Source of the DNA: Desulfitibacter sp. BRH_c19
Lineage (GTDB): Bacteria; Bacillota; DSM-16504; Desulfitibacterales; Desulfitibacteraceae
Reading direction: 5' to 3'
DNA: 53,722 nucleotides
Assembly: GCA_001515945.1 (NCBI GenBank)
Contig: LOER01000014.1
Coordinates: 1-53,722 of the forward strand
Each line of letters begins with the position of its first letter. The first letter of the stretch is position 1. Below are positions 1 through 53,722 of this stretch, piece after piece. The notes below the pieces were generated by a model. That model saw only the letters and a program-made list of their open reading frames with translations, searched no databases and had not been told where the DNA came from. Both the position numbers and the translations under genes were made by a program.

Positions 1-3
1 GGA

Positions 4-417
4 ATGTTACATTCTGATACCCCTTGGCAAAAAATAGACCATGAAAATCAGGATATTGCTCTAGGAAAAGACCTAATTCTCGAATTTGTTACTAATGCCG
101 GTATCAATCCGGACGTTTTTGAAGCGATGACTTCCCTGATGTACCATTTCCCGAGTATTTTCAAGGAACCTGGATTGCACATTCTTTCCAAACACCAAAA
201 GGAAACCGGGGGATTGCATTTATTCTCTGGTGTAAATACCGTGTTTTATTTGGAGAGGGCTATTCAGAGATACTTACTGCTTGATAATACTGAACCATTA
301 CCAAGGGACTTACATGAAGCCTGTTGTGTTTTACTGAATGCACTCATTGAAATGGCTTCTTCCGAGGCGTACTACCTTCGTGAACACTTGATTCGGTCTC
401 GAAGGATAATTAATTAA
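4..417 (+). CDS. hypothetical protein, possibly 5'-truncated by the window edge
   Basis: This 137-aa frame stays open to the first base of the window, so the ATG at base 4 may be internal and the true start may lie upstream. I see no signal peptide, membrane segment or recognisable motif. The sequence is mixed polar and helical (e.g. HEACCVLLNALIEMASSEAY near residues 104-123) and looks soluble. No upstream ribosome site can be judged. I do not recognise the family and assign no function. Confidence 0.6.
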   Translation: MLHSDTPWQKIDHENQDIALGKDLILEFVTNAGINPDVFEAMTSLMYHFPSIFKEPGLHILSKHQKETGGLHLFSGVNTVFYLERAIQRYLLLDNTEPLPRDLHEACCVLLNALIEMASSEAYYLREHLIRSRRIIN

Positions 418-721
418 GAAGGAATTTTAAAGCTATATTACTTACCAGTATCCATATACTGGGGGGAAAACTTAACTTCGGATAAGGCTAATAACTGGCA
501 GTTAGCTGAGAAGTAATAACTATATGAATCTATCGTATTAGATTGACATTCATGACAGAAAATTCTATAGTTGTTGCAGGAAAAAGCAAATTCCTATCTT
601 TTATTCCTTCCATCTGCCAAGATAGCCTTAATTTTTGAGGAAATAGATAAACATCCGGCAGGAGTTTCAAAATGCCTGTAGAATACGCCTGCAGTGATGT
701 ATTAGAGAGAGGGGTATGATG
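418..721. other. intergenic stretch with one small hairpin
   Basis: About 300 bases without a convincing gene. A short perfect hairpin lies at 445-451/456-462 (CCAGTAT, loop CCAT, ATACTGG) without a T-run. The rest is AT-rich with short frames only. The downstream ribosome site GAGAGGGG sits at 706-713. Confidence 0.4.
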
Positions 722-1187
722 ATGTCTACAGGCTGGACAGTTTTTTATGTTAGTACGGGCACTATACTAAATGTCGCCGGTATTATTTGCGCCGCACGTG
801 TGCTTTTTAAAATACAACGCTCCTATGGGCGTGGTCCTCTATTTCCATGGATACTCCATTCACTTAGGATGGTCAAGAAAATTATAAGTCAGGTGATGTT
901 CTGGTTACGAAGGAGAAAGGATGTTGTTGTCCACTCTGAGTGTGCCACTGCTACGGCTACTGCCGGAGGTTCAGTTAGGGCAGTAGTACGCGTTGGCTTT
1001 CCTGAAGGCATCTCTGACTCACAAAAGAATAATTGCACTTGCAGTTATAGCTGATTTTTATTGGTTGGATGTGGATAAAAAAAGATGGGGCTGGATGAAA
1101 AATTCGTCTAAACAAAACAGAATTTTATTCTTTATTGCATATTTAGTAGCTCTAGGGTTTATTTATTTAGGGTTAAGCATTAAATAG
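722..1187 (+). pseudogene. small two-TM membrane protein gene, apparently frameshifted
   Basis: Two overlapping frames look like halves of one gene. The first starts at one of three consecutive ATGs (722 is best spaced from GAGAGGGG). It encodes an N-terminal hydrophobic segment (WTVFYVSTGTILNVAGIICA), a basic stretch (WLRRRKDVV) and ends at 1054 in Cys-rich nonsense. The second frame, open across 993-1187, carries a charged stretch, a Trp-rich patch (KKRWGWM) and a C-terminal membrane segment (ILFFIAYLVALGFIYLGL). A +1 shift near 1000-1050 would join them. The second half has no ribosome site of its own. The family is not recognised. It could instead be a short intact gene followed by noise, but one broken gene is the simpler reading. 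Confidence 0.45.
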
Positions 1188-1360
1188 TTTCAGCAAACTA
1201 TTTTACTTGGAATCATTTAGCTAAGCTTTTGCTTAATATTCCATTAATAGATTCTAACAGCATTTGATATTATATTAGGCGTATCAGATGGAAAATGTGA
1301 AGTAAAATACAGGAAACTAAGATTTAAAGTGCAGGTTTTACAATAAGTGAGGTGTAAGTA

Positions 1361-2704
1361 ATGCTTAGATATTTGACAAACATACTAATATTGTTAGCAA
1401 TCCTTGTAGCTATTTCAGTAACTGGATGTAATAATATAGCCCAAGAGTATGGCATGGGTTTAAAAGAAACTGAAAAAGAGAGTAATCGTGAAGTGCTAGA
1501 TAGCATTATTAACTCAAATGATCGGGACCAAGGCTTGGTATGGGCAAGTGAAAAAGCTCCTGTATTAGAGCTTACTGCTAAAGACCAGGGTATAACCTTT
1601 ACAGTTCATCAGCTTATTGCTGATTCAGTCAGAGTCATATTAATTGCCTCCTGGGAGGATGAAGAAGGACATTCAGAGACTACGGGTGGAACTAACCCAT
1701 CGATAAAACAAGCTTCTAGTCAACTGTTTACCTCTAGTTCAACATGGCGTGTTAGTAGAACTGATGATGGTAAAGCAAGTGGTATTTTTTTATTCTACAC
1801 ATCTTTGGATCTTGAGAAAGAAACAGTTATGGTGGAGTTTGAAGAAATAGACGGTGTGCGTGGGGATTGGAGTATGGAAGTGCCGGTTTTCAGAACTGGT
1901 AATGACCATGAAATAATACGTGGACTAATATCTGAAAGCGATGGTTTTGAATTTTATGTATATGAATTAATACTAGGCAGTACTGCAACTAGTATAAACT
2001 GGGGACTACAAGATACAATAGCCGATGAAACAGAAAAGAGAGGTTATTGTTTAGTAAAAAAAAGACAGTGGGATATAGGTGAAATATGGGACTCCCCATT
2101 TTTTAGTAGAATAATACTAGAAGACACGTTGGTTTTGATGAACAACAAAGAAATAATTGATAGCTATGAGATTTCTGGGGGAGGTAGTAGTAAAAGCAGT
2201 ATATCATCTACCGAATATCACCTGCCAGTTAAAGAACCCTCAGAATTGAAAGTGATTCTAAAAAACATAGTCATGCAAAAAACTAACCCTGTAAAGCTAG
2301 ATATAAAAAAATCTAATGACAAATGGAAAGAATTCGCTAGAGAAATAGAAGGTACTATGGTGAAGGTAGAAAATATTGATCTAAATAAAGGAGAAATTGT
2401 TCTTTCTTATCAATCTGGGCGCTTGATTGAAATGAGTTCACCCATATTGAAAGATAACCAAGGTACACTATACGAATTTAAAGAGATGAGTGGAGAGATT
2501 CCAGAACTAGATTCAAAGATGGAGGAAATATATGATAAGCAGCTTGAAATGGAAGAAGCTGCTACAATATTTCATAATCTTAAAAGATATCAGACCTTGT
2601 ATTTTGAAGCTCTACCAGAAAATTTAGACACCTTATATTTATCTTTTAAAGAAGCTATATTTGTATCAGATAAAGAATGGGTTATTGAAATTCCATATTA
2701 TTGA
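1361..2704 (+). CDS. DUF4179/DUF5643-like lipoprotein
   Basis: A 447-aa exported lipoprotein. A hydrophobic N-terminus ends in a lipobox (SVTGC, Cys near residue 23), so it is predicted to be lipid-anchored outside the membrane. The body has two beta-rich sections, e.g. ITFTVHQLIADSVRVILIAS, then KEPSELKVILKNIV. These resemble the extracellular part of DUF4179/DUF5643 proteins seen in anti-sigma-factor-like Firmicutes proteins. No cytoplasmic anti-sigma domain is present, so it is not itself an anti-sigma factor. GAGGTG precedes the ATG. It appears monocistronic. The function is unknown and the family call rests on resemblance only. Confidence 0.6.
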   Translation: MLRYLTNILILLAILVAISVTGCNNIAQEYGMGLKETEKESNREVLDSIINSNDRDQGLVWASEKAPVLELTAKDQGITFTVHQLIADSVRVILIASWEDEEGHSETTGGTNPSIKQASSQLFTSSSTWRVSRTDDGKASGIFLFYTSLDLEKETVMVEFEEIDGVRGDWSMEVPVFRTGNDHEIIRGLISESDGFEFYVYELILGSTATSINWGLQDTIADETEKRGYCLVKKRQWDIGEIWDSPFFSRIILEDTLVLMNNKEIIDSYEISGGGSSKSSISSTEYHLPVKEPSELKVILKNIVMQKTNPVKLDIKKSNDKWKEFAREIEGTMVKVENIDLNKGEIVLSYQSGRLIEMSSPILKDNQGTLYEFKEMSGEIPELDSKMEEIYDKQLEMEEAATIFHNLKRYQTLYFEALPENLDTLYLSFKEAIFVSDKEWVIEIPYY

Positions 2705-2802
2705 TCCTTAAGGGCTTACATCAAGCTCTAGAAATGATTCTAAACTGACTTTAAGGAATTTTATGCACCAATGACACATCTGATGGATAATGTGAAAAAA
2801 GC

Positions 2803-2819
2803 GGAGACCAAAGGTCTCC
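2803..2819. terminator. 7-bp perfect hairpin, possible terminator on the minus strand
   Basis: GGAGACC-AAA-GGTCTCC lies between two plus-strand genes. There is no T-run after it on the plus strand. The A-run just before it (2796-2800) would read as a T-run on the minus strand, so it may terminate antisense transcription or protect the 3' end of the lipoprotein mRNA. Confidence 0.3.
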
Positions 2820-2914
2820 TCTACAACATAGAATATCAATTAAAGATAAAAGAGAATAAATACATTTTCAGAAATAAAAAAGTAGATTGAAAAAATTTTT
2901 TCGAGGAGGTAATG

Positions 2915-4015
2915 ATGATTTTTAAAAGAAAATTAATTGGTGTATTAGTTGCGTTAATTATGCTGTTTACATCTGTATCAGCTTTAGCTGAATCTTCTAT
3001 TTATATTAATGATGAGAAGATTGATTGTGTTAATGTGCAGCCAACTTTGGTCAATAACCGGATAATGGTACCTATACGCTTTATTGCTGAGAATCTAGGT
3101 GCTGATGTTATTTGGCAAGATCCCAATATTATTATAAATCAAGATGGCTTTAAGCTCAGGTTAAGTCCTACAATTAATCTTGACACAGATGGTTTTGAAC
3201 TAAAATTAGCCTTAGATTCAAAAGCGGTATATAAAGATGGCAAAGCTATAGGCAACCTAGACATAGCTCCCTTTTTAAAAAACGATAGGACAATGGTTCC
3301 ATTGCGATTTGTTGCTGAAACCTTAGATGCTAAGGTTGATTACATAAATGGTAGTGTATTTATTAATCCCATATCTAGGAAAGAACAAGCAATAAAAAAA
3401 TCAATTTATTTTAATTTAGCTTTAGAAAAAAGATTTGATCACCTTCCAACTTTTTTGGAAGGCGAGCAACCAGATCTTAGAAGTTTGCTTATGTATGCCT
3501 ATTTTAATCAGAAATATTATCAATACTATTATGAATATGATCCTATGTCAATTGAACATGTGAATCAAGTAGCACTTGATAATTTTGATATGGAAGATGT
3601 CCTCCATGAATCTACTAAAGAATGGGACCTAGAAGGTAATACATATATTGCAACAGGATGGAGTTATTCTAGTGCCTGTTTCTATGAATTAAAAGAAGAA
3701 AGAACATATCTTGAAGATGGCAAGACAATGATTGATGCAATACTAGATGAATATTCTTTTTTAGAGTACCAATACGCATCGAATGGATTTTTGCCTGATT
3801 TTAACGAAACCTACTCTAAACCTATGATGTATGTTTTAGAGAAGAAGGGGGACGAAATAAAAGAAGGACCCATGTCTACTATAGATGCAATTGAGTCCTT
3901 AATAGTTATAGGAGATACAGACCATTTTGAAAAAAGGGGCACGTTAAAGATAAAGTATTATATAGATGAATCTACTGGTAATATGATATTTATAAATGTG
4001 GAATTTAGTCAGTAA
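2915..4015 (+). CDS. secreted protein with copper-amine-oxidase N-terminal-like stalk domain
   Basis: About 366 aa. The N-terminal signal peptide (LIGVLVALIMLFTSVSALAE) probably cleaves after ALA. Two copies of the stalk-domain signature follow: MVPIRFIAENLGADV near residues 52-66 and MVPLRFVAETLDAKV near 129-143, each ending in a beta strand. These are typical of the Cu_amine_oxidN1/stalk-domain family common in Firmicutes surface proteins; the name does not imply copper binding. The C-terminal 200 residues are Tyr/Glu-rich and unrecognised. GAGGAGGT sits at 2903-2910, making ATG 2915 better spaced than ATG 2912. The domain is secure and the role of the protein is unknown. Confidence 0.75.
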   Translation: MIFKRKLIGVLVALIMLFTSVSALAESSIYINDEKIDCVNVQPTLVNNRIMVPIRFIAENLGADVIWQDPNIIINQDGFKLRLSPTINLDTDGFELKLALDSKAVYKDGKAIGNLDIAPFLKNDRTMVPLRFVAETLDAKVDYINGSVFINPISRKEQAIKKSIYFNLALEKRFDHLPTFLEGEQPDLRSLLMYAYFNQKYYQYYYEYDPMSIEHVNQVALDNFDMEDVLHESTKEWDLEGNTYIATGWSYSSACFYELKEERTYLEDGKTMIDAILDEYSFLEYQYASNGFLPDFNETYSKPMMYVLEKKGDEIKEGPMSTIDAIESLIVIGDTDHFEKRGTLKIKYYIDESTGNMIFINVEFSQ

Positions 4016-4058
4016 AAAATAACCAATGAAACAGCTTAATTTTTCAATCCAAAGAAGA

Positions 4059-4075
4059 GGCGGTCTCCGACCGCC
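4059..4075. terminator. GC-rich 7-bp hairpin after the stalk-domain gene
   Basis: GGCGGTC-TCC-GACCGCC is a perfect stem in AT-rich surroundings, 43 bases past the stop codon. No T-run follows, so it may act as a 3'-end stabiliser or a weak terminator. Confidence 0.4.
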
Positions 4076-4132
4076 CGCTTGAGACGTATCATCTATTAAA
4101 TACGCATAAGAAGGAGCTGAAGTATATTTCCT

Positions 4133-4675
4133 ATGGATAATCATAATAATCCAAAAGATATGAGCTCAGACTCATCTGGTCACAAAGAAAAGATTAAAAT
4201 GTTCTCTAAAAGACAAATTTTTAACAGCTTTATTATATTAGCATTTGTTTTAATTATCGGTAATACTTTTCTGGAAACTTTCAGTACCGATGAACTTGTT
4301 ATAGATAAATTGGGGGCAACACCGCATAGTGCCGAAATCGTTGTATTGGATGATTATTATAAAATGTATGAGTTAGTTGGAGAAGATTTAGAAGTATTAA
4401 TGGTGTATCTTAGTGATCTAAGGCTTCGCAAGGTTTTAGTGTCAGATAGCACATCATTTAGTGCAAAACCTATTGTGGGAGAGAACTATACTCTTCATGT
4501 AAAAACTGACCCCAATGATTTAGGTATTTATCAGGCACAAACCATACATCTTCACATGGGTACTAATGGCAAGCTTTACCTCAGACTGCACTCAGAAGAC
4601 ACTTATAGAATAACCGAACCAAATAGCCTTAAAGGGTTGTATGAGCTCCTGAAGAATATGGATATACAGGACTAA
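4133..4675 (+). CDS. hypothetical single-pass membrane protein
   Basis: 180 aa. A hydrophilic N-terminus of about 30 residues is followed by one membrane segment (IFNSFIILAFVLIIGNTFL, residues 29-47) and a beta-rich extracytoplasmic domain. There are no cysteines or catalytic motifs. The ribosome site is weak: a GGAG at about 4111 is too far from ATG 4133, so the start is uncertain and the internal ATG at 4160 is an alternative. No family recognised. Confidence 0.6.
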   Translation: MDNHNNPKDMSSDSSGHKEKIKMFSKRQIFNSFIILAFVLIIGNTFLETFSTDELVIDKLGATPHSAEIVVLDDYYKMYELVGEDLEVLMVYLSDLRLRKVLVSDSTSFSAKPIVGENYTLHVKTDPNDLGIYQAQTIHLHMGTNGKLYLRLHSEDTYRITEPNSLKGLYELLKNMDIQD

Positions 4676-5048
4676 ATTATTTTTGCTTTTTAACGGATTC
4701 TTTCGAGCTCATTTTGAATGTCTACCTCAAACGCTTATACCTTACCGCCCATAAATTTGGTGTTAGTTTCTAAGGTCGGTCGGTAAAGTAACGCTAGGTC
4801 AAAAGAGCAGCACCTGGTCCATATTAGCTGCGAGTTTTTTAGTAGGCCCAGGAGCTGCTTTTTTGTTTGTCAGAAAGTTAAAAGCAAAAGCAGGTGAACA
4901 TTTGATAATGCGTCTCAACAGAAGAATAAGGTATAATGAATATTAGTTGAATAATGTGCGGCAAAAATCATTTACATAATTGAGTAAATTTTATTTTGAT
5001 TTATTATAGAGTTAAACTATAGATTAGAAAAGAAGGGAGAACTATGTC
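4676..5048 (+). other. intergenic region with an intrinsic terminator
   Basis: Between the membrane protein and the acetyltransferase. The clear element is an inverted repeat, AGCAGCACCTGG (4806-4817) with CCAGGAGCTGCT (4848-4859), one mismatch, followed by a T-run to about 4864. This is a terminator with a 30-base loop. The remainder is AT-rich with no gene; GGGAG at 5035-5039 serves the next gene. Confidence 0.55.
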
Positions 5049-5549
5049 GTGGATAGATATATTTTTCAAAAGGCAATGAATGAAGATATTGATGAAATTT
5101 TGATACTTATACAAAAACGTATAAAATGGATGGATGAAAATAACATAAGTCAATGGAATAAAACGAATTATCTCAAATACTATCCCAAAAACTATTATGA
5201 AGAATTAGTATCAAAGGGTCAACTTTATGTTGTTAAATATGGGGATTTAAACAGTGTTATAGGAGCATTTGCATTATTAGAACAAGATAGGTGTTGGAAT
5301 GACAGTTCACAAAGTTACTATATTCATAATTTGGTTACCGATATAGGGTTTTCTGGCATTGGAGCGACTATAATTAAATTCTGTGAACAAATTGCAATTA
5401 AACATGGTAAAAGTAAAATTAGATTAGATTGTCAGGCTTCAAATCATAAGTTAAATGAATATTATAGTGGACTTGGATTTGAGTATGTTGGAATGGTTCA
5501 AGAAGGTAATTATAATGGAATCAAACTAGAAAAGAAACTTAACTTATAA
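5049..5549 (+). CDS. GNAT-family N-acetyltransferase
   Basis: 166 aa, the usual length for a single GNAT domain. The N-terminal strand/helix (RYIFQKAMNEDIDEILILI), the central strand pair, the acetyl-CoA-loop region (FSGIGATIIKFCEQIA, a degenerate Q/RxxGxG/A) and the C-terminal motif (KLNEYYSGLGFEYVG) are all recognisable. The start is GTG at 5049, 9 bases after GGGAG; an ATG five bases earlier is out of frame. Monocistronic, ending in the terminator at 5629. GNAT substrates cannot be read from sequence, so the target is unknown. Confidence 0.8.
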   Translation: MDRYIFQKAMNEDIDEILILIQKRIKWMDENNISQWNKTNYLKYYPKNYYEELVSKGQLYVVKYGDLNSVIGAFALLEQDRCWNDSSQSYYIHNLVTDIGFSGIGATIIKFCEQIAIKHGKSKIRLDCQASNHKLNEYYSGLGFEYVGMVQEGNYNGIKLEKKLNL

Positions 5550-5628
5550 GTAAAAATTAATCAGTATCTACGTCGCAATCTCTATAAGATACGACTCAAA
5601 GCACTATTATAAACAATTATTAGTATTA

Positions 5629-5656
5629 AGCTCTCCTGAATTTCGGGAGGGCTTTT
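5629..5656 (+). terminator. intrinsic terminator after the GNAT gene
   Basis: AGCTCTCCTG pairs with CGGGAGGGCT (5644-5653) through 10 bp including two G-U pairs, then a short T-run. Confidence 0.7.
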
Positions 5657-5791
5657 CTATTGCTCCATTTAAGATTAGGTAAATTTCACATAATATACAC
5701 ATTTTCGTCCAAGAACTATCAAACTTGTCTCCTATACTTAGCTCAACCGCTTAATCGTATTAAAATTCTAAAGTTAGGAGGATGAAATAAT

Positions 5792-6019
5792 ATGAAAAAA
5801 CTTATGATCTTAGCAGTAACAGTATTATTGATTTTGGGAGTTGCGGCAGTATCCTTTGCAGAAGTAAAAGCAACACAAAGTGAACAAATTCCGGTTCCTG
5901 AGAGATCTGATCAAGAGTTTTATGAAAATATGTGGGAATTTTGTCACGGTGAAAATGGAATGATGAACCAGTATTTTGATGAAGAGGATGGATTGAGGGG
6001 AACCCAAAATAAGATATAA
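5792..6019 (+). CDS. small secreted Met/acidic-rich protein
   Basis: 75 aa. The signal peptide (LMILAVTVLLILGVAAVSFAE) probably cleaves after SFA. The short mature part of about 50 residues has one Cys and one His (FCHGENGMMNQYF), which could form a metal site. AGGAGG precedes the ATG by a normal distance. It lies directly upstream of the two-component operon and has its own terminator. The sudden C-terminus (RGTQNKI) suggests it may be shortened relative to a longer family. No named family recognised; a link to metals is inferred from context. Confidence 0.6.
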   Translation: MKKLMILAVTVLLILGVAAVSFAEVKATQSEQIPVPERSDQEFYENMWEFCHGENGMMNQYFDEEDGLRGTQNKI

Positions 6020-6046
6020 ACAAAAAGAACAGGTTTTAACGAAGAG

Positions 6047-6075
6047 AGCTCATCTATATAAAAGGTGAGCTTTTT
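6047..6075 (+). terminator. intrinsic terminator after the 75-aa gene
   Basis: AGCTCATC pairs with GGTGAGCT (6064-6071), one G-U, followed by TTTT. It separates the small gene from the promoter at 6101. Confidence 0.65.
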
Positions 6076-6100
6076 AAATAACATAAACTACTGATAATAA

Positions 6101-6131
6101 TCACAATTTCATCAAATCTTAACTATATAAT
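6101..6131 (+). promoter_or_regulatory. shared-motif promoter A (SHOCT/two-component operon)
   Basis: TCACAATTTCATCAAA at 6101-6116, then exactly 9 bases, then TATAAT at 6126-6131. The same arrangement occurs at 8715, 10172, 18065 and 18906. The -35 position has no TTGACA-like hexamer, so the conserved 16-mer is probably an activator site overlapping -35. Because it precedes the regulator genes, it would give autoregulation. Confidence 0.65.
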
Positions 6132-6184
6132 ATAATCAGATTGGAAGTGAACTAGTAAGAATCATAAAAAAGGAGGAACCTACT

Positions 6185-6415
6185 GTGCATATGTTTGGAT
6201 ATGGCTTTGGATACGGTTGGGTTGGGATGTTGTTAAACATGTTATTCTGGGTGTTTCTATTTGTAGGACTTATATTCCTGGCAAACAGAATAACAAACAA
6301 AGATGATGAGAACATAGCTTTTAAAATATTAGATGAAAAGCTAGCGAGCGGAGAAATTACCGAAGCAGAATATAAACATAAAAGGGACATCTTAAAAGGT
6401 GCACAAAAGGGCTAA
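6185..6415 (+). CDS. small membrane protein with SHOCT domain (copy 1)
   Basis: 76 aa. One N-terminal membrane helix (WVGMLLNMLFWVFLFVGLIFLA) is followed by a C-terminal SHOCT motif (ILDEKLASGEITEAEYKHKRDIL, residues 49-71, given for its key LxxGEIxEEEYxxKRxxL pattern). The start is GTG at 6185, 8 bases after GGAGG at 6172. The paralogue at 18996 uses ATG at the same codon, confirming the choice. It is the first gene of an operon with the response regulator and kinase. SHOCT domains commonly end small membrane proteins and may mediate oligomerisation; the specific role is unknown, but context suggests an accessory to metal or redox sensing. Confidence 0.8.
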   Translation: MHMFGYGFGYGWVGMLLNMLFWVFLFVGLIFLANRITNKDDENIAFKILDEKLASGEITEAEYKHKRDILKGAQKG

Positions 6416-6485
6416 GTGTATTTTTAACTACACCAGTGATATAATGATAGAAATATCTTAAATGTGTATGTTTGGAGGTGAAATT

Positions 6486-7172
6486 ATGGATAAACCAGTA
6501 GTTTTAGTAGTTGATGATGAAGAAGGTATTAGAGATTTGGTTGAAATATATTTAAAAAAAGAAGGTTTGATTGCAGAAACAGCTGCCAACTCTCAGGAAG
6601 CACTTAAAAAAATAGAAGTGAAGGATTATGAGTTGTTTATAGTTGATGTAATGATGCCTGGCCTTGATGGTTTTGGTTTGGTGAAGGAAATAAGGAGTTT
6701 TAGTGATAAACCAATTATTATGCTTACAGCACGAGGAGAAGAGTATGAAAGAATACTTGGGTTTGAATTAGGGTGCGATGATTATGTAGTGAAACCCTTT
6801 AGCCCAAGAGAGTTAGCTCATAGAGTGAAGGCTATGCTAAAAAGGACTCTGCCTAATAATAAGCAAGAAAAAACACTTAAGTTTCCTCGACTGGAAATGG
6901 ATCCTGTAGCGCGGAAAGTACTACTAGATGATAAGGAATTAAGTCTAACTCCGAAAGAATTTAATTTACTATATTATTTGGCCAGTTCACCTGGCAGGGT
7001 GTTTACCCGTGACCAGCTTCTTGAAAATATCTGGGGCTATGACTTTTTTGGAGATTTAAGAACGGTAGATACCCATGTAAAAAAGTTAAGAGAAAAACTG
7101 GGAAGAGATAGTGGTCCTGATTATATTAGTACTGTTTGGGGAGTAGGATATAAATTTGAGGTGACTCAATGA
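6486..7172 (+). CDS. OmpR/PhoB-family response regulator
   Basis: 228 aa. The receiver domain has the acidic pocket (VDDEE), phospho-acceptor D54 (FIVDVMMPG), the Thr of MLTAR and the Lys of VVKPF. A C-terminal winged-helix DNA-binding domain follows (LTPKEFNLLYYLAS, RTVDTHVKKLREKLG). The start is ATG 6486 after GGAGGTG at 6474-6480; an in-frame ATG at 6462 lies upstream of that site. The stop overlaps the kinase start by 4 bases, implying translational coupling. The likely targets are the five promoters sharing the TCAYA-N-TTTCATCAAA motif, including its own. Known OmpR-type regulators bind direct repeats next to -35, which fits the motif position. Confidence 0.92.
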   Translation: MDKPVVLVVDDEEGIRDLVEIYLKKEGLIAETAANSQEALKKIEVKDYELFIVDVMMPGLDGFGLVKEIRSFSDKPIIMLTARGEEYERILGFELGCDDYVVKPFSPRELAHRVKAMLKRTLPNNKQEKTLKFPRLEMDPVARKVLLDDKELSLTPKEFNLLYYLASSPGRVFTRDQLLENIWGYDFFGDLRTVDTHVKKLREKLGRDSGPDYISTVWGVGYKFEVTQ

Positions 7173-8635
7173 TTAATAGAAGTATTATCTTAAAACAATG
7201 GCTGGCAATTGTTTTGCTTATTATGGTTGTCTTGATGTTTCTTAGTTTTGGTCTATTTAGTCTATTAGAAGACTTTTATTACTCCCAAATATCTACTGAT
7301 CTTATCAATAGTGGTCAGAAGTTAACAGAAATAATAAATGAAGAAGATGATCCACAATATCTGATCTATGAGTTGACGCTTTTAGGCGATGTTCTTGATT
7401 CCCATATAGTTATAGTGGGAAGAGATGGAACCACTCAAGCATGTGATTCAATGATGGAGCCTCCTGCTGGACTTCTTCTTAGCCCAGGAGAGTTGGCAGA
7501 AGTCTTTGCTGGTGAAATTATTGTAAAAAGGGGTTACCATCACCATCATTTTGACGGGCCCATGCTTTCAGTAGCTATTCCAGTTTATCAGGGTGATAGT
7601 GTAGAAAGAATAATAATGATGTTTAAGCCAATTGCACCAATTACTAATACCATTAACTCCATGAGAGAGTTGATTATATATAGTGCAATAGCTGCAATTA
7701 TATTAGCAAGTACAGTAAGTTTCTTTTTATCTAAAACCTTAGCTAAACCCTTGGTACAAATGAATAAGGTTGCAAATGAAATGGCAAAAGGTGATTTTAG
7801 CAACAAGGTGAAGGTTAATAGTAAAGACGAAGTAGGGTTGTTAGGTGCTAGTTTAAATAACCTTTCGAACCAGTTAAAAAATAAAATATCAGAACTATCC
7901 CATGAAAAGTCCAAGTTGGAAAAGGTCTTAGCAAAGGAAAGGGCAATTGAGCAGATGCGTCGGGACTTTATTGCCAATGTATCTCACGAATTGAGAACCC
8001 CATTAAGCTTACTGCAAGGATATTCCGAGGCCATAATTGATGGAGTAGCTGAGAATTCACAAGAACAAGATAGGTATGCTAAGGTCATATTTCAGGAAAC
8101 ATTAAGGCTAAAAAGAATGGTTAATGAACTCTTTGATCTTTCTAGATTGCAAACAGGAAACTTTACACTTTCAAAAACAAAAGTCAATATCACCTATCTT
8201 TTAAAGGCTATTCAAGAAAAGTATAAACCCTCTATTTTAAAGACAGATTTAGAACTTAATATAAGCATTGAAAAAGATCTGCCTGAAGTAGATGGAGATT
8301 ATGATAGATTACAGCAAGTCCTGATTAATCTAGTTGAGAATGCCCTTAACCATACGGTAGAAGGAGAAATATCAATTAAGGCATATACAGATGATATAAA
8401 ACAGATTCATGTAGAAGTTTCTGATACTGGTTGTGGAATTCCTAAAACAGACTTAGATCTAGTATGGGAGAGGTTTCATAAAGCAGACAAATCGAGAAAC
8501 AGGGGCAACAAAAGTGGTACGGGACTTGGATTGGCTATTGTTAAGAGTATTATTGAAGCACATGGAGGGAATGTCTGGGTCAGAAGTAAAGAAGGAGAAG
8601 GAAGTACATTCGGCTTTAGTATCCCAAGTAAATAG
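7169..8635 (+). CDS. sensor histidine kinase with His4-bearing extracytoplasmic loop
   Basis: 488 aa. TM1 (residues 11-33), an outside sensor of about 130 residues, TM2 (about 168-188), HAMP (about 190-240), HisKA with phospho-acceptor H273 (VSHELRTPL), and HATPase_c with N-box (NLVENALNHT), DTGCGI and GTGLGLAI. The sensor contains HHHH at residues 124-127 just before a beta strand, plus a Cys at 92 and Met residues near it (ACDSMM), a plausible metal-binding patch. It overlaps the response regulator by 4 bases and pairs with it. A terminator follows at 8637. The kinase call is secure. The ligand is inferred: Cu, Zn or Ni are candidates given the Met-rich protein next door. Confidence 0.92.
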   Translation: MINRSIILKQWLAIVLLIMVVLMFLSFGLFSLLEDFYYSQISTDLINSGQKLTEIINEEDDPQYLIYELTLLGDVLDSHIVIVGRDGTTQACDSMMEPPAGLLLSPGELAEVFAGEIIVKRGYHHHHFDGPMLSVAIPVYQGDSVERIIMMFKPIAPITNTINSMRELIIYSAIAAIILASTVSFFLSKTLAKPLVQMNKVANEMAKGDFSNKVKVNSKDEVGLLGASLNNLSNQLKNKISELSHEKSKLEKVLAKERAIEQMRRDFIANVSHELRTPLSLLQGYSEAIIDGVAENSQEQDRYAKVIFQETLRLKRMVNELFDLSRLQTGNFTLSKTKVNITYLLKAIQEKYKPSILKTDLELNISIEKDLPEVDGDYDRLQQVLINLVENALNHTVEGEISIKAYTDDIKQIHVEVSDTGCGIPKTDLDLVWERFHKADKSRNRGNKSGTGLGLAIVKSIIEAHGGNVWVRSKEGEGSTFGFSIPSK

Positions 8636-8636
8636 A

Positions 8637-8672
8637 AATAATTAACCCTGGGGCTCCCAGGGTTTAATTATT
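8637..8672 (+). terminator. strong intrinsic terminator of the SHOCT-RR-HK operon
   Basis: A long stem with arms 8637-8652 and 8656-8672, GC core CCCTGGG/CCCAGGG and AT-rich base, begins one base after the kinase stop codon. It may work in both directions. Confidence 0.75.
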
Positions 8673-8714
8673 GTCATAGTTAGTGGAAAAATACTAAGAT
8701 GCATCTAAAAATGG

Positions 8715-8745
8715 TCATAGTTTCATCAAATGTTTCTTTTATAAT
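8715..8745 (+). promoter_or_regulatory. shared-motif promoter B (Met-rich gene 1)
   Basis: TCATAGTTTCATCAAA at 8715-8730, 9 bases, TATAAT at 8740-8745. The flanking sequence (GCATCTAAAAATGG upstream, AACTAACTTAA downstream) is almost identical to promoter D at 18065, showing the two Met-rich genes were duplicated with their promoters. Confidence 0.7.
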
Positions 8746-8806
8746 ACAACTAACTTAAATAACAAAAAAGGGCTACTATAATTTAAACAAGAGAGGAGTT
8801 TTAAAT

Positions 8807-9298
8807 ATGAAAAAGAAGTTAATGGCGGTAACACTATCGGCTTTGTTAGTTGTGGGTATAATTGGAGGAATTGCTTATGCAAAGGATACAAATCTAAATG
8901 ACGAAGTAACAGAAGCTAAGCTAGAAGTGGAGAGCAATCTCAAGGAAGAAGAAGTTCTTAGGGAAATAAAGAAAAATAAGGTTGAGAGCAGAAACTATGA
9001 AAACATGGATATAGAATCTATGACGGAAATTATGGATAATATTGATTTTGAAGATATGCAAAGAACGATGGAAAGTATGGATATTGAAGAAATGAACAGG
9101 ATAATGGAATCAATGGGTATTGGCGACATGTCAAGAATGATGGAAGGGGTTGATTTCGAGGACATGCAAAGGATGATGGAAAGTATGGATATAGAAGAGA
9201 TGAACAAGATAATGGAGTCAACGGGTATGGATGACATGCATAACTCAATGATTAACGGTATGATGGGTCAAGGAATAGGTGGCATGATGGGCAAATAA
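8807..9298 (+). CDS. secreted Met-rich 12-residue-repeat protein (copy 1)
   Basis: 163 aa. The signal peptide (residues 1-25) ends IAYA. A charged linker (26-64) follows, then seven tandem 12-residue repeats (65-148) with consensus E-S-M-D-I-E-D-M-x-R-x-M, then a Gly/Met tail (GMMGQGIGGMMGK). Each repeat places Met at positions 8 and 12, an MxxxM spacing; with position 3 many carry three Met. Dense, regularly spaced Met in an exported acidic protein suggests soft-metal (Cu(I)/Ag(I)) binding, or sacrificial Met oxidation. I know no named family with this repeat. GAGAGGAG precedes the ATG. Control is probably by the neighbouring two-component system. Confidence 0.8.
   Translation: MKKKLMAVTLSALLVVGIIGGIAYAKDTNLNDEVTEAKLEVESNLKEEEVLREIKKNKVESRNYENMDIESMTEIMDNIDFEDMQRTMESMDIEEMNRIMESMGIGDMSRMMEGVDFEDMQRMMESMDIEEMNKIMESTGMDDMHNSMINGMMGQGIGGMMGK
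8999..9250 (+). repeat. seven in-frame tandem repeats of 36 bp
   Basis: This coding repeat array encodes residues 65-148 of Met-rich copy 1. Units 2 and 5, and 3 and 6, are most alike (DFEDMQR/DIEEMN), suggesting a three-unit block was itself duplicated. The paralogue has only five units, so the array changes length. Confidence 0.8.
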
Positions 9299-9310
9299 GT
9301 CCTTTATATA

Positions 9311-9347
9311 AATGTCCGATGGGAAAATATAACGTCGGGCATTTTTT
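9311..9347 (+). terminator. terminator of Met-rich gene 1
   Basis: AATGTCCGATG pairs with CGTCGGGCATT using G-U pairs, then TTTTTT. The same terminator follows Met-rich copy 2 (18593) and the remnant at 19265. Confidence 0.75.
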
Positions 9348-9421
9348 GTTTTCATAATTTATGGGATTAAACTAACACTAAATTTAAAGTATTTTAATAA
9401 CAACGAAAAGATGGTGGTTTT

Positions 9422-10039
9422 ATGGAAAAGGAGATTACGCAAAGGGTTAGAGATAAGTACGATGAAAAAGCAAAGAGTTATGATAAGATGATGGGACCCA
9501 TGGATAGGATGATGATGGGAAAGTGGAGAGAAATACTTTGTAAGAACGCAAAGGGACTTGTATTAGAAGCAGGTGTTGGTACGGGAGCAAACTTTCCATA
9601 CTATCCTCAAGGAATAAAAGTAATCGGAGTAGATTTCAGCCAGAGGATGTTAGAAATTGCAGAGTCTAAAGTCTCACAAACTAATATTCCCGTTGAATTG
9701 ATGTTAGCGGATATACAGGAGTTACCCTTTGCTGACAACACCTTTGATACTATAATAGCTGCTTGCGTCTTTTGCTCTGTTCCATATCCTATAAAGGGTT
9801 TTAAAGAACTAGGCCGTGTGCTCAAACCAGAAGGCGAGATTTATCTTTTAGAACATGTAAGAAGTAAAAAGAGTGTAGTAGGAACCGTAATGGACTTTTT
9901 GAACCCCTTAACCGTTAAATATCATGGTGTTAATATTAATAGAATAACTGAGGCTAATATGCTAGAGGCAGGGCTTTCAATAGTTGAAGTTAAAAATCTA
10001 CTATCCGATATTGTAAAGCTTATCACAGCAAAAAAATAA
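9422..10039 (+). CDS. class I SAM-dependent methyltransferase
   Basis: 205 aa, a single Rossmann methyltransferase domain. Motif I is VLEAGVGTGANFPYYP (about residues 44-59), the acidic end of strand 2 is VIGVDFSQRML, motif II/III is ADIQELPFADNTFDTI, and a later strand is GEIYLLEHVRS. It resembles the UbiE/ArsM-like group without ArsM's conserved cysteines. Note an N-terminal Met-rich stretch (KMMGPMDRMMMGKW). GGTGG precedes the ATG. It lies between Met-rich gene 1 and dsrMK. The substrate is unknown: a small molecule, lipid or metalloid are options. Confidence 0.85.
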   Translation: MEKEITQRVRDKYDEKAKSYDKMMGPMDRMMMGKWREILCKNAKGLVLEAGVGTGANFPYYPQGIKVIGVDFSQRMLEIAESKVSQTNIPVELMLADIQELPFADNTFDTIIAACVFCSVPYPIKGFKELGRVLKPEGEIYLLEHVRSKKSVVGTVMDFLNPLTVKYHGVNINRITEANMLEAGLSIVEVKNLLSDIVKLITAKK

Positions 10040-10041
10040 TT

Positions 10042-10160
10042 CTACATCGCTGTCGGACTGAAAAGAAGCTGGAACTAATTTTCCGTCAAATCCATGAAGC
10101 AATAGATGAAGTTGCTCAAAAGGGTAAAACTAGAGTTATATGGAAAAAGACTAAAATAAA
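10042..10160 (+). other. possible gene remnant
   Basis: One frame reads KKLELIFRQIHEAIDEVAQKG and then KTRVIWKKTK, a helix-like protein stretch with no start codon or ribosome site. It looks like the decayed end of a gene. No family could be assigned. Confidence 0.25.
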
Positions 10161-10171
10161 TCAAATAATGG

Positions 10172-10202
10172 TCATATTTTCATCAAATATTACTTTTATA
10201 AT
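10172..10202 (+). promoter_or_regulatory. shared-motif promoter C (dsrMK)
   Basis: TCATATTTTCATCAAA at 10172-10187, 9 bases, TATAAT at 10197-10202. It is preceded by ATGG like promoters B and D. It ties the DsrMK redox module to the same regulator as the Met-rich proteins. Confidence 0.65.
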
Positions 10203-10276
10203 AAGCCTGGCAATACATATAAAAACTTTCTAAAAAGCCATCGGATAAATTTAAAACGAGAAAGGAGATTAAATAA

Positions 10277-11077
10277 ATGGGATTATCAGCAATCCTCTTT
10301 TTTTTGTTCTATATTCTTCCATATATAACTGCATTATTTTTTATGATAAATATGGCTATTAAAATTAAAAACTGGGTTAAGGTACCAGTACCCTACGAAT
10401 TAACTGTATTTCCATCACCTTTAACCAAGAGTGGAAAAATAAAAATTCTACTAAAAGAAACATTTACTTTCCGTACACTTCTCTATGGTAACAATAAAAT
10501 ATTTTGGTTTTTCTCAGTTGTGTTTCATTTTTCCTTAATTGTTGTATTGGTAGGTCATATACTTGGGATATATTTTACTGGAGAGCATTTTACATACCTT
10601 GGATTATCTGGAGATGAAAGTAAGCTTCTTTCAAATTTTTTTGGTAATCTTGCAGGAATTCTGCTTATGATTTCAGTTCTGTATCTGTTGCTACGGCGTT
10701 ATTTTATTCATCTTATAAGAATTATTTCAGTAAGAAGCGATTATTTAATATTATATTTGCTTATTGGAATTATTTTAACAGGAAATGCTATGAGATTTTT
10801 CAACGGAGTAGAGTTGATAGAAGTTAGAAATTATATTTGGGGACTTGCAATCTATAGTATGGAACCGTTACCAAAAAACGCTTGGTTTTTGATCCATTTT
10901 ACTTTAGTGCAAATGTTTTTACTGTATTTTCCTTTTTCAAAGCTGGTCCATTCATGTGGCTACTTTTTTACCCAGAGTTTAGTTAAAAATCAGATTGAAA
11001 GACAGGTGAAAGAAGATGACATTACAACCCAACAAACAGCTGATTCCATATCTGGCAAAAGACTTATCTCCAATTGA
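10277..11077 (+). CDS. dsrM: DsrM-like membrane cytochrome b subunit (NarI/HdrE family)
   Basis: 266 aa with about five hydrophobic segments and several His residues within them (VFHFSLIVVLVGHILG, FLIHFTLVQMFLL) suitable for two b-type hemes. The family moves electrons between menaquinol and a cytoplasmic iron-sulfur subunit. AAAGGAG precedes the ATG. The 3' end overlaps the DsrK-like start by 62 bases, so the two are translationally coupled. The pairing with a CCG-domain ferredoxin and a DsrJ-type cytochrome nearby supports DsrM over NarI. No sulfite reductase is in the window, so the terminal reaction is unknown. Confidence 0.82.
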   Translation: MGLSAILFFLFYILPYITALFFMINMAIKIKNWVKVPVPYELTVFPSPLTKSGKIKILLKETFTFRTLLYGNNKIFWFFSVVFHFSLIVVLVGHILGIYFTGEHFTYLGLSGDESKLLSNFFGNLAGILLMISVLYLLLRRYFIHLIRIISVRSDYLILYLLIGIILTGNAMRFFNGVELIEVRNYIWGLAIYSMEPLPKNAWFLIHFTLVQMFLLYFPFSKLVHSCGYFFTQSLVKNQIERQVKEDDITTQQTADSISGKRLISN

Positions 11078-12365
11078 TGCTTTGGTGATACCTGATAGTG
11101 CAAAGCCTGCTTATGGACTCGAATTGCTTGAAAGATTTATTAAAAATAAAAGAGCACTAGCTCTTTATATGGAAAACTGTACCCGCTGTGGAGCGTGTAT
11201 AAATCAGTGTCACTCATACCTTGGTACTCAAGATAAAAATAATATACCAGTTATGAGGACTGACCTGGTTCGTAGAGTATATAAGAAACACCTTGCAGCA
11301 GGTCCCGCATTTCTGCGAAAACTTGATGGTCAATCTAATCTGGATAACAATACTATAGATTCATGGTACAAGTATTTTTATCAATGTAATCAATGCCGTC
11401 GATGCGCAGTATTTTGCCCTAAGGGTATTGATACAGCGGAGGTAACTATAGCAATGAGAGAAGTCCTTGCACATCTGGGCATGGTTCCCAAGTTTATTAT
11501 GGATGTCACTAGAAATCTGACTAGAACAGGCAACAATATGGGTATTCCTCTTGCTGCACTAGAGGATTCAATAGATTTCTTAGAAGATGAGCTCAAGGAG
11601 GAAACAGGAAAGGACATTGCTATTCCCCTTGATATGGTAGGGGCAGAGGTTTTGTATAATCCATCTTCTGCGGATTTATTTTCAAATACTGACGGACTCA
11701 TGGGTGTTGCAAAGATGTTTTATGCTGCAGGGGTTAGTTGGACTCTTAGTAGTCAAATCATTGAAACGGCTAATTTTGGCCTTTTTTTTCATGAACCTAC
11801 TTTAATAGCACACAATAAAAAGTTAATTAGAGTTGGTAAACAGTTAAAAGTTAAGAGAATTGTTGCGGGTGAATGTGGACATGGGTGGAGAACGTGGCGT
11901 ATGTTTACTAAAACTATTAACGGTCCTTTGCCCTTTCCTGTAGTTCATGTGTTTGAGGAGGCTTTAAATTATTATAGGCAGAAAAGAATTAAGTTTAATA
12001 AAAACAAGAATATAAAAACCGTTACATTCCATGATCCATGTAACATGAGCCGTGCTACGGGTATTGTGGAGGAACCAAGAGAGATTTTACGGGAATGTGT
12101 TTCAAACTTTATTGAAATGGCTCCGAGGGGATATGAGAGTTATTGTTGTGGTGGGGGTTCCGGGCTTCTCATGGACGAAGATTATGAGCTCCGCATGAAG
12201 CTTGGCAAGGCCAAGGCAGATTCTGTGATGAAGACAGGAGCAGAGATTCTCTGTGCTCCTTGTGCCATATGTAAGGCTCAGCTACCTCATGTTATGAAGC
12301 ATTATAATATAAAGATAGAAGTTAAGGGTTTAACCGACTTAATAGGAAATGCATTGATTCTATAG
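11016..12365 (+). CDS. dsrK: DsrK/HdrD-like iron-sulfur protein with CCG domains
   Basis: 449 aa. Two 4Fe-4S ferredoxin motifs lie at the N-terminus: C55, C58, C61, C65 (CTRCGACINQC) and CNQCRRCAVFCP. A C-terminal CCG-type module follows (HDPCNMSRATG, SYCCGGGSG, LCAPCAIC), as in the HdrD catalytic subunit and DsrK, where it binds a noncubane 4Fe-4S cluster and handles disulfide or trisulfide chemistry. AGGTGA at 11004-11009 precedes ATG 11016. It forms a membrane complex with the DsrM-like gene it overlaps. Predicted role: coupling quinone oxidation to disulfide or persulfide reduction in the cytoplasm. Confidence 0.87.
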   Translation: MTLQPNKQLIPYLAKDLSPIDALVIPDSAKPAYGLELLERFIKNKRALALYMENCTRCGACINQCHSYLGTQDKNNIPVMRTDLVRRVYKKHLAAGPAFLRKLDGQSNLDNNTIDSWYKYFYQCNQCRRCAVFCPKGIDTAEVTIAMREVLAHLGMVPKFIMDVTRNLTRTGNNMGIPLAALEDSIDFLEDELKEETGKDIAIPLDMVGAEVLYNPSSADLFSNTDGLMGVAKMFYAAGVSWTLSSQIIETANFGLFFHEPTLIAHNKKLIRVGKQLKVKRIVAGECGHGWRTWRMFTKTINGPLPFPVVHVFEEALNYYRQKRIKFNKNKNIKTVTFHDPCNMSRATGIVEEPREILRECVSNFIEMAPRGYESYCCGGGSGLLMDEDYELRMKLGKAKADSVMKTGAEILCAPCAICKAQLPHVMKHYNIKIEVKGLTDLIGNALIL

Positions 12366-12423
12366 CAATAGGAAATATTGTATAAGTATCTTACCTGCAA
12401 AAGAAACCGTTGTCCACGCTAGT

Positions 12424-12451
12424 AACACTAATGAACTTGTTCATTAGTGTT
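12424..12451. terminator. 12-bp perfect hairpin between convergent genes
   Basis: AACACTAATGAA-CTTG-TTCATTAGTGTT lies between dsrK (plus) and dsrJ (minus). There is no T-run on either side. It is probably a bidirectional 3'-end structure. Confidence 0.5.
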
Positions 12452-12528
12452 CAGTATGTGCAATTGTAATTTTTACAATGTGTAGAAATACTATTGTAAC
12501 GCGCAAAAAATTTTAAGAACAGCTGAAA

Positions 12529-12912
12529 TTATAAGTTATCGTGGCAATCCCAACAATTAGGTTCTATTCCTGCATAATCATGACAAGCATCACAAAACTC
12601 ATCTCTATTAGAATGACAATACAAGCACGTCTCTTGTATACACTTTTGATATTCTTGTCCATCACTTGCAACATAAACCCTATCTCCTTCTCTAACTACT
12701 GAAGTTCTCCAATCAGCAAGTAGCTTCATGTGATTTTCCCTCATATAATCTGTGTCCTCTATGCATTCCTTTACCTCTAATGCTTGAATTTCTGGAGTAT
12801 CTAAACTAATTTCAGGACTCTCTACTTCTTGACCAGCATTATACCAAAAGGGTACAGAAAGCAAGCCTATAAGGATTAAAATACCAATTATAACTTTTAG
12901 ATACTTAGACAT
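12529..12912 (-). CDS. dsrJ: DsrJ-like triheme cytochrome c
   Basis: 127 aa. An uncleaved N-terminal anchor (YLKVIIGILILIGLLSVPFW) precedes an extracytoplasmic domain with three CxxCH heme sites: CLYCH (96-100), CDACH (107-111) and CWDCH (120-124). The segment KECIEDTDYMRENHMKLLAD followed by WR is characteristic of DsrJ from the DsrMKJOP complex. It faces the dsrMK pair and is transcribed toward it, whereas dsrJ usually follows dsrMK on the same strand. DsrO and DsrP are not in the window. It needs a cytochrome c maturation system; the CcdA gene 1 kb away may help. Confidence 0.85.
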   Translation of the reverse strand: MSKYLKVIIGILILIGLLSVPFWYNAGQEVESPEISLDTPEIQALEVKECIEDTDYMRENHMKLLADWRTSVVREGDRVYVASDGQEYQKCIQETCLYCHSNRDEFCDACHDYAGIEPNCWDCHDNL

Positions 12913-13178
12913 TTAGATTGCCTCCACCTAGAAAAATATTGTAGTCTTTGCTTATAAACTTATTATTCCTAAAAATAACAAGCATATGATGATTATTTGT
13001 ACTTATTTAATGTTAATTATCTACTCTGCACTTATAAATTTACTATTATTCTCTGCAATTTCATAGTAGAGACATAGTTAGTTCAAAAATTAAACATATT
13101 TCTCTAGTATCCTATTCTTAAAGCAATTCTTAAGGTGTGTATTATTCAGTAAGTAAATTTAAGAGGGGGTAACATAAT

Positions 13179-13391
13179 ATGCTTAAAAAACACGGTTGGA
13201 TGATGATACTATGTTTAATACCTATGATTGCAGTTGTATTTTTCTTTGGCAGGGTAGAAGGTTTTAACTGGACTTGGTTGATCCTACTTTTATGCCCTTT
13301 AATGCATATCTTTATGATGAAATCAATGCATAATAATGAGGACTGTGAAGATTCTAAAGAGAAGCCTGTTAAAGATTCAGGTAGTAATTAA
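13179..13391 (+). CDS. DUF2933-like small membrane protein
   Basis: 70 aa with two membrane segments (WMMILCLIPMIAVVFFF and WTWLILLLCPLMHIFMM) and a short hydrophilic His/Cys/Asp-containing tail (SMHNNEDCEDSKEK). The length and HGWMM...CLIP...CPLMH pattern match DUF2933 proteins, which are often found beside copper genes. AGAGGGGG precedes the ATG. It heads a probable operon with the lipoprotein and CcdA. Function unknown. Confidence 0.7.
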   Translation: MLKKHGWMMILCLIPMIAVVFFFGRVEGFNWTWLILLLCPLMHIFMMKSMHNNEDCEDSKEKPVKDSGSN

Positions 13392-13415
13392 ATTCAGAAC
13401 ATGGGAGGCAAAAAA

Positions 13416-13928
13416 GTGAGGTATAAGATATATATTTTTTTAATTATAATGATTTCGCTAATATTTTTAGTAGCTTGCAATGATACGACAAATAATAGTT
13501 TAATAAATAATGATGACCAAGGTGAAGCTAGTGGGGAGTTTATAAATCTAAGTCCTAAGGATTATGAACGTTACAATAGTGATGGTGAGTTAACTATGGG
13601 TATTATTTTTGCAGATCCCCTGGGAGAAGGTAAAGACGGATACCTTTCCTTTGTAGTGGCTATAGACAATCATAGTTACGATTTAAACGAGTATGATCTA
13701 AGTGATTATGCCACTTTAGTAAATGATAAGGGAGAAAGTCCAGAAGGCAAACCAAAATGGGAGTTATTTAGTGGTGGGGGACATCATGTGATTAACTATC
13801 TATTATTTCCTGATGACGGATTTATTACAGCTGATACTAAGTATATAAAATTAGTAATCAATGACTTTATAGACATTCCAGTACGAGAATTTGTATGGGA
13901 AAAAGAATTCTTAGGCATAAAGGAATAA
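13416..13928 (+). CDS. hypothetical lipoprotein
   Basis: 170 aa. The start is taken as GTG 13416, 7 bases after GGGAGG at 13403-13408; the in-frame ATG at 13401 lies on that ribosome site. The signal ends in a lipobox (FLVAC), predicting an extracytoplasmic lipid-anchored protein. The mature domain is acidic with an aromatic/Gly stretch (LFSGGGHHVINYLLFP) whose paired His could bind metal. It lies 6 bases upstream of ccdA. It may be an extracytoplasmic thiol or metal partner, but there is no CxxC. Family not recognised. Confidence 0.65.
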   Translation: MRYKIYIFLIIMISLIFLVACNDTTNNSLINNDDQGEASGEFINLSPKDYERYNSDGELTMGIIFADPLGEGKDGYLSFVVAIDNHSYDLNEYDLSDYATLVNDKGESPEGKPKWELFSGGGHHVINYLLFPDDGFITADTKYIKLVINDFIDIPVREFVWEKEFLGIKE

Positions 13929-13934
13929 CCTATA

Positions 13935-14672
13935 ATGTCAATATTTTTAATTGCCTTTTTAGCTGGAATAGTATCCTTTATCTCACCATGTATAATTCCC
14001 ATGCTGTCAGTATACTTTTCCATGATAACTGGACTTTCATTAAAGGAATTAAGGAGCCTGCCTAGTGGTGGCTCTTTAAGAAAATATGTTTTAGGTAATA
14101 CCCTTATGTTTGTTTTAGCTTTTACCATTGTTTTTACACTAGCTGGCGGAGCAGCGGGTGTACTAGCCAGCTTTCTAGCAAAGTATGGTAGATATTTTGA
14201 AGTGTTTGGTGGAACCCTAATAATTGTACTTGGTTTGAGCATGTTAGGGCTAATCAAGATTAAATTTTTAGATAAATGTAGAATGCCTGGGGAAGCTGAT
14301 GCTAAGAAAGGGTCAGGATATTTTTCATCCTTTGTAGTGGGATTGCTATTCGCCGTTGCTTGCTCCCACTGTATTGGACCAGTTTTATTCTCCATTTTAA
14401 TCATGGCAGGATCATTAGGATCAGCAACAAGCGGCATGCTAGTAATGTTTGTATTTTCTATAGGATTAGCTATCCCCTATTTGATAGCAGGTCTTTATAT
14501 GGATAAGATTATAAAGGTAATTCACAAAACCCATAGTTTTGCAAAAGGACTGAGTATAGTTGCAGGAGGTATTATTATTATACTAGGAATACTAATTCTG
14601 ACGGGAAATTTTGATATATTGACTATGTATACATCGAAATTAATACCGTTTAAGCTTCCTGTTGGAATGTAA
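13935..14672 (+). CDS. ccdA: CcdA-type thiol-disulfide transmembrane protein
   Basis: 245 aa with about six membrane segments. Two half-repeats each carry the essential membrane cysteine: FISPCIIPML in TM1 and VACSHCIGPVLF in the fourth segment. CcdA proteins carry reducing equivalents from cytoplasmic thioredoxin across the membrane to apo-cytochrome c or metal-handling thiol proteins. Its position between a lipoprotein and the copper operon, near a triheme cytochrome, fits either use. A terminator follows at 14705. Confidence 0.88.
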   Translation: MSIFLIAFLAGIVSFISPCIIPMLSVYFSMITGLSLKELRSLPSGGSLRKYVLGNTLMFVLAFTIVFTLAGGAAGVLASFLAKYGRYFEVFGGTLIIVLGLSMLGLIKIKFLDKCRMPGEADAKKGSGYFSSFVVGLLFAVACSHCIGPVLFSILIMAGSLGSATSGMLVMFVFSIGLAIPYLIAGLYMDKIIKVIHKTHSFAKGLSIVAGGIIIILGILILTGNFDILTMYTSKLIPFKLPVGM

Positions 14673-14704
14673 TAAACATATTACCAAAGTGAAGAAAATA
14701 TCTG

Positions 14705-14735
14705 AAATGGGCAGCATGCAATTGCTGCTCATTTT
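14705..14735 (+). terminator. terminator after ccdA
   Basis: AAATGGGCAGCA (14705-14716) pairs with TGCTGCTCATTT (14723-14734), 12 bp with one G-U. Confidence 0.75.
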
Positions 14736-14750
14736 AATGTAAATATTTAC

Positions 14751-14813
14751 TTGACAGATAAGAATAAGATAGTATAATAATATCAAGCCCACCCAATATG
14801 GGGAGGGGTAGCC
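14751..14813 (+). promoter_or_regulatory. copper-operon promoter with CsoR-type operator
   Basis: TTGACA at 14751, 16-base spacer, TATAAT at 14773-14778. Just downstream is a C-tract/G-tract inverted repeat, GCCCACCC...GGGGAGGGGTAGC (14787-14813), the typical layout of CsoR operators. Apo-CsoR would block transcription and Cu(I) would release it. Confidence 0.8.
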
Positions 14814-14869
14814 TTTTTAAAAAATAAGAACTTGATTATTGGAGATTATAAAGATGGAGGTGTGTTTAC

Positions 14870-15136
14870 ATGGAATGCTCGGATAAAGTGCAAGTTTTGA
14901 ATCTTTTAAAAACTTCTAAGGGACAAATAGATGGGATTATTAGAATGGTTGAAGATGACAGATACTGTGTAGATATTTCAAAACAAATACTCTCAGTACA
15001 GGCACTAATTAAGAAAGCAAATTTGAAAATAATTGACCAGCATATTAAGCACTGTGTGAAACAAGCCTTTTCAGAAGGACATGGCGATGAAAAGGTAGAT
15101 GAGATTATTGAACTAATTGGTAAATATGCAAAGTAG
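14870..15136 (+). CDS. csoR: CsoR-family copper-sensing repressor
   Basis: 88 aa, all-helical DUF156 family. The metal-site residues fit the Cu(I) CsoR fingerprint: a Cys in DDRYCVDI (about C37) and His/Cys in DQHIKHCV (about H62 and C66). GGAGGTG sits 7 bases before the ATG. It heads csoR-copZ-copA and is preceded by a matching operator, so it is very probably autoregulatory. Confidence 0.9.
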   Translation: MECSDKVQVLNLLKTSKGQIDGIIRMVEDDRYCVDISKQILSVQALIKKANLKIIDQHIKHCVKQAFSEGHGDEKVDEIIELIGKYAK

Positions 15137-15180
15137 TTGGAGTTAAAGATAAACAATCTACTAAAGAAAGGATGTTTAAT

Positions 15181-15390
15181 ATGACAAAGAAAATCTTTAT
15201 TGAAGGTATGACATGTGGACATTGTGCAATGAATGTTGAAGAGGCAATTAAAGGTGTATGCGGTGTTAAGTCAGTAAAAGTGGATATTGCAGGAAAGTCT
15301 GCAATAGTGGAACTGACACATGAAGTAGATGATGAAAAATTGAAGTTAGCAATAGAAGATGCTGGATATAAAGTCACGCTCATTGGATAA
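15181..15390 (+). CDS. copZ: CopZ-like copper chaperone (HMA domain)
   Basis: 69 aa, one ferredoxin-like heavy-metal-associated domain with GMTCGHC near the N-terminus. ATG 15181 is chosen because AAAGGA (15167-15172) is 8 bases before it and overlaps the alternative ATG at 15172. It carries Cu(I) in the cytoplasm to CopA, whose gene follows. The His in CGHC is a common variant. Confidence 0.9.
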   Translation: MTKKIFIEGMTCGHCAMNVEEAIKGVCGVKSVKVDIAGKSAIVELTHEVDDEKLKLAIEDAGYKVTLIG

Positions 15391-15460
15391 GGTCGAAATA
15401 GACATAGTTTGAAATACTATTTGAAGCTAGAGATTATTGACGAGATAGGAGATGTTTATT

Positions 15461-17929
15461 GTGACCCAAGTAACATTAAAAGTTAAAGGTATGACCTGCG
15501 CATCCTGCGTTCGCAGAGTAGAAACAGGTCTTAAGAAGATAGATGGTGTTATTGAGGCTAATGTAAATCTTAGTACTGAGAAGGTTACTATTAATTATGA
15601 TGAAACAATTATTAAGGTAAATGAAATTATTAATTCTATAGATGAAATGGGTTATAGTGCCTACCAAGCTAATGTTGAGAAAGCTACACTACCTATTGGC
15701 GGTATGACGTGTGCCTCTTGTGTACGGCGTATTGAGATAGGCATTAAAAAGATAGCAGGAGTAAGTTCTGTTTCAGTTAATCTGGCAACAGAAAAGGTTA
15801 CAGTAGAGTACGATAATGATGTCATCTCCCTAGCTGATATTAAGAGTGCAATAGTTGACCTTGGTTATCAGGTTTTTGAGGGGACAAAGGAGACAAGCGA
15901 AGACCGGGAGAAGCTAGAAAGAGAAAGGGAAATGAAAAAGCTAAGACTTGATTTTCTTTTGGCGGCAGTCTTGACAACCATAGTGTTAATTGGTTCACTA
16001 CCGGATATGGTGGAGGGCTGGGGTCAATGGGTACCAGCATTTTTAGTATTGCCAATGACAAAATTTATACTAACCACTCCTGTTCAGTTTATATCAGGAT
16101 GGAGGTTCTACAGAGGAGCTTATGCAGCCTTATCTCATGGCACTAGTGATATGAACGTTTTGGTTGCAATGGGGACCTCTTCCGCTTGGCTTTATAGTGC
16201 AGCTATGACATTGTTCCCTACTTTTCTGACAGGTCTAGGTTTTCCATATCAACTTTACTATGATGTGGCAACAGTAATTACTACTTTAATTCTTCTTGGA
16301 AGATTATTAGAAGCAAAAGCCAAGGGTAAAACATCAGAAGCTATTCGGCACTTAATGGGTATGCAGGCTAAGACAGCCAGAGTGGTTAGAAACGATCAGG
16401 AGAAGGATATTCCTATTGAGGATGTAGTGATAGGTGATATAGTAATTGTTCGTCCTGGTGAAAAAGTACCTGTAGATGGTGAAGTTGTAAATGGTCGTTC
16501 AACCTTAGATGAGTCCATGCTAACAGGAGAAAGTATGCCAGTTGGAAAGTCTGTAGGCGATGAGGTGATTGGTGCTACAATCAATAAGACTGGTACTTTT
16601 AAATTCAAAACTACCAAAGTGGGAAAAGACACCATGTTAGCCCAGATTATACGGCTAGTTGAGGAAGCACAGGGTTCAAAAGCTCCAATTCAAAAGCTTG
16701 TGGATGTTATTTCCTCATACTTCGTTCCAGCTGTAGTAATTACAGCAACATTAAGCTTTGTCCTATGGTGGGCTTTTGGACCAGAACCATCTTTAATCTT
16801 TGGTTTAACTACCTTTATCGCAGTACTTATTGTTGCCTGCCCCTGCGCGTTGGGGTTGGCAACTCCCACAGCTATAATGGTAGGTACAGGTAAAGGCGCT
16901 GAAAACGGCATTCTGATAAAAGGTGCTGAAAGTCTGGAAACCGCTCACAGAATAAAGACCATAGTATTTGATAAAACAGGTACCATTACCTTTGGGGAAC
17001 CTTCTCTTACCGACTTAATAGTAAATGACGGTTATCAGAAAGACGAAGTTTTGCGTCTAATAGCCTCTGTAGAAAAGGGATCAGAACACCCGTTAGGTGA
17101 AGCCATTGTTAAAGATGCAAAAGAAAAGGGACTTGATTTGGATGAACCTGAAGACTTTGAAGCAATTCCTGGACATGGAATATTGGCTAGGGTATCAAAT
17201 AAGATTATTATCATAGGAAACCTACGTTTAATGAAATCTAAGAATATTGAGGTTTCTGATAGGATGTTAGATGCTTCAGATGAAGTAGCCGATGAAGGAA
17301 AAACGCCGATGTTTATTGCAATAGATGGAAATGCAGCGGGTATAGTTGCTGTTGCTGATACTGTAAAAGAAACCTCATTAAAGGCTATCAAAGAACTTAA
17401 GAAGATGGGAATTGAGGTTATTATGCTAACAGGAGACAATAGGCGTACAGCTGATGCTGTGGGCCGTCAAGTTGGAATTGACCGTGTGCTGGCAGAGGTA
17501 TTACCAGAACACAAGGCACAAGAGGTGAAGAAGCTGCAGGAGGAAGGCAAAGTAGTTGCAATGGTTGGTGATGGCATTAATGATGCACCAGCACTAGCTC
17601 AGGCAAATGTAGGAATAGCCATTGGAACGGGTACTGACGTAGCCATGGAGGCATCTGATATAACACTTATTCGAGGTGATTTGAGAGGGGTTCCGACAGC
17701 AATTAGACTATCAAAGGCAACCATGGTTATGATATGGCAGAATCTGTTTTGGGCTTTTGCTTATAACGTTGTACTAATTCCAGTAGCAGCGGGTTTGTTA
17801 TGGCCAGTCTATGGCATTATCCTAAATCCAATGATTGCTGCTGCAGCCATGGCCTTTAGTTCAATTTCCGTAGTGCTAAATACAATGAGGTTAAAAACTT
17901 TTAAGGCTGCTCCAGAACTAACCGATTAA
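15461..17929 (+). CDS. copA: CopA Cu(I)-exporting P1B-type ATPase
   Basis: 822 aa. Two N-terminal HMA domains each carry GMTCASC (Cys 13/16 and 84/87). Eight membrane segments follow, with the transport motif CPC ([14 protein letters not shown]), the TGES actuator loop (LTGESMPVG), the DKTGT phosphorylation site, the SEHPLG His-Pro motif and [13 protein letters not shown] 15461 is preferred because AGGAGA is 8 bases before it and overlaps the in-frame ATG at 15452. It exports Cu(I) and is last in the csoR-copZ-copA operon, ending at the terminator at 17967. Confidence 0.95.
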
Positions 17930-17966
17930 TATGGAAAAATATTAGGATGAAAGATAGACATATGAT

Positions 17967-17999
17967 AAAAGCAACAGGTTATAATATCTGTTGCTTTTA
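17967..17999 (+). terminator. terminator after copA
   Basis: AAAAGCAACAG (17967-17977) and CTGTTGCTTTT (17988-17998), an 11-bp perfect stem. Confidence 0.75.
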
Positions 18000-18064
18000 T
18001 GTATTCTCTTTATGATTAGAACTAGGAATAATATGGAAAAAAACAAAAATGCATCTAAAAATGG

Positions 18065-18095
18065 TCATAATTTGGTCAAATATTTCTTCTATAAT
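18065..18095 (+). promoter_or_regulatory. shared-motif promoter D (Met-rich gene 2)
   Basis: TCATAATTTGGTCAAA at 18065-18080, 9 bases, TATAAT at 18090-18095. Two substitutions (GG for CA) from the consensus may alter the strength of response compared with copy 1. Confidence 0.65.
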
Positions 18096-18164
18096 AAAAC
18101 TAACTTAATAACAATTTTAAAAAATGACTACTATAATTTAAAACAAGAGAGGGGTTTTTGCAAA

Positions 18165-18578
18165 ATGAAAAAGAAATTTATGGCGGTAACACTTTCAGCT
18201 TTTTTGGCAGTTGGTGCAATGGGTGGAATTGCTTATGCAACAGAGGCTATTAAAGGAGAAGCATCAGAAACGAAGGTAGAGGTAGTAGATACTGTTAAAG
18301 AAGATGAAGTACTTGAGTACATAAAGAAAAATATGATAGAAAGTACTGCTTATCAAGGTATGGGTATAGGTATTATGAATCAGATGATGGGTTCATTTGA
18401 TTTTGAAGACATGAATAGAATGATGGATTCAGTTGACGTGGGTTATATGTCTGAAATGATGGAAGGCATTGATTTTGAAGATATGAACAAGGCGATGGAA
18501 ACAACGGGTATGGGTAGTATGTCTGGGATGATGAACGGCTCAATGGGTCATGGAATGGGTAATATGATGGGCAGATAA
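18165..18578 (+). CDS. secreted Met-rich 12-residue-repeat protein (copy 2)
   Basis: 137 aa, a paralogue of the protein at 8807. The signal peptide (1-25, ending IAYA) is nearly identical, then a charged linker, five 12-residue repeats (64-123) with Met at positions 8 and 12, and a Gly/Met/His tail (GSMGHGMGNMMGR). ATG 18165 follows AGAGAGGGG and aligns with the start of copy 1; the longer upstream frame crosses the promoter and is not used. It sits directly after the copper exporter operon, strengthening a copper-binding inference. Repeats are less acidic and more Gly-rich than in copy 1. Confidence 0.8.
   Translation: MKKKFMAVTLSAFLAVGAMGGIAYATEAIKGEASETKVEVVDTVKEDEVLEYIKKNMIESTAYQGMGIGIMNQMMGSFDFEDMNRMMDSVDVGYMSEMMEGIDFEDMNKAMETTGMGSMSGMMNGSMGHGMGNMMGR
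18354..18533 (+). repeat. five in-frame tandem repeats of 36 bp
   Basis: This coding array is homologous to the seven-unit array at 8999. Units are more diverged; units 2 and 4 keep DFEDMN. Confidence 0.75.
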
Positions 18579-18592
18579 GCCCTTTAATATAA

Positions 18593-18626
18593 AATGTCCG
18601 ATGGGGAAATAACATCGGGCATTTTT
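18593..18626 (+). terminator. terminator of Met-rich gene 2
   Basis: AATGTCCGATG with CATCGGGCATT (18613-18623), then TTTTT; the same structure as after copy 1. Confidence 0.7.
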
Positions 18627-18632
18627 ATTAAA

Positions 18633-18839
18633 TTGTATTGTACTTGCCAGGCTTGTTATGAATGTTTTAATGCATGTTTGAATGAACCTGATCTTAATGC
18701 TAGGAAAAATTGCCTAAGTATACTAGTTGAATGTGCTATGATGTGTCAAATGTCAGTAGCAATAATGTCAATGAGTGGGCAGTTTTCGAAAGATCATTAT
18801 GAATTATGTGCTAAAATCTGTGATAAATGTGCACGGTGA
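18633..18839 (+). pseudogene. truncated four-helix-bundle copper-storage-like protein (DUF326/Csp)
   Basis: The frame reads YCTCQACYECFNACLNEP and later CAMMCQMS, ELCAKICDKCAR, with 11 Cys in about 65 residues spaced as in Cys-lined four-helix bundles that store Cu(I). Normal relatives are about 110-130 aa. Here the first helix runs back into the terminator of the preceding gene, with no ribosome site or good start, and the protein stops after the third helix, losing the fourth. The in-frame ATG at 18594 is part of that terminator hairpin. I read it as a remnant; a short expressed form from TTG 18633 cannot be excluded. Confidence 0.55.
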
Positions 18840-18905
18840 TTTCCATAGTTTTTTTTAATAAAGGTTGTTGGTTTATAAATAGTTAACAAAATCTACTTGT
18901 TATAT

Positions 18906-18936
18906 TCACAAATTCATCAAAAACTATCTTTATAAT
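18906..18936 (+). promoter_or_regulatory. shared-motif promoter E (SHOCT gene 2)
   Basis: TCACAAATTCATCAAA at 18906-18921, 9 bases, TATAAT at 18931-18936. The site also reads TTCACAAA, the half-site seen in the promoters at 21979, 33256 and upstream of both small RNAs. Confidence 0.65.
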
Positions 18937-18995
18937 GAAAGAGAATACTTCACCAATAAATTGGAAAAAATTTTACAAGTAGGGAGGACTATATT

Positions 18996-19217
18996 ATGCA
19001 TATGTTTGGATATGGATTTGAATATGGGTGGCTTGGAATGTTCTTGAGCATGCTAGTTTGGGTGTTTCTATTTCTGGGAGTGATATTGTTAGTAACCAAA
19101 ATCATAAATAAAGGTGATAATAAAAAATCAGCTCTTAATATCCTAGATGAAAAGTTTGCCTCTGGCGAAATTACTGAAGAAGAATATAAACACAAAAGGG
19201 ACGTATTAAAATCTTAA
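18996..19217 (+). CDS. small membrane protein with SHOCT domain (copy 2)
   Basis: 73 aa, a clear paralogue of the 6185 gene: identical first residues (MHMFGYGF), one membrane helix, then the SHOCT motif (ILDEKFASGEITEEEYKHKR). AGGGAGGA precedes the ATG. It stands alone, without a regulator or kinase, under its own shared-motif promoter. The duplication covers promoter and gene, as for the Met-rich pair. Confidence 0.8.
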   Translation: MHMFGYGFEYGWLGMFLSMLVWVFLFLGVILLVTKIINKGDNKKSALNILDEKFASGEITEEEYKHKRDVLKS

Positions 19218-19264
19218 AAAAAAGAAGTAAAAGACTATTAACATTAACATAAGATAGCGGCAAT

Positions 19265-19328
19265 ACATGATGGGCAGATAAGCCCTTTATATACAAAATG
19301 TCCGATGTAATTAAGCCGGGCATTTTTT
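19265..19328 (+). repeat. remnant of a third Met-rich gene 3' end plus terminator
   Basis: ACATGATGGGCAGATAAGCC and the following AATGTCCGATG...CGGGCATTTTTT match the last codons (MMGR-stop), spacer and terminator of Met-rich gene 2. No coding body remains. It shows the gene once existed in a further tandem copy, or that its tail was duplicated. It probably now ends the SHOCT-2 transcript. Confidence 0.65.
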
Positions 19329-19357
19329 ATATCATATTTAAAAGTGGGTTGAGTTGC

Positions 19358-19436
19358 AAAAAAAAAGACCCTTTATCTATAAAGATAAAGGGTTATCTTG
19401 GTATCCCAAGATAAAAGAAATTCAGACCTATGAGTC
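19358..19436 (-). ncRNA. small-RNA candidate, copy 1
   Basis: Read on the minus strand: -10 TATACT at 19448-19443, about 23 bases to a hairpin TATCTTGG/CCAAGATA (19394-19413), then a perfect 11-bp terminator stem (19368-19378/19383-19393) and nine U. There is no frame with a start. Copy 2 at 31123 keeps both hairpins with changed loops and base pairs. Upstream, TTTGAACTTTTTGTGA (19480-19495 on plus) is conserved at the same distance. It lies just downstream of the spermidine-synthase-like gene, so it could also be read as that gene's 3' UTR. Confidence 0.55.
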
Positions 19437-19543
19437 ATTTTTAGTATAACAAATCTTTGTGTAGTATATAGGTCATATATTTGAACTTTTTGTGACTACT
19501 AGTTGTATTTCCAGTATATTATCTTTTTCTAAGATAATAATTA

Positions 19544-21766
19544 TTACTCTGAAACCTGCGTGTTGATTAGTTTTTGGTAATTGATAATAAATATAAGATA
19601 GAGCAGGGCTCCAATTCCTAATGTCCAATTAATCCCTAACATCATAGCTATGATTAAAGCCAATATTGAACCTAGCACAGAAGTCCAGCCATTTACTCCC
19701 CACATTAGAGGTATTAAGTCTTTATTTTTTCTATCTGCCATTATTATTAGCCCTTTAGGAAAGGGTATACCTAGGGCTAAGCCTAAAGGCAGGATGATCA
19801 ATATTGTAAGTAATACTTTAAACTGTAGAGTTCCTCCCTGAAAATACACAAAAATATTTGATAAGGCAAAGGTTAGAAATAAGGTGTAAATCACTATAAA
19901 AGCTGCTGGGACGGTAACAGGAAGTTTTTTAAGATAAGCTCCCAATAAACTTCCTAGTCCACCACTTGTTAAGATGGCAGCGATAACTAATGTAAAGGTT
20001 AAAATGGGGTTGCCTAAAAATAATATAAATACCTGAATTAAGGGTATTTCAATAAGCATAAAGCCAACACCAAGTAAAATGAAGTAATTATAAAAGGGCT
20101 TAACTGTTGGTTCTCTGAACTGTTCCTTATATGGCCTTAAGGCCTTCCTGCCAATGAAAAAGATAGTTGCTAATATAAGCAAAATAGTCACAGGAATTGT
20201 ATTGCCTCCGGAATTATAAAAAAACGGGGAGTTATCAGTTACCACCCAACTGCTCATGTTCTGTGAAACTAGTGTTTTGTCAGGCTGAAGATAGGGTAGA
20301 TGCAGTATTTCTTTCCCAGTTTCGTCTGCCAGTAATTGTAATTGTTCAGCCTCGGCTTTCGTAAAAGGTTCCTTTTTAACAATAAGCAGTGGATAAGATA
20401 TTCGAGAATGAGAATCCATCCCATGATTATTATTAAGATAAGCAATAGAATTTACAGCCTCTTCTCTGCTTAAACCACGATCTTCTAGAGCCTTGACCGA
20501 TGTAGCTATTGCCTTTTGTAATTCACTTTCCACGTGAAGAACCAAGCCTAATTTTCCATTCGTATTTAAAAGATTAAGATACCTACTAAAAGCTTCTACT
20601 GTATAGATGTAGTTTTCTGATAGAGCATACCCAATAGTTTCTGCCGCTTGGGTCATAACCATTGATAGGTAGATTACATCATAGCTTCCATTATTCTGGG
20701 TTACAAATGTTCTCCCATCTTGGTTAAACACCCTGGTCCCTGGCAAATCATATATTCTACCATTAAAATCAGCAAATTCACGAACCGCTTCAATTGACCC
20801 TTTGTTTATTTCTACAGCTGTAATGTCTTCAATACCAGCTAATTTGGCTAATACCAGGTCCATGCCTCCTCCAGAACCAATAACTAGTGAATTGGAGTTG
20901 TCTCCTACGGCAAAGGGCAAGTATCCTATCTCTTCTTTTAAATAAGCTACCTTATTTAGATCACCATCAAAGGGTATCATTCTGGAAGCAGCACTACCAT
21001 CTATCAATACAATTTTGTCTTCCGTGCTATCTGTCTCAATTACATCGGTACGTGCAAAAGAATTCCAAGTAGTAAAGACTGATTTGGAATTTCCGTTGAT
21101 TTGGCCTAACATCTTAGCATTTCCAGAGTATGCACTAAAGTTGCCAATAATTCTGTCTAACGTACTTCCTGATAATAAGAGTATTAACCCTAAAATTAGT
21201 ACACTCAATACCCCTGTGAGAGATTTTGGTATAGGCTTGAGTAAAAAGTATGCCACTAGAGCAAATAAAGAAATGAATAGTGAAACCACAGCTATGCTGT
21301 AGTTATCTAAAAGCATAATAATCAAAATGCTACCAACTCCAGATCCTACTAAATCAGCAAAATATATATATGAACTTTTTCTTGTGAAGCGATGGAAGCT
21401 TTCAGCTAAAAACATTCCTCCAAAGATAAAGGGGAAGCTTCCAAGGAGAATATAAAAATAGGATGCGAGGGTGAAAAAGGGTGCTTTATAAATGATAAAG
21501 ATTACAGCAGTAATTGATAAGGCTAATAAAAGAGAACTTCGTTCTAAAATATTTTCCGCAGTAAAATCATAATACAATTGATTGTCATTCTTAATTTTAT
21601 AGACAAGTATGCCTCCAAGTCCTAAAGCGAGGATAGCAATGGATATGGCTAAATATACGAACTGATACCACATAAGTGTAGAAAATAATCTAATTAGACT
21701 AATTTCATATGTGAATAAGGAAAGAGAAATCAGAAATACCGACAGGATCAATTTTTTAACCTGCAT
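19544..21766 (-). CDS. membrane protein with spermidine-synthase-like domain
   Basis: 740 aa. ATG 21766 follows AGGAGGAAA, so the upstream extension of the frame is not used. The N-terminal half has about 7-8 membrane segments (LILSVFLISLSLFTYEISLI onward). A soluble Rossmann domain follows with the SAM/polyamine-synthase glycine loop (SLVIGSGGGMDLVLAKLAG), an acidic strand end (ITAVEINKGSIEAV) and NQDGRTFV. A C-terminal membrane bundle completes it. Such fused proteins are common but their substrate is generally unknown, and a true polyamine role is doubtful. It carries a structured 5' leader shared with the Lgt-like gene. Confidence 0.75.
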   Translation of the reverse strand: MQVKKLILSVFLISLSLFTYEISLIRLFSTLMWYQFVYLAISIAILALGLGGILVYKIKNDNQLYYDFTAENILERSSLLLALSITAVIFIIYKAPFFTLASYFYILLGSFPFIFGGMFLAESFHRFTRKSSYIYFADLVGSGVGSILIIMLLDNYSIAVVSLFISLFALVAYFLLKPIPKSLTGVLSVLILGLILLLSGSTLDRIIGNFSAYSGNAKMLGQINGNSKSVFTTWNSFARTDVIETDSTEDKIVLIDGSAASRMIPFDGDLNKVAYLKEEIGYLPFAVGDNSNSLVIGSGGGMDLVLAKLAGIEDITAVEINKGSIEAVREFADFNGRIYDLPGTRVFNQDGRTFVTQNNGSYDVIYLSMVMTQAAETIGYALSENYIYTVEAFSRYLNLLNTNGKLGLVLHVESELQKAIATSVKALEDRGLSREEAVNSIAYLNNNHGMDSHSRISYPLLIVKKEPFTKAEAEQLQLLADETGKEILHLPYLQPDKTLVSQNMSSWVVTDNSPFFYNSGGNTIPVTILLILATIFFIGRKALRPYKEQFREPTVKPFYNYFILLGVGFMLIEIPLIQVFILFLGNPILTFTLVIAAILTSGGLGSLLGAYLKKLPVTVPAAFIVIYTLFLTFALSNIFVYFQGGTLQFKVLLTILIILPLGLALGIPFPKGLIIMADRKNKDLIPLMWGVNGWTSVLGSILALIIAMMLGINWTLGIGALLYLIFIINYQKLINTQVSE

Positions 21767-21847
21767 TTTTATATTTCCTCCTAAGTTAATAATAAAGTTG
21801 TAGAAATAGATTTTGTCAATAAAATTTTCCTTAATAGAGTATACAAA

Positions 21848-21940
21848 TCTAAAGCACCACTCGCGTAGTGATGCTTTAGAATAAAAAAGGAAGTTGAGTT
21901 TTTGGCTTTGAAAACTCAAAGTTACTGGCGCTTAGTAACT
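21848..21940 (-). ncRNA. structured 5' leader, copy A
   Basis: On the minus strand, -10 TAGAAT (21952-21947) places the start near 21940. The leader opens with AGTTACT...AGTAACT, continues through a conserved single-stranded AAACTCAACTTCCTTT, and ends with a 14-bp hairpin TCTAAAGCATCACT/AGTGGTGCTTTAGA. Copy B at 33120 has the same order with a compensating base-pair change (UCACU/AGUGG versus CCAC/GUGG). No T-run follows. It matches no riboswitch class I can name. Confidence 0.55.
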
Positions 21941-21978
21941 AGCTTTATTCTACATAAACAAGTTGCATAAATAAATAG

Positions 21979-22000
21979 TGTTCACCAATTGTTCACAAAC
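21979..22000 (-). promoter_or_regulatory. direct-repeat operator upstream of leader A
   Basis: TGTTCAC occurs at 21979 and 21990 (11-bp period; GTGAACA read on the minus strand), at about -39 to -56 from the inferred start. One helical turn between direct repeats next to -35 is typical of OmpR-family activators. Further conserved bases (TGTTACT, TTAGGACACA) follow to 22020. Confidence 0.55.
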
Positions 22001-22043
22001 TGTTACTACTTAGGACACAGTATGCTACATATAAAAATAGCTT

Positions 22044-22955
22044 TTAAAATATTTCCATGCTCATATATCTTTCTCCTGTATCAGGAGCGACAGCTAGTAC
22101 TTTTTTGCCTGGTCCTAGTTTTTTAGCAATTTTTAGAGCTACAAAAGTAGAAGCTCCCGTTGAAGGACCACACAAAATACCTTCCTGTTGTGCTAATTCC
22201 TTTGTTGTATAAAGAGCTTCTTCATCGGTAATATGAACAATTTCATCAAAAATGTTCATATTCAACGTATCAGGTATAAACCCCGGACCAGTACCAACAA
22301 TTTTATGCTTACCAGGAATTCCTCCTGCTATAACAGGGGAATTTTTAGATTCAACGACATAGATTTTTAAATCAGCTAAATATTGTCTTAGTACTTCTCC
22401 CGTTCCACTTATTGTTCCACCTGTACCAGCAGTAGAAACAAATACATCAAGCTTTCCATCCATATCCTTCAATATTTCCAAAGCAGTTGTGGTTTTGTGT
22501 ACATCAGGATTTGCCATGTTAATAAACTGATTAGGCATGAAACTATTAGGTATTTCGCTCAATAATTCTTTAGCCTTCTCTATACATCCAGCCATTAACT
22601 TTTCAGCAGGTTGTAAAATTACTTCTGCACCATAAGCTTTTAGTAAACTTACTCTTTCTTCAGTTGCAGATGCTGGCATAATAATAATAGTTTTATAGCC
22701 CTTGGCTGCAGCTACCATTGCTAATCCAATACCAGTATTACCGGATGTAGGCTCAATAATTGTTCCCCCAGGTTTTAATAGACCTTGTTTCTCTGCTTCA
22801 TTTATCATGTTTAAAGCCGCTCGATCCTTTACTGAATTACTAGGATTGAAGCTTTCAAGCTTTAAATATACCTCAGCAGAATTAGCTTCTGGAAGTCTGT
22901 TGAGTCTAACTATAGGTGTATTACCTATAAGTTCAGTAATATTGTTAACTAACAC
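22044..22955 (-). CDS. cysK: cysteine synthase (O-acetylserine sulfhydrylase), copy 1
   Basis: 303 aa, PLP fold type II. The PLP lysine is K43 in NSVKDRA, the Asn/Thr loop is [10 protein letters not shown], the glycine-rich phosphate loop is STAGTGGTISG, and GPSTGAS lies near the C-terminus. It makes cysteine from O-acetylserine and sulfide. The start is GTG 22955 after AAGGATGTGA. Monocistronic on the minus strand. The specificity-loop residues differ from copy 2 (GNTGIGLAMVAAA versus [13 protein letters not shown]), so one copy may prefer another acceptor such as O-phosphoserine or homocysteine. Confidence 0.85.
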   Translation of the reverse strand: MLVNNITELIGNTPIVRLNRLPEANSAEVYLKLESFNPSNSVKDRAALNMINEAEKQGLLKPGGTIIEPTSGNTGIGLAMVAAAKGYKTIIIMPASATEERVSLLKAYGAEVILQPAEKLMAGCIEKAKELLSEIPNSFMPNQFINMANPDVHKTTTALEILKDMDGKLDVFVSTAGTGGTISGTGEVLRQYLADLKIYVVESKNSPVIAGGIPGKHKIVGTGPGFIPDTLNMNIFDEIVHITDEEALYTTKELAQQEGILCGPSTGASTFVALKIAKKLGPGKKVLAVAPDTGERYMSMEIF

Positions 22956-23051
22956 TTAATCACATCCTTACAATTATTCCAGAATAGGTTTTCGTTCTAA
23001 TTTATCAAAAAAATGTGTAATTACTGTGATTATAATTTGATATTTATAGCT

Positions 23052-23067
23052 TCATAATTTCATCAAT
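23052..23067 (+). promoter_or_regulatory. near-copy of the shared 16-mer, without the fixed -10
   Basis: TCATAATTTCATCAAT matches 15 of 16 bases of the shared motif, upstream of the first rhodanese gene. The expected TATAAT 9 bases on is absent (CGAAAC). It could be a binding site at a different promoter geometry, or chance. Confidence 0.3.
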
Positions 23068-23162
23068 AATAATTCACGAAACACTCAAACAAAGGATAAA
23101 GAACAAACATAGGCATCTTGTATTATAAAGCTAGAACAAAACATAAAAAAAGGAGGAATAAA

Positions 23163-23546
23163 ATGCAAATTCCAAAGGAAATAGTAAACCAATTGACCAA
23201 AATATCTGCCTCAAAATATGTTATTAATAATGAAGAGATGGATAGGATGATAGCTACGGGAGAAATAAAGGATTTTAAAGTTCTTGACATTAGAGAAAGG
23301 AATTTATATCAAAAGTTTTGTTTTCCAAACTCTTCAAACATTCCATTTAAAGAGCTGGGAAGAAATATAAAATCTTTACCTTTAGATACAAAGATATTAA
23401 TAATCTGTAATACTGGTTTTACTGCAGCACAATCGTTATCACTACTAAATTTAATCGGATTCAAAGCACATATACTCGAAAATGGAATAAATGGATATAT
23501 AGAAGAAGGAAAAAATGCTCTGAATAACATTTTAAGGGTTGCATGA
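23163..23546 (+). CDS. single-domain rhodanese-like protein
   Basis: 127 aa. The rhodanese fold is visible: a substrate-loop strand (VLDIRERNLYQKF), the SSNIPFKEL helix start and the active-site loop ICNTGFTAAQS with Cys82. Rhodaneses carry persulfide sulfur on that Cys. AAAGGAGG precedes ATG 23163. A strong terminator separates it from the second rhodanese. The loop lacks the Arg of classical CRxGxR, so it is probably a persulfide carrier and not a thiosulfate:cyanide enzyme. Confidence 0.8.
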   Translation: MQIPKEIVNQLTKISASKYVINNEEMDRMIATGEIKDFKVLDIRERNLYQKFCFPNSSNIPFKELGRNIKSLPLDTKILIICNTGFTAAQSLSLLNLIGFKAHILENGINGYIEEGKNALNNILRVA

Positions 23547-23554
23547 GTAAAAAG

Positions 23555-23610
23555 AAGCCATGGTACATCTATTTCCTTTTAAGTAAATAGGCTGAACTGA
23601 TGGCTTTTTT
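23555..23610 (+). terminator. terminator after rhodanese 1
   Basis: AAGCCAT (23555-23561) pairs with ATGGCTT (23600-23606), with an inner CTATTT/AAATAG stem, then a T-run. Confidence 0.65.
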
Positions 23611-23643
23611 ATAAAAATGAAAATTGTAGGAGGGTATAACAAA

Positions 23644-24036
23644 ATGAAAAAAAATTTAACTAAGATTACAGAAAGTTTTTTTGAAAATATACCAAATGAT
23701 AAGTACGGATTTGAATTAACGAAATTTGAAGAATTAATAGTATCAGGAGATATTAAAGAATATTTTTTAGTAGATGTGAGGAAAAAGGAAGAATTCTCAC
23801 AGGAAAGAATACCTGGGTCAGTAAATATTCCATATTATAAATTCTCTTCACAGGTAATGGATATCCCATTAGAACAAAAAGTAATAATAATAAGTAAAAG
23901 AGGTATAATAGCCGCTCAAATTTGCTCGCTTCTAAATGCCTGTGGATATAGCACATGGACATTGAAGGAAGGACTGGATGGGTACATGGATATAGGCGAT
24001 TTTCTAGAAGGTGAGAAGTGTAGTTTGGAGAGGTGA
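23644..24036 (+). CDS. rhodanese-like protein lacking the catalytic cysteine
   Basis: 130 aa, same fold as the preceding gene (FLVDVRKKEEFSQERIPGSV then NIPYYKF). In the active-site loop IIISKRGIIAAQI the expected Cys is Ser84. The protein therefore cannot carry a persulfide there. AGGAGG precedes ATG 23644. The stop codon is 7 bases before the exporter start, so the two are co-transcribed. It may be a binding or regulatory domain for the TauE/SafE protein. Confidence 0.75.
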   Translation: MKKNLTKITESFFENIPNDKYGFELTKFEELIVSGDIKEYFLVDVRKKEEFSQERIPGSVNIPYYKFSSQVMDIPLEQKVIIISKRGIIAAQICSLLNACGYSTWTLKEGLDGYMDIGDFLEGEKCSLER

Positions 24037-24043
24037 TATTTAC

Positions 24044-24808
24044 ATGGAAGTAGCGGTAATAGTAGCAATATTAGGCTTTATAGGTGCCTTTATTGCAGGA
24101 ATGGTGGGTATCGGCGGTGCAATAATAATGATTCCTCTATTATATTTTGTTCCTTCTATTTTAGGATTTAAACAATTAAGTATGCAGACTGTGGCAGGTA
24201 TTACAATTGTACAGGTTTTAATCGCTACAGGAACAGCTGCCCTCGTGCATAGAGCTGACAATTATATTAACAAACGGCTAGTGAAATGGATGGGAACTAC
24301 AATTATAATAGCGTCATTTATTGGAGGATTTGCTTCAAAGTACGTCTCAGAGACCGTAATGCAACAAATATTTGCTGTGCTTGCACTTATAGCAGCACTA
24401 ATGATGTTTATTCCTAAAGATGAAAGAATTGGAGGCACTAAATTAAGTTTTAATAAGGTACTAGCTGTGGTTTGTACTTCCATTATTGGCGTACTAGCAG
24501 GAATTATCGGAGCAGGCGGGGCCTTTCTCCTTGTACCAGTTATGCTTTTTGTCTTAAATATTCCATTGAGAATAACAGTTGGAAGCTCATTGGCAATAGT
24601 TTTCTTTTCAGCCTTATCTGGTTTTTTAGCCAAAGCATATACAAACCAAATTGTGTGGAGTCTTGCCATTGCAATTATTATAGGTACTGTGCCAGGGGCA
24701 TATTTAGGAGGAAGTGTAAGTAAGTACATACCTGTAAAAGTATTAAAAGGCTTCTTAGCTATTCTTATAAGTGCTACTGCTCTAAAGATGTTGATCAGTG
24801 TTTTTTGA
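24044..24808 (+). CDS. TauE/SafE-family sulfite/organosulfur exporter
   Basis: 254 aa, about eight membrane segments in two homologous halves, each with the glycine-rich family motif (FIGAFIAGMVGIGGAIIMIP and VLAGIIGAGGAFLLVP). The family exports sulfite, sulfoacetate or related sulfur anions, and some members import them. GGAGAGGTG precedes ATG 24044. It follows the inactive rhodanese in one operon inside a cysteine/sulfur cluster, supporting a sulfur anion substrate. Confidence 0.85.
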   Translation: MEVAVIVAILGFIGAFIAGMVGIGGAIIMIPLLYFVPSILGFKQLSMQTVAGITIVQVLIATGTAALVHRADNYINKRLVKWMGTTIIIASFIGGFASKYVSETVMQQIFAVLALIAALMMFIPKDERIGGTKLSFNKVLAVVCTSIIGVLAGIIGAGGAFLLVPVMLFVLNIPLRITVGSSLAIVFFSALSGFLAKAYTNQIVWSLAIAIIIGTVPGAYLGGSVSKYIPVKVLKGFLAILISATALKMLISVF

Positions 24809-24865
24809 TGATTTCATTAAAGGTAGTAAAAATTTTAGTCAAATATGGAAACGGAGGATAAATTC

Positions 24866-25132
24866 ATGAAGAAGAATTGTTGGGAATATAAAAGGTGCGG
24901 AAGGGAACCAGGAGGTAAAAAGGTTGAGCAAGGTGTTTGTCCAGCAGCCATAGATAATACCTCTAATGGAATGAATGATGGACATAATGCAGGAAGATAT
25001 TGCTGGAAAGTAGCTGGAACATTTTGTGAGGGAGAAGTTCAAGGAACATTTGCTAAAAAGTTTAAAGATTGTTTAAAGTGCGATTTTTTTAGAGAGATAG
25101 CAAACGATGAAAAATTATGTATTAAGATCTGA
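24866..25132 (+). CDS. two-CW domain protein
   Basis: 88 aa, soluble, with nine Cys. NCWEYKRCGREPGG at the N-terminus and YCWKVAGTFCEGEVQG in the middle are the paired Cys-Trp motifs of the two-CW domain, followed by a CLKCDFF pair. It probably binds metal or an iron-sulfur cluster. GGAGG precedes ATG 24866. It may be the last gene of the rhodanese-TauE operon. The biochemical role of the domain is unknown. Confidence 0.78.
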   Translation: MKKNCWEYKRCGREPGGKKVEQGVCPAAIDNTSNGMNDGHNAGRYCWKVAGTFCEGEVQGTFAKKFKDCLKCDFFREIANDEKLCIKI

Positions 25133-25200
25133 AAATTCGACCAGTGCATCAAGTACTCTAAAGAACAGGGCTTCCATAGAGATACAAAGAATAGGATGAT

Positions 25201-25235
25201 GAGGGCAATTCATCATGAATTGATGTATTGCCCTC
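25201..25235. terminator. bidirectional terminator between convergent genes
   Basis: GAGGGCAAT (25201-25209) with ATTGCCCTC (25227-25235) and an inner CATCA/TGATG stem, between the two-CW gene and cysK copy 2. Confidence 0.75.
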
Positions 25236-25247
25236 ATATTTCACACT

Positions 25248-26183
25248 CTACTCTGCCTGATAGAGCACAGTAGACAAATACCTTTCTCCTGTGTCAGGTA
25301 AGATGACTACTATATTTTTACCTGCGTTTTCTGGCCTTTTGGCCATTTGTGTTGCAGCAAAGGCAGCAGCACCAGAGGATATTCCTACTAATAAACCTTC
25401 ATATTTTGCTAGTTCTCTGGCTGTTTCAAAGGCTTCCTGATTTTTCACAGTAATTATTTCATCTATAATTTTTGTATTTAAAATATCAGGCGTAAAACCT
25501 GCGCCAATACCTTGTATTTTATGAGGTCCTGGTTTTCCTCCAGAAAGTACCGGAGAGTCTGCTGGTTCCACAGCTATTATTTTTATGGCTTGATTTTTAG
25601 ACTTTAATACTTCACCAACACCTGTTATAGTTCCACCTGTACCTATACCAGCTACAAATATATCCACCTCACCATTTGTATCTCTTAAGATTTCTTCAGC
25701 AGTTGTCTTTCTGTGTGCTTCCGAATTTGCCAAATTTGTAAATTGCTGAGGCAAATAAGAATTTGTAGTAGATTTAGCTAATTCTTCTGCTTTAGATATG
25801 GCTCCCTTCATACCTTCTGGACCAGGGGTGAGTACTAATTCAGCTCCTAGAGCTTTAAGTAGATTCCTTCTTTCAATGCTCATTGTTTCAGGCATTGTCA
25901 GGATAAGTCTATACCCCTTTGCTGCAGCTACAAAGGCGAGAGCGATTCCTGTATTACCACTAGTTGGCTCAATAATAATAGAATCTTTGTTTAACAAACC
26001 ATTATCCTCAGCATCTTTAATCATTGCATATCCAATTCTGTCTTTGACACTTCCAGCCGGATTAAAATATTCTAGTTTAGCAATTACTCTAGCATCTAAG
26101 TTTTTGGCTGAGCTATAGTTTGTAACTTCGAGCAGTGGAGTATTACCTATTAAATCCGTTAAATTTTTTGCTATTTTTTCCAT
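25248..26183 (-). CDS. cysK: cysteine synthase (O-acetylserine sulfhydrylase), copy 2
   Basis: 311 aa, fold type II PLP enzyme. K47 in [27 protein letters not shown] and GISSGAA are all present, close to classical CysK. AGGGATTTAAG precedes the ATG on the minus strand. It has a strong promoter (TTGACA, N17, TAATAT at 26268-26240) and a palindromic site in the 5' leader, so it is probably the regulated, main cysteine synthase. It is divergent from larE and the trans-sulfuration genes. Confidence 0.88.
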
Positions 26184-26202
26184 TTCTTAAATCCCTCCAA
26201 AT

Positions 26203-26268
26203 ACCTAGTATATCGCTAGGTTTAATAGTCTATGTTCTAATATTAAGTGTAAATCAACTATATGTCAA
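26203..26268 (-). promoter_or_regulatory. cysK-2 promoter with palindromic operator
   Basis: On the minus strand: -35 TTGACA (26268-26263), 17 bases, -10 TAATAT (26245-26240), then the inverted repeat ACCTAG-N7-CTAGGT (26203-26221) inside the leader. A repressor bound there would block transcription. The Rrf2 protein encoded at 30628 is the local candidate. Confidence 0.6.
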
Positions 26269-26312
26269 GTTATAAGCATAAATTTTGCGTAGAACAATTT
26301 TTTAAATTTGCA

Positions 26313-26341
26313 TTGCAATAGAAAGAGCTTGCTATTATAAT
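26313..26341 (+). promoter_or_regulatory. promoter of the larE operon
   Basis: TTGCAA (26313-26318), 17 bases, TATAAT (26336-26341). Downstream, a small palindrome CCTATAGG (26360-26367) resembles half of the operator on the divergent side. Confidence 0.6.
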
Positions 26342-26400
26342 ATGTAATAACTTATTAAGCCTATAGGTTTACTGTGTGTATATGACTTGAAGGAGGAATT

Positions 26401-27207
26401 ATGTTGGAGATTAAGGATAAACTAGAAGAATTAAAAAATATGCTGCAAAACATGCAAAGGATTATGGTAGCTTTTTCAGGTGGAGTTGACAGTTCCTTCC
26501 TGATAAAGGTAGCCCATGATGTACTACAGGATGACGTATTAGCTGTTACTGCTCGTTCCGTTACTTTTCCAGAAAGAGAGTTTAAATTGGCATCTGAGTT
26601 TGCAGCACAACTAGGCGTAAAACAGCTTATCATCACCTGTGAGGAATTAGAGATAGATGGATTTTCAACTAATCCTGTTAATAGATGCTATTTATGTAAA
26701 AAAGAATTATTTTCCAAAATAAAGTTGGTTGGACAAGAATATCAATGCAACTATATTCTGGATGGTTCTAATTTGGATGATACAGGAGATTATAGACCGG
26801 GAATGCAAGCATTAGAAGAATTGGGAATTGTAAGTCCTTTAAAAGAAGTTGGATTAACTAAGAGAGAAATTAGACAATTGTCAAAAGAATACAATTTGCC
26901 TACCTGGGATAAACCTGCTTTCGCTTGTTTGTCTTCCAGATTCCCCTATGGACATGAAATAAACATACAAAAATTAAATATGGTGGAAAAAGCAGAAGTG
27001 TACTTATTAAATAAGGGCTTTAAAACTGTGCGTGTTCGTCATCATGAAGATATAGCTCGTATTGAGGTTTCATATGATGAACGTTTTAAGTTTTTTGAAA
27101 GCGGCACAATGGACAAAGTCAATGAAGAATTTAGAAGGATTGGATTTAACTATGTTACCCTAGATTTACAAGGTTATAGAGCAGGCAGCATGAATGAAGT
27201 CTTATAA
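26401..27207 (+). CDS. larE: LarE-family ATP-dependent sulfur transferase
   Basis: 268 aa. The PP-loop SGGVDSS (26-32) adenylates the substrate. C176 (FACLSSR) matches the sacrificial sulfur-donating Cys of lactobacillar LarE, and C96/C99 (RCYLC) give a three-Cys set like LarE types that hold a 4Fe-4S cluster and so need not be sacrificed. LarE makes thiocarboxylates for the nickel-pincer cofactor, but larB and larC are absent here. It heads an operon with two trans-sulfuration enzymes and an E1-like protein, so it may serve another thiolation. AAGGAGG precedes the ATG. Confidence 0.85.
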   Translation: MLEIKDKLEELKNMLQNMQRIMVAFSGGVDSSFLIKVAHDVLQDDVLAVTARSVTFPEREFKLASEFAAQLGVKQLIITCEELEIDGFSTNPVNRCYLCKKELFSKIKLVGQEYQCNYILDGSNLDDTGDYRPGMQALEELGIVSPLKEVGLTKREIRQLSKEYNLPTWDKPAFACLSSRFPYGHEINIQKLNMVEKAEVYLLNKGFKTVRVRHHEDIARIEVSYDERFKFFESGTMDKVNEEFRRIGFNYVTLDLQGYRAGSMNEVL

Positions 27208-27234
27208 GAAACTTTACACGAAAGGTGGCAAAAA

Positions 27235-28386
27235 ATGAAAAAGCATCTGCATAAAGATACAGTGGTTGTTCATGGTAGCAAGGGAAGTGATCCGTATACA
27301 GGTTCTGTTAGCTTTCCAATATACCAAAGTGCTACTTTTAAGCATCCTGGACTTAATCAAACCACAGGTTATGATTATTCAAGAGAATTAAATCCTACTA
27401 GAGAAGAATTAGAGAAGACTATTGCAAAGCTAGAAAATGGTTTTGCTGGTTTTGCTTTTTCAAGTGGAATGGCAGCAGAAACAGCATTAATGGAATTATT
27501 TATTCCAGGTGATCATCTTATCGTGTCTGATGATATATATGGGGGTACATATAGATTTTTTGAGGAGATATGTGCTAAACGTGGGCTAGAGTTTTCTTAT
27601 GTAGACACGTGTTATCTTGACAATATAAAAAGTGCTTTTAAAATAAATACTAAGGCAATTTATATTGAGACACCTACAAATCCAATGATGAAGGTAGCAG
27701 ATATTAATAAGATATGTAGCTTTGCAAAAAGTAAAAAACTAATGACAATCGTTGATAATACATTTTTGACTCCCTACTTTCAAAGGCCAATAAATTTAGG
27801 TGCAGATATTGTTCTTCACAGCGGTACCAAGTATCTTGGCGGGCACAATGATACCCTGGCAGGTTTCCTGGTCGTTAATGATAAGGAACTAGCGCAGAGA
27901 TTATTTTTTATCCAAAAATCAACAGGAGCTGTGCTAGGTCCATTTGACAGTTGGCTAATGTTAAGGGGAATAAAGACCCTGGCAATAAGAATGGATAAAC
28001 AAGAAAAAAATGCATTACAAATTGCAAAGTGGTTACAATCCCAGAAGTGTTACCTTGATAAAGTGTATTATGTTGGACTTCCAGAACATGAAAGATATGA
28101 AATATCTAAAAAGCAAGCAAGTGGTTTTGGTGCAATGATTTCATTTAAGGTAAAAGATGTTGAGTACGTCGAAAAAATCCTGGATCGGGTTAAAGTTATT
28201 TCCTATGCTGAAAGTCTTGGGGGTGTAGAAAGCTTAATCACTTATCCTATTCTACAGACTCACGCAGCAATACCTAAACCTATCTTGGAAAGGTTAGGTG
28301 TAAATGATAGGCTTCTAAGACTTTCTGTGGGCATAGAAAATCCTGAAGATCTAATTAATGACCTAAAGCAGGCAATGGAGGGATAA
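27235..28386 (+). CDS. trans-sulfuration PLP enzyme 1 (cystathionine gamma-synthase/lyase family)
   Basis: 383 aa, Cys/Met metabolism PLP family. The PLP lysine is K199 in LHSGTKYLGGHND; also SSGMAAETAL, DNTFLTPYFQRP and the C-terminal ESLGGVESLI/RLSVGIE motifs. It handles cystathionine, cysteine or O-acetylhomoserine. AAAGGTGG precedes ATG 27235. The next gene begins 3 bases after its stop. Two tandem members suggest a split role, for instance one synthase and one lyase, as in Firmicutes methionine-to-cysteine conversion. Exact activity cannot be read. Confidence 0.85.
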   Translation: MKKHLHKDTVVVHGSKGSDPYTGSVSFPIYQSATFKHPGLNQTTGYDYSRELNPTREELEKTIAKLENGFAGFAFSSGMAAETALMELFIPGDHLIVSDDIYGGTYRFFEEICAKRGLEFSYVDTCYLDNIKSAFKINTKAIYIETPTNPMMKVADINKICSFAKSKKLMTIVDNTFLTPYFQRPINLGADIVLHSGTKYLGGHNDTLAGFLVVNDKELAQRLFFIQKSTGAVLGPFDSWLMLRGIKTLAIRMDKQEKNALQIAKWLQSQKCYLDKVYYVGLPEHERYEISKKQASGFGAMISFKVKDVEYVEKILDRVKVISYAESLGGVESLITYPILQTHAAIPKPILERLGVNDRLLRLSVGIENPEDLINDLKQAMEG

Positions 28387-28388
28387 TA

Positions 28389-29531
28389 TTGGAAAAGAAA
28401 TTTGGAACCAAATTAATCAATAATGGAAATGATAAATGTAAGTTAACTGGAGCTCTTAGTATTCCTATTTATCAAGCATCAACCTATCACCAAGAGGATA
28501 TTGATGACCCCTCTGAGTTTGATTATTCTAGGTCCGGAAATCCTACCAGAAAAGTTATCGAAGAAACCATAGCTTATTTGGAAGGGGCCGATAGGGGGTT
28601 TGCTTTTTCAAGCGGAATGGCAGCTACAGCCTCTGTGCTGTCAATTTTCTCCGCCGGAGATCATATAATTGCAAGTCAGGACATTTATGGAGGAACATTT
28701 AGGGTTAGCGGGAGCATTTTTAGTCGTTTTAATATAGATGTTAGCTTTATAGACACAACAGATATAGATGCGATAAGGAAAGAAATAAAAAGCAATACAA
28801 AGGCTATTTTTATTGAAACCCCTTCAAATCCATTGTTCAAAATAACAGATATAAAAAAAGTGGCTGAGTTAGCTAAGGAGCATGATCTTATAACTATAAT
28901 AGATAACACGTTCATGACCCCTTACCTACAACGGCCAATAGAACTAGGTATTGATATTATAGTTCATAGTGCAACAAAGTTTATAGGTGGACATAGTGAT
29001 GTATTAGGTGGGTTAGTTGCTGTTAAAGGAGAAAATCTAGCAAATAGAGTTTATTCTATCCAAAACAGTTTTGGAGCTGTTCTTGGGCCTTTGGATAGCT
29101 GGTTATTGTTAAGAGGTTTAAAAACGTTAAAGGTTAGACTGGATTATCAACAAAGTAGCACAATAAAGCTAGCCCGTTGGTTTAGAGAGCAACCAGAGAT
29201 AAAACAGGTATACTATCCAGGATTAGAAAATCACCAGGGCCATGCAGTTCATTTATCTCAGGCCGATGGACCAGGTGCTGTGTTCTCTTTTGAGACAGTT
29301 GACACCAAAACAGCGAGAAGGTTTTTAAAAAATACTCTACTTGCCGCAGTTGCCGTTAGTTTGGGAGGTGTAGAGACCATAGCTTCATATCCTTATAAAA
29401 TGTCCCATGGTGCAATGCCTAAAGAAACCAAGGAGAACCTGGGGATTAATGATAGGATAATTAGAGTATCAGTAGGACTAGAGGATTGTGAGGATTTGTT
29501 GGAGGATTTTAAAAATGCTTTAAGAGGATAA
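28389..29531 (+). CDS. trans-sulfuration PLP enzyme 2 (cystathionine gamma-synthase/lyase family)
   Basis: 380 aa, same family as the preceding gene. The PLP lysine is K197 in VHSATKFIGGHSD; SSGMAATASV, DNTFMTPYLQRP and SLGGVETIASYP are conserved. The start is TTG 28389, with GGAGGG embedded in the end of the upstream gene, so translation is coupled. The N-terminus (TKLINNGNDKCKLTGALSIP) differs most from its neighbour and lines the substrate entrance in this family, which fits different specificity. Confidence 0.85.
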   Translation: MEKKFGTKLINNGNDKCKLTGALSIPIYQASTYHQEDIDDPSEFDYSRSGNPTRKVIEETIAYLEGADRGFAFSSGMAATASVLSIFSAGDHIIASQDIYGGTFRVSGSIFSRFNIDVSFIDTTDIDAIRKEIKSNTKAIFIETPSNPLFKITDIKKVAELAKEHDLITIIDNTFMTPYLQRPIELGIDIIVHSATKFIGGHSDVLGGLVAVKGENLANRVYSIQNSFGAVLGPLDSWLLLRGLKTLKVRLDYQQSSTIKLARWFREQPEIKQVYYPGLENHQGHAVHLSQADGPGAVFSFETVDTKTARRFLKNTLLAAVAVSLGGVETIASYPYKMSHGAMPKETKENLGINDRIIRVSVGLEDCEDLLEDFKNALRG

Positions 29532-29550
29532 GGCAAAAGGGGGGAGATTA

Positions 29551-30570
29551 ATGTCAATTTCTGAGAGATACTCAAGGCAAGTCAGATTTAGTGGTATTGG
29601 AGAGGAAGGCCAAAAAAAAATATCTCAGGCAAGGGTAGCGGTAATTGGCATGGGAGCCCTTGGAACGGTGATTGCCAATAATCTTGTTCGATCAGGAGTA
29701 GGATATATTAGACTAGTCGATAGGGATTTTATAGAAATAAGCAACCTACAGCGACAAGTTTTATATGATGAAAATGATATTAAGCAAGGATTACCCAAGG
29801 CCATTGCTGCAGCACAGCACTTAAAAAAAGTTAATTCTGATGTTATCATTGACTCTGTCGTTGTTGATGTAAATGCAGGAAACATATCTAAATTAATTAA
29901 AGATGTAGATTTAGTAATGGACGGTAGTGATAATTTTGAAGTTAGATTTTTAATTAATGATGCAAGTATAAAACATAGTGTTCCTTGGATTTATGGAGGT
30001 GCTTTAGGAAGCTATGGAATGACCATGAACATAATTCCTGGAAAAACCCCCTGCTTCCGCTGCCTTATAGATAAAATGCCTACAGCTGGTGCCCATGATA
30101 CCTGCAGTACCGCTGGGGTAATTAATATGATTACAGGAATAGTTGCTAACTATCAGTCTGTTGAAGCATTAAAGATATTAATAAACAGTTTAACAATTCG
30201 CCAAGAGGTACTCTTTATTGATATCTGGAATAATACCATAGAAACTTTTAAAATAAATAAAAATGGAGAGTGTAAAGCCTGTGTTGACAAGGAATTTGAA
30301 TTTCTAAGCAGAAAATTTTCATCATATGCATCTTCCCTTTGTGGACAAAACTCTATCCAAATTGTTCCGGCTATTGAAGGTAAGCTAGATTTTAAGACTT
30401 TTTATGATAAACTAAAAAAAGTGGGGGATGTCACCTTTAATAAATTTTTTCTTAGCTTCAAAAAAGGCGAGATAGAATTTACTCTATTTTCAGATGGCCG
30501 GGCAATAATTAAAAATGTAACAGAAGAGAAGGCGGCAAGGGCTATTTATTCTGAATATATAGGGATGTAA
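29551..30570 (+). CDS. ThiF/MoeB/HesA-family E1-like adenylyltransferase
   Basis: 339 aa. Nucleotide loop GMGALG (about residues 33-38), the adenylation Arg in SNLQRQV, zinc cysteines C168/C171 (CFRC) and a later CKAC pair, and the catalytic Cys185 (DTCSTAGV). Such proteins adenylate the C-terminus of a ThiS/MoaD-like carrier for thiocarboxylation. The C-terminal 80 residues are an extra domain. GGGGAG precedes the ATG. Together with LarE and rhodaneses it suggests a sulfur-carrier pathway, but no ThiS/MoaD-like gene is visible in the window. Confidence 0.83.
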   Translation: MSISERYSRQVRFSGIGEEGQKKISQARVAVIGMGALGTVIANNLVRSGVGYIRLVDRDFIEISNLQRQVLYDENDIKQGLPKAIAAAQHLKKVNSDVIIDSVVVDVNAGNISKLIKDVDLVMDGSDNFEVRFLINDASIKHSVPWIYGGALGSYGMTMNIIPGKTPCFRCLIDKMPTAGAHDTCSTAGVINMITGIVANYQSVEALKILINSLTIRQEVLFIDIWNNTIETFKINKNGECKACVDKEFEFLSRKFSSYASSLCGQNSIQIVPAIEGKLDFKTFYDKLKKVGDVTFNKFFLSFKKGEIEFTLFSDGRAIIKNVTEEKAARAIYSEYIGM

Positions 30571-30627
30571 TTTGTCAAATAAAATAGAATTAAGTAGTGT
30601 ATATTTAATGTTACGGGAGTTGACTAA

Positions 30628-31083
30628 ATGAAATTTTCAACGCGTGCTAGATATGGTTTAAGGGCCATGGTTGAGTTGGCGATTAATTATAATCCTAATG
30701 AGCCTGTTCCCCTTAGTGATATTGCTGAAAAACAAGGCATATCAGAAGGTTACTTAGAACAATTAATGACATTCCTACGCAAGGGAGGTCTTGTAAGGAG
30801 TGTGAGGGGGTCTCAAGGAGGCTACATACTTAACAGAGAACCAAAAGATATTACTGCAGGAGATGTTGTTAGGTGTTTAGAAGGACCCCTTGCCCCCACT
30901 AATTGTGTTGCTGAAGAAGATTCCGAGATATGTGAGCGCGCTGGACTATGTGCCACAAAGGACTTATGGACAAGAATTAGAAATGCTATAGCAAGGGAAT
31001 TAGATACTACTTCTCTGGAAGATCTTCGGCAGGAGTTTCAAAAGCTGCAGGAATCGGGACAGGATTATTGTTATTATATTTGA
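30628..31083 (+). CDS. Rrf2-family transcriptional regulator (IscR/CymR type)
   Basis: 151 aa. Winged helix at the N-terminus (STRARYGLRAMVELA, ISEGYLEQLM, VRGSQGGYIL) and three cysteines C93, C102, C108 in the position where IscR binds an iron-sulfur cluster. CymR-type relatives lack these cysteines and sense cysteine through CysK. Here the cysteine set favours cluster or redox sensing, while the surrounding cysteine genes favour sulfur control. GGGAG precedes the ATG. It ends the larE-E1 cluster and is the candidate repressor for the palindrome at 26203. Confidence 0.87.
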   Translation: MKFSTRARYGLRAMVELAINYNPNEPVPLSDIAEKQGISEGYLEQLMTFLRKGGLVRSVRGSQGGYILNREPKDITAGDVVRCLEGPLAPTNCVAEEDSEICERAGLCATKDLWTRIRNAIARELDTTSLEDLRQEFQKLQESGQDYCYYI

Positions 31084-31122
31084 TTTCTGGAGTAAGTAAC
31101 CATGGCTTTTGTAACATTGAGC

Positions 31123-31197
31123 AAAAAAACACCCTTTACCCATGAGGATAAAGGGTGTATCTTGGATACCAAGATACAAGAGGTTGGATTTGTTAGT
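31123..31197 (-). ncRNA. small-RNA candidate, copy 2
   Basis: Minus strand: -10 TATAAT (31209-31204), hairpin GTATCTTGG/CCAAGATAC (31157-31177), terminator stem ACACCCTTTA/TAAAGGGTGT (31129-31158) and seven U. Stems are kept against copy 1 while the terminator base pairs change (adding ACA/TGT) and the loops differ, which supports RNA function. TTTGAACTTTTTGTGA at 31241-31256 is at the same distance from -10 as in copy 1. It is convergent with the Rrf2 gene and divergent from the selenoprotein candidate. Confidence 0.6.
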
Positions 31198-31410
31198 GCT
31201 CTTATTATAATGAAGTTTTGTGTACTACAGGTGACATAGCTTTGAACTTTTTGTGAATATTATTAATGTGACATACATTTTTAGGCTCATCTTAGATGTT
31301 AAATATAATACACATTCTCATCACATTTGTGTATTATAATAATTTCCTTGATAAAATCAACAGAACCATTTAAATGGATATTCCAACAAAAACCAGAAAG
31401 GAAGGTTTAT

Positions 31411-31875
31411 ATGGCTATAAAAAATTTAAAAGACAAAAAAAGCCAAACACTTATTCTATTATTAGTTGGAATAGTATTATTAGGCTTTTTGGGGACTTAT
31501 TTTTATAGGAACATCTTAGATGAAGATAACAAGCTTAACTTTTCTGAATTAATGGAGAATAATGGAAAGTATACTATAGTTTTTATATATACAGATCCTA
31601 CTCCAGAAAAAGTATGAATGCCATGTGAAGAAATGAAGCCCGTGATGGCTGAAATAAAAGAAGAATATGGTAATATTCTAAACTATGAGTATATTGAGGT
31701 AGAAGTAAACAAAGACGATCATAAAGTAAAGAAGTTTAAGGAAGCATTTGACGAAGGAATGCATCCAGCAACGTATATAATTAGCCCAGAAGGAGATTTA
31801 GTTAGAGGCTTTATAGGATTGACCCCCAAAATGATGCTTATTGAAGCTTTAGATGCCCTAGATTTAGAAGTATAG
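31411..31875 (+). CDS. membrane-anchored thioredoxin-fold protein, probable selenoprotein (UGA at 31615)
   Basis: Read through one in-frame TGA (31615-31617) the gene encodes 154 aa: an N-terminal anchor (TLILLLVGIVLLGFLGTYF), then a thioredoxin fold. The TGA is residue 69 in U-M-P-C, exactly where thioredoxins have CxxC, after strand YTIVFIYTD and before helix EEMKPVMAEIKEEY. The cis-Pro strand is present (HPATYIISPEG). AAAGGAAGG precedes ATG 31411. The second half has no ribosome site, and termination would leave half a fold. A short stem GCCAT/ATGGC (31620-31649) follows the UGA as a weak SECIS candidate. A TGT-to-TGA mutation (pseudogene) is the alternative. Confidence 0.72.
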
Positions 31876-31932
31876 ATCAATAAACAGTAGGCACGCAAAT
31901 ATAGGCTGTTGCAGGATATCATAGCAAAGAAT

Positions 31933-31969
31933 AAAAGGATTCTATACTATTCCAGTTTAGAATCCTTTT
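31933..31969 (+). terminator. terminator after the selenoprotein candidate
   Basis: AAAAGGATTCTA (31933-31944) and TAGAATCCTTTT (31958-31969), a 12-bp perfect stem usable on both strands. Confidence 0.75.
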
Positions 31970-32007
31970 GTTGTAATTAAATAGTTTCATTATTTTTTTT
32001 ATAATAT

Positions 32008-32163
32008 CTAATGACAGCTCTTCTTTTCGTTGTGGTTGTTATTATCTTTTTGAGACTGATCGTGAGAATTGTTATGGCCTCCGCAGCAGCCTCCACCTCG
32101 CATCATCATATATAATATTCCTAAAATAAAAATTATTGGTAGATATTTACTTAACAATTCCAT
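32008..32163 (-). CDS. 51-aa membrane protein with CCGGH motif
   Basis: A short gene on the minus strand. The protein starts MELLSKYLPIIFILGILYMM, then MRGGGCCGGHN, and ends in a His/Asn/Lys-rich tail finishing CH. AGGAGG lies about 9 bases before the ATG, which is strong support. One membrane helix is followed by adjacent cysteines and five His residues, a likely metal or thiol site. Similar CCGG-motif small proteins accompany DUF2933-type genes. It lies downstream of the Lgt-like gene on the same strand. Function unknown. Confidence 0.7.
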   Translation of the reverse strand: MELLSKYLPIIFILGILYMMMRGGGCCGGHNNSHDQSQKDNNNHNEKKSCH

Positions 32164-32258
32164 TTATATATGCCTCCTCTTTTACTGCTAGTCTATAACA
32201 AAATTGTGAATTATTTTGAATGAGAATGTGAAACTTTTATGATTTGTACACATTTTAT

Positions 32259-33089
32259 CTAGCCTTGAACTACATAGAAGATAACCAATGAGATAGATAT
32301 TAGTATTAATGTTACAAATGTTGTCTTCAAAATGTCAGTATTCTTAATTCCTATAGATTTGGCAGGATGAGATGAATTTTTAATTAGTATACTTCTAAGT
32401 CCTAAACCCGAAATTATAAAAACAACGCTCATTAAATGGGCTACACTTACAGCACCCAAAAATTCAGGATTAGTTCTAAATAATTCTACTATGGCTCTGA
32501 TCACAGGAAAAACCAGTAAATAATGGACTAAAAGCTGCCCATCATATTGTTGATTTAACCTCTTTAACCAAAGGTATCCGAAAAGCAAGAAGTTCAGTAT
32601 GAATTCATAGACTTGTGCGGGGTGAAGAATTGTGTTTTCAACCTCAACTCCCCAGAAATATTGGTTTACCATTGGAACCCCAAAGACATCGCAACCTACT
32701 CTTCCTATTGCTTGACCTAGAATCAAGGCAGGAATAATAGCATCGGATGTTTTCCATAATGGAAGTTTTGCTATCCTTGCATAAAGAACACCTGTTAAGA
32801 TACCTCCAGCGATACCACCATGAATTGATAACCCACCTTCATGTACAAATAATATGTCAATTGGGTTAGCTAAATAGTATCCTGGATTATAAATGAATAC
32901 ATAAACTAGTCTGGCACCAAGAAAACCGCCTAAAAGTGTATATAATAGTAAGTTAAATATCTTATCTTCGTCGAGGTTCTTTCTTCTAGCCTCTCTTAAA
33001 GCTACTAGCAGGCCAATTATTATTGCTACAGCAATCATTAAGCCAAAGAAATGTACTGTAAATGGGCCTATGGAAAATAGTTCTTTCAT
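32259..33089 (-). CDS. Lgt-like prolipoprotein diacylglyceryl transferase, variant
   Basis: 276 aa, about seven membrane segments. The catalytic region GGLSIHGGIAGG holds H90, and HPAQVYE is conserved. In the signature loop, GRVGCDVFG carries Cys133 where canonical Lgt has the essential Asn of GRxGN. This places it in the divergent Lgt-like group, so it may be a second paralogue with altered substrate. GAGAGGAG precedes the ATG. Its leader is a copy of the one upstream of the spermidine-synthase-like gene, suggesting shared regulation. Confidence 0.75.
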   Translation of the reverse strand: MKELFSIGPFTVHFFGLMIAVAIIIGLLVALREARRKNLDEDKIFNLLLYTLLGGFLGARLVYVFIYNPGYYLANPIDILFVHEGGLSIHGGIAGGILTGVLYARIAKLPLWKTSDAIIPALILGQAIGRVGCDVFGVPMVNQYFWGVEVENTILHPAQVYEFILNFLLFGYLWLKRLNQQYDGQLLVHYLLVFPVIRAIVELFRTNPEFLGAVSVAHLMSVVFIISGLGLRSILIKNSSHPAKSIGIKNTDILKTTFVTLILISISLVIFYVVQG

Positions 33090-33119
33090 AACTATAATTC
33101 TCCTCTCAGGGTGATAATA

Positions 33120-33218
33120 TCTAAAGCACCACTACGGTTTCCCCGAGGGTGGTGCTTTAGAATTAAAGGAAGTTGAGTTTGGTGCCTAATACTTACTAGT
33201 TACTGAGTCAGGGTAACT
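33120..33218 (-). ncRNA. structured 5' leader, copy B
   Basis: Minus strand: -10 TACAAT (33230-33225) gives a start near 33218. AGTTACCC...AGTAACT, then AAACTCAACTTCCTTT, then a perfect 13-bp hairpin TCTAAAGCACCAC/GTGGTGCTTTAGA (33120-33161) enclosing a GC-rich loop. The hairpin ends about 20 bases before the ribosome site of the Lgt-like gene, close enough to influence translation. Confidence 0.55.
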
Positions 33219-33255
33219 AATTGTATTGTACTAAATATTTTCTATAAATAAATAG

Positions 33256-33273
33256 ACTTCACTAAATGTTCAC
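33256..33273 (-). promoter_or_regulatory. direct-repeat operator upstream of leader B
   Basis: ACTTCAC (33256) and TGTTCAC (33267) with an 11-bp period, at -38 to -55 from the inferred start. This matches the spacing of operator A, and the same flanking ATAAATAAATAG and TGTTACT are conserved. Confidence 0.55.
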
Positions 33274-33391
33274 AAACTGTTACTGATTAGGACACAATCT
33301 GCGGTTAATACCTATTCATCTCATTTAGCTTTGTAAATTAGAATAAAAACCTAGTAGGAAAATGGCAGGTTTTCACGAATAACTTTTATTA

Positions 33392-34840
33392 ATGAGCCTA
33401 TATCAAGTTAATGTCCAAGCAGACTATTGGAACCGGGAAATGGGGAGTGAGGAATTGAATCCACAAATAATTAAGGAACTAAAAGGCATTGTAGGATCAG
33501 ATAATGTACTTGATACTTTAGAAGAAAGAACTACTTACAGCTATGACGTAACATTTAAATCCTACTTACCTGAAGTTGTAGTACTACCAATGCAAACTGA
33601 ACAAGTCGCAGAAATATTAAAGTTAGCTAACCGTGAGCTAATACCAGTTTACCCTAGAGGTGCTGCTACAGGACTTAGTGGAGGCTCCCTCCCGGTTTTA
33701 GGTGGAATAGCTTTGTCATTAGTTAAAATGAATAGGGTTTTAGAAATTGATTGTAACAACATGGTAGCAGTAGTGGAGGCGGGAGTAACTACTGGAAATA
33801 TTCATTTAGAAGTAGAAAAGTTAGGGCTTTTCTATCCTCCCGACCCAGCTAGTTCATCAACATGCACAATAGGAGGAAATATCGCTGAATGTGCTGGTGG
33901 CCCAAGAGGGCTTAAATATGGTGTCACAAAAGATTATGTGCTAGGGCTTGAGCTGGTTACTCCAACGGGGGAAATAATAGCTACCGGTGGCAAAACTTTA
34001 AAAAATGTAACGGGATATGACTTAACGCGCCTGATGATTGGTTCAGAAGGTACACTTGGTGTGATTACAAAAGCATTCTTGCGTCTCATTCCTAAGCCAA
34101 AGGCTGTAAAGACTTTACTTGTTGTGTTTGATGACCTTAATAAAGCGGGAGAAGCGATAGTGACAATTCCCAGATTAGGAGTAACGCCAGCGACCCTAGA
34201 GATTATGGATTCACTAACAATTGCTTGTGCGGAAAAATATGCTCCAAGTGGATTACCTTTAGATGCAGACGCTGTATTATTAATAGAAGTTGATGGTAAT
34301 CAATCGGTTATAGATGAAGAAGCAAAGATCATTGCCGATATTTGTGCAAACCTGAAAGCTAGAAGGGTTGTAATTGCTAACTCGGAGGAAGAGAGACAAA
34401 AGCTTTGGAAGGCTAGAAAAAGTCTTTCTTCTGCAATAGTAAAAATTAAGCCCACAAAAATCTCAGAAGATGCAACCGTTCCACGTGCTCAAGTACCGGA
34501 AATGATCAAGTGTTTACAAGAAATTAGGCAGAAGTATAAATTAAATCTATTTATCTATGGTCACGCGGGTGATGGAAATCTACATCCGAATATTATTGCC
34601 GATCAAAGAGATTCTGAAGAAATGGAACGAGTGGAAAAGGCCATAGAAGAAATATTTAAGGTAGCCCTTAGCTTAGGAGGAACACTAAGTGGTGAACATG
34701 GAATTGGTAACATGAAATCCTCATTCATAATACAACAAATTGGTAAGGATAGTTTGGAGTATATGAAAAAGATTAAAGACAGCCTTGATCCGAATGGAAT
34801 ATTAAATCCAGGCAAGATTTTTCCAGTAGAGGGACCATGA
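33392..34840 (+). CDS. FAD-linked oxidase, GlcD/D-lactate dehydrogenase family
   Basis: Up to 482 aa. FAD-binding PCMH domain (VYPRGAATGLSGGSLP, PDPASSSTCTIGGNIAECAGG) and the C-terminal FAD-oxidase domain (YGHAGDGNLHPN, GTLSGEHGIGNMK). The family oxidises 2-hydroxy acids such as glycolate or D-lactate. The start is uncertain: ATG 33392 has no ribosome site. ATG 33440, or TTG 33455 after GGGGAGTGAGG, would give the usual family N-terminus. No GlcE/GlcF partner is adjacent; the DsrK-like ferredoxin is 20 kb away. Confidence 0.87.
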   Translation: MSLYQVNVQADYWNREMGSEELNPQIIKELKGIVGSDNVLDTLEERTTYSYDVTFKSYLPEVVVLPMQTEQVAEILKLANRELIPVYPRGAATGLSGGSLPVLGGIALSLVKMNRVLEIDCNNMVAVVEAGVTTGNIHLEVEKLGLFYPPDPASSSTCTIGGNIAECAGGPRGLKYGVTKDYVLGLELVTPTGEIIATGGKTLKNVTGYDLTRLMIGSEGTLGVITKAFLRLIPKPKAVKTLLVVFDDLNKAGEAIVTIPRLGVTPATLEIMDSLTIACAEKYAPSGLPLDADAVLLIEVDGNQSVIDEEAKIIADICANLKARRVVIANSEEERQKLWKARKSLSSAIVKIKPTKISEDATVPRAQVPEMIKCLQEIRQKYKLNLFIYGHAGDGNLHPNIIADQRDSEEMERVEKAIEEIFKVALSLGGTLSGEHGIGNMKSSFIIQQIGKDSLEYMKKIKDSLDPNGILNPGKIFPVEGP

Positions 34841-34987
34841 GTAAGAGGGTAATATTGCAGAAATTCATAATCCTTTGAGCTAGACTTATAGGTGTCGATA
34901 AAAAACTGCTATCTGAAAGTTTGGCGCAGTAAGCACAGGGACACAGCCTCCTTGTCCCTTGACGGGAGGTTGTCCACATGGTATATT

Positions 34988-35117
34988 TAAATCGCAATAG
35001 GGGAGTAGCAGAAATCAATGTGGCGTCAACACGGCTGAAAGGCCCGCTGCTTTGACGGATTAAATAGTCCGTGCAAGACCTTTGCTTGAATAAGTATATT
35101 CGAGTAAGGGTTTTTAT
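34988..35117 (+). promoter_or_regulatory. yybP-ykoY (Mn2+) riboswitch with terminator
   Basis: The diagnostic halves are present: GGGGAGTAGC at 35000-35009 and GGCCCGCTGCTTTGACGG at 35041-35058, joined by the GTCAACACGGC segment. A 3' helix ACGGA/TCCGT follows, then a stem CCTTTGCTTGAATA/TATTCGAGTAAGG (35079-35109) and a T-run, an intrinsic terminator. Known members sense Mn2+ and switch on exporters such as TerC-type proteins, matching the next gene. Upstream, 34934-34978 holds alternative hairpins (AGGGACA/TGTCCCT versus CCTCC/GGAGG). Confidence 0.88.
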
Positions 35118-35139
35118 TATTTTCAAGGAGTGATTTGTT

Positions 35140-36072
35140 GTGGAATTTAATCTTCTGTGGATTAGCTTTGGTATATTTGTTGTTGTGGCGCTATATCTTG
35201 ATTTGTTTGTACTTAATAAAAAATCTCATATTATAGGCTATAAGGAGGGTTTGTTTTGGACCATTGCTTGGACAATCCTAGCCTTTGCCTTTAATGGTCT
35301 GATATATGTATTCATGGGAACCGAAAGGGGGACGGAATTTCTTACAGGCTATTTGATAGAACGGGCGTTAAGTTTCGATAATATGTTTGTATTTATTTTG
35401 ATTTTTTCTTATTTTAAAGTTCCTCAAATATATCAACCAAGAGTTCTCAAATGGGGTATTATTGGGGCTCTAATCATGCGGCTTATTATTATCTTCATTG
35501 GAGCAGAACTATTAAATACTTTTCATTGGATGATTTATATCTTCGGAGCATTACTTCTATTTACAGGTATAAAAATGCTTAAAAATAATGAGGATGCTCC
35601 TCCAGTAGAGCTGGACAATAACTTGCTGGTATGTGGCCTGAAAAAGTGTATGCATGTTACAAAAACTTTCTGTAGTGATCAATTTCTTACAAAGGAAAAC
35701 GGAAAGTTATGTGCCACACCATTATTGCTTGTTCTGGTATTAATTGAAAGTGCTGACCTGGTTTTTGCGGTGGATTCTATTCCCGCTGTCTTAGCCGTTA
35801 CCAGAGATCCTTTTATTGTATTTTCTTCGAATGTTTTTGCTATCTTTGGTCTACGGGCAATGTATTTTTTGTTGGCTGACTTGATGAATCTTTTCGCATA
35901 TTTGAAATATGGGTTATCCTTTATTCTGGTTTTTGTTGGAATAAAAATGCTTGTCTCTGAATTTTACCATATTCCTGTACTTTACTCCCTCGGGTTAATC
36001 GTTGGGGTTCTTGCCATTTCCATGATGTTCTCAGTATACTTCAAGAAAGAGCCTTCTGAGAATAAAGCATAA
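35140..36072 (+). CDS. TerC-family membrane protein (probable manganese exporter)
   Basis: 310 aa, about eight membrane segments, with the family motifs ERALSFDNMFVF and ESADLVFAVDSIPAVLAVT, whose membrane acidic residues form the metal path. GTG 35140 follows AAGGAGTG. Transcription is gated by the riboswitch just upstream. TerC/Alx proteins protect against Mn or metallate exported enzymes. Family identity is secure and the substrate is inferred from the riboswitch. Confidence 0.9.
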   Translation: MEFNLLWISFGIFVVVALYLDLFVLNKKSHIIGYKEGLFWTIAWTILAFAFNGLIYVFMGTERGTEFLTGYLIERALSFDNMFVFILIFSYFKVPQIYQPRVLKWGIIGALIMRLIIIFIGAELLNTFHWMIYIFGALLLFTGIKMLKNNEDAPPVELDNNLLVCGLKKCMHVTKTFCSDQFLTKENGKLCATPLLLVLVLIESADLVFAVDSIPAVLAVTRDPFIVFSSNVFAIFGLRAMYFLLADLMNLFAYLKYGLSFILVFVGIKMLVSEFYHIPVLYSLGLIVGVLAISMMFSVYFKKEPSENKA

Positions 36073-36287
36073 GATATTCGAGGTTAATGGTGATAGCTAT
36101 AGATTATAGGTATCATTTTGGAAGGCCTTGGCTGGTAACTTGCAGTAGTGCAATGAATGTATGCTGGTTAATAAGGACAAAATAGGCTTTTAGGTTACTG
36201 CAGCAATAAGGATATAGTGTAAATAACAATTGTACTAGGTTCTGAGTTAGAGGACAAAGGATTAAGGATGTATAATGGTATATTAAG

Positions 36288-37425
36288 ACGTTCTTTACTA
36301 TGACTGTACCAATTATTTCTTTGAAATCGAACAGGAAGATGGCATTAAGCAATACGGACCATCTAAAGAACATCGCCCCAATCCTATTGTTCAGATGGGC
36401 TTATTTATGGATGGAGATGGTATTCCCCTTGCTTTTAATATCAACAGAGGAAATATGAATGAGCAACTGACCTTAAAACCATTAGAAGAAAAAATCTTAT
36501 CTGATTTTGACCTTTCAAAGTTTGTTGTTTGTACAGATGCAGGTCTGGCTTCTGAAAAAGATAGAAAATTTAACAATAAAGGTGACCGAACATTTATTAC
36601 AACCCAATCCATTAAGAAATTAAAAGCGCACTTAAAAACATGGGCTCTTGACCCAAGTGGATGGCATCTTTCTAAGATACAAAAACTTACGATCTTTCTA
36701 AACTCGATGAAAAAACAGCTATAGACAAAATATTTTATTAAGAACGTTGGATTAAAGAAAATGGACTTGAACAAAATTTAATTGTTACCTATTCCATTAA
36801 ATACATAAATTACCAACGTAAAATTCGCGCTACTCGAATAGAGCGTGCTCAAAAAACAATAGATACCAATCTACCAAAATAAAAAATGTAATCAGAATGA
36901 TTACAAACGGTTTATTGATAAAACTAACTGTACTTCTGATGGAGAAATCGCCGAAAAAGAGATCTACAGTATTAAATGCAGAACTCATCTCAAAAGAAGA
37001 AGCTTTTGATGGCTTTTATGCGGGATGTACCAACCTTGAGGATCATGCTAGGGAAATAATAAAAGTCAATCAACAGCGTTGGGAAATAGAAGAATGTTTT
37101 AGAATTATGAAAAGCGAGTTCAAGGCAAGGCCTGTCTATTTAAGTCGTGACGATAGAATAAAAGCACATTTTACCACCTGCTTCATTTTTTTAATGATCT
37201 ACAGGTTGCTAGAAAAGAAGCTTGATAACAAATATACATGTCATGAAATTATGGGGTGAATTAAGGGATATGAATTTTTATGAAATAAAAGGTGATGGGT
37301 ATATACCGACCTACACTAGAACTGATTTTACAGATGATTTGCACGATGCTTTTGGTTTTCGCACAGACTATCAGATTGTAAATACTCGTCAAATGAAAAA
37401 AATTTTGAAAGCAACAAAAAAATAA
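36288..37425 (+). pseudogene. decayed IS transposase (IS1634/IS4-like DDE)
   Basis: Recognisable pieces occur in order: YYDCTNYFFEIEQEDGIKQY then GPSKEHRPNPIVQMG (frame 2, to 36724), a middle piece (GLEQNLIVTYSIKYINYQRK), 36897-37259 in frame 3 (QQRWEIEECFRIMKSEF, the final catalytic Glu region) and 37222-37425 in frame 1. At least three frameshifts or stops break it, and the N-terminal DNA-binding part is missing before 36288. The DDE transposase cannot be active. Inverted terminal repeats and target duplications were not identified. Confidence 0.85.
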
Positions 37426-37451
37426 AAAGTACGCACTTTTTCAAAACTCAC

Positions 37452-37494
37452 AAAAGCTTGAAACCCCTTATTTACATGGGACTTCAAGCTTTTT
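37452..37494 (+). terminator. terminator at the end of the IS remnant
   Basis: AAAAGCTTGAA (37452-37462) and TTCAAGCTTTT (37483-37493), 11-bp perfect stem with inner CCC/GGG pairs. Confidence 0.7.
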
Positions 37495-38014
37495 CTTTTC
37501 ACTACAGTCAAAAACAGGTTATGTAATTTTAAACAGTTGAGTACTGTTATCAATCGAACCCACTTGCTAAAATATGAAAATATGTATGAAAATAATGTTA
37601 TAATATATGAAAATTTTCATACATATTTTCGAAAATATTGCCTGTTTATTATGATTTATAAAATTAGTATAAATATACTATGATTGGAATTCGATAGAAG
37701 AGTTTAAAGGAAATTTAGCATTTGAAGTTGATAATACTATAAAGGAAGATGCAGTGCAAGATTATTGACAAAAGGGTGCGCGATATCCATTTAGAAATAT
37801 ATGATGTATAAACTGGTAAATAAATTATGAAAACAGGTGTATTTTATTAAAATATTTTCAGAAAATATTTTAATAAAATATTGACAGACTGAAAAAAAAA
37901 ATATACTATCTATGTATAAAGTGTGAAAATTATGAAATAACATGTTTAAATATTTTCAATAAAAACTATGTAAAGAACAAGATGAAAATATTTAACTGAA
38001 AGGGCGACATACAA
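37495..38014 (+). promoter_or_regulatory. regulatory region of the nucleoside operon with four inverted repeats
   Basis: No gene. Repeats of TATTTTC/GAAAATA: an 18-bp perfect inverted repeat (37576-37593/37613-37630), an overlapping 16-bp palindrome ATATTTTCGAAAATAT (37623-37638), a 19-bp perfect repeat with one central base (37841-37859/37861-37879), and AAATATTTTC/GAAAATATTT (37948-37957/37984-37993). A promoter TTGACA (37881), 15 bases, TATACT (37902) abuts the third palindrome. The LacI-family protein encoded next is the likely binder. Faint coding scraps (e.g. YDWNSIEEFKGNLAFEVDN near 37678-37735) suggest a lost gene. Confidence 0.65.
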
Positions 38015-39040
38015 TTGAGAATTAGAGATATTGCACAAAAATCTGGTGTTTCACTATCAACTGTATCTAGAGTATTGAATAATTCCGGATATGTCAAAAC
38101 AGAAACAAAGGAATTGGTTCTCAAAGCAGTACAAGAATTAGGTTTTTCGCATGATTTTGTATCTAAAAAGACAAAGAAACAACATAAAAATAAAATAATT
38201 GGTGTAGTTATACCTGATATTACAAATCCGTTTTTTGGAGAAGTTATCAAGGGGATAAATAAAGTTGCCGACAACGAAGAGTTAAATTTCATACTATGTG
38301 ATACTAATGAAAATGTAGATAAAGAAATAAGATATCTTGAGATGCTTAAGGAACATAATATAAAGGGGCTTATAATAACACCTGCAACAGATCAGAATGA
38401 ATTTAACCGAAATTATCTTGTACAGTTGGATAATATGGGTGTGCCTATAGTTCTGTTGGATAGGGATATAAAATACTCACATTTTGATACAGTTTTTTTG
38501 GATAACATTAAGGGTGCTTATCAAGCAGTTGAAGCCTTAATAGAAGAAGGGCATGAAAAAATAGCAATTATTGCAGGCCCAATAACTTCTAAGCCTGGAC
38601 GAGATAGGGTAAGCGGATATCAAAAGGCATTAGGGATGAATGGCATACATGAAGATGAAAAATATATGTTCTATGGAGATTTCAGGCTTGAAAGCGGATA
38701 TAATCTGACGAAAGAAATACTGAATATGAATGAACCACCTTCTGCAATCTTTGTTTCGAATAATATGATGACTATAGGGTGTATAAAGGCTTTATTCGAA
38801 ATGAATGTAAGAATACCACAAGATATGGCTATAGTTGGATTTGATGATATATATATATTTAATGTAATAAATCTCAATATAAGCACGGTATCAAGGCCTA
38901 CTTCCTTAATGGGAGAAGAGGCTATGAATATTTTAATGGAAAGACTCAATAAAAAGGGGGGTGATAATAAAACAATTAAAAAGGTAATTTTGCCACCATG
39001 CTTGATTCTAAGAGGCTCAGAAAAATATATCAAGAAATAG
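38015..39040 (+). CDS. LacI-family transcriptional regulator
   Basis: 341 aa. N-terminal helix-turn-helix with hinge (RDIAQKSGVSLSTVSRVLNN), then a periplasmic-binding-like sensor (IGVVIPDITNPFFGEVIKGI, AIVGFDDIYIFNVINLNIST). The start is TTG 38015, about 9 bases after AAAGGGCGA. It heads the nucleoside genes, so the inducer is probably a nucleoside or (deoxy)ribose derivative. The palindromes just upstream are probable operators, implying autorepression. Confidence 0.88.
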   Translation: MRIRDIAQKSGVSLSTVSRVLNNSGYVKTETKELVLKAVQELGFSHDFVSKKTKKQHKNKIIGVVIPDITNPFFGEVIKGINKVADNEELNFILCDTNENVDKEIRYLEMLKEHNIKGLIITPATDQNEFNRNYLVQLDNMGVPIVLLDRDIKYSHFDTVFLDNIKGAYQAVEALIEEGHEKIAIIAGPITSKPGRDRVSGYQKALGMNGIHEDEKYMFYGDFRLESGYNLTKEILNMNEPPSAIFVSNNMMTIGCIKALFEMNVRIPQDMAIVGFDDIYIFNVINLNISTVSRPTSLMGEEAMNILMERLNKKGGDNKTIKKVILPPCLILRGSEKYIKK

Positions 39041-39143
39041 ACATTGTTAGAGTAAGAAAACAAAAATCTAGATATTAGATACAAGCATTGAGATAATTGA
39101 AAAATTCAAAGTTTTTAACAAGCTTATACGATGGAGGGAGATT

Positions 39144-39770
39144 ATGGATAAATTCATGAGCTATGACCCGTGGAGAAATATTATAACAAGAAATGGTATC
39201 CCCGGAGATGAAATTATATCAGCATTACAAAAATCGATAAGAAGAGGCCTAGAAGAGGATGCTGTCGTAGTTGCATACGAGATGTATATTACAAGTCCAG
39301 AATTCGAAGAAAAACTATGGAGAAGGCTTCTGGCCATTTCTGTAGAGGATATTGGATTTGGAGATATAAATGCCCCTGTGCTTATAAATTCTTTAAATCA
39401 GATGCGAAAAAGTTTCCCATATAATGACGGGGATAGACCTATTTTTTTTGTACATGCTATCCGTTACTTGTGTCAATGTGAGAAAGAACGTTCAGGGGAT
39501 TGTTTAAAAAACGTAATAATAAAGGAGTTCGAACAAGGGAAAAAACCTGTAATACCTGATTATGCACTAGATATGCACACAAGGAGAGGAAGAGAACTAG
39601 GTAGAGACTTTATACACTTTCTAGAGGAGGCAAGCAAAGTTAGTCCTGAAAAAGAAGAAACAAATAGTGAATATAAACATCGTTTAATTAAGATCCTCAA
39701 AGAAGACAACAAAGTAAATACTGAAGAGCGAAATGTTCCTCCGTTTTCTTATAATACATGGCAAGCATAA
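39144..39770 (+). CDS. stand-alone MgsA_C-like domain protein (RarA C-terminal relative)
   Basis: 208 aa, soluble and helical. ALQKSIRRGLEEDAVVVAYE and WRRLLAISVEDIGFGD strongly recall the C-terminal domain of MgsA/RarA AAA+ ATPases, but no Walker motifs are present, so there is no ATPase. GGAGGGAG precedes the ATG. It sits between the LacI regulator and DeoD in the nucleoside operon. It could be a DNA- or clamp-loader-binding fragment recruited to nucleotide salvage, or an enzyme unlike its relatives. Function not known. Confidence 0.68.
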   Translation: MDKFMSYDPWRNIITRNGIPGDEIISALQKSIRRGLEEDAVVVAYEMYITSPEFEEKLWRRLLAISVEDIGFGDINAPVLINSLNQMRKSFPYNDGDRPIFFVHAIRYLCQCEKERSGDCLKNVIIKEFEQGKKPVIPDYALDMHTRRGRELGRDFIHFLEEASKVSPEKEETNSEYKHRLIKILKEDNKVNTEERNVPPFSYNTWQA

Positions 39771-40042
39771 GTTCGAATAAATCCTGCTAACAACTATGAC
39801 ATTATTTTTCATGTAGTAAAATATTTTGGTTCATTTTTTGTTTACACGCTATTCAATTATATAAAAACATATTTTTCACAAATGTTATTATAGTTCAGCA
39901 GCAATTAAATATTAATAGCCAATTGGAAATTACTTTCCTCTTGGTGCATAAAGTCGGTAGCTATGTAACAGGGCATAGACTCATTCTAAGAAAAAGGAAG
40001 AATGATGAGGCAATTAAAAAGATGGAAAGAGGAGGAAATAAT

Positions 40043-40756
40043 ATGGATTTTAGGACTCCTACACCGCATAACAATGCTAATCTAGGTGACGTAGCAGAGA
40101 CAGTATTAATGCCTGGAGATCCTCTAAGGGCCAAGTTTATAGCAGAAACATTTTTGAAGGATGCCGTTTTATATAACACAGTAAGAGGTATGTATGGATA
40201 TACAGGATACTATAAAGGGAAAAGAGTATCAGCCCAGGGGTCAGGTATGGGCATGCCGTCTATTGGTATTTATTCATATGAGCTCATACATTTCTATGGT
40301 GTTAAAAATATTATAAGAGTAGGTTCTGCAGGTGCGTTCCAGCCGGATTTAAAACTACATGATATAGTAATCGGAATGGGGGCATGTACAGATTCTAATT
40401 ATGCATCACAATATAAACTTCCAGGAACATTTGCTCCTATAGCCAGCTTTAGCTTACTGGAAAAAGCAGTAAATACAGCTAGAGAAAAGGGAATAGATGT
40501 GAAAGTGGGTAATATAGTTTCTGGAGATGTTTTCTATAGTGAAGACGAAGAGAGCTTAGAAAAATGGAGAAAGATGGGGGTGTTAGCAGGAGAAATGGAG
40601 GCAGCAGCACTATATATGAATGCTGCAAGGGCAGGTGTAAACGCACTGTGCCTTGTAACTATCTCTGACTGCTTGTTTAGTGGACAAGCATGTTCTGCAG
40701 AGGAGAGACAGGTTGCGTTTACTAAAATGATAGAAGTAGCATTAGAATTGGCGTAG
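40043..40756 (+). CDS. deoD: purine nucleoside phosphorylase, DeoD type
   Basis: 237 aa. Family markers: [14 protein letters not shown], the phosphate/ribose loop [27 protein letters not shown], and GEMEAAALY with the catalytic SDC region near the end. It phosphorolyses purine (deoxy)nucleosides to base and (deoxy)ribose 1-phosphate. ATG 40043 follows GAGGAGG; the longer upstream frame is not used. Next in line is the nucleoside importer. Confidence 0.93.
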
Positions 40757-40777
40757 AAATCCAAGGGGGGTATATTA

Positions 40778-41893
40778 GTGAAAAAAAGATTATTGATATT
40801 GACGCTAGTGATCGTTATTACTTTGTCTTTTGTTGTGGGGTGTGGAAAGTCAAATAATGAGGCTGTAGGTAATAATCCTGATAAAAAAATAAAAGTAACT
40901 TTATTAGGTGCTCAATTTGGTGATAAGTCTTACTGGGACTCTTCTAAAACAGGTATAGAAATAGCAGGTGAAAAATTTAAAGATAAAATAGAAATTAATG
41001 TTGTTGATATGTCACCGGATAGGACCAAATGGAAAGATGCTTTGATAGAAGCATCTGAAGGTGATAGTGATTTGATAATTACAGGAACCTGGGATCAGGA
41101 AGAAAATCTTGAAGAACTTGCTCCAATATATCCTGATAAGAAATACATATTATTTGATTCACCTGTTGATTATGCAAAATATGGTTGCGAAAATGTTTAT
41201 TCAATGGGATATAAAGCAAATGAGTCAGGTTACCTGGCAGGTATGGTTGCAGCTTATATGACAACATCAAAAAACAATGGTATCAATGAAGCAAAGACTA
41301 TAGGTTTTGTAGGTGGAATGGACAATACACCGATAATCAATGATTTTTTGGTTGGATATATTGAGGGAGCCCAGTCAGTAGTACCGGATATCAAAGTAGC
41401 AGTATCTTATGTAGGCAGCTTCACAGATCCTGCCAAGGCAAAAGAATTGGCATTGGCACAGTTTAATTCCATGAATGTTGATATAATATTTAGCGTAGCA
41501 GGTGCTTCAGGGACTGGTACTATTGAAGCAGCAAGTGAAATTGGTAAATATGTAATTGGCGTTGATTCTGATCAAAGTGCTTTATATGAGGGTAGAAAAG
41601 AACAAAGTGCCATAGTTACTTCAGCGTTAAAAAGAGTGGATAATTCAATTATTAATAGCATAAACAAATATCTAAATGATACTCTTGCATTTGGAAAATA
41701 TGAAGTTTTAGGCATAAACGAAGAGGCTATAGGAATAGTCAAAAACGATATCTTCAAAAGCTATGTAGATGCTGATTTCATATCGAAAATTGAGGAGTCA
41801 GAAAAGCAATTAATGGATGGTCAAATAAATATTACATCAGCGTTTGACATAGACCAAGAACAAGTCAAAAAGATGGTTGATTCTGTTCAGTAA
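40778..41893 (+). CDS. BMP-family nucleoside-binding lipoprotein
   Basis: 371 aa. The lipobox VVGCG gives lipidation at about Cys22, and the rest is a BMP/PnrA-like substrate-binding fold (VTLLGAQFGDKSYWDSS, NVYSMGYKANESGYLAGM, ADIIFSV-type strand, IGVDSDQSALYEG). GTG 40778 follows AAGGGGGG. It captures nucleosides outside the membrane for the ABC transporter that follows. An attenuating terminator lies between it and the ATPase gene. Confidence 0.9.
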   Translation: MKKRLLILTLVIVITLSFVVGCGKSNNEAVGNNPDKKIKVTLLGAQFGDKSYWDSSKTGIEIAGEKFKDKIEINVVDMSPDRTKWKDALIEASEGDSDLIITGTWDQEENLEELAPIYPDKKYILFDSPVDYAKYGCENVYSMGYKANESGYLAGMVAAYMTTSKNNGINEAKTIGFVGGMDNTPIINDFLVGYIEGAQSVVPDIKVAVSYVGSFTDPAKAKELALAQFNSMNVDIIFSVAGASGTGTIEAASEIGKYVIGVDSDQSALYEGRKEQSAIVTSALKRVDNSIINSINKYLNDTLAFGKYEVLGINEEAIGIVKNDIFKSYVDADFISKIEESEKQLMDGQINITSAFDIDQEQVKKMVDSVQ

Positions 41894-41962
41894 TTTATTT
41901 TCAGATTGAAATGGGAAAATTATAACCAGTATATTGAAAAATTATTGACTGGTAACTATGTA

Positions 41963-42001
41963 AAAAGCTTGTATTGATATCATGAAGTGTACAAGCTTTT
42001 T
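41963..42001 (+). terminator. intra-operon terminator after the binding protein
   Basis: AAAAGCTTGTA (41963-41973) and TACAAGCTTTT (41990-42000), 11-bp perfect stem. Partial read-through would give more binding protein than transporter. Confidence 0.7.
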
Positions 42002-42048
42002 CATATGGTTAAACCAGTAAGCGATAATGTAGCGTAAGAGGTGAAATA

Positions 42049-43587
42049 ATGGCAAATATTTTGGAGGTCAAGGACTTAACAAAAATATACCCTGGAGGGA
42101 TACTGGCCAATTATAACATTAATTGTAGTATTAAAAAAGGCGAAATTCATGCATTAGTAGGAGAGAATGGATCAGGCAAAACCACTCTCATGAAGATGTT
42201 ATTTGGAATTGAGGAGATAACAAGCGGTGAGATTTATTATAAAGGAGAAAAAACAGCGTTTAAATCATCAAAGGATGCAATAAAACTGGGCATCGGTATG
42301 GTACATCAGCACTTTATGCTGGTTCCATCTTTGACGGTGGCTGAAAATCTTACTCTAGGCATAGAAAAGAAAAAGGGAATTTTTACAGATATAAAGGGTT
42401 GTATAAAGGCTGCAGAGGATATATCCAATAAATATAATCTTAAAATAGATTCACATAAAAGAGTAAGAGATGTTAGCGTAAGTATGAAACAAAAGCTGGA
42501 AATCTTAAAAGCATTATATAGGGGAGCAGAGTTATTAATACTTGATGAACCAACAGCGGTACTAACTCCCCAGGAGACTGAAGAATTATTTGAACAACTT
42601 TTAAGCCTTAAAAAGTTGGGACATACCATCATATTCATTTCGCATAAACTGGATGAAGTCAAACATCTATGTGACAGATTAACAGTATTGAAATCAGGCA
42701 AATGCATGGGAAGTTACAATGTTGATGAATTAAGCCGGGAAGAAATATCAAAGCTTATGATAGGTAGGGATGTAAAACTTAAATTTGATAAAGAAGATGT
42801 AAAGCCGACTAAAAATATATTAGAGATTAAAAACTTGACCTATACAGATAAGTTCAATATCAAGAAACTTGACAATCTATCATTTAATCTTAAAAATGGT
42901 GAAGTTCTGGGAATAGCAGGGATAGAGGGTAATGGTCAAAGTGAGGTTGTATCTATTATAACAGGACTTATAAATGCAGAATTCGGTGAAGTTTTGTTTA
43001 AGAATCAAGACATATCTAAAATTAGTATAGATAAACGCAGAAAACTAGGTATTTCTCATGTCCCGGAAGATAGGATGATGCACGGCTGTGCTGAAGGTTT
43101 AACTGTAAGTGACAACCTGATATCCAATGTCTATAAACAGTTTACGAATAAAGTGAAATTACTTGATTTTAACAGGATAAATGATTACTGTCTGAAGTTG
43201 GTTAAAAAGTATGATATTAGATGTTCAAGTCCTAAACAAACTATTAAAGGGTTATCAGGAGGAAACATACAAAAAGCTGTAGTTGCCAGAGAGTTTTCTG
43301 TTGATACGGAAGTAATAATTATAAATCAGCCTACAAGGGGTGTAGATGTTGGAGCAATGGAATTTATAAATGATAAGATATTAAATATGCGGCGTCTAGG
43401 TAGATCTATCCTGCTGGTATCTGCTAATCTTACAGAATTAATAGGTTTAAGTGACAGGATAATAGTTCTTAATAAAGGTAAAGTTGTTGGCCATATAAAA
43501 GACATTAAAAAAGTAACTGAAGAGGAGCTGGGTCTTTATATGTTAGGAATTAAAAGGGATATAGAAGATCAGTTGAAGGAGGCTTAA
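42049..43587 (+). CDS. nucleoside ABC transporter ATP-binding protein
   Basis: 512 aa with two ABC domains in tandem. Domain 1 has Walker A GENGSGKTT, GMVHQHFMLVPSLTV and Walker B LLILDEPTAVL. Domain 2 has GIEGNGQ in place of a Walker A, LSGGNIQKAVVAREF and NQPTRGVD. Thus the second site is degenerate, as usual in sugar/nucleoside importers of this class. AGAGGTG precedes the ATG. Confidence 0.92.
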   Translation: MANILEVKDLTKIYPGGILANYNINCSIKKGEIHALVGENGSGKTTLMKMLFGIEEITSGEIYYKGEKTAFKSSKDAIKLGIGMVHQHFMLVPSLTVAENLTLGIEKKKGIFTDIKGCIKAAEDISNKYNLKIDSHKRVRDVSVSMKQKLEILKALYRGAELLILDEPTAVLTPQETEELFEQLLSLKKLGHTIIFISHKLDEVKHLCDRLTVLKSGKCMGSYNVDELSREEISKLMIGRDVKLKFDKEDVKPTKNILEIKNLTYTDKFNIKKLDNLSFNLKNGEVLGIAGIEGNGQSEVVSIITGLINAEFGEVLFKNQDISKISIDKRRKLGISHVPEDRMMHGCAEGLTVSDNLISNVYKQFTNKVKLLDFNRINDYCLKLVKKYDIRCSSPKQTIKGLSGGNIQKAVVAREFSVDTEVIIINQPTRGVDVGAMEFINDKILNMRRLGRSILLVSANLTELIGLSDRIIVLNKGKVVGHIKDIKKVTEEELGLYMLGIKRDIEDQLKEA

Positions 43588-43592
43588 GATAA

Positions 43593-44678
43593 ATGTTAAA
43601 GAGTGCTTGGAATAAACTGGATTACTATAGTTTAGTCAGGGTAACAGTTGCAGTATTATGTGCATTTGCGCTAGCATCTTGTATTATCTTTATCTTTAGT
43701 AATACACCAGTTGCTGCTATCTCAAAACTGCTTTTAGGGCCATTGCAATCCAAGAGAAATTTCTTTGTTGTGATACAGACAATGATTCCTCTAATATTCA
43801 CAGGCCTTGCCATTAATATTATGTTTAAAAGCGGGCTGTTTAACATAGCTGCAGATGGCTCATTCTATATCGGTGCTGTGATAGCTGCATTCATTGGTAT
43901 TAAAATTCAACTCCCCAACATTATTCATCAGATTGTGATAATTTTCGTCGCAGCTCTAATAGGTGGACTTATCACAAGTATACCTGCGATCATCAGGGAA
44001 AAGACAGGAGCTCATGAATTTGTTACATCAATGATGTTAAACGCTGTATTCTTTTTTATGGGTATATATGTGGTTAACACATATTTGCTTGATAAAACAG
44101 CAGGATACGCCTCTGTAAGGTTCAATGAAACTGCGTCTCTGGGTAATATGATAAATGGCACTCAAATTCATTATGGATTTTTGATAATGATAATAGTTCT
44201 AATAGTTATCTATGTAGTAATTGAAAAAACGAAGCTTGGGTATGAAATAAAACTTGTAGGGTCCAACAAAAATTTTGCAAGGTATTCGGGCATTAAAATT
44301 GGACGTACTATTATAGTTTCACAGCTAATTGGTGGTATTGTAGCCGGGATAGGCGGAGCAGTGGAAATGATTGGCATGTACAAAAGGTTTACCTGGAACA
44401 GTCCTGTGACATATGTATGGGATGGTATATTAATCTATTTACTGGCCTCATCCAAACCAATATTTATTCCTCTTGCGGCATTCTTTATATCCTATATAAG
44501 AGTTGGTGCAGATATAATGTCGAGAGCGACACATGTTGATAACAGTATAGTTGCTATCATACAAGCCGTGATAATACTCTTAGTATCAGCTGAAAGATTT
44601 ATGTATAACTTAAAAAAGAAAAAGGAAGAAAAACAGGCATTATTGGCACAACAAAGCATAGAAATGACAGCTAATTAG
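43593..44678 (+). CDS. nucleoside ABC transporter permease 1
   Basis: 361 aa, about 8-9 membrane segments. EKTGAHEFVTSMMLNAV and GYEIKLVGSNKNFARYSGIKI are typical of BMP-type permeases. GGAGG at the end of the ATPase gene serves its ATG, so translation is coupled. Pairs with the next gene to form the channel. Confidence 0.9.
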   Translation: MLKSAWNKLDYYSLVRVTVAVLCAFALASCIIFIFSNTPVAAISKLLLGPLQSKRNFFVVIQTMIPLIFTGLAINIMFKSGLFNIAADGSFYIGAVIAAFIGIKIQLPNIIHQIVIIFVAALIGGLITSIPAIIREKTGAHEFVTSMMLNAVFFFMGIYVVNTYLLDKTAGYASVRFNETASLGNMINGTQIHYGFLIMIIVLIVIYVVIEKTKLGYEIKLVGSNKNFARYSGIKIGRTIIVSQLIGGIVAGIGGAVEMIGMYKRFTWNSPVTYVWDGILIYLLASSKPIFIPLAAFFISYIRVGADIMSRATHVDNSIVAIIQAVIILLVSAERFMYNLKKKKEEKQALLAQQSIEMTAN

Positions 44679-44710
44679 GCAGTATCTTTTAATAGCAAGG
44701 GAGTGATAAA

Positions 44711-45625
44711 GTGGATATCTTATTAAAAAGTGAATTTTGGTTTGCGGTAATAAGAAGTACAACACCTGTTTTATTTGCAACATTAGCAGCTAATCTTGCC
44801 TCAAAATCAGGGGTAATTAACATAGCTATTGAAGGTACAATGTTAATAGCGGCTCTGGTAGGAGTTATAGCTAGTGCGTTTACGAATAGTTTACTTTTAG
44901 GGTTGTTTTTTGGATTATTGTCAGGCGTGTTGGTTACGCTGGCGCTAAGCTATTTTTCATTAAAATTGAAATCCAACATAATAATTACGGCAATAGCAAT
45001 AAATCTGGCGGCCACAGGAGGAACAGTTTTTGCCCTCTATACTATTACAGGGGATAAATCGGTTAGTGCGGTTTTGAAAAGTGCAGTTTTCCCTACTGTT
45101 AATATTCCTATAATCCGCGATATACCCTTTATCGGCAGTACACTTTCAGGGCATAACCTCTTGACATATGTAGCACTAATATCGGTTGCAGTAATTTACA
45201 TATTGTTATACAAGACACCATTAGGAACTAGGATACGGGCGGTTGGAGAATCAGAAGCTGCTGCTGAATCAGTCGGTATAAATATAAACAAGACAAAAAC
45301 AATTGCCTTGGTATTAAGTGGCATGCTCTCAGCATTAGGCGGTATGTTCCTGTCAATGGGTTATTTATCTATGTTCACAGCAGGCATGACCTCGGGCAGA
45401 GGATTTGTAGCATTAGCTACTGATGCAATGTCTGGCAGTAACCCTATAGGTGGTTTGCTTAGTTCGTTGATATATGGATTTAGTGACTCTCTGGCAAATT
45501 ACCTGCAAAATACAGCAGTACCATTACAGTTTATTCAGGCATTTCCATATGTATTTATAGTAATCATGTTCACGGTATTTAGTTATGTAAACAAACGGAA
45601 AAATAAAGTTGAAGATAATATATAG
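44711..45625 (+). CDS. nucleoside ABC transporter permease 2
   Basis: 304 aa, about 8 membrane segments, with NLASKSGVINIAIEGTML and GTRIRAVGESEAAAESVGIN characteristic of the second permease. GTG 44711 follows GGGAGTG. It completes the importer (binding protein, fused ATPase, two permeases). Confidence 0.9.
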   Translation: MDILLKSEFWFAVIRSTTPVLFATLAANLASKSGVINIAIEGTMLIAALVGVIASAFTNSLLLGLFFGLLSGVLVTLALSYFSLKLKSNIIITAIAINLAATGGTVFALYTITGDKSVSAVLKSAVFPTVNIPIIRDIPFIGSTLSGHNLLTYVALISVAVIYILLYKTPLGTRIRAVGESEAAAESVGININKTKTIALVLSGMLSALGGMFLSMGYLSMFTAGMTSGRGFVALATDAMSGSNPIGGLLSSLIYGFSDSLANYLQNTAVPLQFIQAFPYVFIVIMFTVFSYVNKRKNKVEDNI

Positions 45626-45709
45626 CTCAATAAATCAATTTCTTCAGATGAGTAGAAGTTATATAAATCTATAAGAAATCTAATGTTAAACTATAATCAG
45701 GAGGCAACA

Positions 45710-46375
45710 ATGGATAAAACTAAGATTATAAAATCAATTGACCATACATGTTTAAAACCTACAGCCACATGGGAGGAAATTAAAACTGTCTGTGACGAGG
45801 CAGCGGACTTGGGGGTGGCTTCGGTATGTCTACCACCTTCATTCGTAAAACAAGCTAGTGACTACCTTGGCAATAAGGTGCCGGTTTGTACGGTTATAGG
45901 ATTTCCATGCGGTTATCATACAAAAGCAGTAAAAGTATATGAAACTAAAGATGCTGTATTGAATGGTGCCCAAGAGATAGACATGGTAATTAATATTGGG
46001 CATTTAAAGGATAAGAAGTACGACCTTATATACCAGGAGATCAGCGAGATAAAAGAAGCTATAGGAAACAAGGTGTTAAAAGTAATCGTAGAAACATGCT
46101 TCCTTGATGATGAAGAGAAAAAAGTGGTGTGCGGTATAGTAACAAAAGCAGGAGCTGATTTTATTAAAACTTCCACAGGCTTTGGTACTCACGGTGCAAC
46201 AATGAAAGATGTCCTTCTTTTCAAGGAACATATAGGAAAGAATGTAAAAATAAAAGCAGCCGGAGGAATCAAAACATTGGAAGACGCTTTTACTTATGTT
46301 GACGCAGGAGTGGTAAGACTGGGCACAAGTTCCATAATAAAGCTTATTAACAAGGAAGAAGTGGCAGGATATTAA
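45710..46375 (+). CDS. deoC: deoxyribose-phosphate aldolase
   Basis: 221 aa, TIM barrel. DHTCLKPTATWEEI, EIDMVINIG, the Schiff-base lysine in DFIKTSTGFG, and KAAGGIKTLEDA. It splits 2-deoxyribose 5-phosphate into acetaldehyde and glyceraldehyde 3-phosphate. ATG 45710 follows CAGGAGG. No phosphopentomutase (DeoB) is visible in the window, so it must be elsewhere or be bypassed. Confidence 0.94.
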   Translation: MDKTKIIKSIDHTCLKPTATWEEIKTVCDEAADLGVASVCLPPSFVKQASDYLGNKVPVCTVIGFPCGYHTKAVKVYETKDAVLNGAQEIDMVINIGHLKDKKYDLIYQEISEIKEAIGNKVLKVIVETCFLDDEEKKVVCGIVTKAGADFIKTSTGFGTHGATMKDVLLFKEHIGKNVKIKAAGGIKTLEDAFTYVDAGVVRLGTSSIIKLINKEEVAGY

Positions 46376-46566
46376 CAACATGGATACCCTGCTGGAGATA
46401 GTACTTCATCCAATATGTATACAGTTAAAAATACAGTTAGGTGAGGGAATTGCTCATGGTGGATAGTGGTTTAAAAGTATTATATATGTAGCTAAGCTTT
46501 ATTTGCAAGATAGAATAGAAAAGGATCAATTTAAGGAGTAAGTATGACAATCTGCGAGGTGACTGA

Positions 46567-47493
46567 ATGAAAAAAAAGATAGTTATTATGGGAAGTTTTG
46601 TAATAGATCTTATGGGAAGAGCACCACATCTGCCAGAGCCTGGGGAGACTGTAAAAGGTAGTACATTTAGAATAGGTCCGGGAGGGAAAGGTTCAAACCA
46701 GGCAATTGCTGCCAAAAGGGCGGGTGCAGAAATAGATATCATAACAAAGGTCGGGAAAGATGCTTTTGGAGAAACTGCAATAAACAACTTCAAGCAGGAA
46801 GGGTTTAATACAGACTATATATTTGTGGACAACTCCAATCAGACAGGAGCAGCGTTAATACTGGTCGATAATACAACTGGTGAGAATGCGATACTGGTCA
46901 CGCTGGGTGCATGCAGTAATATTACCAATGAAGATCTTGGTAAGACTAAACAAATGATAAAAGAAGCAGATATATTTGTTACTCAACTGGAAACTAATGT
47001 AAATGCTATAGAACAATGTGTAAAATGGGCACATGAAAGTGGCGTACAGATTGTCCTAAATCCTGCCCCGATTCAAGAGATTAGTAACACTATTCTTGAA
47101 ATGATTGATATATTAACTCCAAACGAAGTAGAAGCATCCATATTGACGGGAGTAGATATAAACTCTGTTGAAGATGCTAAAAGAGCAGCAGTAATTCTTC
47201 AAAACAAGGGAGTAAAAAATGTGGTAATAACTATGGGGTCCAAAGGTGCCTTGGTAAGGGAAGGCGACATGGAGGAAATAATAGAATCTTACAAAGTGGA
47301 TGTAATGGATACTACCGGTGCTGGAGATGCTTTTAATGGAGGGCTAGTAACAGCTCTGTCAGAAGAAAAATCAATCATTCAGGCTGCAAAATTTGCAAAT
47401 GCACTAGCAGCACTTTCTGTAACTAGGATTGGTACGGCACCGGCAATGCCATATCGTGATGAGATAGATAAATTTATTGAGACAAATATATAA
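46567..47493 (+). CDS. rbsK: ribokinase-type PfkB sugar kinase
   Basis: 308 aa. GPGGKGSNQAIAAKRAGA binds sugar and DTTGAGDAFNGG is the anion hole with the catalytic Asp. Spacing and length fit ribokinase, though deoxyribokinase is possible given DeoC upstream. AGGTGA precedes the ATG. It is the last gene of the nucleoside operon; a 280-base gap with its own promoter follows. Confidence 0.88.
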   Translation: MKKKIVIMGSFVIDLMGRAPHLPEPGETVKGSTFRIGPGGKGSNQAIAAKRAGAEIDIITKVGKDAFGETAINNFKQEGFNTDYIFVDNSNQTGAALILVDNTTGENAILVTLGACSNITNEDLGKTKQMIKEADIFVTQLETNVNAIEQCVKWAHESGVQIVLNPAPIQEISNTILEMIDILTPNEVEASILTGVDINSVEDAKRAAVILQNKGVKNVVITMGSKGALVREGDMEEIIESYKVDVMDTTGAGDAFNGGLVTALSEEKSIIQAAKFANALAALSVTRIGTAPAMPYRDEIDKFIETNI

Positions 47494-47609
47494 TTACTCA
47501 ACATATTTGTATCCTATTTAAATTTTTAGGTGCAATACTATTGGTATGGTCGCTTAACTTTAAATCAGGGTATGGCAAAATATGTTAGGCGATTAAAGTT
47601 GCAATTTAT

Positions 47610-47657
47610 ACAAATCATACTGTCACAGATTCTACAAATCATACTGTCACAGATTCT
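47610..47657 (+). repeat. tandem duplication of 24 bp upstream of the glycyl-radical gene
   Basis: Two exact adjacent copies of a 24-bp unit beginning ACAAATCATACTGTCACAGA, ending 2 bases before the -35 box. The period is a little over two helical turns and the position suits an activator, or it may be simple slippage. Confidence 0.8.
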
Positions 47658-47659
47658 AC

Positions 47660-47688
47660 TTGACAAGTATATGCTGGAGTGTTATATA
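47660..47688 (+). promoter_or_regulatory. promoter of the glycyl-radical operon
   Basis: TTGACA (47660-47665), 17 bases, TATATA (47683-47688), about 88 bases before the start codon. It indicates transcription independent of the nucleoside operon. Confidence 0.6.
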
Positions 47689-47775
47689 GTTGTTGTGTTT
47701 CATAATAGATATTGGCTTCCAAAAACAAAGGACAATGGAAGTTTTTTATATGATTTGAACGGAGGTGTAGATAAT

Positions 47776-50172
47776 ATGTCCCAAACAGCACAGAAACCTA
47801 AATACATGGAACGTGTAAATAGACTAAAAACTAGAGTGCTTGAAACGCGTCCGGAGATGGATCTTGAGAATGCAAGATTACTTACTGGGGGTTTTCGTGA
47901 AGCTGAGGGGGAGCCACTTGTAGTTCGAAAAGCTAAGGCTTTTCGTAAGCAGTGTCTAGAAAAGACTGTTACCATAGGGGACGATGAGCTAATCATAGGC
48001 TGTTCGGGAAGTAAGATTCGGGCTGGTATTTTATGTGCTGATTCTTGTTGGTCCGTTCTGAATGATGAAGTAGAGACTATCAGTAAACGCCATTACGATC
48101 CATTTTATTTGAAACCTGAAGACCGAAAGATTTTTGAAGAGGAGATTCGCCCTTACTGGAAAGGCAAATCCAACTATGAAGAGTGGCTTGCCCAGATTCC
48201 TGATGACACCCGCGAACTTCGTGATAATGGAGTCATCTACATAGACCGTAAAGCAGTTCGTGGTTGGGGGGAGACTACAGCCGGATATGAGTGGCTGATT
48301 CGTGAAGGAGTTTCGGGAATTGTAAAGGTAGTTGAGAAAAGAAAAGCTGAACTTGATATTACTAAACCTGGAGATTACGAAAAGGATTACTATCTAAATG
48401 CTCTTTTGATTGTAGCTGATGGTATGATAAAGTTGGCTGAACGCTATGCTACCGAAGCTGACCGTTTGGCTGGGATAGAAACAGATAGCCAAAGGAAAAA
48501 GGAACTTTTAGAGATAGCAGAGATTTGTCGTCATGTTCCTGCAAATCCAGCGCGAAATTTTCGGGAAGCTTTACAGTCTTTCTATTTTTATCAGATTTGC
48601 ATCTTTATGGAACAAAATGCTGCAAGTTATAATCCCGGACGCATGGACCAGTATTTATGGCCTTATTACAAAGCTGACATAGAAGCAGGACGCATCACTC
48701 CTGAAGAAGCACAAGAGCTTCTTAACTGTCTTTGGGTGAAATTCAGCGAACCATGTCTTTTTCAGGATGCTGTTACTGCGGAATTTGCTGCAGGCTATCC
48801 TATGTTTCAGAATGTTTGTGTTGGAGGAGTAGATGATACTGGGAGAGACGCTGTTAATGACCTATCCTATATGATCCTTCAGGCTACAATGGATGTGCAG
48901 CTATATCAACCTTCCCTGTCAGTTCGATATAGCATGGCAAAAAACCCCAACTCTTTTTTAAGAAAAGTTGTAGAATTAATCAGTCTCGGAACGGGATTTC
49001 CCGCTTTTCATAATGACGATTTGGGAATGATGATGCTTATGAACAAAGGAATTCCTTTGAAGGAAGCCTTCAACTGGAATCCATGTGGATGTGTGGAAAC
49101 CAATCTGGAAGGGAGGCTACGTCAGTATACAGCCCTTGCAGATATTAATCTTGGGAGTATGGTTGAGTTTGCCCTTTTAGACGGTAAAAATAGGAAGAGC
49201 GGAAAATATATTTCAGAAAGAACTGGCAATCCCGTTGATTTCAAAAGATATGAAGATTTTCTGTCAGCAGTTAAGAAGCACATTGCTTATGCCACCAGAG
49301 CTGTTGTAAAGGGAAGTCATGTGATTGATGAAATTGGCCTGAAACGTCCAGCTCCAGCACTTTCATTAACCTTTAAAGAGTGTATTAAAAAGGCAAAGGA
49401 CTATGCTTGGGGTGGTGCCAAATATAACGCAGGAAATGGAATTATTTTAATAGGTGTAGCTGATCTTATAAATAGTATTGCTGCAGTAAGACATATTGTC
49501 TATGTGACTAAACAGGCGACTATGGCTCAGCTTATAGAAGCACTAGATAACGATTTCAAAGGATATGAAGAGCTCCACAAACTATGTCTTGATGCACCAA
49601 AGTACGGCAATGACAATCACATGGTGGATGATATCGCTGGAGATATGTTTACCTTTATCGCAGATGAAATTGAAAAGTATAATAGTAAATTTGGTACTAT
49701 GACTCCAGGGATCCTCCCTGTGTCAGGTAACACTCCATTTGGTCTTGAGGTTGGGGCTCTTCCTTCCGGGCGTAATGCATGGAAACCGCTAGCTGACGGA
49801 GTAAGCCCTAGTGGAGGAACTGATTTCAACGGTCCTAGTTCAGTATTGAAGTCAGTAGCAAATATACCTCATGCTAGATTCGTCCAGGGAACCCTTTTGA
49901 ATATGAAAGTTGAGCCTAGCATGTTGACAACAGAAAACGGAATAACTCAGATGATGGCCTTGCTAAAGGGTATGTGCAGCCTAGGAGTTTATCATGTTCA
50001 GTTCAATGTAATAGATCAGGAGAAATTAATTCGTGCCCAAAAAAATCCTGAAGAGTATAAAGGACTTTTAGTTAGAGTAGCTGGATATACAGCTTACTTT
50101 GTAGAACTTGGGAAAGATGTGCAGGACGAAATAATCGGGCGCACAGTACAGCATGGTATTTCTGTGGGGTGA
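47776..50172 (+). CDS. glycyl-radical enzyme, Cys-x-Glu eliminase/decarboxylase type
   Basis: 798 aa. The PFL-like fold has a thiyl Cys439 in NPCGCVETNL with Glu441 two residues on, the pattern of dehydratases, C-N lyases and arylacetate decarboxylases, not true pyruvate formate-lyase (which has CC). The radical site is RVAGY near Gly770. ATG 47776 follows GGAGGTG. Its activase follows 5 bases after the stop. The context (nucleoside genes before, methyltransferase after) does not fix a substrate. Length and sequence argue against choline trimethylamine-lyase; glycerol/diol dehydratase, hydroxyproline dehydratase or arylacetate decarboxylase are options. No shell proteins are seen. Confidence 0.9.
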   Translation: MSQTAQKPKYMERVNRLKTRVLETRPEMDLENARLLTGGFREAEGEPLVVRKAKAFRKQCLEKTVTIGDDELIIGCSGSKIRAGILCADSCWSVLNDEVETISKRHYDPFYLKPEDRKIFEEEIRPYWKGKSNYEEWLAQIPDDTRELRDNGVIYIDRKAVRGWGETTAGYEWLIREGVSGIVKVVEKRKAELDITKPGDYEKDYYLNALLIVADGMIKLAERYATEADRLAGIETDSQRKKELLEIAEICRHVPANPARNFREALQSFYFYQICIFMEQNAASYNPGRMDQYLWPYYKADIEAGRITPEEAQELLNCLWVKFSEPCLFQDAVTAEFAAGYPMFQNVCVGGVDDTGRDAVNDLSYMILQATMDVQLYQPSLSVRYSMAKNPNSFLRKVVELISLGTGFPAFHNDDLGMMMLMNKGIPLKEAFNWNPCGCVETNLEGRLRQYTALADINLGSMVEFALLDGKNRKSGKYISERTGNPVDFKRYEDFLSAVKKHIAYATRAVVKGSHVIDEIGLKRPAPALSLTFKECIKKAKDYAWGGAKYNAGNGIILIGVADLINSIAAVRHIVYVTKQATMAQLIEALDNDFKGYEELHKLCLDAPKYGNDNHMVDDIAGDMFTFIADEIEKYNSKFGTMTPGILPVSGNTPFGLEVGALPSGRNAWKPLADGVSPSGGTDFNGPSSVLKSVANIPHARFVQGTLLNMKVEPSMLTTENGITQMMALLKGMCSLGVYHVQFNVIDQEKLIRAQKNPEEYKGLLVRVAGYTAYFVELGKDVQDEIIGRTVQHGISVG

Positions 50173-50177
50173 TCTTA

Positions 50178-51131
50178 ATGAATGATAATGCAACGGTTAT
50201 GGGTTCTGTTCTTAGAATCGAAAGGACATCCATTCACGATGGGGAAGGGCTTCGAACAGTACTCTTCCTCAAGGGGTGTCCCCTTAGATGTCGCTGGTGT
50301 TCGACTCCTGAGTCCCAACGATTCGAACTTGAGAAAGGGTATGCCTTCGATTTATGCGTAGAATGTGGAATATGTGTGCGTTCGTGCCCCGAGGGGGCCC
50401 TTTCATTATTGGAGGGTGGTCTAAAAGTAATTACTGATCCATCAAAATGTAAGAAATGTTTTATATGTGTAGCAAAATGTCCTCGTAGGGCCTTCAAACA
50501 ATATGGCAGCCTAATGTCTGTGGAGGAGGCAGTACGAGAAATCGCCAAGGATGAAATTTTCTTTTTTCACTCAGGTGGTGGGGTCACTTTAAGTGGAGGC
50601 GAACCCTTAATTCAACCCGAGTTTGCCTCAAAAGTCCTGCAGGAATGCAGGAAACTTGGAATTCATACTGCCATTGAGACCAGCTTTCATGTACCATATG
50701 AAAATATCGAAAAAATTCTGCCCTGGCTCAATATCCTATATGTTGATATTAAACATATGGATAAGGATTTTCATAAACAGTTGATCGGGTACGATAACTC
50801 ACTTATCCTAGATAATATTAAAAAAGTAGATCAGTCTAAATATCAACTAGAAATAATCGTACGCATTCCCATGATTCCAGGTGTAAATGACTCAGATTCA
50901 AACATGTCCGAAACTGTGGAATTTAGTAGATCTATTAAAAAACTTAAAGAAATAGAGTTGTTAGCTTATCACCGCCTAGGTATAGAGACTTACAGGCATC
51001 TTGAAATGGATTATACATTAAAGGATCTGATACCGCCGTCCCGCGAGCAGATTCTTGAACAGGCAGCATATCTATCTAATCAAAACCCAACCGTTCCTAT
51101 AAGAGTCGGCGGAGGGTTGGGAGTAGGATAG
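50178..51131 (+). CDS. glycyl-radical enzyme activase (radical SAM)
   Basis: 317 aa. Radical-SAM CX3CX2C at C34, C38, C41 (CPLRCRWC), then an inserted ferredoxin domain with two 4Fe-4S motifs, C60/63/66/70 (CVECGICVRSC) and C91/94/97/101 (CKKCFICVAKC), and SGGEPL for SAM binding. The double cluster insert is typical of activases for dehydratase/decarboxylase-type enzymes. GGGGTGA precedes ATG 50178; a GTG at 50169 overlapping the enzyme gene is possible. It installs the glycyl radical on the preceding protein. Confidence 0.92.
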   Translation: MNDNATVMGSVLRIERTSIHDGEGLRTVLFLKGCPLRCRWCSTPESQRFELEKGYAFDLCVECGICVRSCPEGALSLLEGGLKVITDPSKCKKCFICVAKCPRRAFKQYGSLMSVEEAVREIAKDEIFFFHSGGGVTLSGGEPLIQPEFASKVLQECRKLGIHTAIETSFHVPYENIEKILPWLNILYVDIKHMDKDFHKQLIGYDNSLILDNIKKVDQSKYQLEIIVRIPMIPGVNDSDSNMSETVEFSRSIKKLKEIELLAYHRLGIETYRHLEMDYTLKDLIPPSREQILEQAAYLSNQNPTVPIRVGGGLGVG

Positions 51132-51141
51132 TTGTATATAT

Positions 51142-51175
51142 AAAATCAGGCTTAAGTTGTTAGTCTGATTTTTTA
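51142..51175 (+). terminator. terminator after the activase
   Basis: AAAATCAG (51142-51149) and CTGATTTT (51165-51172) followed by T. Confidence 0.65.
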
Positions 51176-51269
51176 TGTTGTTTCTGACGGAAATATGAAG
51201 GATAATGTAAATTATATAGGTAGGAGTGGCAAAATAATTGTGAGATAGATAAGGAAATGGGGAGATTAC

Positions 51270-52871
51270 ATGGATGAGAAAAAACTATTATCAACAATAA
51301 TAGACGCATTGCCACTAATTGCATCTATTACTGGTGGATATGCTACTGTTACTAATAGTAGTGGGATTAGACTGATAACTATTAACTCTAAAGGCAAAGA
51401 GGTAAAAGACTTTGCTGGAACTGTGTATTCTTTAGCCCAACAAGGATATGAGAAACAAAATGCACTTATTGGTCCATCACAAATAGAAGAAGGTGCTAAG
51501 GCATGGGTTCTTCCTGTGGGACCTTATGTTGTTTGTGCAAGCAACAGTCAAAATATTTATCGTGAAAACACTTTAAAAGAAGCAATAGACAAATCCCTTC
51601 CATTAATTGCTAGAGTTGCTGGAGGAGAAGCTGTTCTTTTTGATAAAACTGGAAAGAGATTAGCAAGTTTCAATCCAGATGGCACTATAAATAAAGATTA
51701 TTTAAATAAAGTCAGCAATGCCGCTAAACAAGCTATGGAACTGCAAGAGCCTGTAATAGGTGAATCTTTTTCTTACGAAGGTGCCATGGCTGTAAGAATT
51801 CCTATTACCAGAGAATATGGAATAGGATTTAATAATGAACTTGCTGTTAGAAAAAACCAAAAGTTATATGATGAAGTAAAGAAATTTCAATACGCACGCT
51901 ATAATTTTTCGGATATTATTGGGCAATCACCTCAAATTCAACAAGCTATCTCCCTAGCAAAGAATGTAGTTGATAGTACGTCAACAATTTTGATTTATGG
52001 GGAAACAGGTACGGGAAAAGAATTATTTGCTCAGTCTATTCATAATGATAGTGTAAGAAGGAATAATCCTTTTATAGCTCTAAATTGTGGGGCTTTACCC
52101 TCATCCTTAATAGAAAGTAACTTGTTTGGTTATGTTGAAGGGGCTTTTACAGGTGCTAAAAAGGGTGGAACCCCAGGTGCTTTTGAACAGGCAGATGGAG
52201 GTACGATTTTTCTTGATGAAATTAGTGAAATGGAGCAGAACTTACAAACTAAGCTTTTACGAGTTTTACAAGAAAGGGAAGTAACTAGAATTGGGGGAAA
52301 AAAGCCCATACGGGTAAATGTGAGAGTAATTGCTTCTACCAATAAAGATTTAGCTGATATGGTTGACAAGGAAAAATTTCGTAGTGATCTCTACTTTCGG
52401 TTAAATGTTTTACAGTTAAATGTCCCTGCTCTTAGGATGAGGTCTACTGATGTACCTTTTTTAGTTAATCACTTCATTAAGAAATATAATTCATTACTGG
52501 GAAAATATATATTAGAAGCTGACAAAGAAGTATTAGATATACTACAGATATATAATTGGCCCGGTAATGTAAGGGAATTGCAAAATTGTATTGAGCATGC
52601 TATTAATATCGTGAAAATTAATGAATCACGTATAAGGGTTCAACATTTGCCGCCATACATTAGTCGTAGTGATAAAGGTATTGAGCCTCAGATTAATAAA
52701 AGAGCCATGTATGGTCAAACATTAGAGGAGATTTTGACAGAAACAGAAAGAAACACCATAAAAGCTGTTTTAGAACAGGTTAAATATAAAAAGAAAGAAG
52801 CTGCTAAAATATTAGGAATAAGTACTACTACATTATGGAGAAAGATCTCTCAACATAACTTGCAAGCGTGA
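51270..52871 (+). CDS. sigma-54 enhancer-binding regulator with duplicated sensory domain
   Basis: 533 aa. The N-terminal 190 residues are two copies of one domain: LPLIASITGGYATVTNSSG (14-) and LPLIARVAGGEAVLFDKTG (110-), each of about 80 residues. The AAA+ domain has GETGTGKE (244-251), GAFTGA (291-296, contacts sigma-54) and FLDEISEM. A Fis-type helix-turn-helix ends it (AAKILGISTTTLWRKI). GGGGAG precedes ATG 51270. A near-consensus sigma-54 promoter lies downstream before the MttB gene, its probable target. The inducer is unknown. Confidence 0.92.
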   Translation: MDEKKLLSTIIDALPLIASITGGYATVTNSSGIRLITINSKGKEVKDFAGTVYSLAQQGYEKQNALIGPSQIEEGAKAWVLPVGPYVVCASNSQNIYRENTLKEAIDKSLPLIARVAGGEAVLFDKTGKRLASFNPDGTINKDYLNKVSNAAKQAMELQEPVIGESFSYEGAMAVRIPITREYGIGFNNELAVRKNQKLYDEVKKFQYARYNFSDIIGQSPQIQQAISLAKNVVDSTSTILIYGETGTGKELFAQSIHNDSVRRNNPFIALNCGALPSSLIESNLFGYVEGAFTGAKKGGTPGAFEQADGGTIFLDEISEMEQNLQTKLLRVLQEREVTRIGGKKPIRVNVRVIASTNKDLADMVDKEKFRSDLYFRLNVLQLNVPALRMRSTDVPFLVNHFIKKYNSLLGKYILEADKEVLDILQIYNWPGNVRELQNCIEHAINIVKINESRIRVQHLPPYISRSDKGIEPQINKRAMYGQTLEEILTETERNTIKAVLEQVKYKKKEAAKILGISTTTLWRKISQHNLQA

Positions 52872-52990
52872 AACGAAAGGTTTCGCATTTGCAATGTTTT
52901 TAAAATCTTTAGAATAGTAAGCATTTTATAACTTTTAGTTAAATTAGAGACTAAAACATTTCATAGGTGAAATACATAGATACTTTTTTT

Positions 52991-53018
52991 AAGGCCCCGT
53001 TAATCGGTGGTCTTTTTT
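52991..53018 (+). terminator. terminator after the sigma-54 regulator
   Basis: AAGGCC pairs with GGTCTT (one G-U), inner CCG/CGG, then TTTTTT. Confidence 0.6.
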
Positions 53019-53071
53019 GTGACTTTCTAGTACCTGACAGTTGAAGCGATGATGCTTGCAACCGATAAATA

Positions 53072-53087
53072 TGGCATGGTATTTGCA
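53072..53087 (+). promoter_or_regulatory. sigma-54 (-24/-12) promoter for the MttB gene
   Basis: TGGCAT-N5-TTGCA, with GG at 53073-53074 and GC at 53085-53086, exactly ten bases between, matching the sigma-54 consensus TGGCAC-N5-TTGCW. Candidate upstream activator sites are the inverted TTGCAAGC (52860-52867) and GCTTGCAA (53054-53061). Confidence 0.75.
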
Positions 53088-53151
53088 TCGTTAAGTATAG
53101 AGGCACTCAAGTGCACAGACATAACACTTCGCAAAAAACTAGGAGGTAAAA

Positions 53152-53722
53152 ATGACTAAACTAAGCACAAAGATTCTAAGCAATAATGAAGTAGAGTTTA
53201 TGAAGGAAAGAATTGAAGAATTATTATCAAAGAAAGGGGTAATTATTAGCCACCAGGAAGTATTAGGACTATTAAAAGAAGCAGGTGCGGAAGTAAATGG
53301 TACCAATGTACGTTTCCCAAAGCATATAATTGATGAAGCCCTAAAAAGCGTTCCTAAGGAATTTAAGTTAGCAGGGATAGACCCAAAATATGACATGGAA
53401 TATCCACATCCAACAGGAAGTTTTTATACAAGAACAAATACTGGAGGAATGACATACCTATCAGCAGACCATGATTATCGTAATATCACACTTGAAGATG
53501 TAAAAGAATGGGTGAGACTTACAAACTGCATGGATAATATAGATTTTGTATGTCTACCATCCACAACACCAAAAGAAGTACCTGGAGAAACAGTAGACAT
53601 CCATACATTAAGAGTAGTTTTAGAAAACTCTAAAAAGCATATTTGGGTACAGCCATATGAAGGTGAAAATGTTAAATACCTCATTGAAATGGCACAAGCC
53701 TTTGTTGGTGGAGAACAAGAAC
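53152..53722 (+). CDS. MttB-family corrinoid-dependent methyltransferase, N-terminal part
   Basis: The first 190 aa of a gene that continues past the window (full members are about 480 aa). GVIISHQEVLGLLKEAGAEV, VRFPKHIIDEALKSVP and the TNTGGMTYL/DYRNITLEDV stretch are typical of the trimethylamine/glycine-betaine methyltransferase family. AGGAGG precedes ATG 53152. The position that holds pyrrolysine (UAG) in true trimethylamine enzymes lies beyond the window, so the substrate (trimethylamine, betaine or another quaternary amine) cannot be decided. Probably sigma-54-dependent. Confidence 0.85.
   Translation, partial: MTKLSTKILSNNEVEFMKERIEELLSKKGVIISHQEVLGLLKEAGAEVNGTNVRFPKHIIDEALKSVPKEFKLAGIDPKYDMEYPHPTGSFYTRTNTGGMTYLSADHDYRNITLEDVKEWVRLTNCMDNIDFVCLPSTTPKEVPGETVDIHTLRVVLENSKKHIWVQPYEGENVKYLIEMAQAFVGGEQE

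Follow-up and report, generated by a model that had tools for sequence, protein, structure and literature searches.

The gene at positions 31411-31875 encodes, with high confidence, a selenoprotein in which an in-frame UGA is read as selenocysteine (Sec, U) by way of a hairpin, and in which a membrane-held, probably outward-facing thioredoxin domain would use Sec69 and Cys72 as its redox pair. It lies in a stretch of 53,722 nucleotides of Desulfitibacter sp. BRH_c19 (the whole DNA analysed, hereafter the window), which makes up contig 14 of a genome of 3.85 Mb with a completeness rating of 100%. The gene structure, the conserved UGA, a family-wide hairpin, the selenocysteine machinery of the genome and the predicted fold were all observed. 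The protein represents a divergent, sparse, membrane-anchored branch of the known Sec-thioredoxin kind, for which no curated model was found. The elements of the gene are as follows.

31397-31405, plus strand: Shine-Dalgarno sequence AAAGGAAGG of ATG 31411, from the sequence and its duplex with the anti-Shine-Dalgarno (-13.7 kcal/mol)
31411-31875, plus strand: selenoprotein gene of 154 codons, membrane-anchored and thioredoxin-like, TGA read through (homologue alignment, AlphaFold fold)
31435-31515, plus strand: predicted transmembrane helix at the N-terminus, spanning about residues 9-35 and preceded by a Lys-rich start (Kyte-Doolittle 2.4 over residues 13-31; model helix 9-35)
31615-31617, plus strand: UGA codon for selenocysteine U69, which opens the U-M-P-C motif (17 relatives likewise have TGA here)
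31624-31626, plus strand: Cys72, putative resolving Cys of UxxC, kept in all aligned members save L032
31637-31650, plus strand: bacterial SECIS hairpin, AGCC (31637-31640), loop CGUGAU (31641-31646) and GGCU (31647-31650), the loop starting 23 nt after the UGA
31765-31767, plus strand: Pro119, putative cis-Pro preceded by His118 (invariant column in alignments)

Translated with TGA as U, the gene gives an uninterrupted protein of 154 residues with one in-frame TGA, in the context MAIKNLKDKKSQ...VFIYTDPTPEKVUMPCEEMKPVMAEI..., where U69 stands in V-U-M-P-C-E-E-M. The first-pass annotation had placed this TGA at the first Cys of a thioredoxin CxxC, and the translation bears this out. The frame stays open for 85 codons beyond the TGA. 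Among 1867 TGA triplets checked on both strands, only two lie in a frame open for at least 68 codons before and at least 84 after, the second being on the strand antisense to a large gene. ORF calling with table 11 splits the gene into 31327-31617 and 31618-31875; such standard calling cuts it in two and thereby renders the enzyme invisible. The same split, together with the ATG directly after the TGA, would suit two genes or a restart, namely a 68-residue membrane peptide and an 85-residue thioredoxin piece from ATG 31618, but this arrangement is very improbable. A strong Shine-Dalgarno sequence precedes the ATG at 31411 (-13.7 kcal/mol, against -9 to -13 for most other genes of the window), while the ATG at 31618 has almost none (-2.5 kcal/mol), so the earlier claim that no restart signal is present holds. 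The split would also fall inside the thioredoxin domain, with loss of the first strand and the catalytic residue. Moreover, relatives do not keep the ATG next to the TGA and have GGA, CAG, CCT and other codons in its place.

For relatives, 398 genomes of the phylum (Bacillota) were searched with the window protein, followed by a profile search. The protein search gave ten outside homologues, six of them with an in-frame TGA. U is aligned with the first Cys in these six (L024, L025, L029, L031, L032 and L033), and Cys occupies that position in L026, L027, L028 and L030. More homologues of both kinds were recovered by the profile search, and in total 17 relatives with TGA, spanning many families, and 15 with Cys at the U69 codon were compared. 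The alignment with homologues extends to either side of the TGA, and Cys of the Cys-containing members falls at the U69 position. A bacterial selenoprotein is marked by an in-frame UGA in a redox site that homologues fill with Cys, as is the case here. Conservation of the same UGA in at least two different sequences is a further criterion (PMC1088965), and here the UGA is kept in 17 relatives. The aligned Sec members show 14-29% identity with the window protein. On the tree, whose branches are long, the Sec label requires four changes and Sec is thus clustered. When public genome contigs were scanned with the window protein by itself, no relative turned up, and with the alignment as query one Bacillota MAG contig was the only find. 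Scans of viral contigs, plasmids and phages for relatives gave none. In two relatives, L031 (G350) and L032 (G211), U-T-S-K replaces U-x-x-C and the resolving Cys is absent.

Most Sec members possess GGAGCC-CGUGAUNNN-GGCUCU or a closely similar hairpin, its apical loop starting 23 nt downstream of the UGA, and none of the 15 Cys members has a comparable hairpin. The best hairpin energies of Sec and Cys members were distinguished with a Mann-Whitney p of ~9e-7, a figure which is inflated by kinship. In the window gene, L024, L025, L031 and L032, the 3' arm is one codon earlier and the loop has 6 nt. The AGCC-CGUGAU-GGCU hairpin is identical in the window and L024, whose proteins are ~27% identical, and L025 has GCGGCC-CGUGAU-GGCCGC. 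In L031 (UGCUGCC-UGUAAU-GGCGGCA) and L032 (UGUUGCC-UGUAGU-GGCAGCA), the loop of the hairpin starts 20 nt after the UGA. In this small set of five short-loop members, the column pair 23-36 is AU, AU, GC, UG and UA and is always paired, the changes compensating each other, and 86.7% of cells pair as against 75.4% when shuffled. Origin of the short loop by codon deletion was considered and rejected, because the protein alignment is gapless there and the codons that build the 3' arm lie one step upstream.

Folding of 31618-31655, the interval singled out in the first-pass annotation, yielded a SECIS-like hairpin directly downstream of the UGA, with a G in its small apical loop. By free energy alone the hairpin of the window is modest and not separable from chance (folding z ~-1.5), and such tests carry no weight as proof here. 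When spacing was left free, 249 of 2764 background positions and 456 of 2000 synonymous recodings equalled it. At the 23-nt spacing such a hairpin is rare: across the genes of the window, only 6 of 8270 coding positions attain one. With the protein kept unchanged, 723 of 5000 synonymous recodings pass too, since a large share of the stem is already encoded by the P-V-M-A motif. This motif thus belongs to the signal and provides no independent test. The Rfam scan of the window gave no match at the gathering threshold.

The conservation of both codon and hairpin bears on whether the gene is a pseudogene or a sequencing error, in which a former Cys codon TGT or TGC was mutated or misread to TGA. 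The TGA is one base away from both codons, the two sister genomes of the genus have no counterpart at the threshold used, and L031 carries an additional in-frame TAA and may itself be a decaying pseudogene. Even so, such an origin is highly unlikely, as 17 relatives belonging to many families share the TGA at this codon, 85 codons of intact frame follow it and the hairpin is found in Sec but not in Cys members. Conservation largely refutes it. An error at 31615, which the first-pass annotation had named as fatal to its proposal, is very unlikely because the TGA is conserved in distant relatives.

The genome also contains the components on which the selenoprotein reading depends, and selA, selB, selC and selD were all found. 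selA (594.9 bits, cut-off 267.9), selB (386.5 bits, cut-off 242.25) and tRNA-Sec (selC, anticodon TCA; 76 bits, cut-off 47) are clustered within ~3.5 kb on contig 47. Two selD genes are present (375.6 and 370.3 bits, cut-off 125). With all four, the organism is able to make selenoproteins. Both selD genes (L020, contig 10:35446-36366; L021, contig 34:194322-195242) contain one in-frame TGA each, and the organism very probably has further selenoproteins besides 31411-31875. Reassignment of UGA to another residue (Trp, Gly or Cys) is extremely unlikely, with the open frame in its favour and nothing further found, as both selD genes use UGA at their Sec position, a tRNA-Sec (anticodon TCA) is encoded in the genome and adjacent genes read normally with table 11.

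The selenoprotein is predicted to have a thioredoxin fold continuous around the TGA, as the first-pass annotation had proposed. The AlphaFold model, based on a 12-member alignment, has a mean pLDDT of 84.7 and is composed of a helix at residues 9-35 followed by the thioredoxin fold. This helix agrees with the membrane anchor claimed earlier, and one transmembrane helix is predicted. Residue 69 begins helix 2 (70-86), the redox motif thus being at the start of helix 2 and the invariant P119 at the putative cis-Pro position, as in the thioredoxin fold superfamily. The best PDB matches in Foldseek are thioredoxins (E 1e-7, probability 1.00). The curated cut-offs were missed for PF00085 (19.4 bits, gathering 23.5) and TIGR01068 (23.6 against 96.8 bits). 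No Pfam family was matched at E 0.001 and no NCBIfam model passes its own cut-off for the protein. Although thioredoxin-like in fold, it does not classify as TrxA.

Selenocysteine-containing thioredoxins of the UxxC type have been described before (PMC13188914, PMC9312934, PMC1794560), and selenocysteine thioredoxin (Trx, PF00085, UxxC) is listed as experimentally verified (PMC13188914, PMC9312934). Common to it and the window protein are the thioredoxin fold, the replacement of the first CxxC Cys by Sec and a bacterial SECIS directly downstream; the window protein has in addition an N-terminal membrane anchor and an insert before the motif. The 'thiol:disulfide interchange protein' (PF13098, UxxC) is a predicted selenoprotein (PMC13188914, PMC9312934); it is likewise Trx-like with UxxC, and 9 of 12 aligned relatives match PF13098, whereas the window protein has no Pfam match at E 0.001. 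Two other Sec-containing, Trx-like families differ in their model scores. For the HUIPC Trx-like (seleno)protein NF047660 the window protein reaches 16.7 bits against a cut-off of 105, and TsoB (NF045694), matched by some relatives, is absent among its matches.

ResA, StoA and TlpA are extracytoplasmic thiol reductases which combine a membrane anchor and a Trx domain with an x-P dipeptide between the redox residues. The window protein shares all three features, but Sec replaces Cys and the ResA model gives 19.9 bits against a cut-off of 170. Its N-terminal helix, UxxC, P77-V78 and the hairpin at 23 nt place it in a group of membrane-anchored UxxC Trx-like proteins of Bacillota. L043, L044, L049, L051, L054, L067, L068 and L072 are alike in having a single N-terminal helix, UxxC and the hairpin at 23 nt, and L029 and L033, grouped with them, have a fused membrane domain. 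Unlike the window protein, this other Bacillota group has no insert before U, has the SECIS 3' arm one codon later and has residues other than His before the conserved Pro. The window protein belongs to a small sub-branch with an insert before UxxC, His before the conserved Pro and a short SECIS loop. The insert, several residues long and placed between strand 1 and U, reads TDPTPEKV-U, SDPTPHHPDG-U, TTKPHPMPDGTLMY-U and VDENSDKPGK-U, and His precedes Pro119 in three of the four sub-branch members. In L029 (1459-2577) and L033 (1498-2682), the Sec-thioredoxin domain is fused to a C-terminal multi-pass part in one polypeptide with an in-frame TGA; on reading the sequence, this part resembles CcdA/DsbD. 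In L043 and L044, the same gene lies directly 3' of the Sec-thioredoxin, with a Cys motif at its start (SRCNVSCIFC / SRCNISCIFC) that resembles those of radical SAM proteins.

The selenoprotein gene is situated among sulfur and envelope genes, as noted in the first-pass annotation. Upstream in the same direction are genes for a LarE-like protein, two Cys/Met PLP enzymes, a ThiF-family protein and a CymR-like regulator, and lgt lies downstream on the other strand. The following genes of the window are relevant to function.

13935-14672, plus strand: CcdA/DsbD transmembrane protein, possible electron supplier
27235-29531, plus strand: two Cys/Met-metabolism PLP enzymes (27235-28386, 28389-29531), best matches, in the same order, of the pair beside the homologue in G082
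30628-31083, plus strand: Rrf2-type regulator, closest to CymR by profile matches and below that model's cut-off

In G082, the homologue (L034) follows two Cys/Met PLP enzymes which are 61% and 56% identical to the window pair. The homologues L035, L036 and L037 have other neighbours, the pair being found in one of four relatives examined, so the link to Cys/Met genes rests on one case. The genome encodes two CcdA-type proteins, one of them inside the window, where a lipoprotein without Pfam match is directly followed by the CcdA/DsbD protein (13401-14672). The lipoprotein gene (13401-13928) was considered as a possible thioredoxin partner and rejected, having no thioredoxin motif and no Pfam match. 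Between the selenoprotein gene and lgt, a minus-strand ORF of 51 residues (32008-32163) shows one hydrophobic segment, then GGGCCGGHNNSHD and an Asn/His-rich tail, and is possibly a small metal- or thiol-related membrane protein. At 31129-31158, also on the minus strand, is a terminator-like hairpin of 13 pairs with a T run; no gene on this strand obviously terminates immediately ahead of it.

For Sec insertion itself, topology, substrate, catalytic direction, electron donor and the Cys/Met link, we infer the following scheme. SelB with Sec-tRNA would read UGA 31615 as selenocysteine, guided by the hairpin 23 nt downstream. The thioredoxin-fold domain would be tethered by its one N-terminal helix and, by the positive-inside rule, face outward. 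Sec69 would act as attacking nucleophile and Cys72 as resolving residue; the selenolate would open a disulfide, or a similar oxidised sulfur group, of the substrate, and the selenenylsulfide would most likely be re-reduced via a CcdA/DsbD-type membrane carrier, so that disulfides outside the membrane are reduced. CcdA-like electron supply and reduction of outside disulfides appear most likely because of the L029 and L033 fusions, the two CcdA-type genes and what is generally known of ResA and DsbD. A more specific role is speculative and rather unlikely, namely that the proteins form a distinct sparse extracytoplasmic selenoprotein branch for sulfur amino acid redox, in which the helix-2 coding sequence and the SECIS shifted register together and L031 and L032 lost the resolving Cys. 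Under that reading, such proteins may, for example, reduce cystine-like disulfides or cell-surface thiols.

The branch is apparently undescribed so far, and with it the Bacillota selenoproteome gains an apparently undescribed membrane-anchored Sec reductase. The nearby Cys/Met enzyme pair gives a testable hint to its function. The branch also offers a natural case of a protein helix and an RNA hairpin within its coding sequence constraining each other.
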